From Alphaproteobacteria bacterium (GTDB lineage Bacteria; Pseudomonadota; Alphaproteobacteria; Rhizobiales; Xanthobacteraceae), in NCBI GenBank assembly GCA_026400395.1, contig JAPLPD010000149.1:1-64000 (forward strand): a stretch of 64,000 nt of DNA, given 5' to 3'. Shown here piece by piece: positions 1 to 64,000 of this stretch (the first letter of the stretch is position 1; every line of letters begins with the position of its first letter). Position numbers and translations under genes: made by a program. The notes beneath the pieces were generated by a model. The model searched no databases and was not told where the DNA came from. It saw nothing but the letters and a program-made list of their open reading frames with translations.

Positions 1-389
1 CCGCTGTCGCTTCGATGAGTTGGCCATCGGGAAATGATGCCCAATTCAACCGCCTTACGAAACCCCGAAAACCCAGTATCCATAGGCCTTCAGGCCGCAT
101 TCCCCATCAGATTCACCCACTCGTTTTCCTGATGAGCCGAATTTCAAAAGGGCCTCCCCTTCGCTGACGATCATCCAACAATTGCGCGTTGCCGTCGCGC
201 GAGAATTGTTTCGACGGTTAATGTCGGAGCGCCCGCAAACTGAGATGCCGCATGAAATTAAGGTGAATCTTGAGGCCGGATGGTTTTTTGCTGAATGATT
301 GCGTCACCGGCGCGGGCGTCAAGGATCGCACTGGAAAATCTACGAACACACGCGGGCCACGTGCATGATCGCCGCGCCTGAACGCCATT

Positions 390-968
390 ATGCACGAAGC
401 CGTCATGCGAACGCACACGACCATCCTGGCTGCTATCGCCGCGTTTGCATTCGGCGGAATCGTCAGCGCCTTTGCTCTGCTGCCCGTACCGCTGGTCGGC
501 ATCACGTCCGCGCCGCATCCCGGCTGGCATGAGGTGCGTTGGCCGTTCCCGATGGATCAATGGGGCAAGGGCACCGCCTACCGCTGCGCCGCCGCCGACT
601 GCGGCACCGAGATCACAGTCTATCTCCGCGCCAAGATCGGCTTCTGCAATTGCACGGCCGGCATGACCGACGACGCGGACCTGGATCGGATCAGCGACGC
701 TCATCTGTTCGGCGGAACGCCTTACCCGCAGGCGCCCGGTCAAACGGTCAGCGTCGCGTGGATGAAGGGCCGCAGCCGGCCGTTCGCCGTCACGTCCGCG
801 CAAGGCGACGCGACGATCGTTTCGATCGGCATGCACGACAACTGCGACGCGCTGGTTGCGACCGCGTTGTTGCCGCGCGGGCATCTGGCAGTAGCCGAGC
901 CCGTCGTGATGGAGTTCCTCGGCAGCACTTCGGTTGTCGAATGGGCCGAGACCACGCTCGGGCTCTAG
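390..968 (+). CDS. hypothetical secreted/membrane-anchored protein
   Basis: 192-aa ORF; N-terminal hydrophobic segment (TILAAIAAFAFGGIVSAFALL); Cys-containing body; start could also be the internal ATG at about 405. Confidence 0.6.
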   Translation: MHEAVMRTHTTILAAIAAFAFGGIVSAFALLPVPLVGITSAPHPGWHEVRWPFPMDQWGKGTAYRCAAADCGTEITVYLRAKIGFCNCTAGMTDDADLDRISDAHLFGGTPYPQAPGQTVSVAWMKGRSRPFAVTSAQGDATIVSIGMHDNCDALVATALLPRGHLAVAEPVVMEFLGSTSVVEWAETTLGL

Positions 969-979
969 ACAAAAGCAAA

Positions 980-999
980 CGCGCCGCTTTCGCGGCGCG
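980..999 (-). terminator. probable intrinsic terminator for the minus-strand gene 1025..1483
   Basis: perfect 8-bp stem CGCGCCGC-TTTC-GCGGCGCG; on the minus strand it is followed by GTTTGCTTTTG. Confidence 0.5.
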
Positions 1000-1024
1000 C
1001 CTGACACTCACCTGACACCGTCGA

Positions 1025-1483
1025 TCAGTCTTCGCTCGCCGACGCGCGGACGCCACGCAGCCGGTAGCCCGCGGACTGCAGGTCCCCGCGCGTTCCGCGC
1101 CGGACGAAATTGCAGTAGGCAAAGCCAAGCCCGGACACCGAACCGCGGAAACTCACGGGACTGGTGCGGTCGATGTTGAAGCACGGCTCGAATGGAATGC
1201 CGCGCAGCGAGGCGCAATAGCGGTCGCCATTGGTGCGCAGGGTCCCGGTCGGCAGCACGATGTAGCGGCGGGGCCCGGTGCCTCCGATCTGGATGTACCC
1301 CGCGACCGAGCCGTCGGCGTAGATGCGGCCGTTGCCGGTGGTGCCGTCGAAGCAGCTATAGGCGAATTGCTTGCCGGCGATAAAGTGGCGCGCCTCGGTC
1401 GCCCGCATCTCCTCGGCCTGGGCCGGGATCGCACCCAAAAGACCGGCGGCAACCACGGCCAGACGCTTGAACGTACACAACAT
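1025..1483 (-). CDS. hypothetical exported protein
   Basis: ORF with signal peptide-like start MLCTFKRLAVVAAGLLGAIPAQA; start at 1483 preferred over the 1531 ORF start. Confidence 0.6.
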   Translation of the reverse strand: MLCTFKRLAVVAAGLLGAIPAQAEEMRATEARHFIAGKQFAYSCFDGTTGNGRIYADGSVAGYIQIGGTGPRRYIVLPTGTLRTNGDRYCASLRGIPFEPCFNIDRTSPVSFRGSVSGLGFAYCNFVRRGTRGDLQSAGYRLRGVRASASED

Positions 1484-1579
1484 CCCCCACTCCACTCGCT
1501 GCCGGGGCACTGTTAACGCACCGGTTACCATAGGATCGAGCGATCATGCCTGACGATGGTAGCCAAATTCTGAACGCCT

Positions 1580-2578
1580 TTACGAAATCTTGACCACGAT
1601 CCGGCCCCGCACCCGGCCCTCCAGGATCGTCCCGGCGACCCCGATGACGTCCGCAAGACCGATTTCCCTGACCATTTGCTCAAGTTTGCTGCGATCGAGG
1701 CCGGATTCCAAGCGCCGCCAGGCCTCGTTTCGGAGCGCCAGCGGGCACATCACGGAATCGATGCCTAAAAGCGACACGCCACGCAGGATGAAGGGCGCGA
1801 CGCTTCCCGGCAGATCCATGCCGCCGGCCAGACCGCAGGCCGCGACCGCCCCGCCATATTTGGTCATCGACAGGAGGTTGGCCAGCGTCGTCGAACCGAC
1901 CGAGTCGATGCCGCCCGCCCAACGCTCTTTCGCCAACGGCTTGCCCGGCGCGGATAGTTCGGCACGGTCAACGACTTCGGAGGCTCCGAGCCCCTTGAGG
2001 TAGCCCTCCTCCTCGCGCCGGCCGGTCGAAGCGATGACCTGGAACCCGAGCTTGGCGAGCAGCGCAATGGCGACCGATCCGACGCCGCCGGCCGCGCCGG
2101 TGACCACCACCGGGCCGTGCTCGGGCTTCAGTCCATGCCGCTCCAGCGCCATAACCGCCAGCATCGCGGTATAGCCAGCGGTTCCGATCGCCATCGCCTC
2201 ACGCGGGCTTATTTTCGCCGGCAACCGCACCAGCCACTGCCCTTTCACCCGCGCTTTCTCGGCATAGGCACCAAGATGAGTTTCGCCGGTGCCCCATCCG
2301 TTCAGGATCACTTGATCGCCGGGCTTCCAATCCGGATGCGTGGACATCTCCACCTCGCCGGCAAAGTCGACCCCAGGGATCATCGGGAAGCGCCGCACCA
2401 CCGGCGCCTTGCCGGTGATGGCGAGACCGTCCTTGTAATTGATGGTGGACCAGCCGACCCGGACGGTGACGTCGCCGTCCATCAGATTGGCTTCGTCGAA
2501 CTCGGTCAGGCTGACGGTCTGAACCTTGTCGGCCTTTTCGGCCACGATCGCCTTGAATTTCGCCACATGCGCCTCCAC
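1580..2578 (-). CDS. MDR-family oxidoreductase, YhdH/AcuI-like (acrylyl-CoA reductase family)
   Basis: 332 aa; [36 protein letters not shown] and [22 protein letters not shown] motifs. Confidence 0.88.
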
Positions 2579-2623
2579 GATAGCTCCGGCTTTGTGGCGC
2601 GGGGCGGCACGGCGCGCAAGCCG

Positions 2624-3850
2624 TCAGGCCGCGGCGGCAGCCGGCCTTGCCACCGGTTTCTCGACGATCGGCAGGTTGATGACCGCCGACGCGACGCCGA
2701 AAAAGATGGTGCCCCACCAGATCACGTCATAGGAGCCGGTGCGCTCGAACAGCACGCCGCCGAGCCAGACGCCGAGAAAGCCGCCGACCTGGTGGCTGAA
2801 GAAGGCCAGCCCCAGCAGCATGGTCAGCCAGCGATTGCCGAACATGATCGCCACCAGCGCCGAAGTCGGCGGGATGGTCGAAAGCCAGAGCAGCCCCATC
2901 ACCGCCGCGAAGATCAGCGTCGTAACGGGAGACGCAGGCAGCATGATGAACGCGAGGATGGCCAAAGACCGGCTGAAGTAGATGGCCGAGAGCAAAAAAC
3001 GCTTGGGCATCGCATTGGCGATGTAGCCAGACGCAATCGAGCCCACGATGTTGAACAGCCCGATCACCGCGATGGTCCAGCCGCCGATGGAGGCCGGAAG
3101 TCCACGGTCGATCAGATATGCCGGCAGATGCACGGTGATGAAGAAGAGCTGAAAGCCGCAGGTGAAATAGCCGAGGATGAGCAGCACGTAGCTGCGATGA
3201 CCCAGCGCCTCCGCCAGCGCCTTGGTCACGCTCTGCCCGGACTGCATATTCGGCGCCGACCCGGGGGCCCGGCGCGGCGCGGCGAGCGCCATCGACAATG
3301 GCAGCACGATCAGCAGCATCCCGCCGAAGGTCAGCAGCGTGTTGTGCCAGCCGACCTGATCAATCAGCGCGATCGCCAGCGGCGAGAACAGGAACTGGCC
3401 GAAAGACCCGGCCGCCGTTCCAAGGCCGAAGGCGAGCGTTCGCCATTCACTGGGCAACAGCTTGGCAAAGGCGCCGAGCACCAGCGCGAACGAACAGCCG
3501 CCGAGGCCAAGGCCGATCAGCACGCCAGCAGAAAGGTAAAACTCAAGCGGCGTCGTCGCAAACGCCATCCAGACCATGCCGGCCACGTACAGCAGCGCTC
3601 CGCCCATCAGCACCTGCATAGCGCCGAACCGGTCGGCGAGCGCGCCGGCGAACGGCTGTGCCGCGCCCCACAGCAGCATCTCAATGGCCAGCGCCAGCGC
3701 AAACACGTCACGGCCCCAGCCGTTGGCGCCGGTCATCGGCGCCAGGAAGAAGCCGAAAGTCGAGCGCGGCCCGAAGGTCATCAGACTGATCAGGCAGCCG
3801 CACACGACGATGACGAGCGGCGTACGCCAATGGGCAAGGCGGGTGGGCAT
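2624..3850 (-). CDS. MFS transporter
   Basis: 408 aa, about 12 TM; starts MPTRLAHWRTPLVIVVCGCLIS inside the longer 862-aa ORF; GALADRFG loop motif. Confidence 0.85.
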   Translation of the reverse strand: MPTRLAHWRTPLVIVVCGCLISLMTFGPRSTFGFFLAPMTGANGWGRDVFALALAIEMLLWGAAQPFAGALADRFGAMQVLMGGALLYVAGMVWMAFATTPLEFYLSAGVLIGLGLGGCSFALVLGAFAKLLPSEWRTLAFGLGTAAGSFGQFLFSPLAIALIDQVGWHNTLLTFGGMLLIVLPLSMALAAPRRAPGSAPNMQSGQSVTKALAEALGHRSYVLLILGYFTCGFQLFFITVHLPAYLIDRGLPASIGGWTIAVIGLFNIVGSIASGYIANAMPKRFLLSAIYFSRSLAILAFIMLPASPVTTLIFAAVMGLLWLSTIPPTSALVAIMFGNRWLTMLLGLAFFSHQVGGFLGVWLGGVLFERTGSYDVIWWGTIFFGVASAVINLPIVEKPVARPAAAAA

Positions 3851-3858
3851 GCCGGCGA

Positions 3859-5100
3859 CTATGCCGCCGCGCCCAGGGGACGCGCCACAGGCTTTTCGAC
3901 AATCGGCAGATTGATGATCGCCGACGCGACGCCGAAGAACACCGATAGCCACCAAACCAAATTGTAGGAACCGGTCGCCTCGAAGGCCAAGCCGCCGAGC
4001 CAAACGCCGAGGAAGCCGCCGACCTGATGGCTGAAGAAGGCGAAGCCGAACAGCATGGTCAGCCAGCGGGTGCCGAACATCAGCGCCACAAGACCCGATG
4101 TCGGCGGCACGGTCGACAGCCACAACAAGCCGGTCACCGCACCGAAAATCAGCGTCGTCGTGGTCGTGGCCGGGAACACAATGAACAGGACGATCGAAAG
4201 CGCGCGGGCAAAATAGATGATCGAGAGAAGATACCTTTTGGGCATCCGGCCCGACAGCCACCCCGAACCGAGCGAGCCCAAGATGTTGAACAGCCCGATC
4301 GCGGCGATGGTCCATGCGCCGATGTCGGCGCTGAGACCGCGATCGACCAGATATGCCGGTAGATGCACGGTGACGAAAGCCAGTTGGAAACCGCAGGTGA
4401 AGAAGCCGAGCACCAGCAGCACGTAGCTGCGGTGGCCGAACGCCTCGCTCAGCGCCTGCTTGCCTGACTGCGGCTTCGGCGCACCGGGCACCGCCACCGC
4501 CGGGGGCGTTGCCAGAGCCAGCGACAGCGGCAGCACCAGCAAGATCAAGCCGGCGAATACCAGAAGCGCAGTCTGCCAGGAAAACGTTTCGATGAGCGCG
4601 TGCGCCAGCGGCGAAAACAGAAACTGCCCGAACGAACCGGCCGCGGTGCCCGCGCCGAATGCGACGGCACGCCACTCCGGCGGCACGAGTTTGCCCAGTG
4701 CGCCCACCACCATCGGGAAGGAGCAGCCGGCGAGACCGAAGCCGATCAGCACACCAGCCGAGAGGTCGAGGGTTACGATCGAGGTGGCGCTGGCCATCCA
4801 GGCAAGGCCGAGCGAGTAGAGGATAGCCCCGGCGCTCAGCACGCGCACCGGACCGAAACGATCCGCGACGGCTCCGGCGAACGGCTGCGTCGCACCCCAC
4901 AGCAGGTTTTGAATCGCGATCGCGAACGAGAAGGTTTCGCGGCCCCAGCCCTGGCCGAACGACATCGGCGTGAGGAACTGACCGAGCGCCGAGCGAGGCC
5001 CGAACGCGATCATCGCGATGGCGCAGCCCACGGCGATCAGCACCACCGGCGTCCGCCAGGGAGCAAGCTTCAGAGGCGCGGATTGACTGGCAGCGGACAT
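3859..5100 (-). CDS. MFS transporter (tandem paralogue of the downstream gene)
   Basis: 413 aa from MSAASQSAPLKLAPWRTP; strong similarity to 2624..3850 throughout, including the INLPIVEKPVARP C-terminus. Confidence 0.85.
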   Translation of the reverse strand: MSAASQSAPLKLAPWRTPVVLIAVGCAIAMIAFGPRSALGQFLTPMSFGQGWGRETFSFAIAIQNLLWGATQPFAGAVADRFGPVRVLSAGAILYSLGLAWMASATSIVTLDLSAGVLIGFGLAGCSFPMVVGALGKLVPPEWRAVAFGAGTAAGSFGQFLFSPLAHALIETFSWQTALLVFAGLILLVLPLSLALATPPAVAVPGAPKPQSGKQALSEAFGHRSYVLLVLGFFTCGFQLAFVTVHLPAYLVDRGLSADIGAWTIAAIGLFNILGSLGSGWLSGRMPKRYLLSIIYFARALSIVLFIVFPATTTTTLIFGAVTGLLWLSTVPPTSGLVALMFGTRWLTMLFGFAFFSHQVGGFLGVWLGGLAFEATGSYNLVWWLSVFFGVASAIINLPIVEKPVARPLGAAA

Positions 5101-5281
5101 GGGGCTCTCCGGACGTCGGCACCGGACCGGCGCGCGTGGGGAGCAAATACTTATCACTCGGCCGCGCAAGCCCAAGCGAAACTTCGTGATGGCTTGGATT
5201 TGCGCCGCACATGGGTGCATGGCAGAGCCGCCGCGGGCCTCCGGAGGGACACTAGCGCCGGGGCCACGGAAGTGCTATATG

Positions 5282-5301
5282 ATTTGCTCGAAGTGAGAAT
5301 A
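5282..5301. promoter_or_regulatory. degenerate copy of the nadA operator-like palindrome
   Basis: ATTTGCTC-GAAGT-GAGAATAA, same 5-nt spacer between TGCTC and GAG half-sites as the perfect palindrome about 64 bp downstream. Confidence 0.4.
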
Positions 5302-5341
5302 ATCGATGGGTATGCCGGCCGTGAGCCGGATGTTTTCGTTC

Positions 5342-5370
5342 CCTAATATGCTCATTATGAGCATATTAGG
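5342..5370. promoter_or_regulatory. perfect palindromic operator candidate upstream of nadA
   Basis: CCTAATATGCTCAT-T-ATGAGCATATTAGG: 14-bp arms, 1-nt centre, 16 bp before the preferred nadA ATG (5387). Confidence 0.75.
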
Positions 5371-5386
5371 CATTAGGGAGGCTATC

Positions 5387-6487
5387 ATGCCTATGCTGGA
5401 GACCGTTGGTCCGCTGCGCGAACGGCCGCTTGCCCCTTCTCCCGCGCCATCGGGCGACCGGGCGCTGCGAAAGTTCGGTGCGCTGCCAATGCCATCCTTG
5501 GAATGGAACGCCGAGGTCGAGCGCGACACCGCGTATCTCTACGACCGCATCAAGACGGTGGTGCCCTCCGTCGAGTGGCCGTTCTTTGCGCCTTACGTGC
5601 GCGCCATCAACGCACTCAAGCAGGAGCGCAACGCCGTCATCCTGGCGCACAATTACCAGACCCCAGAGATCTACCATTGCGTCGCAGACTTCGTCGGCGA
5701 CTCGCTGCAGCTCGCCCGCGAGGCCACCAAGGTCAAAGCCGATGTGATCGTGCAGGCAGGCGTGCACTTCATGGCCGAGACAGGGAAGATATTGAACCCC
5801 GACAAGACCGTGCTGATCCCGGACGTGAAGGCTGGCTGCTCGCTCGCCTCCGCCATCACCGGCGAGGACGTGCGGCTGCTGCGGGAGCGTTTCCCGGGCG
5901 TGCCGGTGGTGACCTACGTGAACACCTCGGCGGAGGTGAAGGCCGAGAGCGACATCACCTGCACGTCGTCGAACGCGCTGCAGGTTGTCGAGAGCCTCGG
6001 CGTCGATAAGGTCATCTTCGTGCCCGATCAATATCTGGCGAAGTATGTCGCCTCGCAGACCAAGGTGAAGATCATCGCCTGGAAGGGCTCGTGCGAGGTG
6101 CACGAGCGCTTCACCGGCGACGAACTGGACATGATCCGCGCCAACGATCCGACCGTCCAGATCGTCGCGCATCCGGAATGCCCGCCCGACGTCATCGCGG
6201 CGTCGGACTTCACCGGCTCGACCGCGCACATGATCGATTGGGTGCGCAAGAACAAGCCCAAGCGCGTCGTGCTGGTCACCGAATGCTCGATGGCCGACAA
6301 CGTGCAGGCCGAGTTGCCGGACGTGGAGTTCACGCGCCCGTGCAACCTCTGCCCGCACATGAAACGCATGACGCTGCCGAAAATTCTCGACAGCCTGCTG
6401 TATATGAAGGAGGAGGTCGTGGTCGATCCCGTGATCGCAGCCAAGGCCCGCCGCGCCGTCGAGCGCATGATCTATATGAAGTCCTGA
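5387..6487 (+). CDS. nadA: quinolinate synthase NadA
   Basis: [56 protein letters not shown], and [16 protein letters not shown]; start after the operator preferred to the ORF start at 5306. Confidence 0.93.
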
Positions 6488-6502
6488 CAACAGGAGTTGG
6501 TC

Positions 6503-7402
6503 ATGCTGACCCGTCCGACGAATACCTCCATTGAACAGGCGCTACTATACCCCGGCGGTTTCATCTCACCGCTGGAGATCGAGGATGCGGTGAAGCGGGC
6601 GCTCGCCGAAGACCTCGGCCGTGCCGGCGACATCACATCGATCGCGACGATACCGCCCGGCACGCCGTGCCGGACAGTGCTCGCGGCGCGCAAGGCCGGC
6701 ACCATCGCGGGGCTCCCGCTGGCGGCCGCATGCTTCCGCCTGCTCGCGCCGGACATCGAGATCAAGGCGCTGGCGCGCGACGGCGACACCGTCGTAGCCA
6801 AGTCCGTGCTGATGCACATCAACGGCGACGCGCGGGCCGTGCTGTCGGGCGAACGCGTGGCGCTGAACTTCGTCCAGCACCTGTCCGGCATCGCCACCGC
6901 CACCAACGCCTATGTGCGCGCGGCAGGCAACACCAAGACCCGCATCTGCTGCACCCGTAAGACCACGCCGGGACTTCGCGCCTTGGAGAAGTATGCCGTG
7001 CGCTGCGGCGGCGGCTTCAATCACCGCTTCGGACTCGATGACGCCATCCTCATCAAGGACAATCATGTCGCGGTCGCCGGCGGCGTCCGCGCCGTGCTGG
7101 AGCGCGCGCGCGCCGCGGCCGGCCATCTGGTCAAGATCGAGATCGAGGTCGACTCGCTCGAACAACTGACCGAAGTGCTCGACTGCGGCCTGGCCGACGT
7201 GGTGCTGATCGACAATTTCGATGTGGCGTCGATGAAGAAAGCCGTGGCGATGGTGGCCGGCCGGCTGGTGATCGAGGCGTCAGGCGGCATCACTTTGGAC
7301 AGCATCGCCGAGATTGCCGCCACGGGCGTGGACTACGCGTCGTCCGGCGCGCTGACCCATTCGGCGCCAGCGCTCGACGTCGGGCTCGATATCGAGATTT
7401 AG
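6503..7402 (+). CDS. nadC: nicotinate-nucleotide diphosphorylase (carboxylating) NadC
   Basis: RKTTPGLRALEKYAVRCGGGFNHRFGLDDAILIKDNH and VEIEVD/EASGGI motifs; RBS AGGAG upstream of ATG 6503. Confidence 0.93.
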   Translation: MLTRPTNTSIEQALLYPGGFISPLEIEDAVKRALAEDLGRAGDITSIATIPPGTPCRTVLAARKAGTIAGLPLAAACFRLLAPDIEIKALARDGDTVVAKSVLMHINGDARAVLSGERVALNFVQHLSGIATATNAYVRAAGNTKTRICCTRKTTPGLRALEKYAVRCGGGFNHRFGLDDAILIKDNHVAVAGGVRAVLERARAAAGHLVKIEIEVDSLEQLTEVLDCGLADVVLIDNFDVASMKKAVAMVAGRLVIEASGGITLDSIAEIAATGVDYASSGALTHSAPALDVGLDIEI

Positions 7403-8793
7403 CCCTTCGGCTGCGGCGGCACGAACGTGTAGTTCGGCACCTCGACGGTGTCGCCCCACGCCTTCGGGCGATAGAAGCTGTGCACGCCGATCTTGTACTT
7501 CTTCCGCATCTCGTTCACCCACGAAGGATGCACCCAATAGGCGTGGTAGTGCGTGGAGTGGCCGATCTCCGGCAGCCACAACTTGCCGTCAAGCATGTCG
7601 TGGGCGATCTCCTTGGCCTGCTGCCACATGTCCGGCTCCTCGATCTTGTCGGGAATGCCGTCGCAGGCGAAGGTGAACTGGCACGCCAACTTGCGGTGTG
7701 AGTTCTGGTAGACGACGCCGCAGACATTGTTCGGATAGAATCCGGAAAACACCCGGTTCATCACCACCTGAGCGACGGCGATCTGGCCGCGTTTCACCTC
7801 GCCGCGGGACTCGAAATAGACCGCCTCGGCCAGGCACTTTTCCGACTTGGCGCGTTGCAAGCCCTCAAGATTCAGCCGTTCGGCTGGCGTACTCGGGCGC
7901 TTGCCCACGCCGGTCACCTCGCCCTTGAGCGCGACCGTTTCGCCCGCGCCGAACGCCTCGGGCGGTGGCGGGGCGAGCACTTCGCCGGGCAACGGCGCCG
8001 CCCGCGGCGTCTCGAAGTTTAAATCGTCGGTCATAGGCGACCCCAGGGCGATCCGCTTGATATCCGGATCGGCGGCAGGCGCCGACTCGACCACAACCTC
8101 TTCCTCGGCCGGCCAAGGCAGGATGGCGCCGACGCCCTCGCCGATAAAATTGCCGAAGTAGAGCCGGCCGAGCCGCACAGCGGCGTTGCTCTGGCCTTCT
8201 GCGTCGATCGCCGACGGCCGGGGCGGACGCAAATCGCCCGGTTGCGCCGACGCGACCGTGTAGGTGGCGGCCGGCTCGGCCGCGAGATCGGCATTCTCGG
8301 ACGTGTTCAGATCGGACGGCCTCGGGAACGACACCGTCTTCACCCGGCCGGGCGTCAGGTCGCGGGTGCCTTCCGGCGCGCCCTGGCTGTCCGGCGTCCG
8401 CGACACCAGAAGATCGCCTTTCAGCCTGCGATTGACCGACGGAAATTCGACGCGAGGCCGGCCGCGCAGTGCCGGCAAACCAAACGGATCGCGACCGAGC
8501 GCTCCCGTGGTTTCGGGATCGTCGGCGCCGGTGCTGGCGAATTGCACCGACGGAGGTTCGGGGATCAGCGAGCCGACCGGCTGCGGAAAACTAAAGGTCG
8601 CGGCGTGGATGGTGCCGAACGGCGATGACAGCATATGGGCGCGCGCACGCTGCGACACCTCGGACTGCTGCGCCATCAGCGCGACCAGATCCTGATAGCC
8701 GATCGACTTCGGCATCAGGCTTATCGCCAGGACGCTGAGGCCGAAGGGAGCGCAATAGCGAACTCCCTTCGGCCTTTTACGCGAAACAACCAT
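7399..8793 (-). CDS. cell wall hydrolase, SleB/Hydrolase_2 family, with long disordered N-terminal linker
   Basis: C-terminal AEAVYFESRGEVKRGQIAVAQVVMNRV...VYQNSHRKLACQFTFACDG. Confidence 0.85.
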   Translation of the reverse strand: MVVSRKRPKGVRYCAPFGLSVLAISLMPKSIGYQDLVALMAQQSEVSQRARAHMLSSPFGTIHAATFSFPQPVGSLIPEPPSVQFASTGADDPETTGALGRDPFGLPALRGRPRVEFPSVNRRLKGDLLVSRTPDSQGAPEGTRDLTPGRVKTVSFPRPSDLNTSENADLAAEPAATYTVASAQPGDLRPPRPSAIDAEGQSNAAVRLGRLYFGNFIGEGVGAILPWPAEEEVVVESAPAADPDIKRIALGSPMTDDLNFETPRAAPLPGEVLAPPPPEAFGAGETVALKGEVTGVGKRPSTPAERLNLEGLQRAKSEKCLAEAVYFESRGEVKRGQIAVAQVVMNRVFSGFYPNNVCGVVYQNSHRKLACQFTFACDGIPDKIEEPDMWQQAKEIAHDMLDGKLWLPEIGHSTHYHAYWVHPSWVNEMRKKYKIGVHSFYRPKAWGDTVEVPNYTFVPPQPKG

Positions 8794-8994
8794 TCACACG
8801 CTCACGCAACGGACGCTACAAACTCGATACGCAACGCAACGCAACACAAGCGCCGGCACTGGGCCCCCGTGTGGCTCCAATGCGACATGTTCTTTTATGG
8901 TCGGATTAACCTTGCGAACGCGTTAACTCACGCGCGAAAGCAACCGTGAGCGCAGCGCGCCGCGATTGGTAAATGCTTGGTTACGAAGGTGGGC

Positions 8995-9276
8995 TTAGAA
9001 CAGACCGGTCATCGGCTGCCCCGCCAGATAGGGCAGCACAGCGATCAAAACAACCGCAAGCAGGAAGCCGATCAGCCGTGTTTCCATCTTGATGACGGAG
9101 CCAGGGGCGCCACGCCCGCGCGCGAAAGCGGCGATCTCGAAGATCGCCATGAAGAGCAACACCCCGAAATAGGGAGGAATGCCGATCGACCTGCTCTGAG
9201 GCAGCAACGCCACTAGGCCGCCAACGATCAGACCGCACAACGTCATGAACCCGATGAACACCTGGTCGATGGTCAT
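8995..9276 (-). CDS. small membrane protein, last gene of the TRAP operon
   Basis: 93 aa, about 3 TM; start overlaps stop of upstream ORF (ATGA). Confidence 0.65.
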   Translation of the reverse strand: MTIDQVFIGFMTLCGLIVGGLVALLPQSRSIGIPPYFGVLLFMAIFEIAAFARGRGAPGSVIKMETRLIGFLLAVVLIAVLPYLAGQPMTGLF

Positions 9277-9617
9277 GACACGCCCGATCTGAACAGCAGC
9301 ATGTGCGCCCCTACGAAGTTGCCAGCGAGAAACATCGCCAGCCCAAGCGCGCAGCCAAGCATCAGCGTGCGGTCGGCGATCACCTCGGGCACCGGCCGTG
9401 CCAGCGCGACACGCAACGCCAGCAGGCCAAGCCCGACCAGCGTGTAAAATACCACAACAGGATGAAGCAGGATGTCGTCGCCGAACGGCCGCCGGTCGGC
9501 GATCAGTCCGAAGCCGAAGCCACCCAGCGCCACCAGCACATACCAGGCGGGGGTGGCAAACGGCCGGCCAGCGGTGAGCCGGCCGGCCTTCTTCCGCGCA
9601 AGATTCCGCTCCGTCAC
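9273..9617 (-). CDS. small membrane protein of the TRAP operon
   Basis: 114 aa from a GTG overlapping the TAXI gene stop (GTGA); several TM segments. Confidence 0.6.
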   Translation of the reverse strand: MTERNLARKKAGRLTAGRPFATPAWYVLVALGGFGFGLIADRRPFGDDILLHPVVVFYTLVGLGLLALRVALARPVPEVIADRTLMLGCALGLAMFLAGNFVGAHMLLFRSGVS

Positions 9618-10582
9618 ATCTTCACGCCCTTTTCGGTGAAGTACTTCACCGCGCCCGGATGCCACTGGATCGGCGAATTTTTCTGCACCTGCGTCGCCAG
9701 ATCGATGCTGGCCGCTTCACCGTGTACGGCCACCAGTTCCGCCTTATGTTCGATGAAGGTCTTGACGATGTCGTAGGCGACCTTGTCCGGCATCGATGCG
9801 TTGGAGATCAGAATGTTCTGCACCGAGGTAATCGCGTTGTCCTTGTCCTGGCCCGGATAGGTCTTCGCCGGGATAACCGCGGCGCTGTAGATGCCGCCGT
9901 ATTTGGCATTCATCTTTTCCAGGACTTCAGTGTGGTCGATCAGCTTGAGCTTGGTGCCCGGCGTGGCGCCGAGATCGGTCACCGCCGCGGTCGGCAGGCC
10001 GCCGACCCAGAAGTAGGCGTCGATCTTGCCGTCCTTGATGGCGTTGGTGGACTCGGCAACGCCGAGCCGTTCGCGCCGCATGTCCTTGTCTTTGTCGAGG
10101 CCGGCCGCCTCGATGACGCGGAAGGCCATCACTTCGGTGGCGCTGCCCGGCGAGCCGGTCGAGACGCGCTTGCCCTTGAGGTCTGACATCTTCTCGATCC
10201 CCTTGCCCTCGATCGTCACCACATGCATGCGGTTCGGATAGAGGACCATCAGCGTGCGCGCATCCACCGGTGCGCCCTTGAATTTGTCCTCGCCCTTCAC
10301 CGCGTCCACCGCGGCATCGACCATCACCAGTGCGACCTCGCTCTGCTTGGATCCGATCAGCTTGAGATTGTCGACCGAGCCGCCGGTGACGCGGGCGGTC
10401 GCCGCGTAGCCAGGGACATGCTTGGTCAGCACGTTGGCCATGCCGCCGCCGAGCGGATAATAGACGCCGCCGGTGCCGCCGGTCGCAATCGCGATGGTGG
10501 TCTGCTGCTGCGCCAGCGCACCGCCGGCCATGAGTGCTACGCCCCCGATCAGCGCCGCGAAGATCAATCCGTTGCGTTTCAT
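9614..10582 (-). CDS. TAXI-family TRAP transporter solute-binding subunit
   Basis: signal peptide; TIAIATGGTGGVYYPLGGGMANVL, GSPGSATEVMAFRVIEAAGL. Confidence 0.9.
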   Translation of the reverse strand: MKRNGLIFAALIGGVALMAGGALAQQQTTIAIATGGTGGVYYPLGGGMANVLTKHVPGYAATARVTGGSVDNLKLIGSKQSEVALVMVDAAVDAVKGEDKFKGAPVDARTLMVLYPNRMHVVTIEGKGIEKMSDLKGKRVSTGSPGSATEVMAFRVIEAAGLDKDKDMRRERLGVAESTNAIKDGKIDAYFWVGGLPTAAVTDLGATPGTKLKLIDHTEVLEKMNAKYGGIYSAAVIPAKTYPGQDKDNAITSVQNILISNASMPDKVAYDIVKTFIEHKAELVAVHGEAASIDLATQVQKNSPIQWHPGAVKYFTEKGVKM

Positions 10583-10607
10583 TCGCTCGTCTCCCTTTGG
10601 TTTCCGT

Positions 10608-12665
10608 TCATCCGCTGGCTGCCGGCGCTTCTGGCGGTGCCGGTTGCATGCGTTGTTTTAGCAGCACCCCGCCTGCGATGATCAAGCCGAATGTCGCAGT
10701 GTAGTTGATATCGCGGCCGACGATTGCCTCCAGCAGCCCCTCGATCAGGCTGGGGAATACCAGCAGGAGCCCGGCCAGGGTCAACAGCGCGCGCTCGGCC
10801 AGCGTTGTGCGCCGCAGCGCCCAGCCTTGTGCCGCCATCGCCAGCGCCGCAAGGCCCGCGGCGGTCTTCAGCGTGATCTCGACAATGTCGATCCACGAGC
10901 CGTCCTTCGGCACCTTCAGCAGCAGCCCGAGACCCTGCGGATCGAGCACGAACACGAACGGCACCAGGAACGCCGGCAGGGTGTATTTCCACGCCTGCAT
11001 CGTCGTCTTGTAGGGATCGCCGCCGGTGATCGCGGCGGCCGCGAACGGCGACAGCGCGGTCGGCGGCGAGACCTCCGACAGCACGGCATAATAGAAGATG
11101 AACATGTGCGCTGCGACATCGGGCACGCCGAGCTTGATCATCGCCGGTGCGGCGATCACAGCGCAGATGATGTAGGAGGCGGTGACCGGCACGGCGAGGC
11201 CGACGATCCACACGATCAGCGCGGTGTAGATCGCGGTCAGCAGAAGGCTGCCGCCGGCGTAATCGATCACGATCGAAGAAAACTTCAGGCCGAGCCCGGT
11301 GAGCGTGACCACGCCGACGATGATGCCGGCGGTGGCGCAGGTCGTCGCCGCGGTGAGCACCTGGACCGAGCCGTCGGACAGCGTTTTCACCAGCCGCTTG
11401 GGCGTGATCGCCGTTTCGCGGGTCAGGAAGCTCAACGCGAACGTGAGCACCGTCGACCAGAACACCGACAGCGTCGGCGAATAGCCCCACAGCATGAATA
11501 CGATGATCGATATCAGCGAAAAGAAGTGGAAGCCGTAGCGCGAGGTCAGTTGCCAGAGCGACAGATCCTTGGAGGTGTCTACGACGCGCGCGCCGAACCG
11601 CTTGGCGTCGAGTTCGACCATGAACAGCAGCGACAGATAGTAGAGGCAGGTCGGGATGGCCGCCATCCAGATCACGTCGAGATAGCTGATCTTGAGAAAC
11701 TCGGCGATCAGGAAAGCCGCGGCGCCGAGCACCGGAGGCGAGATGATGGCGCCCAGACCGCCCGCCGCGAGCAACCCGCCGGCGGCGTTCTTCTCGAAGC
11801 CCGCGCGCTGCATCATCGGATAGGCGACCGCGCCGATCGTCACCGTGGTGGCGACGCCGGAGCCGGACGGCCCGCCCAGCAGGAACGACGACAGCACCAC
11901 GGTGCGGCCGGCGCTGTTGGCCTTGTTGCCCATCAGCGCCATCGAAAAGTCGATGAAGAATTTTCCAGCGCCGGAGTGCTGCAGGAACGCGCCGTAAATC
12001 GTGAACAGGATGATCAGCGAAGAGGAGACGTCGACCGGAACCCCGAAGATGCCTTCGAGGGTGACGAACAGATGGCCGACAAGCTGGCCGACATCAAAGC
12101 CGCGATGGGTCCACGGTTGCGGCAGATACGGACCGAAATAAGCGTAGGCGATAAAGCAAAGCGAGATGATCGGCACGATCAGCCCGGTGGTCCGCCGGGT
12201 CGCTTCGAGCAGCAGCACGATGAAGACGACACCGAGCCAGGTATCGAGCTGCGTCGGCATGGTGGCGCGGTCGGTAAAGTCGTCGCCGCCTTCGATGGCG
12301 TAGACCAGAATGCCAGCTCCGATCAGTCCGAGCGCCAAGTCCCACCAATGGATGCGATGGCGGAAGCGCAAAGCCGTCGGAAACAACATGAAGCTCAGCA
12401 CAAGCACGAAGGCGACGTGCGCGTAACGCAGCGGCTGAGTGGAAATGATCGGCGCCCAGCCGAACGGCCACGCTCCGGCAATGGCGGCGTAAAGATGGAA
12501 CAGCGACATCACCACGGCGACCGTGGTGGCGGTTGTGGCGGCGGTGCCCGACAGCCGGTTCATCACGCCTTCGTCGGCCTCAATGAACTCCTCGGCCTTC
12601 TTCAGCGCATCTTCGGAAATGCCGGGCGGATCGCCCGCCAGGGCCGGAATTGTCCCCTCCGCCAT
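10608..12665 (-). CDS. TRAP transporter fused permease (small plus large TM subunits)
   Basis: 685 aa polytopic; GGPSGSGVATTVTIGAVAYPMMQRAGF, GGLGAIISPPVLGAAAFLIAEFL. Confidence 0.9.
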   Translation of the reverse strand: MAEGTIPALAGDPPGISEDALKKAEEFIEADEGVMNRLSGTAATTATTVAVVMSLFHLYAAIAGAWPFGWAPIISTQPLRYAHVAFVLVLSFMLFPTALRFRHRIHWWDLALGLIGAGILVYAIEGGDDFTDRATMPTQLDTWLGVVFIVLLLEATRRTTGLIVPIISLCFIAYAYFGPYLPQPWTHRGFDVGQLVGHLFVTLEGIFGVPVDVSSSLIILFTIYGAFLQHSGAGKFFIDFSMALMGNKANSAGRTVVLSSFLLGGPSGSGVATTVTIGAVAYPMMQRAGFEKNAAGGLLAAGGLGAIISPPVLGAAAFLIAEFLKISYLDVIWMAAIPTCLYYLSLLFMVELDAKRFGARVVDTSKDLSLWQLTSRYGFHFFSLISIIVFMLWGYSPTLSVFWSTVLTFALSFLTRETAITPKRLVKTLSDGSVQVLTAATTCATAGIIVGVVTLTGLGLKFSSIVIDYAGGSLLLTAIYTALIVWIVGLAVPVTASYIICAVIAAPAMIKLGVPDVAAHMFIFYYAVLSEVSPPTALSPFAAAAITGGDPYKTTMQAWKYTLPAFLVPFVFVLDPQGLGLLLKVPKDGSWIDIVEITLKTAAGLAALAMAAQGWALRRTTLAERALLTLAGLLLVFPSLIEGLLEAIVGRDINYTATFGLIIAGGVLLKQRMQPAPPEAPAASG

Positions 12666-12775
12666 CGTCCCCCCCTTGCCGCCGTTTTTCTCGTCTTCGG
12701 CGTCGCCCCCGCGGGAAAGCTACCACGCAGAGAAGCTGCAGGACACCCGACGAAGGGCGGGGGCAGACGGGAGGC

Positions 12776-13630
12776 TTAGCCTTTGAAGAAGCTCACAAGC
12801 TTCGGCACCACCTGCGCCCGCGCCTCGTCCATCAGCCAGTGGCCGGAGCCCTTGATGACCACGACTTCGACGCTGTTGGCGACCAGGCGGCCCTGCTGGA
12901 TCAGGAATTCACCCGATGCCTTCTCGCCGGTCAGAACCAGCATCGGCATTTTGAGCCTTGTCTTGGCGAATTGCTCGAAGTCCTTGGCATCCTGCACGAA
13001 CGCACGAAACACCTCGAAGCCAGCCCGCATCGCGCCGGGCTGTGCGTAAGCCTTGGTGTAGAAGCGGCGGTCGGCCGCCGACACCGACTTCTTCGGATTG
13101 GCGGCAAACCCATTCCAGAAATGCTCGAAGTAGACGCCCTCGCGGCCCTTTACGAGCTTCAGTGGCGTCTCGCCAAAGAAATGGAAGTGCCACATGTCGC
13201 GGAGCAGGAAGACGTTGTTCCACTCGCCGACGCCGGGCAGGAAGGCATCCATCAGCGCGATGCGATCCACCTCGGCGGGCTATTGCGCGGCATAGGCGTA
13301 GGCAACCATCAGTCCGATGTCGTGACCGGCGATGCCAGCCCGCTTGATCCCCAGCGACGCTGCGAGCGCGTGGATGTCCTGCGCCATCGCCTTCTTGTCG
13401 TAGCCACCGTCCGGCTTGGCGGATTGGCCGAAGCCGCGCAGGTCCGGCGCAATGACCATCCGGGTCTTGGCCAGTTCCGCCACCAGCGGGCGCCACATGT
13501 GGCTGTTCTGCGCATAGCCATGCAGCAGTATCACCGGATCGCCCTCACCAGCCGCGAGATAGTGCAACCGCACGCCGTTGATCTTGGCGAAATGGCTCTT
13601 GATCGACGCGCGCGGTGCTGGCCGCTTCAT
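12776..13630 (-). pseudogene. alpha/beta hydrolase (haloacetate dehalogenase/epoxide hydrolase-like) interrupted by an in-frame amber codon
   Basis: N-part (13280..13630: VILLHGYAQNSHMWRPL...GHDIGLMVAYAYAAQ) and C-part (12776..13270: VDRIALMDAFLPG...GSGHWLMDEARAQVV) are in the same frame, separated by TAG at 13280-13282. Confidence 0.8.
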
Positions 13631-13651
13631 GGCAATGCCTTCGGTTGTAAC

Positions 13652-16459
13652 TTATGCCTCGCCGGCCGCTTTTTTGCCGAGCGCCGCCTGTGCCGCCGCA
13701 AGCCGCGCGATCGGGACGCGGAATGGCGAGCATGACACGTAATCGAGTCCGATCTGATGACAGAATTCGACAGATGCCGGATCGCCGCCGTGCTCGCCGC
13801 AGATGCCGACCTTGAGCTTCTTGCGCACCTTGCGGCCGCGCTCGACGCCTATTTTGACCAACTCACCGACACCGTCGCGGTCGATCGACACGAATGGATC
13901 GCCCGGCAGGATGCCCCGCGCGGTGTAGATGCCCAGGAACGAAGCCGCGTCGTCGCGGCTGATGCCGAAGGTGGTCTGCGTCAGGTCGTTGGTGCCGAAC
14001 GAGAAGAACTCGGCGGTCTGTGCGATCTCGCCCGCCATCAACGCGGCGCGCGGCAGTTCGATCATGGTGCCGACCTGGTATTCGATCTTGGCTCCGGTTT
14101 CCTTCATCACGGCGGCGGCCATCGCGTCGATGCGCGCCTTGACGATGTCGAACTCGGCCTTGGTGGCGATCAGCGGCACCATCACTTCGGGCACCACCGG
14201 CTTGCCGGTGCGCTTGCCGGCCTCGACCGCCGCCTCGAAGATCGCGCGCGCCTGCATCTCGGCGATCTCGGGATAGGCAATGGCGATGCGGCAACCGCGA
14301 AAGCCGAGCATCGGATTGAACTCAGCCAGTTCCTTGGCGCGATGCTCGATCTTCATGGCGTCGACGCCCATCGCGGCGGCGACCTCGGCGATGTCGTCCT
14401 CACCGTGCGGCAGGAACTCATGCAAGGGCGGATCGAGCAGCCGGATGGTGACCGGCATCCCCTGCATGATCTCGAACAACTCGATGAAATCGCCGCGCTG
14501 CATCGGCAATATCTTGGCCAGCGCCTTGCGCCGCGTTTCGACCTGTTCGGCCAGGATCATCTCGCGCACGGCCTGGATGCGCGCCTCGTCGAAGAACATA
14601 TGCTCCGTGCGGCAAAGGCCGATGCCTTCGGCGCCGAACCGCACGGCAACACGCGCGTCGGCCGGCGTATCCGCGTTGGCCCGGACGCCCAACGTGCGCA
14701 CCTTGTCGGCCCAGCCCATCAGCGTGCCGAACTCGCCCGACATGGCAGGCTCGGTCATTGGCACGCTGCCGGCCAGCACCTGGCCGGTGGAGCCGTCGAT
14801 GGTGACGATTTCGCCGCGCTTGAGCACGACGTTACCGGCCTGCAGGGTCTGTGCGTTGTAGTCCACACGAAGCGAGCCTGCCCCCGAAACGCAGGGCTTG
14901 CCCATGCCGCGCGCCACCACGGCTGCGTGGGAGGTCATGCCGCCGCGCGTCGTGAGAATGCCTTCGGCGGCGTGCATGCCGTGGATGTCCTCCGGCGATG
15001 TCTCGACCCGGACCAGGATCACCTTCTTGCCGTCAGCCTTGAGCCTGGTCGCTTCGTCGGAGTTGAACACGATCTCGCCTGAGGCCGCGCCGGGCGACGC
15101 CGGCAGCCCGGTGGCGATGACGTTGCGCTCCGCCTTCGGGTCGATGGTCGGGTGCAGCAACTGGTCGAGCGACCCCGGCTCGATCCGCGCCACCGCTTCG
15201 TCGCGGGTGATCAGCTTCTCGTTGGCCAGTTCGACGGCGATGCGGAGCGCGGCCTTCGCCGTGCGCTTGCCGTTGCGGGTCTGCAGCATCCAGAGCTTGC
15301 CCTGCTCGACCGTAAACTCCATGTCCTGCATGTCGCGGTAGTGCTTCTCGAGCGCGCCGTAGATGCGGGTGAGTTCCTTGTAGGCGGCGGGCATCGCCTG
15401 TTCCATCGAGGGCTTGTCGGAGCCGGCCTCCTTCCGCGCGATCTCGGAGATTTCCTGTGGCGTGCGGATGCCGGCGACTACATCCTCGCCCTGGGCGTTG
15501 ATCAGAAACTCGCCGTAAAGCCGTTTCTCACCGGTCGATGGATTGCGGGTGAAGGCGACACCCGTCGCCGAGGTGTCGCCCATGTTGCCGAACACCATCG
15601 CCTGCACGTTGACCGCCGTGCCCCAGCTTTCCGGGATGGCGTGCAGCCGCCGATAGGTGATGGCGCGCGTGTTCATCCACGAACCGAACACCGCGCCGAT
15701 CGCGCCCCACAATTGCGCCCGCGGGTCTTGCGGGAACGGCTCGCCCTTCTCCTCCCGCACGCGCTCCTGGTAGCGCGCCACCACGTCCACCCAATCTTCG
15801 GACGTCAGCTCGGTGTCGAGGGTGATGCCGGCGCGCGCCTTGTGGTCCTCCAGAATGTCCTCGAAGTTGTGATGCTCGATATCGAGCACCACGTTTGAAT
15901 ACATCTGGATGAAGCGGCGGTAGGAATCGTAAGCGAAGCGGCGGTCGCCGGATTGCGCTGCGAGCGCCTCGACAGTCTCGTCGTTGAGGCCGAGGTTGAG
16001 CACGGTGTCCATCATGCCCGGCATCGACGCGCGCCCGCCGGAGCGCACCGAAACGAGCAGCGGATTGGCGGGATCGCCGAATTTGCGGCCGGTGATGCGG
16101 GCGATGTGGACAAGGCCCGCATCGACCTGCTTCTCCAGTTCCTTCGGGTATTTCTGTTTGTTGGCGTAGTAGTGCGTGCAGACGGCGGTGGTGATGGTGA
16201 AGCCCGGCGGCACCGGCAGACCCAGATTGGCCATCTCGGCGAGGTTGGCGCCCTTGCCGCCCAACAGCTCCTTCATGCCGGAGCGGCCCTGCGCCTTGCC
16301 GCCGCCGAAGCTGTAAACCCACAGACCAGATTTGCCGGCCACCGGCATGGCTTTTTTGGCGCTCGGGCGCGAAGCCTTTTTCACTGCCTTTTGGGCGGCC
16401 CTCTTAGCCTTGGACTGCTTGACCTTGGGCTTATTGGAGGACGAAGGACGGCGTGCCAT
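13652..16459 (-). CDS. ppdK: pyruvate, phosphate dikinase
   Basis: 935 aa; GGKGANLAEMANLGLPVPPGFTITT, GGMTSHAAVVARGMGKPCV, SFGTNDLTQTTFGISRDDA. Confidence 0.95.
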   Translation of the reverse strand: MARRPSSSNKPKVKQSKAKRAAQKAVKKASRPSAKKAMPVAGKSGLWVYSFGGGKAQGRSGMKELLGGKGANLAEMANLGLPVPPGFTITTAVCTHYYANKQKYPKELEKQVDAGLVHIARITGRKFGDPANPLLVSVRSGGRASMPGMMDTVLNLGLNDETVEALAAQSGDRRFAYDSYRRFIQMYSNVVLDIEHHNFEDILEDHKARAGITLDTELTSEDWVDVVARYQERVREEKGEPFPQDPRAQLWGAIGAVFGSWMNTRAITYRRLHAIPESWGTAVNVQAMVFGNMGDTSATGVAFTRNPSTGEKRLYGEFLINAQGEDVVAGIRTPQEISEIARKEAGSDKPSMEQAMPAAYKELTRIYGALEKHYRDMQDMEFTVEQGKLWMLQTRNGKRTAKAALRIAVELANEKLITRDEAVARIEPGSLDQLLHPTIDPKAERNVIATGLPASPGAASGEIVFNSDEATRLKADGKKVILVRVETSPEDIHGMHAAEGILTTRGGMTSHAAVVARGMGKPCVSGAGSLRVDYNAQTLQAGNVVLKRGEIVTIDGSTGQVLAGSVPMTEPAMSGEFGTLMGWADKVRTLGVRANADTPADARVAVRFGAEGIGLCRTEHMFFDEARIQAVREMILAEQVETRRKALAKILPMQRGDFIELFEIMQGMPVTIRLLDPPLHEFLPHGEDDIAEVAAAMGVDAMKIEHRAKELAEFNPMLGFRGCRIAIAYPEIAEMQARAIFEAAVEAGKRTGKPVVPEVMVPLIATKAEFDIVKARIDAMAAAVMKETGAKIEYQVGTMIELPRAALMAGEIAQTAEFFSFGTNDLTQTTFGISRDDAASFLGIYTARGILPGDPFVSIDRDGVGELVKIGVERGRKVRKKLKVGICGEHGGDPASVEFCHQIGLDYVSCSPFRVPIARLAAAQAALGKKAAGEA

Positions 16460-16540
16460 TCAGGACTCTCGCTATGGAAATCAGGTGCTCCTAAGACCCT
16501 ATCTCGGCGCTTCCCCAATTGAGTTTCTTATTGGCATTTC

Positions 16541-16630
16541 CACGTCATGACCGGGCTCGTCCGGCCATCCGCAGCTTTCTTCTTATGCCAAGGCGTGGAT
16601 ACCCGGCACAAGGCCGGGCACGACGAACTC
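16541..16630. repeat. dispersed palindromic intergenic repeat, copy A
   Basis: CACGTCATGACCGGGCTCGTCCGGCCATCC...AAGGCGTGGATACCCGGCACAAGGCCGGGCACGACGAACTC; resembles copy B at 43453..43545. Confidence 0.75.
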
Positions 16631-18704
16631 AACCGCCTTCGATCTTGGAGAAATCCGCCACCGTTCGTGTCGCTTCGCGGATTTCGTTCAGCAGGCGCAG
16701 CCGGTTGGCCCGCACCGCCGGGTCGTCGGCGTTCACCGTGACCTGGTCGAAGAACGCGTCAACATGGGGCCGGAGCTTCGACATCGCCGTCATGGCGGAG
16801 GCGAAATCCTCCTTGGCGACGGCCTGGTCGGCTTCGGTCTTGGCTACGCCAATGGCGCGCGCGAGTTCCTTTTCCTCGGGCTGAGCGAACAAAGCCGCGT
16901 CGGGCGCGCCGGTGTAGGAGGCGCCGTCCTTCTTCTCCTCGATGCGGAGGATGTTCGCGCCGCGCTTCGTGCCGGCCAGCAGGTTCTTGCCGTCGTCGGT
17001 GTCGAGGAATTTGCCGAGAGCCTCAATGCGGCGGACCACCAGCACGAGGTCGTCCTGGCCCGGCAGCGCGAACACGGCATCTACCAGATCGTGACGCGCG
17101 CCCTGCTCACGGAGTTGGACTTTTAGGCGGTCGGCGAAGAACGAGAGGAGGTCTTTGCCGTTCGCATCGCCGCGCGCCCAGATAAAAAGCGGCAGCAATG
17201 GCAGCCGAATATTGTTGTCGATGACAAGCCGGATCACGCCCAGCGCCGCGCGGCGAAGCGCGAAAGGATCTTTCGATCCGGTCGGCTTCTCGTCGATGGC
17301 CCAGAAGCCCGTCAGAATGTCGATCTTGTCAGCCAATGCGACCGCAACCGATACCGGATCGGCCGGCACCATGTCGTCCGGACCTTTCGGGCTGTAGTGA
17401 TCCTCGCAGGCGTGGGCGACTGCCTCGTCCTCGCCCTGCGCCTGCGCGTAATACTTCCCCATCAAGCCTTGCAGTTCGGGGAATTCGCCGACCACTTCGG
17501 TCAGCAGATCGGCCTTGCAAAGCTGCGCCGCACGCTCCGCCTTGACCACATCGGCGCCGACAATCGGCGCGAGATGGCCCGCCAGCGCAACGATGCGCGC
17601 AATGCGCTCGGCCTGGGTGCCGAGCTTTTCGTGGAACACGATCTGCGAAAACTTCGGCAGGCGGTCTTCCAGCTTCGTCTTTAGGTCGGTCTCATAGAAA
17701 AACTTCGCGTCGCTCAGCCGCGCGCGGATGACGCGCTCGTTGCCGGCGATGATAGCGCCGCCGCCGTCGCTCGCCTCGATGTTCGAGATGAGGATGAACT
17801 TGTTGGTGAGCTTCGCGGTCTTCGGATCGCGCACCACAAAGCATTTCTGATTGTTGCGGATGGTCGCGCGGATGACCTCCTCGGGGATGGCGAGGAACGC
17901 CGGGTCGAACGAGCCCATCAGCACCACCGGCCATTCGACCAGGCCCGCGACCTCGGCCAGCAACCCTTCGTCCTCGACCAGTTCATACCCTTGCGCGAAG
18001 GCGAGCGTCGTGGCGTCGGTCAGGATCATCTGCGCGCGGCGGGCCGGATCGACCACGACCTTCGCCGCGTCGAGCTTGGCCATGTAGTCGTCGAACCGCT
18101 TCACCTTGATCGGCCCGGGCGAAAGAAATCGGTGGCCGGTGGTGGTGTCGCCGGACACGACGTCGCCGACGGTGAACGGCACGACTTCGGGCTCCTCGGT
18201 CTCCGGGCCGAACATCGCGACGATGGAATGCAGCGGCCGCACCCAGTTGAGCGCGCCGGGCTTTGCCGAAGCCTCGCCCCAGCGCATCGCCTTCGGCCAG
18301 GGAAACGCCTTCGCCACCTCGGGCACGATCTGCGCGATCACCTCGATGGCGGGCTTGCCGGCCTTCTCGATCACGGCGACGTAGAAATCGCCCTTCTTGT
18401 CGGGCTGCACCTTGGCCTGATCGATCGACGTCAGGCCCGCGCCTTTCAAAAAGCCCGCCAACGCCTGCTCGGGCGCGCCGACGCGCGGGCCTTTCTTTTC
18501 TTCCTTGATATCGGGCTGGCGAACCGGAATCCCGGCCACCGCGAGCGTGAGCCGGCGCGGCGTCGCAAAGGCTTTGGCGCCTTCATAGACCAGCCCCGCG
18601 GCCACCAGCTTGTCGGTGACGAGCTTCTTCAAATCCTCCGCCGCCCGCGCCTGCATGCGCGCGGGAATTTCCTCGGAGAAAAATTCGAGAAGAAGGTCGG
18701 GCAT
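16629..18704 (-). CDS. glyS: glycine--tRNA ligase beta subunit
   Basis: 691 aa; [56 protein letters not shown]. Confidence 0.95.
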
Positions 18705-18952
18705 TAGGCTGTCAGCTTCTTATGAGCGCCATCGCAGGTCGGCTGCTTCGCCGTCCGCTTGCAGGTGCAGAACGCTATCTCGCCGGATGCCGCGGCCTTG
18801 TATTCGAGCGGCGAGAATTCCGTGCCCTTGTGCGAGCCGTCGCAGAACGGCTGCTTCTGCGATTTGCCGCAAGCGCACCACCAGTAGCTCTTGCCTTCCT
18901 CAACGGCGGCTCGGATCGGCTTCGTCCCGCCAATGTCAGCTATCCCGCTCAT
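18704..18952 (-). CDS. CDGSH iron-sulfur domain protein (two CDGSH-type motifs)
   Basis: 82 aa; [21 protein letters not shown] and [19 protein letters not shown]. Confidence 0.88.
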
Positions 18953-19881
18953 GCTCCCCCTCCTGCTTCGGTTTTCAACCAGGCTTCGCCGCACGCCTTT
19001 GCCAGTTCGCGCACGCGGAGAATGTAGCTCTGCCGCTCGGTCACGGAGATCACTCCGCGCGCATCGAGCAGATTGAAGACGTGGCTCGCCTTGATGCACT
19101 GGTCGTAGGCCGGCAGCACCATCAGGTGCTTGCTCTTGTCGGCAGTGTATCCTGCCTCAAGATATTTCTTGCAGGCGCCTTCGGCCATCGCGAATTGCTT
19201 GAACAGCATGTCGGAATCGGAATGCTCGAAATTGTGCCGGGAGTATTCCTGTTCGGCCTGGAGAAACACGTCGCCATGGCTGACCTTGTCGGCGCCCTCG
19301 CGGCCGTTGAAGTTCAGGTCGTACACGCGGTCGACGCCCTGCACGTACATGGCGAGACGTTCGAGCCCGTAGGTCAGTTCGCCCGCGACCGGCGAACACT
19401 CGAAGCCCGCGACCTGCTGGAAGTAGGTGAACTGCGACACCTCCATGCCGTCGCACCAGCATTCCCAGCCGAGGCCCCAGGCGCCCAGCGTCGGGCTCTC
19501 CCAGTCATCCTCGACGAAGCGAATGTCGTGCAGCGCGGAGTCGACGCCGATCGCCTTCAGCGACTTCAGGTAAAGCTCCTGGATATCCGGCGGCGATGGC
19601 TTCAGGATCGCCTGGAACTGGTAGTAGTGCTGCAGACGGTTCGGGTTCTCGCCATAGCGGCCGTCCTTCGGCCGGCGCGACGGCTGCACGTAGGCCGCGT
19701 TCCAGCGCTTCGGCCCAAGCGCGCGCAGCGTGGTCGCCGGATGGAAGGTGCCCGCGCCGACCTCCATATCATAGGGCTGCAGAATGACGCAGCCCTGGTC
19801 GGCCCAGAAGCGCTGCAGCGCCAGGATCAAGCCCTGAAACGAGCGCTCCGGGCGCATATGGGCGGGAAGATCGTCGGTCAT
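18949..19881 (-). CDS. glyQ: glycine--tRNA ligase alpha subunit
   Basis: [58 protein letters not shown]. Confidence 0.95.
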
Positions 19882-20034
19882 GGTGGGTCCAGGCGCGGGC
19901 GCGCCGGGTGAGACGTAACGGCGCACTGGCGGGGGGTCAAGGCGAGCGGCGCGCGGCGAGCGGCGAGCCCTCCCCACAGCGGATCGGGCGCGCTAGGCTA
20001 CCCCAAAAGCTGCATAAACCACCGGGAGGATCGG

Positions 20035-21012
20035 ATGCCGTCATGGCTTGCCAAACTGGCCTGCATTGCGCTGCTGCTCGCCGCGGCCGCCCCCGCCGTC
20101 CAGGCTCAGGATTACCCCAACCGGCCGATCCGAATGGTGATCGCATTCCCGCCGGGCGGTCCGACCGATTTCGTCGGCCGGCTGGTTGGCGATAAGGTCA
20201 AAGACATCCTCGGCCAGAGCATCATCATCGAGAACAAGGCCGGCGCCAACGGCGCGCTCGGCGCGGACGCCGTCGCGAAGTCCGCGCCCGACGGCTACAC
20301 CCTGTTCCTCACCACGCTCGGCGCGGTCGCCATCACGCCGCACATGCGCACCGACCTGCCCTACGACGTGCTGCGCGATTTCGCCCCGGTGACGCTCGTG
20401 GTGCGCAACACCACCGTGGTGGTGGTTCGCAAGGACAGCCCGGCCAATTCCATCAAGGACCTCGTCGCCATGGCCAAGGCCAAGCCGGGCGAAATTCCCT
20501 TTGCCTCAACCGGCGTCGGCTCGACCACGCATCTGGCGCTCGAACTCCTGCAGACCGCGGCCGGCGTCAAATTCGTCCACGTGCCTTATCGGGGCGCGGC
20601 TCCCGCCCTCACCGACCTGCTCGGCGGGCAGGTCCAGGGATTCTCCGGCGACGTGCCGGTTCTGATGCCGCAACTGACCGCCGGTATAATCAAGGCGCTG
20701 GGCGCCGCGTCCGGCGAGCGCAATCCGAAGCTGCCGAACGTGCCGACGCTCGCCGAACAAGGTTTCCCCGATACGTCATCGGACAACTGGTACGGATTGC
20801 TGGCGCCGGCGCAGACGCCGCCCGCCATCATCGCCAAACTCAATGACGCCTTCGCCAAGGCGATCAACGATCCGGTGGTGAAGCAGAAACTGATCGAGTC
20901 CGGCGCGGTGCCCGTCGCCGACAAGCCCGATCAGTTCGGAAAATTTCTCAAAGAGGAACTGGAGCGATGGGGCAAGGTGGTCCGCGCGAAGGGCATCAAA
21001 GAGCCGGGCTGA
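20035..21012 (+). CDS. Bug/TctC-family tripartite tricarboxylate transporter substrate-binding protein
   Basis: signal peptide; YPNRPIRMVIAFPPGGPTDFVGRLV, VPYRGAAPALTDLLGGQV. Confidence 0.9.
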   Translation: MPSWLAKLACIALLLAAAAPAVQAQDYPNRPIRMVIAFPPGGPTDFVGRLVGDKVKDILGQSIIIENKAGANGALGADAVAKSAPDGYTLFLTTLGAVAITPHMRTDLPYDVLRDFAPVTLVVRNTTVVVVRKDSPANSIKDLVAMAKAKPGEIPFASTGVGSTTHLALELLQTAAGVKFVHVPYRGAAPALTDLLGGQVQGFSGDVPVLMPQLTAGIIKALGAASGERNPKLPNVPTLAEQGFPDTSSDNWYGLLAPAQTPPAIIAKLNDAFAKAINDPVVKQKLIESGAVPVADKPDQFGKFLKEELERWGKVVRAKGIKEPG

Positions 21013-21015
21013 CGC

Positions 21016-21207
21016 TCAGCGTTTGATCCGATATTCGCCGGTCGCCGGATCCTGCCGCAGCGTCGGCACGGCGGCGCGTTCGGGATCGGACACCCGCGCG
21101 GGGTTTGCGCGGTCGAGTTCGTCGTTGACCCGCTGCCATTCGCGCTTGAGCATCCTCATCAGGACGAGCGCGCCGAACGCGCCAAGGACCACAGCCAACG
21201 CAGGCAT
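21016..21207 (-). CDS. small hypothetical protein with N-terminal TM
   Basis: 63 aa; MPALAVVLGAFGALVLMRMLKREW; just upstream of glyQ and downstream of S49 peptidase on the same strand. Confidence 0.6.
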   Translation of the reverse strand: MPALAVVLGAFGALVLMRMLKREWQRVNDELDRANPARVSDPERAAVPTLRQDPATGEYRIKR

Positions 21208-21216
21208 GCCGCTCTC

Positions 21217-22104
21217 CTAGAGTCCGTAGCGCGACCAGATGGCGCGCGCCTCCAGCGTCGAAACCATGTCGTCGGCGAGGCTCGCAGACGTCGGAAATCC
21301 AAGCCCGCTCACGCCCGCCGCGCGTCGCCCCAACAAAGACAGCCCCCGTTCCGCGATCATCGGAGTGCGGACCTTGTCGCCAAACCGCTCGCGCAAAACT
21401 GTACGCAGGTCGCCTATGGAATCGACAAGACCGAGTTCGCGGCTGCGTTGACCGGTCCAATATGCTCCGGTGAACAAGTCAGTTTCACGGCTGTCGAGCT
21501 TGGAGCCGCGGCGCTGCTTGACCAGCGCGATGAAACATTCGTGTATTTCCCGCTGCAGCGATTTGAGGCGTTCAACATCTTCCGGCTTCTCCGGCATGAA
21601 CGGATCGAGCATCGCCTTGTTTTCGCCCGAGGTGTACAGCCGCCGCTCGACGCCAATTTTTTCGAGCAGCTTGTCGAAGCCGAACGAGGCGCCGACCACG
21701 CCGATCGAGCCGACGACGGAGGACGGATCGGCGATGATCTCGTCGGCCGCGCAGGCGATCATGTAGCCGCCCGAAGCCGCCACATCCTCGACGAAAGCGA
21801 GCACCGGCACCTTGTGCTCGTCGGCGAGCGATCGAATGCGCCGGTGGATCAGATGGGATTGCGCCGCCGCCCCGCCCGGAGAATTGATCGTCAGCGCGAC
21901 CGCCCGGATGTTCTTCATCGAAAACGCGCGTTCCAGCGAACGGGCCAAACCCGCGACCGTCAGGCCCGGCTTCAGCGGGCTCGATATGCCAATTGCGCCC
22001 GAAAGCCGCACCACCGGCACGGTTGGTATATCGCCACGGAGTCGCGCGGGAATCAGTCCCCGCAACGCATCCGGAACTCTATTGAATGTGGAAATGTCAG
22101 CCAT
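21217..22104 (-). CDS. S49 family peptidase (SppA/SohB-like)
   Basis: VALTINSPGGAAAQSHLIHRRIRSLADEHKVPVLAFVEDVAASGGYMIACAADEI. Confidence 0.9.
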   Translation of the reverse strand: MADISTFNRVPDALRGLIPARLRGDIPTVPVVRLSGAIGISSPLKPGLTVAGLARSLERAFSMKNIRAVALTINSPGGAAAQSHLIHRRIRSLADEHKVPVLAFVEDVAASGGYMIACAADEIIADPSSVVGSIGVVGASFGFDKLLEKIGVERRLYTSGENKAMLDPFMPEKPEDVERLKSLQREIHECFIALVKQRRGSKLDSRETDLFTGAYWTGQRSRELGLVDSIGDLRTVLRERFGDKVRTPMIAERGLSLLGRRAAGVSGLGFPTSASLADDMVSTLEARAIWSRYGL

Positions 22105-22230
22105 CCTGTCAGGAGATATGCACAAGTAGCCCCGGGCTCAAGTCATCTGTTGTTAACCCAATCGGGCCAAGTTGCCGGAACGACGGACGCCGTGGCGCGT
22201 CTTCGTCGCGCGAAATGTACGGCGGACGGC

Positions 22231-22329
22231 ATGAAAAGCCTGTTTATCTGTGTTTTGATGTTGTCGATCTTGGTGGCGGCCTATCAAGGTCGGGCCATCC
22301 CGTCCTTGCGGCGGCTGATCAATCGCTAG
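22231..22329 (+). CDS. possible 32-aa single-TM small protein
   Basis: MKSLFICVLMLSILVAAYQGRAIPSLRRLINR between convergent/divergent genes; composition only. Confidence 0.35.
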   Translation: MKSLFICVLMLSILVAAYQGRAIPSLRRLINR

Positions 22330-23314
22330 CCAGCGGTAGCGGCCCCGCACCGCGGAGCACCGCTTCGGCCTCCAGGGTCGGCCGGCCGGTTTCATCGTTC
22401 AAATCAAGTCCAGGCAGCAGCTCGAGTGGCGCGCGGCTGCCCTTGCGGGCATCCACGATCACCAGGATGGCCGGCGCTCCGGCCCGGCCGTGAACCGGCA
22501 ACACCGTGATTTCTCCGAAGCCGCCACCGAGCGCGCCCAGCACCTCGGCCAGCCCGTCGGCTCGCCAGATCAGTGTCAGGCTCCCCGCGGAGTGCAGCAG
22601 CCGTTCGGCTGAACCGATCCAGTTCGCCAGCAACCCTTCGCCAGCAACGTGCGCCGCGCGGCGATCCGGATCTGCCGAGACGTTTTGACGCGCCGGATCG
22701 TTGAACGGCGGATTCATCAGAACGCGGTCCGCCGAGCCGGCGGGAAGACCGCGCCCGGTGAAGTCATCCGCCGACCCAGCCACGTCGAGGGTCACCACCC
22801 GCAATCTCGCACCGAGACCGTTCCGCTCAACGTTCTCCGCGGCGATCCCGGCCAGTTCCGGATCGATCTCCACCAAGGTCACATCGACGCCGGGGCAGCG
22901 CGTCGCCAGCGCCATTCCCGCGGCGCCAACGCCGGCGCCGAACTCCACCACCCTGTCGCCCGGTTGCGCCGCGACCGCCGCCGCCAGCAGAATGGCGTCG
23001 TGGCCAATACGATGGCCGCGTTTTTTCTGGATGATCCGCAGACGGCCGCCGAGCACCGCGTCGTCGGTCGTCTCCGGCCTCGCACCCACCGCCTGTGGCC
23101 GCAGTTCGTGCGCGAGACCCGCGTCAGACAAAAGCTGACGCGCCGCCTGCAAATCTTCGCCATCGACCACGATGCGGCGCGGCAGCATGCCGAGCGAGCC
23201 TTCCAGCACGCTCATGTGCTGATCGAGCACCAAGTGCGGAATCTCGGCGCCCTTGAGCAGCGCTTCGATCGCGGTGATGAGCACGGCGTTGTTGGTGCGG
23301 ACGAGTTCTTGCAC
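22319..23314 (-). CDS. DUF2007 domain fused to TrmN6-like N6-adenine methyltransferase
   Basis: residues about 1-75 MQELVRTNNAVLITAIEALLKGAEIPHLVLDQHMSVLEGSLGMLPRRIVV (DUF2007); remainder RGHRIGHDAILLAAA...NPPFND (methyltransferase). Confidence 0.85.
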   Translation of the reverse strand: MQELVRTNNAVLITAIEALLKGAEIPHLVLDQHMSVLEGSLGMLPRRIVVDGEDLQAARQLLSDAGLAHELRPQAVGARPETTDDAVLGGRLRIIQKKRGHRIGHDAILLAAAVAAQPGDRVVEFGAGVGAAGMALATRCPGVDVTLVEIDPELAGIAAENVERNGLGARLRVVTLDVAGSADDFTGRGLPAGSADRVLMNPPFNDPARQNVSADPDRRAAHVAGEGLLANWIGSAERLLHSAGSLTLIWRADGLAEVLGALGGGFGEITVLPVHGRAGAPAILVIVDARKGSRAPLELLPGLDLNDETGRPTLEAEAVLRGAGPLPLASD

Positions 23315-23350
23315 GCTAGGCCATCACCGCGTCCGAGGCGGGGCTTCCGT

Positions 23351-24337
23351 TCATGGTTCGCTCCGCCGCCGTTCTTCGGCGGGTGCGCGCTGCGCCAGAT
23401 ACGAAAGCAGTTTGAGTTCACGGCGTCCGCGCGTCACCGTGTCGAGGATCAGGCCGCAGGCGATCGACAACGAGGCCAGCAGCACCAGTCCGGTGGACAG
23501 CACCGCTGTCGGCAGACGCGGCACGGTGCCCTCCTGCCAATAGGTGATGAAGACCGGTATGGCGATGCCGATCGCGGCGATCGCGAGCGATGCGCCGATC
23601 GCGGTGAACAACGGCAGCGGTCGCTCCGCCCGGTAGAGCCGCAGCACCGTCCGCAGGATGCGAATGCCGTCACGCCAGGTGCTGAGCTTGGAAATCGAGC
23701 CGAGCGGCCGTGAATAGTACGGCGTCGGCATCTCGCCGACCGGGAGTTCCAGTTCGAGCGCGTGAACCGTCAGTTCGGTCTCGATCTCGAAGCCGCCCGA
23801 CAGCGCCGGAAACGACTTAACGAAGCGCCGGGTGAACACCCGGTAGCCGGACAGCATGTCGGTGAAGGACTCGCCGAAGACGTGGGCGACAAAGCCGGTC
23901 AGCAGCCGGTTGCCGGCCCGGTGCCCCAAACGGTACGCCGCCACCACCTGATCGACCCGGACAGCGCAGACCATATCGAGCCGTTCGGCCTTGAGCTTAT
24001 CGATCATGCCCCGCGCACTCGGCGCATCGTAGGTGGCGTCGCCATCGACCAGCACGTAGATGTCGGCGTCGATGTCGGTGAACATCCGGCGCACCACCCG
24101 GCCCTTGCCCTGATGCTGCTCGCGCCGGACCGTGGCGCCGGCCTTGGCCGCGGCCGCCATGGTGCGGTCGGTGGAATTGTTATCGTAGACGTAGATGCCA
24201 GCCTCCGGGAGCGCTGCCCGGAAGTCGGCCACGACCTTGCCGATGGCCGCCTCCTCGTTGTAGCAAGGCACCAGCACCGCGATCCGGTTGCCGCCCGCGA
24301 TTTCGGCGGCGTCCGCACTCCCTCCGGATGGCAACAT
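23351..24337 (-). CDS. glycosyltransferase family 2 with C-terminal TM segments
   Basis: IAVLVPCYNEEAAIGKVVADF, DNNSTDRT, VDGDATYD. Confidence 0.87.
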   Translation of the reverse strand: MLPSGGSADAAEIAGGNRIAVLVPCYNEEAAIGKVVADFRAALPEAGIYVYDNNSTDRTMAAAAKAGATVRREQHQGKGRVVRRMFTDIDADIYVLVDGDATYDAPSARGMIDKLKAERLDMVCAVRVDQVVAAYRLGHRAGNRLLTGFVAHVFGESFTDMLSGYRVFTRRFVKSFPALSGGFEIETELTVHALELELPVGEMPTPYYSRPLGSISKLSTWRDGIRILRTVLRLYRAERPLPLFTAIGASLAIAAIGIAIPVFITYWQEGTVPRLPTAVLSTGLVLLASLSIACGLILDTVTRGRRELKLLSYLAQRAPAEERRRSEP

Positions 24338-24477
24338 AGGACGTACCTCGCCGGTTAGAATCGGCCAAACCCAGTCATCAAAGCGCCATTCGTCACGTTT
24401 ACGGCATACGGCCTTGCGCCTTATCATAGCTTTTCTATTCTGCTGAGTACCACTTCGCCTCAATCCGGAGCCCGCAT

Positions 24478-25485
24478 TTGGCCGTCGTCATCCCATTCAG
24501 TCCGGCCGACGCCACCATCGACCGCCTGGTCGAAGCCGTCACGCCCGACATGCAGCGGGTCAACGCTGAAATTCTGACGCGCACCGGGTCCGAGGTGACG
24601 ATGATCCCGGAGGTCGCCAATCACTTGATCTCGTCCGGCGGAAAGCGGTTGCGGCCGATGCTCACCTTGGCCATGGCCAACCTCACCGGCTACTCCGGCG
24701 ACGGCCATATCAAGCTCGCCGCCGCGGTCGAGTTCATGCACACCGCGACGCTGCTGCACGACGACGTGGTCGATGAGAGCGACATGCGGCGCGGCAGGCC
24801 GGCAGCGCGCAAGGTCTGGGGCAACGAAGCCAGCGTGCTGGTCGGCGATTTCCTGCTCGGCCAGGCATTCAAGATGATGGTCGAGGTCGGCTCGCTGCGG
24901 GCGCTCGACATCCTGTCGAACGCCGCCGCCGTCATCGCCGAGGGCGAGGTGATGCAACTCGGCGCCGCCAAGAACACCGCGACCACCGAGGACGAATATC
25001 TCGCGGTGATCCGCGCCAAGACCGCGGAGTTGTTCGCCGCCGCCTGCGAAGTCGGTCCGGTGCTCACCAATCGGCCGAAGGCTGAGCATGCGGCCTGCCG
25101 CTCCTTCGGCATGAACCTCGGCATCGCCTTCCAGCTTGTCGATGACGTGCTCGACTACGGCGGCAAGTCGGCCAAGCTCGGCAAAAACGTCGGCGACGAC
25201 TTCCGCGAGGGCAAGATCACCCTGCCTGTGGTGCTGTCGTTCCGCCGCGGCTCGGAGAGCGAGCGCGCCTTCTGGTCGCGCGCGTTGGAGCGTGGCGAGA
25301 TCACCGACAGCGATCTTGAAACGGCGCTCGGCCTGATGACCAAGCATCGTGCACTGGAGGACACCATCAAGCGCGCCCAGCACTATGGAGCGATCGCCCG
25401 CGATGCGCTGGCGCTGTTCCCGGCCTCCGACATGAAACAGGCTCTGGAAGAGGCGGTGGATTTCTGCACCGCGAGGACGCACTGA
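24478..25485 (+). CDS. polyprenyl synthetase (octaprenyl/decaprenyl diphosphate synthase type)
   Basis: GGKRLRPMLTLAMA, LLHDDVVDESDMRRG, FQLVDDVLDYGG; TTG start. Confidence 0.92.
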   Translation: MAVVIPFSPADATIDRLVEAVTPDMQRVNAEILTRTGSEVTMIPEVANHLISSGGKRLRPMLTLAMANLTGYSGDGHIKLAAAVEFMHTATLLHDDVVDESDMRRGRPAARKVWGNEASVLVGDFLLGQAFKMMVEVGSLRALDILSNAAAVIAEGEVMQLGAAKNTATTEDEYLAVIRAKTAELFAAACEVGPVLTNRPKAEHAACRSFGMNLGIAFQLVDDVLDYGGKSAKLGKNVGDDFREGKITLPVVLSFRRGSESERAFWSRALERGEITDSDLETALGLMTKHRALEDTIKRAQHYGAIARDALALFPASDMKQALEEAVDFCTARTH

Positions 25486-25492
25486 CATCGTT

Positions 25493-26062
25493 ATGAGATT
25501 TGAGCGAAGCCATCGTTCTGCGAATGCTGCTCCGGATCGCAGCCGGCGGTATTTTGCGGCGCGGCTTTGCTATGTCGCCCCCGCGGCCATCGGGCTGCTG
25601 TTGCAGCCCGGCGAGGCCAGATCGGTCGAGATCACTGTCTCATGGGTGGAAGTCCAGCACGAGGTGCGGCCAAGACAGGGCACCTGGAACGTCAACAAAA
25701 GCCTTCGCCTGAACCTTCGCGGCGGCAACGCCATCACCGAAAACTACGTCGCCAGGAATTCATCCGGAAAGACCTCGGAACTTGCCGGTCAGGGCAAGTT
25801 CGGTGACTCGATGGACCTTCGCGGGAACACTCAATCGACATGGAGCGTCCGGGACGCCAACACATTGGTTCGCACCTGGAGCCGGTCCCAGCACACCGAA
25901 ACGATGGAAGTATCGGTCAAGGGCACCTCCTGCGAGGCCACGATCGCTTACGAGTTGAAGCCCAGCTTTCAGGAATATCGGATGCTTTCTATCAAGGACC
26001 GGCAGCCGCTCTACTTCAGCACGGTGTCGGCTAAGGATATTTCGTGCACGGCGGCCGACTAG
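25493..26062 (+). CDS. hypothetical exported protein
   Basis: 189-aa ORF downstream of the polyprenyl synthetase; hydrophobic N-terminal region. Confidence 0.55.
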   Translation: MRFERSHRSANAAPDRSRRYFAARLCYVAPAAIGLLLQPGEARSVEITVSWVEVQHEVRPRQGTWNVNKSLRLNLRGGNAITENYVARNSSGKTSELAGQGKFGDSMDLRGNTQSTWSVRDANTLVRTWSRSQHTETMEVSVKGTSCEATIAYELKPSFQEYRMLSIKDRQPLYFSTVSAKDISCTAAD

Positions 26063-26077
26063 CGACGCTTTGAGATG

Positions 26078-26884
26078 CTACCGCCCCTGCGCGAGGCGCT
26101 CGGCGAAATAAACGATGGTCTTGCGATAGACCTCGGCGCGGTTCCACTCGCGCATCACCTCGAAATTCTCCGTGCCCTCTCCAAACGGCTGACCGGCCTT
26201 CCAGCCGCTGCCTTTCAGCAGGTTCGCCGTGGAAGCGAGCACATCCGCCGGACTGTGAACCAGATCTGGCCGGCCGTTGCCGTCATAATCCACCGCAAAC
26301 TTGATGTAGTTGGAGGGCAGGAACTGGGTCTGCCCGATTTCGCCGGCGTAAGCGCCCTTCAATTCATTCAGCGAAAGATCGCCGCGCTGTAGGATTTTCA
26401 GGGCTGACAGAAGTTCGCGCTGGAACAGTTCGGTGCGGCGGCAATCGTGCGCCATGGTGGCGAGCACGCGGATCACCGGCAGCTTGCCCATGTCGCCGGT
26501 GCCGAAATCCGTCTCGATCCCCCAGATCGCGACAAGAATTTCCTTTGGCACGCCAAACTGCCGTTCGATGCGCGACAGTATTGCCGCATGCTTTTGCAGC
26601 CGTTGCATCCCGCCCTTGATCCGTCCCGGGCCGACGCGGGTCGACACGTACTCCTCGAAGGTCTTGCGGAACGTGCCGCGCTGCTTGCGATCGAACGCCA
26701 GTACGCCTTGATCCTGGGCCACTCCGAGGAAGGCATTGGAAATCACGGTCTGCGAAACGCCGGTGGCCGTCGCCTCGCGTGACATGCTCGCAACGAATTG
26801 ATTGAAATCGCCTCCGCATTGCGCGGCCCCGGCGGGCGCCGCCAGCGAAACCAGCAACAGCACGGCAAATGGCATTCTGATCAT
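26078..26884 (-). CDS. lytic murein transglycosylase (MltB-like)
   Basis: signal peptide; FGVPKEILVAIWGIETDFG, GEIGQTQFLPSNYIKFAVDYDGNGRPDL. Confidence 0.88.
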   Translation of the reverse strand: MIRMPFAVLLLVSLAAPAGAAQCGGDFNQFVASMSREATATGVSQTVISNAFLGVAQDQGVLAFDRKQRGTFRKTFEEYVSTRVGPGRIKGGMQRLQKHAAILSRIERQFGVPKEILVAIWGIETDFGTGDMGKLPVIRVLATMAHDCRRTELFQRELLSALKILQRGDLSLNELKGAYAGEIGQTQFLPSNYIKFAVDYDGNGRPDLVHSPADVLASTANLLKGSGWKAGQPFGEGTENFEVMREWNRAEVYRKTIVYFAERLAQGR

Positions 26885-26929
26885 GCGGAAGACCTTCGCG
26901 GGTGGCGGCAACTGTGTCTCGATAACATT

Positions 26930-27805
26930 TTATCCGAATGCCGTCGCCGTGACCCACCAGCGCGGGTGCGCGGCTGAAATCCGGCGTGCCGCGGCGGTGG
27001 CCGCGCGGGAGGACGAAAACAGCCCGAAGCATGTCGCGCCCGAGCCCGACATGCGCGAAAGCCCGCATCCGGATTGCTCGCTCAGGGCCGCGAGGACCCT
27101 GGCGATCACCGGTTGAAGTTCAAACGCGGCGGGTTCGAGATCGTTGCGCCCGGCGGCGAGAAATTCGATCAGGCCATCGCGTGGCAGCGTCGCCCGCCCC
27201 GCGCGCTTGCGAGGCCCGCCGGGCTCCAGCGCCAGCTTGGCGAACACGTCCTTGGTGGGAACCGCCACGCCAGGATTGACCAGCACAGCAGCCAGCTTGG
27301 GCATTGCCAGCGGCGCGGACAGGATGTCGCCGATGCCGCGCATCCAACGCGCACGCGGATCGACACAGACCGGCACGTCGGCGCCGGTGCCGCGGGCAAC
27401 CTTGAGCAGCCGCTTGTCGTCGAGCGTGATACGGTTGGCGCGGGCCAGCAGGCGCAGCGCCGCCGCCGCATCGGACGATCCGCCGCCCAGCCCCGCCGCC
27501 ACCGGCAGCCGCTTGTCCAAGGAAAAACGCCCGAGCTTGAGACCGGGAATCTCGGTGGCGAGCGCACGCGCCGCCCTGAACACCAGGTTGCGTTCGATCG
27601 GTCCGGCCGCTTCCGCGGTAACGCCGCGCACCTTGAGCGAGAGCTCCGCGCCCGGCGCCAGCGTCAGCCGATCACCCACGCCGGCGAACACCACCAGACT
27701 GTCGAGCAGGTGATAACCGTCGGCGCGCCGGCCAAGCACGGCGAGCGTGAGATTGACCTTGGCCGGGGCGTGTTCGGTGAGAAGGACGGGGCGGGATTGG
27801 GCCAT
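26930..27805 (-). CDS. ispE: 4-diphosphocytidyl-2-C-methyl-D-erythritol kinase
   Basis: APAKVNLTLAVLGRRADGYHLLDSLVVF, LPVAAGLGGGSSDAAAALRLL, MSGSGATCFGLF. Confidence 0.93.
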   Translation of the reverse strand: MAQSRPVLLTEHAPAKVNLTLAVLGRRADGYHLLDSLVVFAGVGDRLTLAPGAELSLKVRGVTAEAAGPIERNLVFRAARALATEIPGLKLGRFSLDKRLPVAAGLGGGSSDAAAALRLLARANRITLDDKRLLKVARGTGADVPVCVDPRARWMRGIGDILSAPLAMPKLAAVLVNPGVAVPTKDVFAKLALEPGGPRKRAGRATLPRDGLIEFLAAGRNDLEPAAFELQPVIARVLAALSEQSGCGLSRMSGSGATCFGLFSSSRAATAAARRISAAHPRWWVTATAFG

Positions 27806-27921
27806 GCGCGTTATCTAGCCGTCATCGCCGGGCTTGTCGCCATCCCGCCACAAAAGGCGATGCCCGGCCCACAGTCGGCTGCGGTCGGGCATCGGGAAAA
27901 TTTCGGATCTGTGAACCGCGG

Positions 27922-29645
27922 TCAGCCGCCGTCGGGCTTTTTCTTGGCGGCGTCGGCCGACGAAGAGGTTTCCTCGGCCAACCCGGTCGCCAGCTTCTGC
28001 TTGATCTTGATGAGGTCGTCGGGCTCGGGCTTCAGATCGCGGGCATGCGACCACTGGAACTGCGCCTCGAGCACCCGACCGGTCTTGGCATAGGCGTCGC
28101 CCAGGTGATCGTTGATGGTCGGATCGTCGGGCTTCAATTCCACCGCCCGCTCCAGGTTCTTTACGGCCTCGTCGTAGTTGCCGAGGCGGTAGTGCGCCCA
28201 GCCGAGCGAGTCGACGATATAGCCATCGTCCGGGCGCTGCTCGACGGCGCGGCGGATCATCCGCATGCCCTCGTCGAGACCGGATAGAGAGTGAGCGCCT
28301 GCTTCAGATCGCTTTCGGCCGCCTTCCAGTTCTTCGCGCGCTCATTGCAGATGCCGCGGAAGTAATAGATCAGCCAGTTCGGCCGCGCCGGAGTGGCGAT
28401 GGTGGCGACGCCTTTGTTGTAAACATCTACGCATTCGGAGAAGTCCTTGCGCCCGCGCAGAATGCTGCCGAGCGCCATGATAGCATCGATGTCGTCGGGT
28501 TTGTCCTTGAGCAGCTTCTGCAGCCGCTGCTTGGCATCGTCGGTCTTTTCGATGCTGTCGAGATTGACCGAAAGCTGGATTTCAGCGTTGCGCCGCAGCG
28601 GCGAATTCTGCGGCACCCGATCGTAGATCTTGATCGCGAGCTGCGGGTTCTTCATCTGCTCGTAGAGATCGGCGAGCGACAGCAACGCGAGCGGCTGGTT
28701 CGGCGCAAGATACAGCGCGAGTTGCAGATAGACGAGCCCCAGGTCCTCGCCGCCTCGGCGGCCCAGCACCGCTCCAAGCCCGTACAGCACTTCGGCCGCG
28801 CCGGCCTGCGGATCGCCGACCAGCAGCGGAAGCTGTTTGTCCTTTTCAAGCGCCGCCATCTCTTCGAGAATCAGCGGATGGCGCGGCAATTGGGCGTCGA
28901 AGCCCTTGAGCACCTTCAGCGCCTCGTCCTTGCGGCCGTTGCGCGACAGCCAGGAGCTGTACGATTCGACGATGCGTATCGCGCTCGGATCGAGCTTCTG
29001 CACGCGGTCGAAACGCTTGCCGGCTTCTTTCTTGTTGCCCGACACGTCGAGGATCAGACCGGCGTGCAAATCCTTGAACAGCGCATACCAGTCGGCACCC
29101 TGCAGCTTGTCGATCGCCTCGATGGCGGACTTGGCGTCGTTGGCGCCGTAGCTGGCCCACGCACCGAGCAAGGTCGCGGCCAGATCGGTGATCGGCCCGC
29201 GGTTGGACAGCGCGAGGTTGACCTTCGCGAGCGCGTATTTCTTCTGCTTCAGCGCGTGGACGCCGACCACCAATCGGGCGATGCGGTCGTTCTTGTCGAG
29301 CTTGATCAGTTGCTCGCCGAGGCGCACCGCCTCCTCGACATCGCCCTCGGCCAGGAACGACAGGAAGGCGCGCTCCAGCAACTCGGGGTTCTTGGGGTCG
29401 CCGCGCAGCGAAGCGCGGTAGTAGGCCGCGGCGGCGCCGGCATCCCGCTGTGTGCCGGCGTGGCGGGCCGCGAGATAGCTGCCCGAAGCGGTCAGCCGAG
29501 ACAACTCGTGGGCCGATGGCACGTAGCTGACGACTGGCGCGCTATCCGGCGCGGCCCCCTGGGCGGCCAGCGAGCCTGGCAAAAGCAGCGTTGCTGCACC
29601 CAGCACGGCGCCCGTAATGCGCCGGAACGAAAAAGGAACAGTCAC
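27922..29645 (-). pseudogene. tetratricopeptide-repeat protein with internal deletion/frameshift
   Basis: 28257..29645 ends LKQALTLYPVSTRACG*; 27922..28266 resumes in another frame LDEGMRMIRRAVEQRPDDGYIVDSLGWAHYRLGNYDEA; the segment usually linking these is missing. Confidence 0.75.
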
Positions 29646-29804
29646 GTGTGGCGGCCTCCGTGGGCGGCGCTGCGCCAGCCCTTCGAGTCGAGCGTAGAAT
29701 GACCTTTTTGCGACTTTGCCGCAAGACAAGGACGGCCCAGCTGCCGTTTCGCCCACCAAGTGAACCGGTGTGGCCGTATCGTGACCGCCGGCCCGGAACC
29801 CCAG

Positions 29805-31454
29805 TCACATGTCCGAGTATTTGGGACCGCCGCCGCCTTCCGGCGGCACCCAGGTGATGTTGCGGTTGGGGTCCTTGATGTCGCAGGTTTTGCAGTGGAC
29901 ACAGTTCTGCGCGTTGATCACGTAGCGCGGCTGGCCGCCCTCCTCCACCCATTCGTAAACCCCCGCCGGGCAATAACGTGCCGAAGGACCGGCATAGACG
30001 ACGTGTTCGGATGCCTTCTGCAGCGCCATGTCGGCCACCTTCAAATGCGGCGGCTGATCCTCTTCGTGATTGGTGCTGGACAGGAACACCGACGACAGCC
30101 GGTCGAAGGTGAGTTTGCCGTCCGGCCGGGGATACGCGATCGGCTGGCAAGCGGCGGCAGGCTTGAGCGTATCGGCGTCGGACTTGCCGTGGCCGAGCGT
30201 GCCCAGAAGCGAGAAACCCAGCGTGTTGCACCACATGTCGAGGCCGCCGGCGGCGATACCGATGAACGTGCCGAGCTTCGACCAGAGCGGCTTGGCGTTG
30301 CGGACCTTCCACAGGTCCTGACCAATATCGCCCTCCGGCCACGCCGCGTCATAGCTCGCCAGTTCATCGTTGGCCCTGCCCTCCGACAGCGCCTCAGCGG
30401 CATGCTCGGCCGCCAGCATTCCGGACAGGATGGCGTTGTGGCTGCCCTTGATGCGGGGCACGTTGACGAAGCCGGCCGCGCATCCGATCAGCGCGCCGCC
30501 GGGGAACGACAGCTTCGGCACCGACTGATAGCCGCCCTCGGTAATGGCGCGCGCGCCGTAGGAAAGCCGCTTGCCGCCCTCGAACACGCTCCGAATCGCC
30601 GGATGAGTCTTGAAGCGCTGGAACTCCTCGAACGGCGAGATGTACGGGTTCGAATAGTTGAGATGAACCACGAAGCCGACCGACACCAGGTTGTCGTCGA
30701 AGTGATAGAGGTACGACCCGCCGCCGGTCGAGTTGTCGAGCGGCCAGCCGAACGAATGCTGCACCAGCCCCGGCTTGTGCTTGTCCGGCGCGACCTGCCA
30801 CAGTTCCTTCAAGCCGAGACCGAATTTCTGCGGCTCGCTGCCGTTCGCCAGTCCATAGGTTTCGATCAACTGCTTCGACAGACTGCCGCGCGCGCCCTCT
30901 GCAAACAGCGTGTACTTGCCGCGCAACTCCATGCCGCGGGTGAAGTCGCTGCGCGGCTTGCCGTCCTTGGCGATGCCCATGTCGCCGATGGCGACGCCCG
31001 CCACAGCGCCATCTTCGGTCAGCACTTCGGTGGCGGCGAAGCCCGGATAGATTTCGACGCCGAGCGCCTCCGCCTTGGTCGCCAGCCAGCGACAGACGTT
31101 GCCGAGGGAAACGATGTAGTTGCCGTGGTTCGACATCAGCGGCGGCAACAGGAAGTTCGGCAGCCGCAGCGCCGCCGACTGGCCGAGCCAGTAGAACCGG
31201 TCGTCGCGCACCGGCGTCTTGATCGGGGTGTCCTCGGTGCGCCACTCGGGCAGCAGCCGGTCGAGCCCGATCGGATCGATCACCGCACCCGACAGGATAT
31301 GGGCGCCCACTTCGGAGCCCTTTTCCACCACCACCACGCCAAGATCCGGCGCCAGTTGCTTCAGGCGGATCGCGGCGGCCAGCCCCGCCGGCCCGGCGCC
31401 AACGATGACGACGTCGAATTCCATCGCTTCGCGGGCAGGCATGTCGCTCGACAT
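29805..31454 (-). CDS. electron transfer flavoprotein-ubiquinone oxidoreductase
   Basis: FDVVIVGAGPAGLAAAIRLKQLA, SGAVIDPIGLDRLLPEW, C-terminal INAQNCVHCKTCDIKDPNRNITWVPPEGGGGPKYSDM. Confidence 0.94.
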   Translation of the reverse strand: MSSDMPAREAMEFDVVIVGAGPAGLAAAIRLKQLAPDLGVVVVEKGSEVGAHILSGAVIDPIGLDRLLPEWRTEDTPIKTPVRDDRFYWLGQSAALRLPNFLLPPLMSNHGNYIVSLGNVCRWLATKAEALGVEIYPGFAATEVLTEDGAVAGVAIGDMGIAKDGKPRSDFTRGMELRGKYTLFAEGARGSLSKQLIETYGLANGSEPQKFGLGLKELWQVAPDKHKPGLVQHSFGWPLDNSTGGGSYLYHFDDNLVSVGFVVHLNYSNPYISPFEEFQRFKTHPAIRSVFEGGKRLSYGARAITEGGYQSVPKLSFPGGALIGCAAGFVNVPRIKGSHNAILSGMLAAEHAAEALSEGRANDELASYDAAWPEGDIGQDLWKVRNAKPLWSKLGTFIGIAAGGLDMWCNTLGFSLLGTLGHGKSDADTLKPAAACQPIAYPRPDGKLTFDRLSSVFLSSTNHEEDQPPHLKVADMALQKASEHVVYAGPSARYCPAGVYEWVEEGGQPRYVINAQNCVHCKTCDIKDPNRNITWVPPEGGGGPKYSDM

Positions 31455-31649
31455 CGCACAATCTCTCGTTGCAGTTGGGCCGAGCCCAATAAGCCCTTGG
31501 GGCGGCGGACAGTGAACATGGTAGCCTTGCGACCGGCTTGGCGGTTGATCCTAGGGCGAAAACTCCCAATTTGGAAAACAACCAATCGGCCAACCCCATT
31601 GTCCGCCGAACGCAAGAAGTGGTCCAAGGTGTTCCGCTGAAGGTCCGAA

Positions 31650-32468
31650 ATGATCCCTGAACGCAGCAAGGCTGCCCGCGAGTTGCTCGCCTTTTACGCC
31701 GAGGCCGGCGTGGATGTGGCGATCGGCGAAGTGGCCCGCGACTTCCTCTCGGCGCCGGAGCCCACCCCGGTGCCGGAACGGCCGGCTGTGGCGCCGCGGA
31801 GCGCCGATGCGCCGACCGACGCCCGGACCGCCAACATTCCGCCACGGCCTGCCTTCGCCGTGCCTCCCACCCCCGACGCCGCGGTCATGGCCGCGCGCGA
31901 GGCCGCACGCACCGCGTCGAGCCTGGAAGAACTGCGCGCCATTCTCGAGCGCTTCGAAGGCTGCGGCCTGAAAAGCTCGGCAAGCCGGCTGGTGTTCGCC
32001 GACGGCACGCCGGGCTCGCGGCTGATGCTGGTCGGCGAGGCGCCGGGCGCCGAGGAGGACAAGCAGGGCCTGCCGTTCGTCGGGCGCTCCGGACAATTGC
32101 TCGACCGCATGCTCGCCGCGATCGGGCGCAAGCGCACCGACATCTACATCGCCAACATCGTGCCGTGGCGCCCGCCCGGCAACCGCACGCCGACTCCAGT
32201 GGAAACGCAGATCTGCCTGCCGTTTGTCCAGCGCCAGATCGAACTCAGCAATCCGGACGTGCTGGTGACGATAGGGCAGCCCTCCACCGGTGCGCTGCTC
32301 GGCGTACAAGGCATCATGAAAAACCGCGGCCGCTGGTTTCCGTTTCAGACCGGCACGCGCGAGATTCGCGCCATGCCGATGCTGCATCCGGCCTACCTGC
32401 TGCGCTCACCGATCGGCAAACGGCTCGCATGGCGCGACATGCTGGCGATCCAGAAAGAGCTCGGCTAG
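31650..32468 (+). CDS. uracil-DNA glycosylase, type 4/5 family
   Basis: LMLVGEAPGAEEDKQGLPFVGRSGQLLDRMLAAIG, YIANIVPWRPPGNRTP, MLHPAYLLR. Confidence 0.92.
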   Translation: MIPERSKAARELLAFYAEAGVDVAIGEVARDFLSAPEPTPVPERPAVAPRSADAPTDARTANIPPRPAFAVPPTPDAAVMAAREAARTASSLEELRAILERFEGCGLKSSASRLVFADGTPGSRLMLVGEAPGAEEDKQGLPFVGRSGQLLDRMLAAIGRKRTDIYIANIVPWRPPGNRTPTPVETQICLPFVQRQIELSNPDVLVTIGQPSTGALLGVQGIMKNRGRWFPFQTGTREIRAMPMLHPAYLLRSPIGKRLAWRDMLAIQKELG

Positions 32469-32475
32469 TTCGGCG

Positions 32476-32691
32476 TCAGGCGCGCTTGCGGCCGACGTCG
32501 CGCATGAAGAAGATCAAACCGCCGACCGCGAGCACGATCGGAAAACCCCAGTCGAGCGTGTAGCCCATCACGGCGAGGCCGAAGTCGGCAAGCCCTTGCG
32601 ACAACCGCGTTGCACACGTGACTCCGATGCCGCTGTTGATACGCGGGCATTGGCCATTAAGGCTAACGACGATGAGCGCGAGCCCCGCCAC
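32476..32691 (-). CDS. small membrane protein, hypothetical
   Basis: 71 aa with two hydrophobic segments; C-terminal VGGLIFFMRDVGRKRA. Confidence 0.45.
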   Translation of the reverse strand: MAGLALIVVSLNGQCPRINSGIGVTCATRLSQGLADFGLAVMGYTLDWGFPIVLAVGGLIFFMRDVGRKRA

Positions 32692-32788
32692 CAGCAGCAG
32701 CGCGAGCTGTCGGATAGCAAATTAACCTGAGCAACAGAAAGAAAACGGTTTTCATTGCGTTTCCCCGTCCCCTCGCGATGATGCTCGC

Positions 32789-33922
32789 ATGATCGAGACC
32801 CGGACGCCATCGTCATTGCGACTGATCACGCTGAGCGCGGCCATCACCGCGTTGAGCGCCACCGCCGCCATGGCGCAATCTCAGCAATACCAGACGCCGA
32901 CCTATCGCTCCGGTTCAAGCACGCCGTCGGCTTCGAGCAGCGGCACGACATCGCAAATCGTCCCGCTGACATCGCGGAGCTATCCCGCCACGCCGCCGTC
33001 CTATTCGGCGCCCGCGCCATCCGCATCGCCCCCAGCCGCGCCGCAATACGCTGCGCCGGCGCCGTCATCATCACAGCCACCTCCGCAAGCCTCGCAATCG
33101 ATGGCGGCGCAGCCCGCTCCCGCGCCTTCCGCTCCCGCGCGACGGCCACAGGGCGCCAGCGCCGCGGATTCCGCGCAAATCGCCGCGGCCTGCATGAACG
33201 AGCGCAAGTCCGCCACACCGGAAGTCGCGATCAAGAGCTGCGATGGCGTCATCGACGAGACGCTGAAGAATCTCGCCAACGCCTATTACTTCCGCGCCGC
33301 GGCGAAGCTTAGCAAGACCGACCTGGACGGCGCGCTGCAGGACTACAATCAGGCGCTCAAGCTCGATCCGGCGGACGCCGACTATCTCAACGGCCGCGCC
33401 GCCGTGTACGAGGCCAAGAACAACACGGCTCGCGCCATGGCCGACTACGACGTCGCCATCAAGAACAGTCCTCAATCGGTCTACGCCTACAACAACCGCG
33501 GCGCGGCCTTTCAGCGCAAGGGCGAGTTTGCCCGTGCCGCCGCCGACTACGGCGAGGTGACACGCCTGCAGCCGAACAATCTCGACGCCTGGAGCGCGCG
33601 CTGCTGGGTGCGCGCCATCGGCAACCAGCCGCAGGAGGCGCTGGGAGATTGCAACAACGCTCTCAAGATCAAGGCCGACGCCGCCGACGTGCTCGACACC
33701 CGCGGCTTCGTCTATCTCAAGCTCGGCCAGACCGACAGCGCCATCAAGGACTATGACGCCGCGCTGAAGCTGGACGCCCGGCTTGCCGGCTCGCTGTATG
33801 GCCGCGGCATCGCCAAGACACGCAAGGGCGACCGCGCCGGCGGCGCCACCGACATGGCGGCCGCGAAGGAAATCAAAAAGGACATCACCGAGGAATTCGC
33901 GCGCTATGGCTTGCGTACGTAG
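32789..33922 (+). CDS. tetratricopeptide-repeat protein with Pro/Ser/Ala-rich N-terminal region
   Basis: signal peptide; repeated TPR units (ANAYYFRAAAKLSKTDLDGALQDYNQALKLDP etc.). Confidence 0.85.
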   Translation: MIETRTPSSLRLITLSAAITALSATAAMAQSQQYQTPTYRSGSSTPSASSSGTTSQIVPLTSRSYPATPPSYSAPAPSASPPAAPQYAAPAPSSSQPPPQASQSMAAQPAPAPSAPARRPQGASAADSAQIAAACMNERKSATPEVAIKSCDGVIDETLKNLANAYYFRAAAKLSKTDLDGALQDYNQALKLDPADADYLNGRAAVYEAKNNTARAMADYDVAIKNSPQSVYAYNNRGAAFQRKGEFARAAADYGEVTRLQPNNLDAWSARCWVRAIGNQPQEALGDCNNALKIKADAADVLDTRGFVYLKLGQTDSAIKDYDAALKLDARLAGSLYGRGIAKTRKGDRAGGATDMAAAKEIKKDITEEFARYGLRT

Positions 33923-33932
33923 CGCCTGAACG

Positions 33933-34364
33933 TCATCGATAAGCGACCAGCACCGCGCCGGTTGCGATCAGCGCGACACCGACCCAGTTCGGTACGCTGA
34001 GCCGCTCGCCCAGAAATGCCACACCGAATATCGCCACCAGGACGACCGACAGCTTGTCGATCGGCGCGACTTGCGCCGCCTGCCCGAGCTTCAGGGCGCG
34101 GAAATAGCATATCCACGACCCGCCGGTCGCCAGACCCGACAACACCAAAAACAGATAGGTCCGTCCGCTGACCGAGCCCGGTGCCTGGAACTGGTCGGTT
34201 GCGAGCAGAATGAAACCGAGCGTGACCAGAATGACGATGGTGCGAATGAAGGTCGCAAAATCGGAATTGACGTTTTCAATGCCGACCTTGGCAAAGATCG
34301 CGGTCAATGAGGCAAACACCGCCGACAGGATCGCCCAGAATTGCCAGGATGAAAAAACGGTCAT
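33933..34364 (-). CDS. EamA-family (DMT) transporter, single domain
   Basis: 143 aa, about 5 TM; APIDKLSVVLVAIFGVAFLGERLSVPNWVGVALIATGAVLVA. Confidence 0.85.
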   Translation of the reverse strand: MTVFSSWQFWAILSAVFASLTAIFAKVGIENVNSDFATFIRTIVILVTLGFILLATDQFQAPGSVSGRTYLFLVLSGLATGGSWICYFRALKLGQAAQVAPIDKLSVVLVAIFGVAFLGERLSVPNWVGVALIATGAVLVAYR

Positions 34365-34378
34365 GATCGTGGCTCTGC

Positions 34379-35128
34379 CTATGCCGGATCGTTGCCCTTG
34401 GCCTGGATCACCGGCTTTGCCGCAGGGCTCTTCAACAGTTCGATCAGCGCCCGCGCCGCCGCCTGGTTCGAAGAGGCCGCCGATATGCCAGCGGTGAACA
34501 TCACCACCGAATTGATCGCCGCGGGCAACGGACCGACCAGTTCGGCGCCGGGCACCGACATGATATTAGGAATGACGATCAGGCCGAGTTCGACCTTGCC
34601 GTCCGCCACCAGTTCCGAAACCGTTTCGCCGTCCGTTTCAACCGCCTTCGCTTTGATCGCATCGGCGATGCCAAGCTCCACGAACAGCTTGCGCAGGTGA
34701 ATGGTGCTGGCACCCTCCTTGAGATAGGTGACAGACTTCGCATCGAGCATCGCCTGTTTGAACGCAGCAACGGAACCGATGTCGGGCTTGCGCGCGCCGC
34801 GTTTCACCGCGACGCCGATCCCGGACGACATGATGTCGGCGCGGCTGTCGGCGCGGAGCAGGCCCTTCTTGATCAGTTCGTCGATTTGAAAATTTACCAG
34901 CACCGCGAGATCGAACGGCTCGCCGGCTTCGATTCGCCGCTTCATCACCGCGGCAACATCGGCAACCACCACCGGTGTAGCGCCGGTCGATTTCTCGAAT
35001 TGCGGCCCCAACTCGCCGACGATCACCTTGGTCACCCGCGAGCCGAAGATTTTCAGCTCTGCCGCGCCGGCCGGCGCCGCGGCCGCGAGCATCGCCAGCA
35101 ACGCGACCATGCCTCGCAAATGTTTCAC
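34379..35128 (-). CDS. ModA-like periplasmic substrate-binding protein
   Basis: signal peptide; AELKIFGSRVTKVIVGELGPQFEKSTGATPVVVADVAAVMKRRIEAGEPFDLAVL; GTG start. Confidence 0.82.
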   Translation of the reverse strand: MKHLRGMVALLAMLAAAAPAGAAELKIFGSRVTKVIVGELGPQFEKSTGATPVVVADVAAVMKRRIEAGEPFDLAVLVNFQIDELIKKGLLRADSRADIMSSGIGVAVKRGARKPDIGSVAAFKQAMLDAKSVTYLKEGASTIHLRKLFVELGIADAIKAKAVETDGETVSELVADGKVELGLIVIPNIMSVPGAELVGPLPAAINSVVMFTAGISAASSNQAAARALIELLKSPAAKPVIQAKGNDPA

Positions 35129-35298
35129 GCGACCTCCCTCGTGACCAACCCGGCGCGAATGCCGGGACCGCCGCACCAGCATAGCCGCCTGCCCCGTACG
35201 CAACACCCGCCTCTTGCATAATTCATCGGGAGGGCCGAAATGACTATCGAGACTTCGGGCCACACGCCACAGTGCGTCGGCAGCCAAGGGTCGCAGTT

Positions 35299-36693
35299 AT
35301 GGAATTGGATCCCGTCCTTCTCGCGCGCCTCCAGTTCGCCTTCACCATTACGTTCCACATCATTTTCCCGACCTTCACGATCGGGCTGTCCGCCTACATC
35401 GCGACGCTCGGAGCGATCTGGCTGCGGACCGGGGCTGAACGCCACCAGCGCCTGATGCATTTCTGGACCAAGATTTTCGCCGTGTCGTTCGCGATGGGCG
35501 TCGTCTCGGGCATCGTGCTGAGCTACCAGTTCGGCACCAACTGGAGCCGGTTCTCGCTCGTGGTCGGCAATGTGATCGGCCCGCTGATCGGCTACGAAGT
35601 GTTGACCGCGTTCTTCCTGGAAGCAAGCTTCCTAGGCATCCCGCTGTTCGGCTTCAACCGCGTGCCGCCGTGGCTCTATGTGACAGCGGCGGCGGTCGTC
35701 GCGGTCGGCACCGCGACCTCCGCGTTCTGGATCCTGTCGGCCAACAGTTGGATGCAGACGCCGGCCGGCCACGAGATGCGCGACGGCATCGCCTATCCGG
35801 TCGATTGGATCGCCATCGTATTCAATCCGAGCTTCATCTACCGGCTCGCCCATATGGTGAATGCGGCCTACCTCACCACAGGCTTCGTCGTGCTCGCGGT
35901 CGGCGCGCGCTACGCGCTGGCCGGCCGCCATCCGGAGGAAGCGCGCACCATGCTGCGCATGGCGATCGGGCTGGTGGTCGTGCTGGCCCCGTTGCAGGTG
36001 TTCATCGGCGACCAGCACGGACTCAACACGCTCAAGCATCAGCCGACCAAGATCGCCGCGATGGAGGCGCACTGGGACGGCTCCAAGCCCGGCGACTTCC
36101 ACATCCTCGCCTGGCCCGATGCCAAGGCCGAGAAGAACCTGTTTGAAATCTCAATTCCGCACGGCTCCTCGCTCATTCTCACCCACGACTGGAACGGCCT
36201 GTTCCCCGGCTTGAAGAGCGTGCCGCCGGACGAACGCCCGCCGCTGGTGTCGGTGTTCTTTGCGTTCCGCATCATGCTGGCGATCGGCACATTCATGGTC
36301 GCGGCGGCGTTCTGCGGCGCGTTCCTGTGGTGGCGCGGCACACTGTTCGAGACGCGCTGGTATCTGCGCGTCATGGCGCAGACATGGTGGATGGGCTTCG
36401 TCGCGGTGGTCGCCGGATGGGTCGTCACCGAAAGCGGCCGCCAGCCGTGGATCGCGACCGGCATCCTGCGCACCGCCGACGCCATCTCGCCGGTTTCGGC
36501 GGCCAGCGTTCTGACCACGTTGATCCTGTTCGTCGTGGTCTACGGCATCGTGTTCACGATGGGCATCTATTACATGAACCGCCTGATCGAAAAGGGACCG
36601 CAAGGCCGCGCGATCGAGCAGTCCAAGGATTTCGCAGTGAGCCCGATCTCGGCGGCGAGCGATGCCGGCCGCGAGGCACTCGGCAATAGCTAG
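35299..36693 (+). CDS. cydA: cytochrome bd-type (CIO-like) ubiquinol oxidase subunit I
   Basis: ELDPVLLARLQFAFTITFHIIFPTFTIGLS; GWVVTESGRQPWIATGILRT; short Q-loop. Confidence 0.93.
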   Translation: MELDPVLLARLQFAFTITFHIIFPTFTIGLSAYIATLGAIWLRTGAERHQRLMHFWTKIFAVSFAMGVVSGIVLSYQFGTNWSRFSLVVGNVIGPLIGYEVLTAFFLEASFLGIPLFGFNRVPPWLYVTAAAVVAVGTATSAFWILSANSWMQTPAGHEMRDGIAYPVDWIAIVFNPSFIYRLAHMVNAAYLTTGFVVLAVGARYALAGRHPEEARTMLRMAIGLVVVLAPLQVFIGDQHGLNTLKHQPTKIAAMEAHWDGSKPGDFHILAWPDAKAEKNLFEISIPHGSSLILTHDWNGLFPGLKSVPPDERPPLVSVFFAFRIMLAIGTFMVAAAFCGAFLWWRGTLFETRWYLRVMAQTWWMGFVAVVAGWVVTESGRQPWIATGILRTADAISPVSAASVLTTLILFVVVYGIVFTMGIYYMNRLIEKGPQGRAIEQSKDFAVSPISAASDAGREALGNS

Positions 36694-36719
36694 CGCGCCA
36701 CCCAGCCGGAGAGAACGCC

Positions 36720-37721
36720 ATGGAATGGTATCTGCCGGTGATCTGGGCCGCCCTGATCGGGACCGCGGTTGCGCTCTACGTCATTCTCGACGGCTTCGAT
36801 CTCGGCATCGGCATCCTGTTTCCCACCACGAAGTCCGAAGGCGAGCGCGACCAGATGATGCGCTCGATCGCGCCGTTCTGGGACGGCAACGAGACCTGGC
36901 TCATTCTCGGCGGCGCCGGATTGTGGGTGGCGTTCCCGCGCGCCTACGCGGTGATCATGCCGGCACTCTACCTGCCGGTCATTGTGATGCTTCTGGCGTT
37001 GGTGTTTCGCGGCGTGGCGTTCGAATTTCGCGTCGTCTCGCATAGCAAGACGAGTTGGAATTTCGCTTTCGCCGCAGGCTCGACGACGGCTGCATTTTGC
37101 CAGGGCGTGATCCTGGCCGGTCTGGTGCAAGGCATCCACGTCGAGAACGGGGCCTATGTCGGCGGATCGTTCGATTGGGCAACGCCGTTCGCGCTGATGT
37201 GCGGGCTCGGTGTCATCTCAGGTTACGCACTGCTGGGCGCGACCTGGCTGGTGATGAAGACCGAAGGCCCGGTCGCCGTGCGGGCGCGCGAACAGGCGAA
37301 GACGCTGCTGTTGTTTGTGCTGGCCTTCATGGCAGCCGTGAGCCTGTGGACGCCCTACGCCTTCCCGGCCATCGCCACCCGCTGGTTTTCGCTGCCGAAC
37401 TTCCTGTTCCTGTGGCCGGTCCCGCTGCTGACGGCGCTGCTTGCCTTCGCCGACTGGCGCGCGCTGGACAAGGGTGGCGAGTTCGTTCCGTTCATCACCT
37501 CGATCGGGTTGTTCATGCTGGGGTTTGTCGGCCTGGTGATTTCGTGGTTCCCCTATCTGGTTCCGCCCTCGCTGACGATCTGGCAGACCGCCGCCGTGCC
37601 GGCCAGCCAGATTTTTATGCTGATGGGAACGCTGGTCTTCCTGCCGCTCGCGCTCTGCTACACCGCGCTCGTCTATTGGCTATTCCGTGGCAAGGTCAAA
37701 CCGGGCGAAAGCTATCACTGA
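36720..37721 (+). CDS. cydB: cytochrome d ubiquinol oxidase subunit II
   Basis: LPVIWAALIGTAVALYVILDGFDLGIGILFP; WDGNETWLILGGAGLWVAFPRAYA. Confidence 0.94.
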   Translation: MEWYLPVIWAALIGTAVALYVILDGFDLGIGILFPTTKSEGERDQMMRSIAPFWDGNETWLILGGAGLWVAFPRAYAVIMPALYLPVIVMLLALVFRGVAFEFRVVSHSKTSWNFAFAAGSTTAAFCQGVILAGLVQGIHVENGAYVGGSFDWATPFALMCGLGVISGYALLGATWLVMKTEGPVAVRAREQAKTLLLFVLAFMAAVSLWTPYAFPAIATRWFSLPNFLFLWPVPLLTALLAFADWRALDKGGEFVPFITSIGLFMLGFVGLVISWFPYLVPPSLTIWQTAAVPASQIFMLMGTLVFLPLALCYTALVYWLFRGKVKPGESYH

Positions 37722-39388
37722 GGGTTGTGCATGTTCTGGAACGTCCGCTGCCGCGCGCGCTGTCGCCGCGGCGGCTCGGGCGCAATGATCGGCGGCTGCG
37801 CTTCGGACTCCGACGGCTGCAGCGTTTGAGCTTGCGACGGCGAACGTTGCGGCTCCGCCGGCTGCGGCCGAGCCTGCGGCTCGAGTGCCCGCTCTGGCGG
37901 TGACTGCATAGCCGGCTGCGGTTGCTCCGGCGGCAACGGCCGCGGCTGCACGGACGTGTTGGCCTGGACGCGCGGCCGGATCATGCCCCAACCGATGCGC
38001 ATTAACGGCATGCGACCCTGATACGGCCGCGAAAATGCGCGCGGCACCTCGACGGCGAGTTCGGGAAACTGCCGCGCGATCTCCGGCGGCGGACGGCCCG
38101 CGTTGTCGGTGGCTGGCCAGACGATCACCGCGCCTTCTTCCGTGATGTCCTGGCGTGTCACATGCGAGCGGTCGTCGGGCACGCCCTCGACGTAGAGGCT
38201 CGGGCGGCTCGGCGCGCCGAGCGCCACCAGCGACGCCAGCGCCTGATCGCCCGCCACCACCGTCAGCGGCTGACCGGTGCGCCGCGCGAAGCTCTCTCCG
38301 AAAAACTGTCCCATCTCGGCGGCCGGCCGGCCGACCCGAAGGTCCGCAGCGAATATCCACGGCTGAATCACAATCGCGAATGCCACCAGGATCGGCGGCA
38401 GCACAATGAGCGCCGCCCAGGCGTAGCCGATCACGTACTGGCGCTCGATCCGGATACGCGGCCCCGCCACCATCACGACGGCAAGGCCCGAGAGCAGCAC
38501 CAGAGGTGCCGTCGGGAAATTCTCCGGCCGGCGGGTGAACAGCGCGAACAGGCCCATCGCGGCGATCGGCGCCAGCGCGAAGAAATACACAAAACCCCGC
38601 GCCGACGGATGGACCGGGCCGCGGATCACGTCCGGCAACGTCTCGCGCGAGCCGAACCAGGGACTGCGCCCGAGCACGATCAGGATCGCCATGCCGAGAT
38701 GGCTCAGCAGCAGCACCAGCAGCAGCCAGCCCCACGCGTGGAGGTTGGCCACGATGGCGGTCATGGCGATGCCGGCGATCCACGGCCCGACATGTTCGAA
38801 CAGGGCGCGGCCGAACGCGGTGGAAACCGTGTAAATCAGAAGAAGGCCGAGCAGAATGAGCCCGGCATAAGTGGTCAGCAGCAGCAGGCCCGCCTCAATC
38901 CCGAGCGCGACCCAGTAGCCCCACCCGCCCCGCGTCGCGCCCATCCAGCAGTGCAGCAGGATCAACGCCCACAGCGGCGTGGCGAGGATGGCGGGGCCAA
39001 ACTCCGGCGTCGGCACCGAGAACACCGCAATGCCCGCCATCAGCATCACCGCGATCGCCGCGTGCGGAACGCCGACGATGGCGCGGCCAAGCGCGAACAC
39101 CGCCCAGAGCGCGGCGACGATGCAGACCTGCGACAGCAGATAGACGCCGGTCATGCCGCCCGCGCGGTGGGCGATCTCGGCCAGCCAGAACGCCAGTGGC
39201 GGACCGAACTCGGTGCCGAACTGGAATTCGTGACCGATCGCCAGCACGAGCGGAAGCTGGCCGGGCGGCGCCGCATAGAACAGCGCCGGCACGACGGTCC
39301 ACAAAACCGCCTGCAGCACCGCCATTGTCCAGAACAGCATGCGCGGACGCGTGCGCAGCAGTTCGACGAACAAGGACATGGAAATCAT
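37715..39388 (-). CDS. polytopic glycosyltransferase (GT39/ArnT-like) with Pro/Gln-rich C-terminal tail
   Basis: many TM segments; FQFGTEFGPPLAFWLAEIAHRAGG; disordered tail QPRPLPPEQPQPAMQSPP... Confidence 0.75.
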   Translation of the reverse strand: MISMSLFVELLRTRPRMLFWTMAVLQAVLWTVVPALFYAAPPGQLPLVLAIGHEFQFGTEFGPPLAFWLAEIAHRAGGMTGVYLLSQVCIVAALWAVFALGRAIVGVPHAAIAVMLMAGIAVFSVPTPEFGPAILATPLWALILLHCWMGATRGGWGYWVALGIEAGLLLLTTYAGLILLGLLLIYTVSTAFGRALFEHVGPWIAGIAMTAIVANLHAWGWLLLVLLLSHLGMAILIVLGRSPWFGSRETLPDVIRGPVHPSARGFVYFFALAPIAAMGLFALFTRRPENFPTAPLVLLSGLAVVMVAGPRIRIERQYVIGYAWAALIVLPPILVAFAIVIQPWIFAADLRVGRPAAEMGQFFGESFARRTGQPLTVVAGDQALASLVALGAPSRPSLYVEGVPDDRSHVTRQDITEEGAVIVWPATDNAGRPPPEIARQFPELAVEVPRAFSRPYQGRMPLMRIGWGMIRPRVQANTSVQPRPLPPEQPQPAMQSPPERALEPQARPQPAEPQRSPSQAQTLQPSESEAQPPIIAPEPPRRQRARQRTFQNMHNPQ

Positions 39389-39529
39389 CGCGCGGAACGC
39401 CCCAGAGATGCGTGCGAACACCCTCGCCGCGCCACCCCGCCAATACAACGATGGTTTGCGTCAGATTTTCGGCCCGCTTGCCGGCAATATACAGAGAACG
39501 GCGGGCCCGAAAACCCCGGAACCAGATGC

Positions 39530-40243
39530 CTATGGTTCGGCCGTTTCCAGCGGCAGGCTGACCGGCGTCACTTCGACCAAGCTTGCACGATAGAACGCCG
39601 CAACCGGCGCGAACGAGCGGCGGTGGTGGACCGTCGGCCCGAGCCGGTTCAGCGCATGGACATGTTCCGGCACGCCGTAGCCCATATGCCGCTCGAAGCC
39701 GTAGCCGGGGTGTGCGGCGCCGAGTTGCAGCATCAGCCGGTCGCGGGTGACCTTGGCAACGATGGAGGCCGCCGCGATCGACGTGACCCGCGCATCGCCG
39801 GAGATCACCGCCTCGCAGTCGCAGCCGCAGTCGATGCGGTCGCGGCCATCGACGAAGACGAGCTTCGGCCGGACCGGCAGCGCCCGCACCGCGCGCGCCA
39901 GCGCCCACAGCGAGGCGCGCAGGATGTTGTCGCGGTCGATCCGGTCGGTGGAGCCGAATGCGACGGCGACCTCGGCGGTGGCGCATATCTTTTCGTACAG
40001 CCGCTCGCGCTCCTCATGCGACAGCTTCTTGGAATCGTTGAGCCCGCGCGGCACGCGATCGGGATCGAGAATCACCGCGGCGGCCACCACCGGGCCGGCC
40101 AGCGGCCCGCGCCCGGCTTCGTCGCAGCCGGCGACCGGCCAGATGCCGCGCGCCAGCGACCGCCGCTCGCGGCGGAACGTCGGGCGAAGGATTTCCTCCA
40201 CGATCGGCAGGCGCGGGGACTTGGCGGCGGCGGTGCGACTCAT
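39530..40243 (-). CDS. rnhB: ribonuclease HII
   Basis: [59 protein letters not shown]. Confidence 0.94.
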
Positions 40244-40328
40244 CGCCCGCGATCCTGCGCCTTGCTGCCCCCAATTCAAATAGTCCGAAGTTCCCCGCGA
40301 TGTCCCAATGAAAATGGCGGGCAAAACG

Positions 40329-40772
40329 TCAGTCGGGGAGGATCAGCCGCCCATCATCGGTGAATGCGAACCCTGGCGCCTGGACGATCTCCCAGGCATG
40401 GCCGTCGGGATCGGAAAAGTATCCGCGGTAGCCACCGTATTCAGTTTTCTCGGGCCGCCGCAGCAGACCGGCCCCAGCGGCAATCGCCTTGTCGAAGGCC
40501 GCATCGACCTCCGCCGGCGTCGCGCAATTCCAGGCCAGGGTCGCACCTCTGAAGGTCTGCGGGCGAGGCTGCGACGACAGCACCGCGTCCTCGGCGAGCT
40601 TGTCCCAACTCCACAGCGCCAGAGCCACACCGCCGGCGTCGAAGAACGCGATCTCGTCGCCGGTCGAGCGCACCTTTCGTGTAAGCCCCAGCGCTTCATA
40701 GAACCGCGCGCTCGCCGCCACATTGCGCACGCCGAGCGTCACCACAGTCAGTTTCAGCGCGGGTGTGTTCAT
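40329..40772 (-). CDS. VOC (glyoxalase/bleomycin-resistance) family protein
   Basis: [43 protein letters not shown]. Confidence 0.88.
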
Positions 40773-41974
40773 CCGAACAGGCTGAGCTGCTCGGCGCGCG
40801 GCTTGGGCGAGCGGAAGTGCTCGGTGGTCAGCGGCCTCTTGTGCTTGTTGAGGCCGAGCTTGTCGCAAGCCTTCTCGAAGCGGCGGCCGATCATCCAGGC
40901 GTAGGGACCGGCGCCGGTCATGCGGGTCCCCCAGGTGGCATCGTAGTCCTTGCCGCCGCGCATCTCGCGGACAAGCTTCATCACGTGTTCGGTTCGGTCG
41001 GGATAATTGGCCTTGAGCCACTCGATGAACAGGTCGCGCACCTCGAGCGGCAGGCGAAGCATCACGTAGCCGGCGCCATTCACGCCCGCCAGTGCGGCCG
41101 CATCGAGGATGCGTTCGATGTCGGCATCGTTGATGGCCGGAATGATCGGCGCCACCATCACCGAGGTCGGAATGCCGGCCGCCGACAACTGCCGCAGCGC
41201 CTCAAGGCGGCGGCCCGGGGTCGCCGCGCGCGGCTCCATGCTGCGCGCAAGCTTGGCGTCGAGCGTCGTCACCGACAGCGCGACCTTGACCAGATTGCGC
41301 TCGGCGAGCCGCGCCAGAATGTCCACATCGCGCAGAATCAGCGCCGACTTGGTGACGATGCCGACCGGATGGCCGGCACGCTCCAGCACTTCGAGAATGC
41401 CGCGCATCACCTGATACTTGCGCTCGATCGGCTGGTAGGGATCGGTGTTGGTGCCGATGGCGATGGTGCGCGGCTGATAGTTCGGAGCCGACAACTCTTT
41501 CTCCAGCAGCGCGGGCGCATCCGGCTTCACGAACAGCTTGGACTCGAAGTCGAGGCCGGGCGACAAGCCGAGATAGGCGTGGGTCGGCCGCGCGAAACAA
41601 TAGACGCAGCCGTGCTCGCAGCCGCGATAAGGATTGATCGAGCGGTCGAACGAGATGTCGGGCGACTCGTTTCGGGTGACGATCTTGCGGGTCGAATCGA
41701 CCGACACCGTCGTTGCGAATGGCGGCAGTTCTTCAAGGCTCTGCCAGCCGTCGTCGAAGGCGATGCGGGCGATCGACTCGTAACGGCCCGACACGTTGGA
41801 CAGCGTGCCGCGGCCGCGCCGCCGCTCGCCGGCGATGCCTACATCGGGAATGCCGCGATGGGCCAGGCTGGATGGCTTTAAGCTGTCCGACGATCTGCCA
41901 CCCGCCGGCGCGGAGGGCACCAACGCCGGCGGGTTGCGGAAAACTGGGGTTGAGTGGGTGTGGGACTGTGCCAT
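40769..41974 (-). CDS. PA0069-type radical SAM protein (SPL/DNA-repair-photolyase-like)
   Basis: SINPYRGCEHGCVYCFARPTHAYLGLSPGLDFESKLFVK (CxxxCxxC). Confidence 0.92.
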   Translation of the reverse strand: MAQSHTHSTPVFRNPPALVPSAPAGGRSSDSLKPSSLAHRGIPDVGIAGERRRGRGTLSNVSGRYESIARIAFDDGWQSLEELPPFATTVSVDSTRKIVTRNESPDISFDRSINPYRGCEHGCVYCFARPTHAYLGLSPGLDFESKLFVKPDAPALLEKELSAPNYQPRTIAIGTNTDPYQPIERKYQVMRGILEVLERAGHPVGIVTKSALILRDVDILARLAERNLVKVALSVTTLDAKLARSMEPRAATPGRRLEALRQLSAAGIPTSVMVAPIIPAINDADIERILDAAALAGVNGAGYVMLRLPLEVRDLFIEWLKANYPDRTEHVMKLVREMRGGKDYDATWGTRMTGAGPYAWMIGRRFEKACDKLGLNKHKRPLTTEHFRSPKPRAEQLSLFG

Positions 41975-41998
41975 GGCTGATATCTAATTCGCCCATTA

Positions 41999-42013
41999 GA
42001 ACAAAACAAGAAC
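41999..42013. promoter_or_regulatory. LexA/SOS box-like site (GAAC-N7-GAAC)
   Basis: GAAC-AAAACAA-GAAC, 25-39 bp upstream of the radical SAM gene start. Confidence 0.65.
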
Positions 42014-42113
42014 AAATATCCACGCAGCACTCAAATTTTTGCGAGCGTTGAAACAACGCCATGATTCAGTGCTTGTTCCGTCGGTGGCCACACGCCGGCC
42101 GGGAGGTGACGAC

Positions 42114-42398
42114 ATGCGAAAGCTTTTGCTGGCCGGCTTGGTCTGCGCCGCGGCTCTGCTGCCGGCGCCGTCGGCCGAGGCGCACGAAGGGCTCTGGTGC
42201 ATGCGGGCCAATATGGGCCGATCCGTCAGCGAGCGATGTCACTTCATGACATTCGAAGCTTGCAGCGCCGAGCGCAGCCTTGCAGGCAGCACCGGGTTTT
42301 GCAGCCAGAATCCGCGCTACCTGCCCTACTGGCAGGGGCGCGGCTACGGTGCGGAGCCCAACCGCAAAGTGGCTCGAAGGGTGAAGCGCCGCCACTAG
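42114..42398 (+). CDS. small secreted DUF3551-like Cys-containing protein
   Basis: signal peptide; GLWCMRANMGRSVSERCHFMTFEACSAERSLAGSTGFCSQNPRY. Confidence 0.75.
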   Translation: MRKLLLAGLVCAAALLPAPSAEAHEGLWCMRANMGRSVSERCHFMTFEACSAERSLAGSTGFCSQNPRYLPYWQGRGYGAEPNRKVARRVKRRH

Positions 42399-42484
42399 CT
42401 CGCCGCGCGGCAGCCGGTCCGGCGCCGCGTGATCGCGCCGGCCAAATACTTGACTCCGTCAACTAATCGTCCGACCCTGCCGGC

Positions 42485-43420
42485 ATGGCGTCCATGACGG
42501 TTCCCGATGCGCAGCGCGTCGCCGCGGTGCGGCGCTTCAACCGCTTCTACACGCAGCATCTTGGCGTGCTCGGCGACGGATGGCTCGACAGCCCGTTCTC
42601 GCTGACCGAAGCACGCGTGCTCTACGAGATCAAAGTGCGCGACCGCGCCACCGCGACCGGCATCGCCCGCGACCTCGGACTGGACGCCGGCTATCTCAGC
42701 CGCATCCTGCGCCGTTTTCACAAAAGCAATCTTATCCGCAAGGATGTCTCCCCGGACGATGGCCGGCAAAGCTTCCTTTCGATCACCGCCGCCGGGCGCA
42801 AAGCCTTCGCTCCGCTCGAAGCACGGACGCAACGCCAGGTCGGCGCGATGCTTGGGCCGCTGACCGCACCGGAGCAGGATCGTCTGGTGTCGGCCATGCG
42901 CGCGATCGAAAGCATGATCACGCCGTCCCCCGCAATGACCGAGGAAATCGTTCTGCGTCAACCAGGTCCCGGCGATCTGGGCTGGGTGGTTGCCCGCCAT
43001 GCCGAACTCTACGCGCAGGAGTACGGCTGGGCAGAAAACTTCGAAGGCATCTGCGCACAGATCGTCGCCGACTTCGTCAGCAAGCTCGATCCAGATCGCG
43101 AACGCTGTTGGATCGCCGAAATGGACGGCCGCAACGTCGGCTGCGCGTTTCTCGTGAAGGATTCCGCCACGGTCGCGCGGCTCCGTCTGCTGCTGGTCGA
43201 TCCGGCGGCGCGCGGCCGGGGCCTCGGCCATAAGCTCACCGACGAATGCATCCGCTTCGCCCGGCGATCCGGCTACAAGGGCATCACGCTGTGGACCCAC
43301 AGCGTGCTCACCGCCGCGCGACACATCTACCGGAAGGCGGGCTTCCGCCTCACCTCCAGCGAGAAGCGCAAAAATTTCGGCAAGGACGTGGTCAGCGAAC
43401 ACTGGGATTTGGAATTCTAG
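42485..43420 (+). CDS. MarR-type HTH fused to GNAT N-acetyltransferase
   Basis: N-terminal FSLTEARVLYEIKVRDRATATGIARDLGLDAGYLSRILRRF; C-terminal VDPAARGRGLGHKLTDECIRFARRSGYKGITLWTHSV. Confidence 0.9.
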   Translation: MASMTVPDAQRVAAVRRFNRFYTQHLGVLGDGWLDSPFSLTEARVLYEIKVRDRATATGIARDLGLDAGYLSRILRRFHKSNLIRKDVSPDDGRQSFLSITAAGRKAFAPLEARTQRQVGAMLGPLTAPEQDRLVSAMRAIESMITPSPAMTEEIVLRQPGPGDLGWVVARHAELYAQEYGWAENFEGICAQIVADFVSKLDPDRERCWIAEMDGRNVGCAFLVKDSATVARLRLLLVDPAARGRGLGHKLTDECIRFARRSGYKGITLWTHSVLTAARHIYRKAGFRLTSSEKRKNFGKDVVSEHWDLEF

Positions 43421-43574
43421 AGCATTTCACAGTTGGCTTGCAGCAGCCTCTCCACGTCATGCCCGGCCTTGTGCCGGGCATCCACGCCTTTCTTTGTGCG
43501 AAGCAAGGCGTGGATGGCCGGGTCAAGCCAGGCCATGACGAACTCTGATTCTATTCAACCGGAAAAAGCTCTAG
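43417..43574. repeat. composite palindromic repeat element bounded by CTAGAGC/GCTCTAG
   Basis: 7-bp terminal inverted repeats enclosing dispersed repeat copy B (43453..43545: CACGTCATGCCCGGCCTTGTGCCGGGCATCCACGCCTT...AAGGCGTGGATGGCCGGG...CCATGACGAACTC). Confidence 0.7.
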
Positions 43575-43578
43575 CGGC

Positions 43579-44055
43579 TCACGCCGTCGCGCCCTGCGCC
43601 TTGGCGCGCCGCATGGTCTCGTCCAGGCGCGGGATCAGCTCGACGAAATTGCAGGGCCTGGCGCCGGCCACTCCCGCCGTCGCGCGCGACTGGATCGTGC
43701 TGGAGCCGATCTTGGCGTGGCTCACCATGTGAAACGCCGTCGAGAAGCCATCCATCCGCTTTTCGAACAGCGGCTCGACCGCCTCCGGGGTGACGTCGCG
43801 CCCGGTAAAGCCGGTGCCGCCGGTGGAGATGATCACGTCGATCCCCTTGTCGGCGATCCAGGTGCGCATCTGTGCGCGGATTTTCTCCACATCATCGGTG
43901 ACGACGGCGCGGGCCGCGACGGCATGGCCGGCCTTCTCGATCCGCTCGGCCAGCGTCGCGCCAGACTTGTCGTCGGCGAGTTCGCGGGTGTCGGACACCG
44001 TCAGCACCGCGATCTTCAGCGGCACGAAAGGGCGTTTCTCGTCGATGCCTCGCAT
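43579..44055 (-). CDS. moaB: molybdenum cofactor biosynthesis protein B
   Basis: IAVLTVSDTRELADDKSGATLAERIEKAGH, DVIISTGGTGFTGRDVTPEAV. Confidence 0.92.
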   Translation of the reverse strand: MRGIDEKRPFVPLKIAVLTVSDTRELADDKSGATLAERIEKAGHAVAARAVVTDDVEKIRAQMRTWIADKGIDVIISTGGTGFTGRDVTPEAVEPLFEKRMDGFSTAFHMVSHAKIGSSTIQSRATAGVAGARPCNFVELIPRLDETMRRAKAQGATA

Positions 44056-44060
44056 GTGGA

Positions 44061-44993
44061 TTACAACCGTGCCGCCGCGAACGTGTTGCAGGCTTTGATA
44101 TTGCCTTCCTTGAAGCCGGTCGAGAACCAGCGTTGACGCTGGGCGGCGCTGCCGTGGGTGAAGCTGTCCGGCACCACCTGCCCCTGTGCCTTTCGCTGGA
44201 GCGTGTCATCGCCGATCGCCGACGCGGTCTGCAGCGCCGCTTCGATGTCGCCCGGATCGAGGAACTTGTATTTCGCCTCGGCGTGATTGGCCCATACGCC
44301 GGCGAAGCAGTCGGCCTGCAGTTCGACCATGACCTGCAAGCGATTGGACTCGACGCGGTCGCCGGAGGCGCGCTGCGCCTGCTGCACCTTCGGCAGGATG
44401 CCGAGGAGATTTTGTACGTGATGGCCGACCTCGTGGGCGATCACGTAAGCCTTGGAGAAATCGCATGCCTTGCCGCTGCAGCCGCGAAAGCGCGTCTCAA
44501 GCTCGCGGAAGAAAGAGGTGTCGAGATAGACCTCGCGGTCGTTCGGGCAATAGAACGGCCCCATCGCGCTCTGCGCCGCGCCGCAGGCCGAGTTCGTCCG
44601 GCCCGCGAACATGACAAGCTTCGGCGCGCGGTAGGTCTGGCCATCCTTGGCAAAGATGTCCTTCCACTCCACCTCGGTGCTGCCGAGCACGCGGGCGACA
44701 AACTTTCCGGCCTCATCTGTAACCGGGCCGGTGCGGCGCGCCTCCGACGGCTGTGGCGCGCGTTGCTCGTAGCCGCCGCGATCGCCCATCACCACATTGG
44801 CGCCGTTGATCAGCATCCACGGATCGATGCCGAGCGCCCAGCCGACCAGGCCCAGCACCACCATGCCGCCGATGCCAAGGCCGCCGCCGCCGATCGGCAG
44901 ACCGCCCATCCCGCCACCGCCGCCGAAGCCGCCGCCATCGTCGCCGCGACGATCTTCGACGTTGCTGCTTTCCGGCATGTCATCCAAGCGCAT
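44061..44993 (-). CDS. neutral zinc metallopeptidase (YpfJ family)
   Basis: Gly-rich N-terminus, SACGAAQSAMGPFYCPNDREVYLDTSFF, YVIAHEVGHHVQNLLGI. Confidence 0.93.
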   Translation of the reverse strand: MRLDDMPESSNVEDRRGDDGGGFGGGGGMGGLPIGGGGLGIGGMVVLGLVGWALGIDPWMLINGANVVMGDRGGYEQRAPQPSEARRTGPVTDEAGKFVARVLGSTEVEWKDIFAKDGQTYRAPKLVMFAGRTNSACGAAQSAMGPFYCPNDREVYLDTSFFRELETRFRGCSGKACDFSKAYVIAHEVGHHVQNLLGILPKVQQAQRASGDRVESNRLQVMVELQADCFAGVWANHAEAKYKFLDPGDIEAALQTASAIGDDTLQRKAQGQVVPDSFTHGSAAQRQRWFSTGFKEGNIKACNTFAAARL

Positions 44994-45143
44994 TGCGATT
45001 CTCCGTCGCCCAACCCGGCAATTGTTGCCGGGCGTTACGTGTAAGTCCACTCACGGAATACGGCACACGCCGCCAGCCCTCACAATTCGATCCAAAACGA
45101 TATGGTTCCGCGATGTTTTGAAGGGAAGACCCTGTTGGCGCGT

Positions 45144-45158
45144 TAAGTCGATTTTTAC
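45144..45158 (+). promoter_or_regulatory. CtrA-like site upstream of ccrM
   Basis: TTAA-GTCGATT-TTTA (one mismatch to TTAA-N7-TTAA). Confidence 0.4.
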
Positions 45159-45220
45159 CGTGAGCGGGCATTCTCCTGGTCGTCGGTTTGTAGGTCCCGC
45201 GTCGCCGGCTGCGTCGCCCA

Positions 45221-47010
<1,790 letters not shown>

Positions 47011-47020
47011 CGCCCCGCCC

Positions 47021-47977
47021 TCAGCCACCGATCGCCCCCTGCGTGTTGACGTAGAGGGCGTAGATCGAATGGCAGCCCGCCATGAACAGGCGATTTCGCT
47101 TCGGACCGCCGAAGCATACGTTAGCGGCGCGCTCCGGTAGACTGATGTGGCCGATGGGCGCGCCCTGCGGGTTGAAGATACGCACGCCGTCCAGTTCGGC
47201 GGTGCCCATGCCCCAGCCGCACCAAAGGTTGCCGTCCACATCGACGCGGAAGCCGTCCGGCGTTTCCTCCTTGGCGCAGACCACGAGTTTGCGGCCATTG
47301 GTGAGCCTGGTCCCATCAATCACGTCGAACGCGAAGATGGCGCGCGCGGTGGGCTCGCTCTCGATAACATAGAGCAGCTTCTCGTCGGGCGAGAACGCGA
47401 GCCCGTTCGGCCGCTTCACCGCGTCGGTCACCATCGCCGCCTGCCCGGTCTTGCCGTCAATGCGATAGATGCGCTGCGGCAACTCCTGTTCGCCGACTTC
47501 GCCGTTCCAGTTCCCGGTCAGACCCGCATTCATGTCGGTGAACCAGATCGAGTCGTCCGATTTCACCACGATGTCGTTCGGCGAGTTCAGGCGTTTGCCC
47601 TCGAATCGGTCCATCAGCACGGTGATGCGCCCGTCGTACTCGGTCCGCGTCACGCGCCGGCCATGCTCGGCGGTGACGAGACGGCCCTGGCGGTCGCGGG
47701 TGTTTCCGTTGGCGTAGTTCGAGGGCTTGCGATAGACGCTGGTCGCGCCGGTCTCCTCGTCCCACAGCATGATGCGGTTGTTCGGGATGTCGCTCCACAA
47801 AAGACACCGCGCGTCGCCGAAATAGACCGGCCCCTCCGCCCACGAATAGCCCTGGGACAGCCGCTCGACGCTGGCGAGCGGCACCCGGCATTTCTCGAAG
47901 CTCGGATCGAGCAGTTTCACGGCCGGGTCGGGCACCCGTTCGTTCAGCACCACCGGCGGGGTCGCGGTCGGATACAT
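47021..47977 (-). CDS. SMP-30/gluconolactonase family protein
   Basis: WAEGPVYFGDARCLLWSDIPNNRIMLWDEETG, NSPNDIVVKSDDSIWFTD, RPNGLAFSPDEKLLYV. Confidence 0.9.
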   Translation of the reverse strand: MYPTATPPVVLNERVPDPAVKLLDPSFEKCRVPLASVERLSQGYSWAEGPVYFGDARCLLWSDIPNNRIMLWDEETGATSVYRKPSNYANGNTRDRQGRLVTAEHGRRVTRTEYDGRITVLMDRFEGKRLNSPNDIVVKSDDSIWFTDMNAGLTGNWNGEVGEQELPQRIYRIDGKTGQAAMVTDAVKRPNGLAFSPDEKLLYVIESEPTARAIFAFDVIDGTRLTNGRKLVVCAKEETPDGFRVDVDGNLWCGWGMGTAELDGVRIFNPQGAPIGHISLPERAANVCFGGPKRNRLFMAGCHSIYALYVNTQGAIGG

Positions 47978-48091
47978 AGGCTCTCCCTTGCGTTCGGGCA
48001 GAGCATAGCAGGGCTGCCGGCCACGGAAGCCCCTCAACCCGACGCCGCCCCATGCTATAGTGGGCCATCACATCCTTTTGGGATCACCGAC

Positions 48092-49033
48092 ATGAACGCC
48101 ATGCAGCAGACCTTCGACCGCGCCGCCGAGGACCTCGGCAACTCCATCCATCTCGAGCACGTCAACGTCTCGATCCCCGACCAGCGCATCGCCTCGCTGT
48201 TCTACGGCGCGGGCCTCGGCCTCACCCGCGACCCGTATCTGATGGTGATGGACGACAACATGTGGATGAACGTTGGCCGCAGCCAGTTCCACCTGCCCGC
48301 CGGCAAGCCGCAGGTGTTGCGCGGCCGCACCGGCGTCGTCATCGAAGGCCGCGAGGATTTGCTCAAGCGGCTCGCCACGGTGAAGCCCAAGCTCGCCGAC
48401 ACCAAATTCGATTTCAGCGAGCACAACGACTACGTCCAGGCGACCTGCCCGTGGGGCAACACCATCCGCCTGCACGAGCCGGACGCGGCGCGCTTTGGGC
48501 GCATCAATCTCGGCATTCCCTATGTGGAATTCGATGTGCCGGTCGGCACCGCTCCTGGCATCGCCAAGTTCTACCGGGAGATGATCGATGTTCCGACACA
48601 GGTGGTGAACGGCGACGGCACCACCGCCAAGGTCAGCGTCGGCAAGAACCAGCATCTGCTGTTCCGCGAAACCGACAAGCCGCTACCGGAGTACGACGAG
48701 CACCATGTGCAAATCTACGTGGTCAACTTCTCCGGCCCGCACCAGCGGCTCGGCGCCCGCGGCCTCGTCAACCGCGAGGACCATCAGTTCCAGTACCGCT
48801 TCCGCGACATCACCGATCTCGACACCGGCAAGCACCTGTTCACCATCGAGCACGAGGTCCGCTGCCTGACACATCCGATGTACATGCGGCCGCTGATCAA
48901 CCGAAATCCGGTGCAGACCGCGCGTAATTATTCAAACGGCTACGACCAGACCTCCTGGGCGATGGAGCCGCAGCACTTCGACGACCAGCGCGAGCGGATG
49001 CGCATGCAGCAGATGGCTGCGAAGGCGAACTGA
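48092..49033 (+). CDS. VOC-superfamily-like protein (two glyoxalase-like modules)
   Basis: IHLEHVNVSIPDQRIASLFYGAGLGLTRDP and INLGIPYVEFDVPVGTAPGIAKFYREMIDVP. Confidence 0.65.
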   Translation: MNAMQQTFDRAAEDLGNSIHLEHVNVSIPDQRIASLFYGAGLGLTRDPYLMVMDDNMWMNVGRSQFHLPAGKPQVLRGRTGVVIEGREDLLKRLATVKPKLADTKFDFSEHNDYVQATCPWGNTIRLHEPDAARFGRINLGIPYVEFDVPVGTAPGIAKFYREMIDVPTQVVNGDGTTAKVSVGKNQHLLFRETDKPLPEYDEHHVQIYVVNFSGPHQRLGARGLVNREDHQFQYRFRDITDLDTGKHLFTIEHEVRCLTHPMYMRPLINRNPVQTARNYSNGYDQTSWAMEPQHFDDQRERMRMQQMAAKAN

Positions 49034-49060
49034 GCCAGCAACGGCGTCGTTACAGCACAC

Positions 49061-49087
49061 ACCCCCGGGCTTGCCCCGGGGGTCTTT
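49061..49087 (+). terminator. probable intrinsic terminator
   Basis: ACCCCCGGG-CTTGC-CCCGGGGGT followed by CTTTC; downstream of 48092..49033. Confidence 0.65.
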
Positions 49088-49110
49088 CTATCGGCGACAA
49101 GGGGAACGCT

Positions 49111-49731
49111 ATGATCGACTGCTACACCTGGACCACGGACAACGGCTACAAGCCGCGCATGATGCTCGAGGAAACCGGGCTCCCGCACAAAATCATTCCG
49201 GTCAACATCCGCGAAAATGCGCAGATGTCGCCGGAGTTCCTGAAGATCAGTCCGGGCCACAAGATACCGGCCATCGTTGATCATGACGGACCGGGCGGCG
49301 CTGTCGTTTCGCTCTGCGAATCCGGCGCGATCCTCAAATATCTCGGCGAGAAGTCGGGGAAGTTCTATCCGGCCGATGCCGCCGCCCGCTCCAAGGTCGA
49401 TCAGTGGCTGTTCTACGGCTCCGCGACCTTCACGACGCTGGCCCAGCAGTTCGGCCATTGGGTGGTGCGCAATCCGGAGAAGGTGCCGCCCGCGATGAAG
49501 CACTACGACGCCGTGTTGCGCGACATGCTCAGCACGCTCGACCGGCACTTGGGCGAGAACGAATACGTTGCCGGCGCCTATTCGATCGCCGACATGACCA
49601 TGTATCCCGACGTGCATCTTCACGGCGTGAAGGACATCGGCCTGAGCGACTATTCCAACCTCAAGCGCTGGCACGATGCCATCGAGGCGCGCCCGGCCAT
49701 CCAGCGCGCCTGGGGGCCGTTCCCCGCCTGA
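49111..49731 (+). CDS. glutathione S-transferase family protein
   Basis: MIDCYTWTTDNGYKPRMMLEETGLPHKIIPVNI, SPGHKIPAIVD, ESGAILKYLGEKSG. Confidence 0.9.
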   Translation: MIDCYTWTTDNGYKPRMMLEETGLPHKIIPVNIRENAQMSPEFLKISPGHKIPAIVDHDGPGGAVVSLCESGAILKYLGEKSGKFYPADAAARSKVDQWLFYGSATFTTLAQQFGHWVVRNPEKVPPAMKHYDAVLRDMLSTLDRHLGENEYVAGAYSIADMTMYPDVHLHGVKDIGLSDYSNLKRWHDAIEARPAIQRAWGPFPA

Positions 49732-49760
49732 AGGATCGCCACCCCGCTCCTGTGCAGCGG

Positions 49761-50111
49761 CTACCGCGCCGCGGTCACCTGAATCTCGATCATCTTCGCC
49801 GGTGATTGCAGCCGCGCCTCGATGCAGGCGCGCGCCGGAGTCTGTCCCGGCACCACCCAGGCGTCCCACACCTTGTTGAACTCATCGACCACGCGGATGT
49901 CCTGGAGCCAGATCACCGCCTGCAGCAGCTTCGACTTGTCGGTGCCGCCCTGCTGCAGAAGCGCGTCGATCTTGGCCAGGATTTCCTTGGTCTGCTCGGC
50001 CACGCTCTGGCCCGCCATCTGGTCGGCGGTCAGGCCGGCCAGATAGACCGTGTCGTTGTGCACCACCACGCGCGACATGCGCGGGCCGTTCTCGAAGCGT
50101 TGGATGGCCAT
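49761..50111 (-). CDS. RidA family protein
   Basis: VVVHNDTVYLAGLTADQMAGQSVAEQTKEILAKIDALLQQGG, RACIEARL. Confidence 0.9.
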   Translation of the reverse strand: MAIQRFENGPRMSRVVVHNDTVYLAGLTADQMAGQSVAEQTKEILAKIDALLQQGGTDKSKLLQAVIWLQDIRVVDEFNKVWDAWVVPGQTPARACIEARLQSPAKMIEIQVTAAR

Positions 50112-50201
50112 GACGTTCTCCTGGGTTTGTCGGGCGCCTGGCGTTGACGTTGCGGCGCCTCTGGCACGCGGTAGGATGGTTATCCGGAGCATACGGGACG
50201 A

Positions 50202-51197
50202 ATGGCGCAGAAAATTCAAGGGGATACCGTGGGCAGAATGATGGGCGTGCTGATTGCCGCGGCCGGCCTTGTGCTCGCCGGCCAGGGTTCATTGCGCGCC
50301 GAATATCCCGAGCGGCCGATCCGCCTGGTGCTGCCGTTTCCGGCCGGCGGCGCGGTGGATATCGTCGGGCGCATGTTCGCCGGCAAAATGTCCGATGAAC
50401 TCGGCAAGCCGATCGTCATCGAGAACAAGGCCGGCGCCGGCGGCATCATCGCGACCGACGCGGTGGCCAAGGCGCCGCCCGATGGATACACGCTGCTGCT
50501 GACCACGCCCAACCACACGATCATCGCGGCGCTGCTGCCATCGTTGCCCTACGACCCGGAAAAGGATCTCGCTCCGGTCTCGGTCCTCGCCGAGGTGCCG
50601 GAGGTGCTGGTCGCCAGCTCCGGCGCGCCGTTCACAACGTTCGGCGAGTTCGTCGAATACGCCAAAAAGAATCCCGGCACTCTCAACTACGCCTCGGCCG
50701 GCACCGGCACGCTCCCGCACGTCAGCATGGAGCTGCTGCTGCGGCGGGTCGGCGTCCAGGTCGAGCACATTCCGTATCGCGGCGCGGCGCCGGCCATGAC
50801 CGATCTTCTGGCCGGCGTGGTGCAGCTCAAGATGGACACCTTCGCGACCTCGAGCCCGCAGGTCGCCAACGGCCGGCTCCTGATGCTCGGTATCGCCGGC
50901 CGCCACCGCTCCAAGCTGATGCCCGACACGCCGACCATCTCCGAGCTCGGCCTGCCCGGCTACGAGGGCATCCTCTGGATCGCGATCATGGCGCCGGCCG
51001 GCACGCCAAAGGCCGTCATCGACAAGCTGGCCGCCGCCAGCGCCAAGGCGGCGCGCGCGCCCGACATCGTGACGTTCCTGCAGCGCGACGGGGTCGAGCC
51101 GATCGGCGGCACGCCGGAGGAACTTGGCCAGCTCATCGCGCGCGAATTACCGCAGTGGCGCGACCTCGCCAAAGCAGCCAATATCAAACTGCAATAA
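50202..51197 (+). CDS. Bug/TctC-family substrate-binding protein
   Basis: YPERPIRLVLPFPAGGAVDIVGRMFA, IPYRGAAPAMTDLLAGVV; true start may be slightly downstream. Confidence 0.9.
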   Translation: MAQKIQGDTVGRMMGVLIAAAGLVLAGQGSLRAEYPERPIRLVLPFPAGGAVDIVGRMFAGKMSDELGKPIVIENKAGAGGIIATDAVAKAPPDGYTLLLTTPNHTIIAALLPSLPYDPEKDLAPVSVLAEVPEVLVASSGAPFTTFGEFVEYAKKNPGTLNYASAGTGTLPHVSMELLLRRVGVQVEHIPYRGAAPAMTDLLAGVVQLKMDTFATSSPQVANGRLLMLGIAGRHRSKLMPDTPTISELGLPGYEGILWIAIMAPAGTPKAVIDKLAAASAKAARAPDIVTFLQRDGVEPIGGTPEELGQLIARELPQWRDLAKAANIKLQ

Positions 51198-51235
51198 TTT
51201 CCATGTAGAATCATTCTGGAAGGACACTCCCGCTT

Positions 51236-52042
51236 ATGCCGAAGCTGACCGCGGGGCCCGATCCCGAGCCGAAAAAGCCGAAGCTGAAGGCGCCGCCCGG
51301 CGCCTGCGACGCCCACATCCACCTGTTCGGGCCGGCGGCGAAATATCCGTTCGCGCCGGACAGCCCCTACATCGCCCACGACGCGCTGCCGTCCACCTTC
51401 TTCGGCGTGCAGGACAAGCTCGGGCTCTCCACCGCGGTGATCGTCAGTCCCGGCGGCTATGGCCGCAACTACTCGCTGCTCGCCGACGTGCTGGCGAAAC
51501 ATCCGGATCGGTTCCGCGGCATCGCGCTGTTGCGCGACGATACGCCGTCGTCGGAGATCGGGAGGCTGACCAAGCTCGGCGTCCGCGGCATGCGCATGAT
51601 GAGCCACGCGCGCGGCCAGCATGTGCCGAACTACTCCAGGGAAATCGCCGCCCGCGTGCATGCCCACGGCTGGCATATCCAGTTCTACGCGCACGGCACC
51701 GACATCATCGACTATGCCGACAAGCTGCTGGAGTTGCCGAACCCGATCGTGCTCGACCATTTCGCCAGCATCCCGGCGGCCGGCGGCGTCGATCAGCCCG
51801 CCGTCAAGGCGGTGCTGAAGATGCTCGACCCCTACCCGTCGGTGACGCCGCTCGCGCATGTGTTCGTCAAGCACGCGCCGGAGCGAATAGTGTGGGGCTC
51901 CGACTGGCCGCACGTCAATCTCGACGGCGTCACCATGCCGAACGACGGCGACCTGCTCGATCTGATGCTGGACTGGGTGCCGGACGCAGCCGTTCGCAAC
52001 CGCATCCTGACGCAGAATCCGAAGGCGCTGTACGGGTTCTAG
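51236..52042 (+). CDS. amidohydrolase family protein (TIM-barrel, PDC-hydrolase-like)
   Basis: PPGACDAHIHLFGPAAKYPFAP, IVWGSDWPHVNLDG. Confidence 0.88.
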   Translation: MPKLTAGPDPEPKKPKLKAPPGACDAHIHLFGPAAKYPFAPDSPYIAHDALPSTFFGVQDKLGLSTAVIVSPGGYGRNYSLLADVLAKHPDRFRGIALLRDDTPSSEIGRLTKLGVRGMRMMSHARGQHVPNYSREIAARVHAHGWHIQFYAHGTDIIDYADKLLELPNPIVLDHFASIPAAGGVDQPAVKAVLKMLDPYPSVTPLAHVFVKHAPERIVWGSDWPHVNLDGVTMPNDGDLLDLMLDWVPDAAVRNRILTQNPKALYGF

Positions 52043-53151
52043 CCGCGCTTCCGCTCCGGCCTCGCCGCCAGCCCCGCGTGCGCGACAACCTTGCGCATCA
52101 CGTTGGGCAACGCCTCGCCGTGCAGGTCGGCCAGCGAAACCCAGCGCATGCCGGCGGGCGCTTTGGTCTTGGCCGGCACGCTCGCGGCATAGACGGTCTG
52201 CTGCAATGGGAAATGCGTGAAGCCGTGCTCGACCACACCCGCGAGCTTCCGCCATTTCGCCTTCAGCGGCGCCTGCGCCAGTGCGTTTTCCAACTCGTGC
52301 GCCCAGGCCGTCGATGGCACCTCGGTCATGCCGCCAAGCAGCCCCTTTTCCGGCCGCGAGCGAACCAGCACATGACCGTCGGCGCGCGTCACCACGAACG
52401 ACGCGCCGTAGCGCATCCGACCCTCGACCTTCGGTGCTTTGCGCGGAAACGTCTCGGCGTCGCCGCGCGCCCGCGCGCTGCACACCGCGATCCACGGACA
52501 AATGCCGCACGCCGGACTCTTCGGCGAGCAGATGGTGGCGCCGAGGTCCATCATGGCCTGGGTGAAATCGCCGGCGCGTTGTTGCGGCACCAGCGTCTCG
52601 GCGTGCGCGCGAATCTCCAGTTTCGCCGCCGGCAATTGCGTCTCGACCGCGAACAGCCGCGCGATCACCCGCTCGATGTTGCCGTCGATCGCAACCGCCC
52701 GGCGGCCAAACGCGATCGCAGCGATCGCCGCCGCCGTGTAGGCGCCGATGCCGGGCAGCGCGCGCAAACCCTCTTCATCGTCGGGAAAGCGTCCGCCATG
52801 TTCGCCGGCCACCGCCTTCGCGCAGGCGTGCAGGTTGCGGGCGCGGGCGTAATAGCCGAGCCCGGCCCACGCCTTCAGCACATCGTCGAGCGGCGCCGCC
52901 GCCAGCCGTCCCACATCCGGCCAGCGCGCCAGGAACTTCGCGTAATAAGGCCCGACCGCCTTCACGGTGGTCTGCTGCAGCATGATCTCCGACAGCCAGA
53001 TATGATAAGGGTCGGCTGCCTCGCCCGGCGCGGAGCGCCACGGCAGGTGGCGGCGATGCCGGTCATACCAGACGAGCAGCGCCTCGGGATCGGGGGCCAC
53101 ACCCGGCGCCGCGCGCGACTTCTTCCGGACCGCCGCACCTGCTACGCTCAT
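52039..53151 (-). CDS. mutY: A/G-specific adenine glycosylase
   Basis: VWYDRHRRHLPWRS, SEIMLQQTTVKAVGPYYAKFLARWPDV, LPGIGAYTAAAIAAIAFG. Confidence 0.93.
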   Translation of the reverse strand: MSVAGAAVRKKSRAAPGVAPDPEALLVWYDRHRRHLPWRSAPGEAADPYHIWLSEIMLQQTTVKAVGPYYAKFLARWPDVGRLAAAPLDDVLKAWAGLGYYARARNLHACAKAVAGEHGGRFPDDEEGLRALPGIGAYTAAAIAAIAFGRRAVAIDGNIERVIARLFAVETQLPAAKLEIRAHAETLVPQQRAGDFTQAMMDLGATICSPKSPACGICPWIAVCSARARGDAETFPRKAPKVEGRMRYGASFVVTRADGHVLVRSRPEKGLLGGMTEVPSTAWAHELENALAQAPLKAKWRKLAGVVEHGFTHFPLQQTVYAASVPAKTKAPAGMRWVSLADLHGEALPNVMRKVVAHAGLAARPERKRG

Positions 53152-53178
53152 TCTTCCGCTTTGACAGAGCCCAGCGCC

Positions 53179-53652
53179 GTGAACAAGTACCGCCCCGTCC
53201 GCAAGCTCGCCGAACTCACATCGGAGTTCATGGCGGACGCGTTCAAGAAGCAGGGCTTCGCCGCGACGGAACTCGTTACCCGCTGGAAGGACATCGCCGG
53301 CCCCGAGATCGCCGCGCACACCGAGCCGGTCAAGCTGCAATGGCCCCGCGAGGTCAACGGCGAACCGGCCGAGCCCGCCACCCTGGTGCTGCGCGTCGAA
53401 GGGCCGGTGGCCATCGAAATTCAGCATCAGTCCGCGATCATCCTGGAGCGTATCAACCGCTTTTTCGGCTGGCAGGCGGTCGGCCGCATCGTGCTGCGCC
53501 AGGCGCCGCTGACGCGGCCCAAGGCCAGGGCCGTCCCGCCGAAGCTCGACGCCGCCGAGGTGGCGCGGGTGGAAGCCACGCTCACCGCCGTGGCCGACGA
53601 CGGACTGCGGGCGGCGCTCGGGCGCCTCGGCGCCGCCGTCAAACGGCGTTAA
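53179..53652 (+). CDS. DUF721 domain protein (DciA-like)
   Basis: RWKDIAGPEIAAHTEPVKLQWP; C-terminal part of an 842-aa open frame; alternative TTG start at 53161. Confidence 0.78.
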   Translation: MNKYRPVRKLAELTSEFMADAFKKQGFAATELVTRWKDIAGPEIAAHTEPVKLQWPREVNGEPAEPATLVLRVEGPVAIEIQHQSAIILERINRFFGWQAVGRIVLRQAPLTRPKARAVPPKLDAAEVARVEATLTAVADDGLRAALGRLGAAVKRR

Positions 53653-53779
53653 ATCGGCTGCGCGACCGTTTACCGGATCAACCGAACGTGACCGGGCGGC
53701 TGCCACCGGACTTGGCGAACCGGCCCGCCAATGCCACATTGCGGGCCAACACTGTGACGAACCCTCACGGAGCTTTCAG

Positions 53780-54430
53780 GTGATCACACGTCGTAACTTG
53801 CTGCTGGGCGCCAGTGTCTTGGCGATCGTTGCCGCCGCTGGCGGAAACATGCTGGACGCGCAACCGGCCGCCGCGCAGACCGTCGCCGCCGCGGACCTGC
53901 TGGTACCGCCCTCGCTCGGCGACCGCATTCTCGGCAAGGACGACGCTCCGGTCACCATCGTCGAATACGCCTCGATGACCTGCCCGCATTGCGCGGCGTT
54001 CCACGAAACCGCCTATCCGGAACTGAAGAAGCGCTACATCGAGACCGGCAAGGTGCGATTCATCTTCCGCGAGTTCCCGCTCGATCCGCTCGCCGCCGGC
54101 GCCTCGATGCTGGCGCGCTGCGCCGACAAGGATAAGTTCTACCCGCTGATCGAGACCCTGTTTCAGCAGCAGCGCCAGTGGGCGGTGGAGAAGCCGATCC
54201 CGAAGCTGCTCGCACTCGCCAAGCAGGCCGGAATGAGCGAGCAGACCTTCAACGCGTGCCTGTCCGATCAAAAGATGCTCGACGCCATGCAGGAGGAGCA
54301 GAAGCGCGCCACCGACAAGTTCGGCGTGAATTCAACGCCGACGGTGTTCATCAACGGCAAGAAGGTCGTCGGCGGCACTTCGATCGAAGAACTGGCCAAG
54401 ATCATCGATCCGCTGCTGACCAAGAGCTGA
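53780..54430 (+). CDS. DsbA-family thiol:disulfide interchange protein
   Basis: TIVEYASMTCPHCAAFHETAYPELKKRYIETGKVRFIFREFPLD (CPHC); signal peptide. Confidence 0.92.
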   Translation: MITRRNLLLGASVLAIVAAAGGNMLDAQPAAAQTVAAADLLVPPSLGDRILGKDDAPVTIVEYASMTCPHCAAFHETAYPELKKRYIETGKVRFIFREFPLDPLAAGASMLARCADKDKFYPLIETLFQQQRQWAVEKPIPKLLALAKQAGMSEQTFNACLSDQKMLDAMQEEQKRATDKFGVNSTPTVFINGKKVVGGTSIEELAKIIDPLLTKS

Positions 54431-54452
54431 TCCGCTTAATCAAACGGCTATA

Positions 54453-55448
54453 TCATTCCGACTTGATCCCGGCGGCCTTCACGACCTCCGGCCAGCGCTT
54501 CAACTCGCTCTTGATGAAGTTGTCGAACTGCTGCGCCGAGCCGCCGACGATGTCGGCGGCTTGGGCTTCAGAAATCGCCGAGCGCACCGACGGCACCTGC
54601 AGCACCTGATTGAACACGGCGTTGATCCGCGTCACCAGCGCGGGGTCCATACCCGCGGGCCCGGCAATGCCGTGCCAGACGGCGACGTCGAAGCCCGGGA
54701 TGGTCTTGCCGACCGACGGCGTGTCGGGCAATTGCGGCATCGGCCGCATCGATACCCCCGCGAGCGGGCGCACGCGGCCTTCGCGGATCTGGCCGAGCGC
54801 CGTCGAGACGGTGATGACCGCGGTGTCGGCCTCATTCTTCAAAAGCGCCGTCAGCATCTCCGAACCGGAGCGATAGACCACGTTGACCTGGTCGATGCCC
54901 GCCTGGCTGTTTAGATAAGCCATGAACAGATGCGTCCAGTTGCCCAGGCCGGCCGAGGCATAATTGAACTTGCCCGGCTGCTGTTTCGCGGCGGCGATGA
55001 ACTCGGCCAGCGTTGTATAGGGCAGCGTCGGGCGGATCATCACCACCGCCGGGAGGTTCGCCGCGTGAATGATCGGCGTGAACGCTGTGTGCGGATCGTA
55101 TGGCAGCTTGGCGCCGAGCGTGTGCGACACCGCGTTGGGGCCGACCTCGGCGAGGAACAGCGTGTAGCCATCCGGCTTCTCACGCGCGACAGCGGCCGCC
55201 GCGATGGTTCCGCCGGCGCCAGGACGGTTCTCGACAATCAGCGGCTGTCCGTTGGCGAATTGCGCGAAGCCTTGTGACAGGTTGCGTGACAGCGTGTCGG
55301 CTGCGCCGCCCGCTCCAACCGTCACCAGCAGCCTGACCGGACGGTCCGGCCATTGCGATGCCGGCTGTGCAAAAGCTGGCGCGGCTGCGAAAACTGCGAG
55401 CACGACGCAGGCGATAGCGTGGCGCGCCGCATGGCTGGCGTTTGGCAT
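54453..55448 (-). CDS. Bug/TctC-family substrate-binding protein
   Basis: WPDRPVRLLVTVGAGGAADTLSRNLSQGFA; ENRPGAGGTIAAAAVAREKPDGYT. Confidence 0.9.
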   Translation of the reverse strand: MPNASHAARHAIACVVLAVFAAAPAFAQPASQWPDRPVRLLVTVGAGGAADTLSRNLSQGFAQFANGQPLIVENRPGAGGTIAAAAVAREKPDGYTLFLAEVGPNAVSHTLGAKLPYDPHTAFTPIIHAANLPAVVMIRPTLPYTTLAEFIAAAKQQPGKFNYASAGLGNWTHLFMAYLNSQAGIDQVNVVYRSGSEMLTALLKNEADTAVITVSTALGQIREGRVRPLAGVSMRPMPQLPDTPSVGKTIPGFDVAVWHGIAGPAGMDPALVTRINAVFNQVLQVPSVRSAISEAQAADIVGGSAQQFDNFIKSELKRWPEVVKAAGIKSE

Positions 55449-55851
55449 GGCAATTCCCCCCGGTCGTTGGCGTTATTGTGACCTTGGTAACGGGCGGCGG
55501 GCGCAGGCACAACCACCGCGCGCCGCGGCCGGGTGAAGCAACGCGGCGAATCCCATATAAGGCGGATGGTCGCTCTTGTCGGCGTTACCTTCTGGTTCCG
55601 CGGCCGCCCGAACGGAGCGCGGACTCACAATCCAAATTTTGCCGTATTACATTAATTCTCACAGGTTTTTTCCGTCGTCGAAACGACACAGGCGGGGATA
55701 AGTGCGGCTTAGGGTTTGAAGTCCGAAGCCGGCCTATTCCATTCTCCGCGACGACGGGCCCCGCCTCCGAGGCGGTGACCGCGGGCGCAATGAAGCCCGA
55801 GTTTATGTGCTTTCCGGCCATCCTGGGCCGTAACCTGGAACTGAAATTGAA

Positions 55852-58800
55852 ATGAAACTCACGCGCCTGCGCTTGATCGGTTTCAAGTCCTTCGTCGAGC
55901 CGACAGACTTTCTGATCGAGCCGGGCCTGACCGGCGTGGTCGGACCGAACGGCTGCGGCAAGTCGAACCTCGTCGAAGCGCTGCGCTGGGTGATGGGCGA
56001 GACGTCGCACAAGTCGATGCGCGCCGCCGAGATGGACGACGTGATTTTCGCCGGCAACAACAACCGGCCGCCGCGCAACACCGCCGAAGTCGCGATCCAG
56101 ATCGACAACTCCAAGCACGAGGCGCCGACCCAGTTCAACGAACACGACACGCTCGATGTCTCGCGCCGGATCGAGCGCGAAAAGGGCTCGCTCTACCGCA
56201 TCAACGGACGCGACGTGCGTGCGCGCGACGTGATGACGCTGTTCGCCGACGCTTCGACCGGCTCGCGCTCGCCCGCCCTGGTTCATCAGGGCCGCATCGG
56301 CGAGATCATCCAGGCCAAGCCGGAGCAGCGCCGCCGCGTCCTCGAAGAGGCCGCCGGCATTTCCGGCCTGCACGCGCGCCGCCACGAGGCCGAACTGCGC
56401 CTGCGCGCCGCCGAGTCCAATCTCGTCCGCGTCGAAGACGTGGTGAAGCAGCTCGCCGGCCAGATCGACGCGCTCAAGCGCCAGGCCCGCCAGGCGATCC
56501 GCTACCGCGCCGTTTCGACTGAACTCCGCAAGGTTGAGGCCACGCTGTATTACCTGCGCTGGCTCGGCGCCAACGCCGAAGTCAAAGACAGCGAGCAGGC
56601 CAACGACCTCAGCGTCCGCGCCGTCGCCGAAGCGACCATCGGGCAGAGCGGAGCGGGCCAGGCCCGCGAGATCGCCGCGGAAGCGGTGCCGCCGCTGCGC
56701 GAGGCCGAGGCGCGCGCCGCCGCGGCGTTGCAACGGCTGGTGATCGCCCGCGACACCCTCGACGCCGAAGAGACCCGCGCGCGCGAACGCCTCGCCGAAC
56801 TCGATCGCCGCCTTGCGCAGTTCGAAGCGGACGTCGCGCGCGAGCGCGCGCTGGTCGCCGACGCCGAGGCCGCGCTAACTCAGCTTTCGCAGGAAGAAGA
56901 GACCCTTCGCAACGAGTTGCGAGTGAGCGCCGAACGCCGCTCCGGCGTCGATGCCCGGGCCGCCGAGGCCGATAGCGTGGTCGGCGCCGCGGAAAAGACC
57001 TTTGGCGAACTGACCGGCGCCCTCGCTGAGCTGACGGCGCGGCGCAACCAACTCACCGCGACGGCGCGCGAACAGTCCCAGCGCGTGACGCGGCTGAACG
57101 GCGAGGTCGCCAACATCGAAGCCGGGCTCGCCTCGGTATCCGAGAGCCGGCCCGATGTCGCCGCGCTGGCAGCCGCGGTTGAAAGCGCACAAACCGCCGT
57201 CACCCTGGGCGAGCAGGCGTCCGGCGCCGCCGAAGCCGCGCACGTCGCCGCGCGCAAGTCACTCGACGCCTCGCGGATTCCGCTCGCCGATGCCGAGCGC
57301 GCCGTGCAACGCCTCGACACCGAAGGCAAGACCTTGATGAAGCTGCTCGCGGTCGAGACCGCGAGCATGTGGCCGCCGGTGATCGACAAGATCACCGTCG
57401 AAAAGGGCTACGAGATCGCGCTCGGCGCGGCGCTGGGCGACGACCTCGACGCGCCGGTCGATCAGCAGCACGCCATGCGCTGGATGGGCGCGGCGATCGA
57501 CCCGGCCGATCCGGCGCTGCCGGACGGCGCCAAGGCGCTGGCCCAGTTCGTCCAGGCCCCGCCGGAACTGGCGCGCCGCCTCGCCCAGATCGGCGTGATC
57601 GACAACACCGATGGCGCACGGCTCGCGAGCCTGCTCAAGCCGGGCCAACGGCTTGTCTCGCGCGATGGCGACCTCTGGCGTTGGGATGGCTTTGCCGCCG
57701 ACGCGCATGCCCCCACCGGCGCGGCGCGGCGTCTCGCCCAGCGCAGTCGCCTCGCCGACATCGACGGTGAGCTGACCGTCGCGCGCGTCACCGTCGAAGA
57801 GAAGCGCCGCCTGGCCGAAGCCGCTCAGTCCGAACTGACCGCGGCTGGCGCCGCCGAGGCTGCCGCCCGCGAACAGTGGCGAAAGGCCCAGCGCGAGGCC
57901 GATAGCGCCCGCGAGTTGCACGCCATGGCGGAACGCGAGATGGCGCGCAACACCGCGCGCATCTCCGCCCTCACCGAGGCCAAGACCCGGCTCAGCACTG
58001 GCCGCGACGAAGCCCAGGCCGCCCTCAGCGTCGCCGAAGGCGGACTGGCCGAACTGCCGCCGTCGGCCGATCTGGAGGGCCAGCTTGCCGCCATCCGCAC
58101 CGAGATCGAAACCCGCCGCGCACAGCTTGCCGAGGTCCGCGCCGAGGCGCAGGCGCTTGCTCGCGAGGCCGAGCAGGCCGACCGCCGCCTCAACGCCATC
58201 GGCTCGGAGCGGCAGGCGTGGACCGACCGGCGTGAACGCGCCATCGCCCAGATCGCCACCCTCGACACCCGCGGCGCCGAGGCCCGCGAGGAGCGCGCGT
58301 CGCTGGCAGACGCGCCGGCGATCTTCGAGGAGAAGCGCCGCGTACTGATCGGCGAGGTTCAGGGCGCCGAGACCACCCGCGCCACCGCCGCCGACCAGTT
58401 GGCGCAGGCCGAAAGCGCGCTGGCCGCCACTGACCGCGCCGTGCGCGCGGCGCTGGAGGCGCTCGGCGCAGCCCGCGAGGAAGCCGCCCGCGCCGAGGAG
58501 CGGGTCGAGGGGGCCAAGCGCCGGCTCACCGACATCGCCCACGAGATCCATGAGATGCTCGAGTGCGAACCTGATGCTCTGGCCGAGGTTTCGGGGCTGC
58601 AGCAGGGCGAAACAATGCCGGACGTCACCGTCGTCGAGGCTGACCTGGAGCGTCTGCGCCGCGACCGCGAGCGGCTCGGCGCCGTCAATCTTCGCGCCGA
58701 GGAGGAACTCGGCGAGATCGAGACCCAGCACAACACCCTGACCGCCGAACGCGACGATCTGGTGGAGGCCATCGCCCGCCTCCGGCAGGGCATTGTCAGC

Positions 58801-59304
58801 CTGAACAAGGAAGCCCGCGAACGGCTGCTCACGTCGTTCGCCACCGTGAACACCCAGTTCCAGCGGTTGTTCACCGAGCTGTTCGGCGGCGGCACCGCCG
58901 AGCTGCAGTTGATCGAGAGCGACGATCCGCTGGAAGCCGGCCTCGAAATCTTCGCCCGCCCGCCGGGCAAGAAGCCCGCGACGCTCTCGCTGCTGTCCGG
59001 CGGCGAACAGGCGCTGACGGCGCTTGCTCTGATCTTCGCGGTGTTCCTCACCAATCCCGCGCCGATCTGCGTGCTGGACGAAGTGGACGCCCCGCTCGAC
59101 GATCACAACGTGGAGCGGTTCTGCGATCTACTCGACGAAATGGGCCGTTCGACCGACACCCGCTTCGTCATCATCACCCACAATCCGATCACCATGGCGC
59201 GGATGAACCGGCTGTACGGCGTGACGATGGCCGAACGCGGCATTTCCCAGCTCGTCTCGGTCGATCTCGAGGCGGCGGTGAAAATCAGGGACTCGGCGGC
59301 CTGA
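55852..59304 (+). CDS. smc: chromosome segregation protein SMC
   Basis: 1150 aa; MKLTRLRLIGFKSFVEPTDFLIEPGLTGVVGPNGCGKSNLVEALRWVMGE; LSLLSGGEQALTALALIFAVFLTNPAPICVLDEVDAPLDD. Confidence 0.96.
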   Translation: MKLTRLRLIGFKSFVEPTDFLIEPGLTGVVGPNGCGKSNLVEALRWVMGETSHKSMRAAEMDDVIFAGNNNRPPRNTAEVAIQIDNSKHEAPTQFNEHDTLDVSRRIEREKGSLYRINGRDVRARDVMTLFADASTGSRSPALVHQGRIGEIIQAKPEQRRRVLEEAAGISGLHARRHEAELRLRAAESNLVRVEDVVKQLAGQIDALKRQARQAIRYRAVSTELRKVEATLYYLRWLGANAEVKDSEQANDLSVRAVAEATIGQSGAGQAREIAAEAVPPLREAEARAAAALQRLVIARDTLDAEETRARERLAELDRRLAQFEADVARERALVADAEAALTQLSQEEETLRNELRVSAERRSGVDARAAEADSVVGAAEKTFGELTGALAELTARRNQLTATAREQSQRVTRLNGEVANIEAGLASVSESRPDVAALAAAVESAQTAVTLGEQASGAAEAAHVAARKSLDASRIPLADAERAVQRLDTEGKTLMKLLAVETASMWPPVIDKITVEKGYEIALGAALGDDLDAPVDQQHAMRWMGAAIDPADPALPDGAKALAQFVQAPPELARRLAQIGVIDNTDGARLASLLKPGQRLVSRDGDLWRWDGFAADAHAPTGAARRLAQRSRLADIDGELTVARVTVEEKRRLAEAAQSELTAAGAAEAAAREQWRKAQREADSARELHAMAEREMARNTARISALTEAKTRLSTGRDEAQAALSVAEGGLAELPPSADLEGQLAAIRTEIETRRAQLAEVRAEAQALAREAEQADRRLNAIGSERQAWTDRRERAIAQIATLDTRGAEAREERASLADAPAIFEEKRRVLIGEVQGAETTRATAADQLAQAESALAATDRAVRAALEALGAAREEAARAEERVEGAKRRLTDIAHEIHEMLECEPDALAEVSGLQQGETMPDVTVVEADLERLRRDRERLGAVNLRAEEELGEIETQHNTLTAERDDLVEAIARLRQGIVSLNKEARERLLTSFATVNTQFQRLFTELFGGGTAELQLIESDDPLEAGLEIFARPPGKKPATLSLLSGGEQALTALALIFAVFLTNPAPICVLDEVDAPLDDHNVERFCDLLDEMGRSTDTRFVIITHNPITMARMNRLYGVTMAERGISQLVSVDLEAAVKIRDSAA

Positions 59305-59331
59305 CCCGCCGCGACCGATCCGCGGCCCCCG

Positions 59332-62273
59332 TCAGAACAGGTGCCGAATCCGGCCGCTGATCTGATGGGCGGCGTAGTCGTGTTCGCCAACCTTGAAGTC
59401 GTAGTTCAAGGACAGCGTGCTGTCGGGCCCAAGCTTGCCGCTGATGCCTGCGCCGAATATGCCGAAGTCCCGGCCCGCGCCGACGGTCGTGGTATCGAAT
59501 TGCCCTGGAAACGCGGAATCGACGAAGCCAGCGCGAAGGTTGCGCGCCGAATCGAGAAACTCGTGTTGCCAGGTGACCCGCCATTCGGGAACGAACACAC
59601 CCCAGGCGGTCTGCAAATCATAGCGCGTTCGCACGCCCAGGCTGGTGCGGAATGAGTCCACCGAATCGGCCCCGACAACGAGAGCCGCGGCGCCCGTTTC
59701 CGTGAAACCGGACACTCGCACTTTCGTGTACTGGGCGCCCAGCGTCGGCGTCACCAGCCATTGGCCGTAGCGCGCATCGAATCCGACCGCGCCCTGGCCG
59801 GCAAATTGATCGCCGTCAGGCTTGCTGAGGTTGGGCGTACCCAAGACCATGCGACTATTGTCGTAGGTGTTGCGTCCGTAAAGGAAGGTGCCGTTGGTGA
59901 ACCAGTTGCCTCGATAGTAGGTGCCGTAGGCGCCGGTCAGCCACGTATTGATCTTGCTGGTGCTGCCGAAATCATCGAGGTTGGCGCGGGTTCGGCTGAA
60001 CCCGCCGAGTACGCCGAGCACCAAATCCGGCGTGATGTGCTGATCGATACCGAAGGTCACTCCGGTCGTGGTGAACCGGTTCGCCGGCGCATTGCCGACC
60101 GCATCCTGACGGCCGAAGGTGACGTTGCCGTACATGAATACGCTGGCGGGACGCTCAGGCTGCGCAGCCGGCACCGGCGCTTTGACGATTTTTCCGCCAG
60201 GGCTGGCAGCCATCGCCGCAAACGGCACCGGGGTCGCGACCGCCCCCGACACCGGCGCAAAGCCCGAGGCGGTGATCGGATCGCTTTGCAACGGTGGCGC
60301 AAATCCGGACGGCGGCAGGTTCCTCGACCTGTCACCCTCTGCCAGCATCGCAAGCGCATCGATCCCGCTGATATCGAATCCCATCGCGCCCGCGCGGACG
60401 TTGGACAGCCGTTGATCGAGCACCTGGTTTGTCTGAAATGCGGCGTTCACGGCCATGGTCGTGATGCTCTGGAATGAGGTCGGCGTCAGTTGCGCCAACG
60501 CCGCCGGCACATTGCTCGAACTGGCGATCTGATCGATGATCGTCTGCAGGCCGGCGCTGGCGGACTGGGTGTTCGAGCCATTGTCGAGGATCGCTGCGAT
60601 GCTTCTCGTCGAACTGTCCGTGGCAAGAGATGAAAACGAGACTCCGTTGCCGGTCCCGCCAAACAGTTCGAAACTGGTGTACAGCGTGCCGCCGACGTTG
60701 ACGGTCTGTCCTGCGAGCAACGCGGACTTCTTGGCGTCCGACAGGCCGACCTTGTTGTAGTTCAGCGTATCGGTTCCGGCGCCGCCGTTGACAAGGCCGA
60801 CGATCTTCGACCCCGCCATGATATTCACGACGTCGTTGCCACCCTCCATGTTGATGGCGCGGCCGTTGTTGCCGATGATCGTGCCGAAGTTGGTAAGGTA
60901 TCGACGCCCTCGCCCATCTGAATGGCGGAGCCATCGCCGCGGATGAAGCGCGCGGAGCCGGTTCCAGTAAAGGTCGCTCCATCCAGCGTGCCGACGGAAT
61001 TTCCGTCAACGCTGCCGTTTTGCAGCAGCACGATGCCGGTCGGCTCCGGAATCGAGCCGTTGCCGGTGATCGTGCCGTGGTTGACGAGGGTGTCGTTGTC
61101 GCGGGCGTCGCCGAGTTTGTTCTCAAAGCGCACCGCAAATCCGTTCTGCCCTGTGATAGTGCCGAAGTTGGTGAGCGTGGTCGCGGCGACGCCGCTGCGC
61201 GACACGACGGAATCATTATTGACGACGATTGCGAAGGATAAGCCGGTGATGGACCCGGAGTTGATGATCGTGCCGCCGCCGATCGAGATGCCTTCGCTAT
61301 TGTTAGCGCGGCCGTTGCTGTCGAAACCGGAGGCGCCCGTTCCCTCGATAATTCCGGCGTTGGTGATTGTTGCAGCGTTATCGACATCAATACCGTCGCC
61401 ATCGCCATTGGCACTGACGCCGTTCCACGTACCAGTAATTCGGCCGAAATTGGTCACCGTGCCGATATTGTCCGAGCCGACGCCGGAGCCGTTGCGCCCC
61501 AAAATCACGCCGCCCGCGGCGTTTGTCACGGTGACGTTGCCCGTTGTGCCGATGTTGATGCCGTGACGGGAGCCCGAGATCGTGCCGCCGGTGAGGTTGT
61601 TGACCGTTGCGGTGAAGTTCTGAACGTTGACGGCGTCGGTGTTGTTGCCCGCGGTTGCGGCGTTGGAGATGATCAAGCCGGAATTGTTGAGGATGGCGTT
61701 GTTACCCGTGCGGACGGCGTCCGAGTCAGCCGAACTCATGACACCGGTGGCAAGGTTATTGATGGTGATACCGTTGACGACGCCGGTGACGATGTTGCCG
61801 AAATCGATGGCCTGACCGTTGCTTCCGCCGGTCCCCTGCGACTGGATCGTTCCGGCGTTATTGATCGTGATCGACCCCGCTGTGATGTCGATCTGCGATT
61901 GAATGGCGTCACCCGGTGTTTGAATAACCGCGCCGGCGTTGTTGTTGATGAGAATGTTTCTGGTGGTCCCGCCGCCCGTGTTGGTAAACCGGATGGCGCG
62001 CGACGCGCCGGCCGCTGTCGACTGGATGGTCCCGGAGTTGTTGACCGTAATAAGCGCGCTGCCGCCGGTGCCGGTGAGCGCAACCGCCGGATCGGCATTT
62101 GCGATAACCCGATCGCCGGCGTTGACCGTCAGCGTCCCGCCCGAGTTGACGGTCTGTTGCGTGGTGATATCAGCGGCGAGCGATGGCAGAGGAAGTGTCA
62201 GTGAAGACACCGACGCAATCAAAGTCAGCCGGCTCACGCCGCCCCACCAACGCAACATATTGCCCGCCCACAA
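59332..62273 (-). pseudogene. autotransporter outer-membrane beta-barrel protein split by a 1-nt frameshift
   Basis: 60825..62273 passenger (TNFGTI/NNSGTI-type repeats) and 59332..60849 (passenger end plus beta-barrel ending in ...GRIRHLF) rejoin if one C is added near 60897. Confidence 0.82.
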
Positions 62274-62354
62274 GATTTGAACCCCGCCTTCGCAGTAAAG
62301 AGGGCGTGTGTAACGGGTAAATGACGCTGGTCTGGTGCAATGGCGCGTGCCGGC

Positions 62355-62555
62355 TCAATCGCGCGGCGAGCACGGAACCGGCATGGGTTCTTCCAGCCAG
62401 GCTTGGCTGGCGGTCCAGACGTGCTCGTCGCCGCAAAGCGGGCAGGAAAACCTCACCTCGACCCGAGGCAGCCGGCTGAAATCGCCCGGCTCGGTTTCAA
62501 TCTGAGTGGAGACCGCGCGACCGGTGCGCGGGCAGCGGATCATCACCGGGCCCAT
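62355..62555 (-). CDS. small zinc-ribbon-like hypothetical protein
   Basis: MGPVMIRCPRTGRAVSTQIETEPGDFSRLPRVEVRFSCPLCGDEHVW. Confidence 0.65.
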   Translation of the reverse strand: MGPVMIRCPRTGRAVSTQIETEPGDFSRLPRVEVRFSCPLCGDEHVWTASQAWLEEPMPVPCSPRD

Positions 62556-62778
62556 AGAAATGCCCCCCATTCCCTTGAATTGAACCAGTAGGGGCCGGCG
62601 GTGGCTCAGTGGTGACCGGAACAAGGCACGCTCCCGCCGCCAGCGCCACTGTGGATAACTTTCTTTGCTTTTTACTCGAACCGGGCGGAACCGAATTCGA
62701 TTGGGGGCGTTTGTTGCTCGATATCGCGGAAATCGCCGGGCGACAGCCCCCTCTCCCCCGAACGCCGTTCGGCGAATA

Positions 62779-62810
62779 GACCCCAGGCCCAGTGCCTGGG
62801 GTCTTTTTTT
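62779..62810 (+). terminator. strong intrinsic terminator
   Basis: GACCCCAGGC-CCAGT-GCCTGGGGTC followed by TTTTTTT. Confidence 0.85.
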
Positions 62811-62904
62811 GCGGGTTCCGCGAACCTACGTGACCCTGGCCCTGACCAAGTGTCGCGCCCTACTCTGCCCTCGCGCTTCCCCTGACCCGCTAGGAGCCTT
62901 CTTT

Positions 62905-63468
62905 ATGTCCACGACCGGCTGGATCGTCCTTGGAGTAATCGTCGTCCTCTTGCTGTGGATCATGATGATCTACAACCAGCTCGTGGCCATGCGGCAGCGG
63001 GTCGGCCAGTCGTTCGCAGACGTCGACGTGCAGCTCAAGCAGCGCCACGACCTCATTCCGAACCTGATCGAAACGGTGAAGGGCTACGCCGCCCACGAGC
63101 GTGGCACCCTCGAAGAGGTGGTCAAGCTGCGCAACACCGCGATGAACGCGCAGGGCCCGGCGCAGCAGGCCGCGGCCGAGAACATGCTGAGCGGTGCGCT
63201 CGGCAAGCTGTTCGCACTGTCGGAGGCCTATCCGGACCTGAAGGCCAACCAGAACTTCCAGCAGCTTCAGTCCGAACTGTCCGACATCGAGAACAAGATC
63301 GCGGCGGCGCGGCGGTTCTTCAACAATTCGGTGCAGGAGTACAACACCGGCATCCAGCAATTCCCGGCGGCGCCGTTCGCAGCGACCCTGGGCTTCAGTC
63401 AGCGCACCTTCTTCGACGTCGGCGAGGAGCGCGCCGTGGTCGAGAAGGCGCCGCAGGTGAAGTTCTAG
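62905..63468 (+). CDS. lemA: LemA family protein
   Basis: MSTTGWIVLGVIVVLLLWIMMIYNQLVAMRQRVGQSFADVDVQLKQRHDLIPNLIETVKGYAAHE. Confidence 0.93.
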   Translation: MSTTGWIVLGVIVVLLLWIMMIYNQLVAMRQRVGQSFADVDVQLKQRHDLIPNLIETVKGYAAHERGTLEEVVKLRNTAMNAQGPAQQAAAENMLSGALGKLFALSEAYPDLKANQNFQQLQSELSDIENKIAAARRFFNNSVQEYNTGIQQFPAAPFAATLGFSQRTFFDVGEERAVVEKAPQVKF

Positions 63469-63495
63469 CCCGGCGGCAACCGGCGGGAGCAGGCC

Positions 63496-64000
63496 ATGGC
63501 TGCCGCTTACGGCCTCTACACCCACATCCAGTCGAACAAGCGGCGCTCGGTCGCGCTGCTGCTCGGCCTGTTCTTCCTGGTCTATCTCATGGTCTACGCC
63601 GGCGCCCTGCTGGCGGAAGCGCTGAGCCACGATGCGTCGGTCGACTGGCTGATGCGCAAGGCGCTGCTCGACCTGATCTGGGCCGCGCCGTTCGCCACGC
63701 TCGGCACGGCGATCTGGATCGTCATCGCCTACCTCTTCAACCAGTCGATGATCGACGCGGTCACCGGAAGCGCCGAGGTCACCCGGAAAGAACAACCGCG
63801 GCTCTACGGGCTCCTGGAGAATCTCTGCATTTCGCGCGGCATCACCATGCCGAAGCTCAAAATCTCCGACGACAGCGCGCTGAACGCCTTCGCCAGCGGG
63901 CTGAACGAAAAGCAGTATTCCATCACCGTGACCCAGGGACTGCTCGACCGCCTGGATGACCGCGAACTCGAAGCCGTGCTCGGCCATGAACTCACCCACA
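63496..64000 (+). CDS. M48 family (HtpX-like) metalloprotease, truncated by window edge
   Basis: frame open to window end: MAAAYGLYTHIQSNKRRSVALLLGLFFLVYL...LDRLDDRELEAVLGHELTH; HExxH at the edge; adjacent to lemA. Confidence 0.85.
   Translation, partial: MAAAYGLYTHIQSNKRRSVALLLGLFFLVYLMVYAGALLAEALSHDASVDWLMRKALLDLIWAAPFATLGTAIWIVIAYLFNQSMIDAVTGSAEVTRKEQPRLYGLLENLCISRGITMPKLKISDDSALNAFASGLNEKQYSITVTQGLLDRLDDRELEAVLGHELTH

Follow-up and report, generated by a model that had tools for sequence, protein, structure and literature searches.

A conserved LexA-type operator upstream of a PA0069-type radical SAM gene with a putative sliding-clamp tag in Alphaproteobacteria

Introduction

A 2012 study (PMC3323433) predicted that splB (COG1533) is under SOS control in alpha- and betaproteobacteria and regards its product as a photolyase with homology to spore photoproduct lyase (SPL). 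PMC8565304 also includes the gene among the SOS genes, and SplB-like proteins were noted in PMC3765255. The alphaproteobacterial splB of PMC3323433 and PMC8565304 is regarded here as a putative equivalent of the PA0069 family of radical SAM proteins. A further group of described systems comprises the clients of the beta sliding clamp (DnaN), for which the binding consensus has been given as QL[S/D]LF (PMC3716654) and as Q-L-x-L-F at the C-terminus (PMC4549789); Pol II (QLGLF), UmuC (QLNLF) and transposases carry such a tag (PMC3716654, PMC4549789).

The job of the radical SAM gene has so far rested on the label 'photolyase', and the family analysed here fails the SPL test and ends in a clamp-type tag. 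If the reading developed below is true, an entire class of radical SAM enzymes induced by damage would work at the replisome. We analysed a stretch of 64,000 nucleotides from a member of the Xanthobacteraceae (assembly GCA_026400395.1, contig JAPLPD010000149.1, positions 1 to 64,000), referred to as the window, together with its own genome and homologous loci.

Results

The gene under study (40769-41974, minus strand) encodes a radical SAM protein of 401 aa, which matches the NCBIfam model NF033668 (rSAM_PA0069) over the full profile (positions 1-348 of 348) with 562.3 bits against a cut-off of 360 and is also recognised by Pfam Radical_SAM. Its CxxxCxxC iron-sulfur motif reads CEHGCVYC (residues 119-126; 41597-41620, minus strand), and in an alignment of 30 diverse homologues the cluster cysteines of this motif were the sole invariant cysteines; the radical SAM motif is established at the level of sequence.

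At 41999-42013 the forward strand reads GAACAAAACAAGAAC, and the gene's strand reads GTTCTTGTTTTGTTC, a GTTC-N7-GTTC direct repeat. The sequence-only reading had claimed a LexA box fitting GAAC-N7-GAAC at this place, and the box is indeed present; its position upstream of the radical SAM start was also correct, with a measured gap to the ATG (41974) of 24 nt instead of the claimed 25 bp. By itself, the bare GAAC-N7-GAAC pattern is no better than chance in the window, since two sites were observed and 1.84 were expected from shuffled sequence (57 of 100 shuffles reach two), and the pattern alone therefore proves nothing. The window's other match, GAACGAAAAAGGAAC at 29625-29639, lies close to where a long ORF on the minus strand begins and is likely due to chance. 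Across the genome, 150 such sites were counted against 95 for the reversed control, and the bulk of them must be chance matches.

These counts would suit a reading in which the box is nothing but a chance match to a short pattern, but the comparison of the loci of 80 close orthologues leaves this reading a vanishingly small probability. GTTC-N7-GTTC stands just before the radical SAM start, at fixed spacing, in 78 of the 80 loci, against a flanking background of two sites in 428 kb, and because of this conservation the box is above chance. The two loci lacking an exact box are one whose record starts 25 bp before the match (L103) and one with one-mismatch boxes (L111). When the loci are aligned on the box, the information content is about 2 bits per column inside it, except for a few middle positions, and mostly 0.1-0.4 bits in the upstream flank, so that the box forms a 15-bp island amid unconserved DNA. 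Conservation of the box had been proposed as a check on the initial claim, and both the operator sequence and its conservation are established in sequence terms. The box was also considered as a control element of a divergent DUF3551 gene; this was rejected, DUF3551 being present in just 4 of the 80 loci and the spacing to the radical SAM gene being constant.

The operator appears to be embedded in a promoter. A predicted -35 element, TTGTTT (42004-42009, minus strand), lies inside the box and is followed by a predicted -10 element, TAGATA (41981-41986, minus strand), giving the layout TTGTTT-N17-TAGATA-N6-ATG. The orthologues are alike, with TTGATT in most relatives (TTGATT or TTGTTT in 63 of 77 orthologue boxes) and a spacer of 16-17 nt. 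The best-fit -10 element stands 6 nt before the start in 64 orthologue promoters, a distance that is suggestive only as promoter evidence, the hexamer having been selected by script from three spacings for its best fit. The layout implies that the gene is repressed through occlusion of the -35 element, and the radical SAM mRNA would probably be leaderless or nearly so.

To follow the operator beyond close relatives, 199 Pseudomonadota genomes were searched with the NF033668 profile, 84 of which gave a match above the cut-off, and loci were read on the gene's strand. GTTC-N7-GTTC was found in 48 of 52 alphaproteobacterial genomes and CTGT-N8-ACAG in none of the 52, whereas among the other Pseudomonadota (all those outside the window's class, unsplit) CTGT-N8-ACAG was found in 22 of 31 and the GTTC-N7-GTTC direct repeat in none. 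All four alphaproteobacterial misses, as well as L111, have a one-mismatch box upstream. A recognised LexA box was absent upstream in 9 of the 31 non-alphaproteobacterial genomes, which may use other LexA motifs or lack LexA control. The direct repeat precedes the homologues of Sinorhizobium, Azospirillum, Paracoccus, Sphingomonas and Methylobacterium; the box upstream of the Aeromonas homologue reads CTGTATATATAAACAG and that of the Streptomyces homologue GAACATGTGTTC. No recognised LexA box was found upstream of the homologue on a Legionella adelaidensis plasmid (L218, 2480-3568), a copy that adjoins a divergent polX. Under true LexA control, the target gene should stay constant as the LexA motif changes, which is the pattern seen here, and the switch between alphaproteobacteria and other proteobacteria extends the remarks made on alpha- and betaproteobacteria in PMC3323433.

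In the window's own genome, core SOS genes have the box in common with the radical SAM gene. Both imuA and ssb are preceded by the identical 15-mer, and related boxes lie upstream of lexA (L006), recA (L035), radA, an rmuC-like gene, a RecD2-like helicase gene and a TIGR03916 radical SAM gene; LexA and RecA are thus both encoded, each behind the same box type. The probable SOS regulon comprises lexA, recA, imuA, ssb, radA, the rmuC-like gene and the RecD2-like helicase gene (L006, L035, L037, L041, L043, L044, L045). The TIGR03916 gene, of a type linked to uracil-DNA glycosylase, lies at 504-1475 on the minus strand of its contig (L046, G000:C350), with a GAAC-N7-GAAC box at 1501-1515, 25 nt upstream; its ORF of 323 aa matches just profile positions 2-295 of 415 and may be frameshifted or truncated. 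More GAACAW-type sites (L033, L034, L038, L039, L047), some of which may be chance, were seen near genes for a topoisomerase III-like protein, a 68-aa unknown protein, an RNase T2, a SocA-like protein and a YifB-family protein. Taken with the 78 of 80 orthologues and the operator switch, the 15-mer shared with imuA and ssb gives strong support, as far as sequence can, to the claim that a LexA box controls the PA0069-type radical SAM gene, and from these data we infer LexA binding and induction.

The radical SAM protein ends in QLSLF (residues 396-400; 40775-40789, minus strand), a putative DnaN-binding motif by the published consensus (PMC3716654, PMC4549789). The strict motif occurs within the last seven residues in 79 of the 80 close orthologues, the sole miss (L126) being cut by a contig end. 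A relaxed motif was found, mostly at the last residue, in 163 of 174 homologues, a set that includes many close relatives and the window's own copy; several of the others end in QxxLF-type variants. As a control, 411 further ORFs with a length of 150 aa or more were taken from the window and the same loci, and none carries the strict motif; the control is rough, as this mechanical set surely includes some non-genes. The tag is preceded by a linker variable in length and composition, and in most homologues it forms the extreme C-terminus. The match to the clamp consensus, which is short, can be read directly from the protein, and clamp binding would be its expected consequence. The genome holds one copy of dnaN.

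Downstream and in the same direction lie a gene for a VOC/glyoxalase family protein (Pfam Glyoxalase; 40329-40772, minus strand), which overlaps the radical SAM gene by ATGA, and rnhB for ribonuclease HII (39530-40324, minus strand), both as had been described from the sequence alone. A divergent gene for a MarR-GNAT fusion protein (42485-43420) is found on the other side, and 39 of the 80 loci show such a neighbour of the radical SAM gene.

Discussion

The account that best explains the whole of these observations, and in which we place moderate confidence, is that the box is a genuine LexA operator, that the gene is SOS-induced and that its product is a clamp-docked DNA repair enzyme. In undamaged cells, LexA bound on the -35 element of a sigma70 promoter would keep the PA0069-type radical SAM gene off. 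DNA damage would lead to RecA-stimulated cleavage of LexA and free the promoter, and the radical SAM gene, perhaps with the VOC gene and rnhB behind it, would be transcribed, the mRNA beginning at the ATG or beside it. The enzyme would combine a [4Fe-4S]/SAM radical core with a flexible C-terminal tail, the QLSLF of which docks on the DnaN sliding clamp. Docking may place the radical chemistry where replication forks and gaps present lesions, modified bases or blocked ends, and the enzyme would work there alongside other SOS clamp clients.

Whether the box serves the radical SAM gene or a larger unit bears on the extent of the response. The sequence-only reading had suggested a damage-inducible unit, and an operon of the radical SAM gene, the optional VOC gene and rnhB, in which RNase HII removes ribonucleotides left by SOS polymerases, would be compatible with the favoured account and would add rnhB to the response. 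The order and direction of these genes are conserved, with rnhB in 76 of the 80 loci, and an overlap joins the VOC gene to the radical SAM gene; the VOC gene, however, is found in just 43 of the 80 loci, and the box is kept in Sinorhizobium meliloti (L212), Paracoccus (L215) and Sphingomonas (L216), where a gene other than rnhB is annotated next, albeit in incomplete gene tables. Since the box persists in these loci, its constant target is the radical SAM gene, and we regard control of the whole unit as a tentative possibility, on the unlikely side. A different question is posed by the substrate. The range of substrates of radical SAM enzymes is very wide, and an SOS-regulated enzyme whose target is RNA, protein or a metabolite, with QLSLF as part of the fold and no clamp hook, would suit a VOC neighbour that could be metabolic and a clamp tag that is a sequence prediction. 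The variable linker and the position of the tag at the extreme end are instead as expected of a docking peptide, and the core SOS control argues for a role on DNA; we therefore give a non-DNA substrate little credence and infer DNA as the substrate.

The published reading of 'splB photoreactivation', in which an enzyme under LexA control undoes a UV photoproduct by direct reversal, like SPL, likewise seems improbable to us. It draws on the COG1533/splB naming of the SOS literature (PMC3323433, PMC8565304) and on a structural comparison by Foldseek, in which SPL structures gave the top TM-scores (0.46-0.48) and other radical SAM enzymes mostly 0.3-0.4. That comparison is rough and indicates fold resemblance only; the two AlphaFold models available have mean pLDDT values of 55 and 58, and the tail and the N-terminal third are of low confidence in the latter. 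In SPL, a conserved cysteine serves as the hydrogen-atom donor (compare the C140 mutants in PDB titles). No such conserved fourth cysteine was found in the 30 aligned homologues, in which just the three cluster cysteines are invariant; the SPL model TIGR04070 scores 15.4 bits on the window protein against a cut-off of 400; and a PDB sequence search with the window protein returned nothing useful, with matches to SPL at E = 0.5-0.8. Membership in the SPL family is rejected on these three results, and the earlier description of the gene as 'SPL-like' holds loosely at the level of the fold, in a low-confidence model, but fails by sequence.

If the clamp reading of the favoured account is true, the question of what the PA0069-type enzyme repairs becomes directly testable. 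More broadly, sliding-clamp tethering of a radical SAM enzyme for DNA repair could have its first example in the PA0069-type proteins, which would then form an SOS-induced group of clamp clients that carries SAM radical chemistry to the replication fork and reaches across Pseudomonadota into Actinomycetota, a proposition that we consider evenly balanced. The predicted LexA control is already known, and published accounts of the clamp tag and of the promoter anatomy were not found: in a search that covered only a minority of subscription journals, no paper named PA0069 together with LexA, and none linked radical SAM enzymes to a clamp motif or QLxLF or presented one as a clamp client. Nor was a published description found of a promoter-embedded operator for a PA0069-type gene.

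Among known families, the window protein shows no sequence difference from the PA0069 family of NF033668, a model that NCBIfam holds as a hypothetical equivalog with no function assigned. The next-best model is that of the Rv2578c family of Actinomycetota (NF038135), with 238 bits, below its cut-off of 430; a Streptomyces relative is preceded by a GAAC-N4-GTTC box and has QLTLL as its end, and a Tsukamurella relative ends in QESLF. With spore photoproduct lyase (TIGR04070; PDB 4FHC-4FHG), which gave the best TM-scores in the PDB search, the window family has the radical SAM fold in common but differs in the absent fourth cysteine and in a TIGR04070 score far below the cut-off. The end of the protein is an exact match to the QL[S/D]LF consensus of the beta-clamp clients, and clamp binding is predicted from it. 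The closest regulatory counterpart is the SOS-regulated splB (COG1533) of alpha- and betaproteobacteria and Bacteroidetes (PMC3323433, PMC8565304), likewise a radical SAM gene annotated for DNA repair and preceded by predicted LexA boxes, with the alphaproteobacterial motif GTTC-N7-GTTC. In contrast to the published description of splB, the gene in the window belongs to the PA0069 family and not to SPL, and combines a C-terminal clamp-type tag with an operator that is predicted to lie within its promoter.
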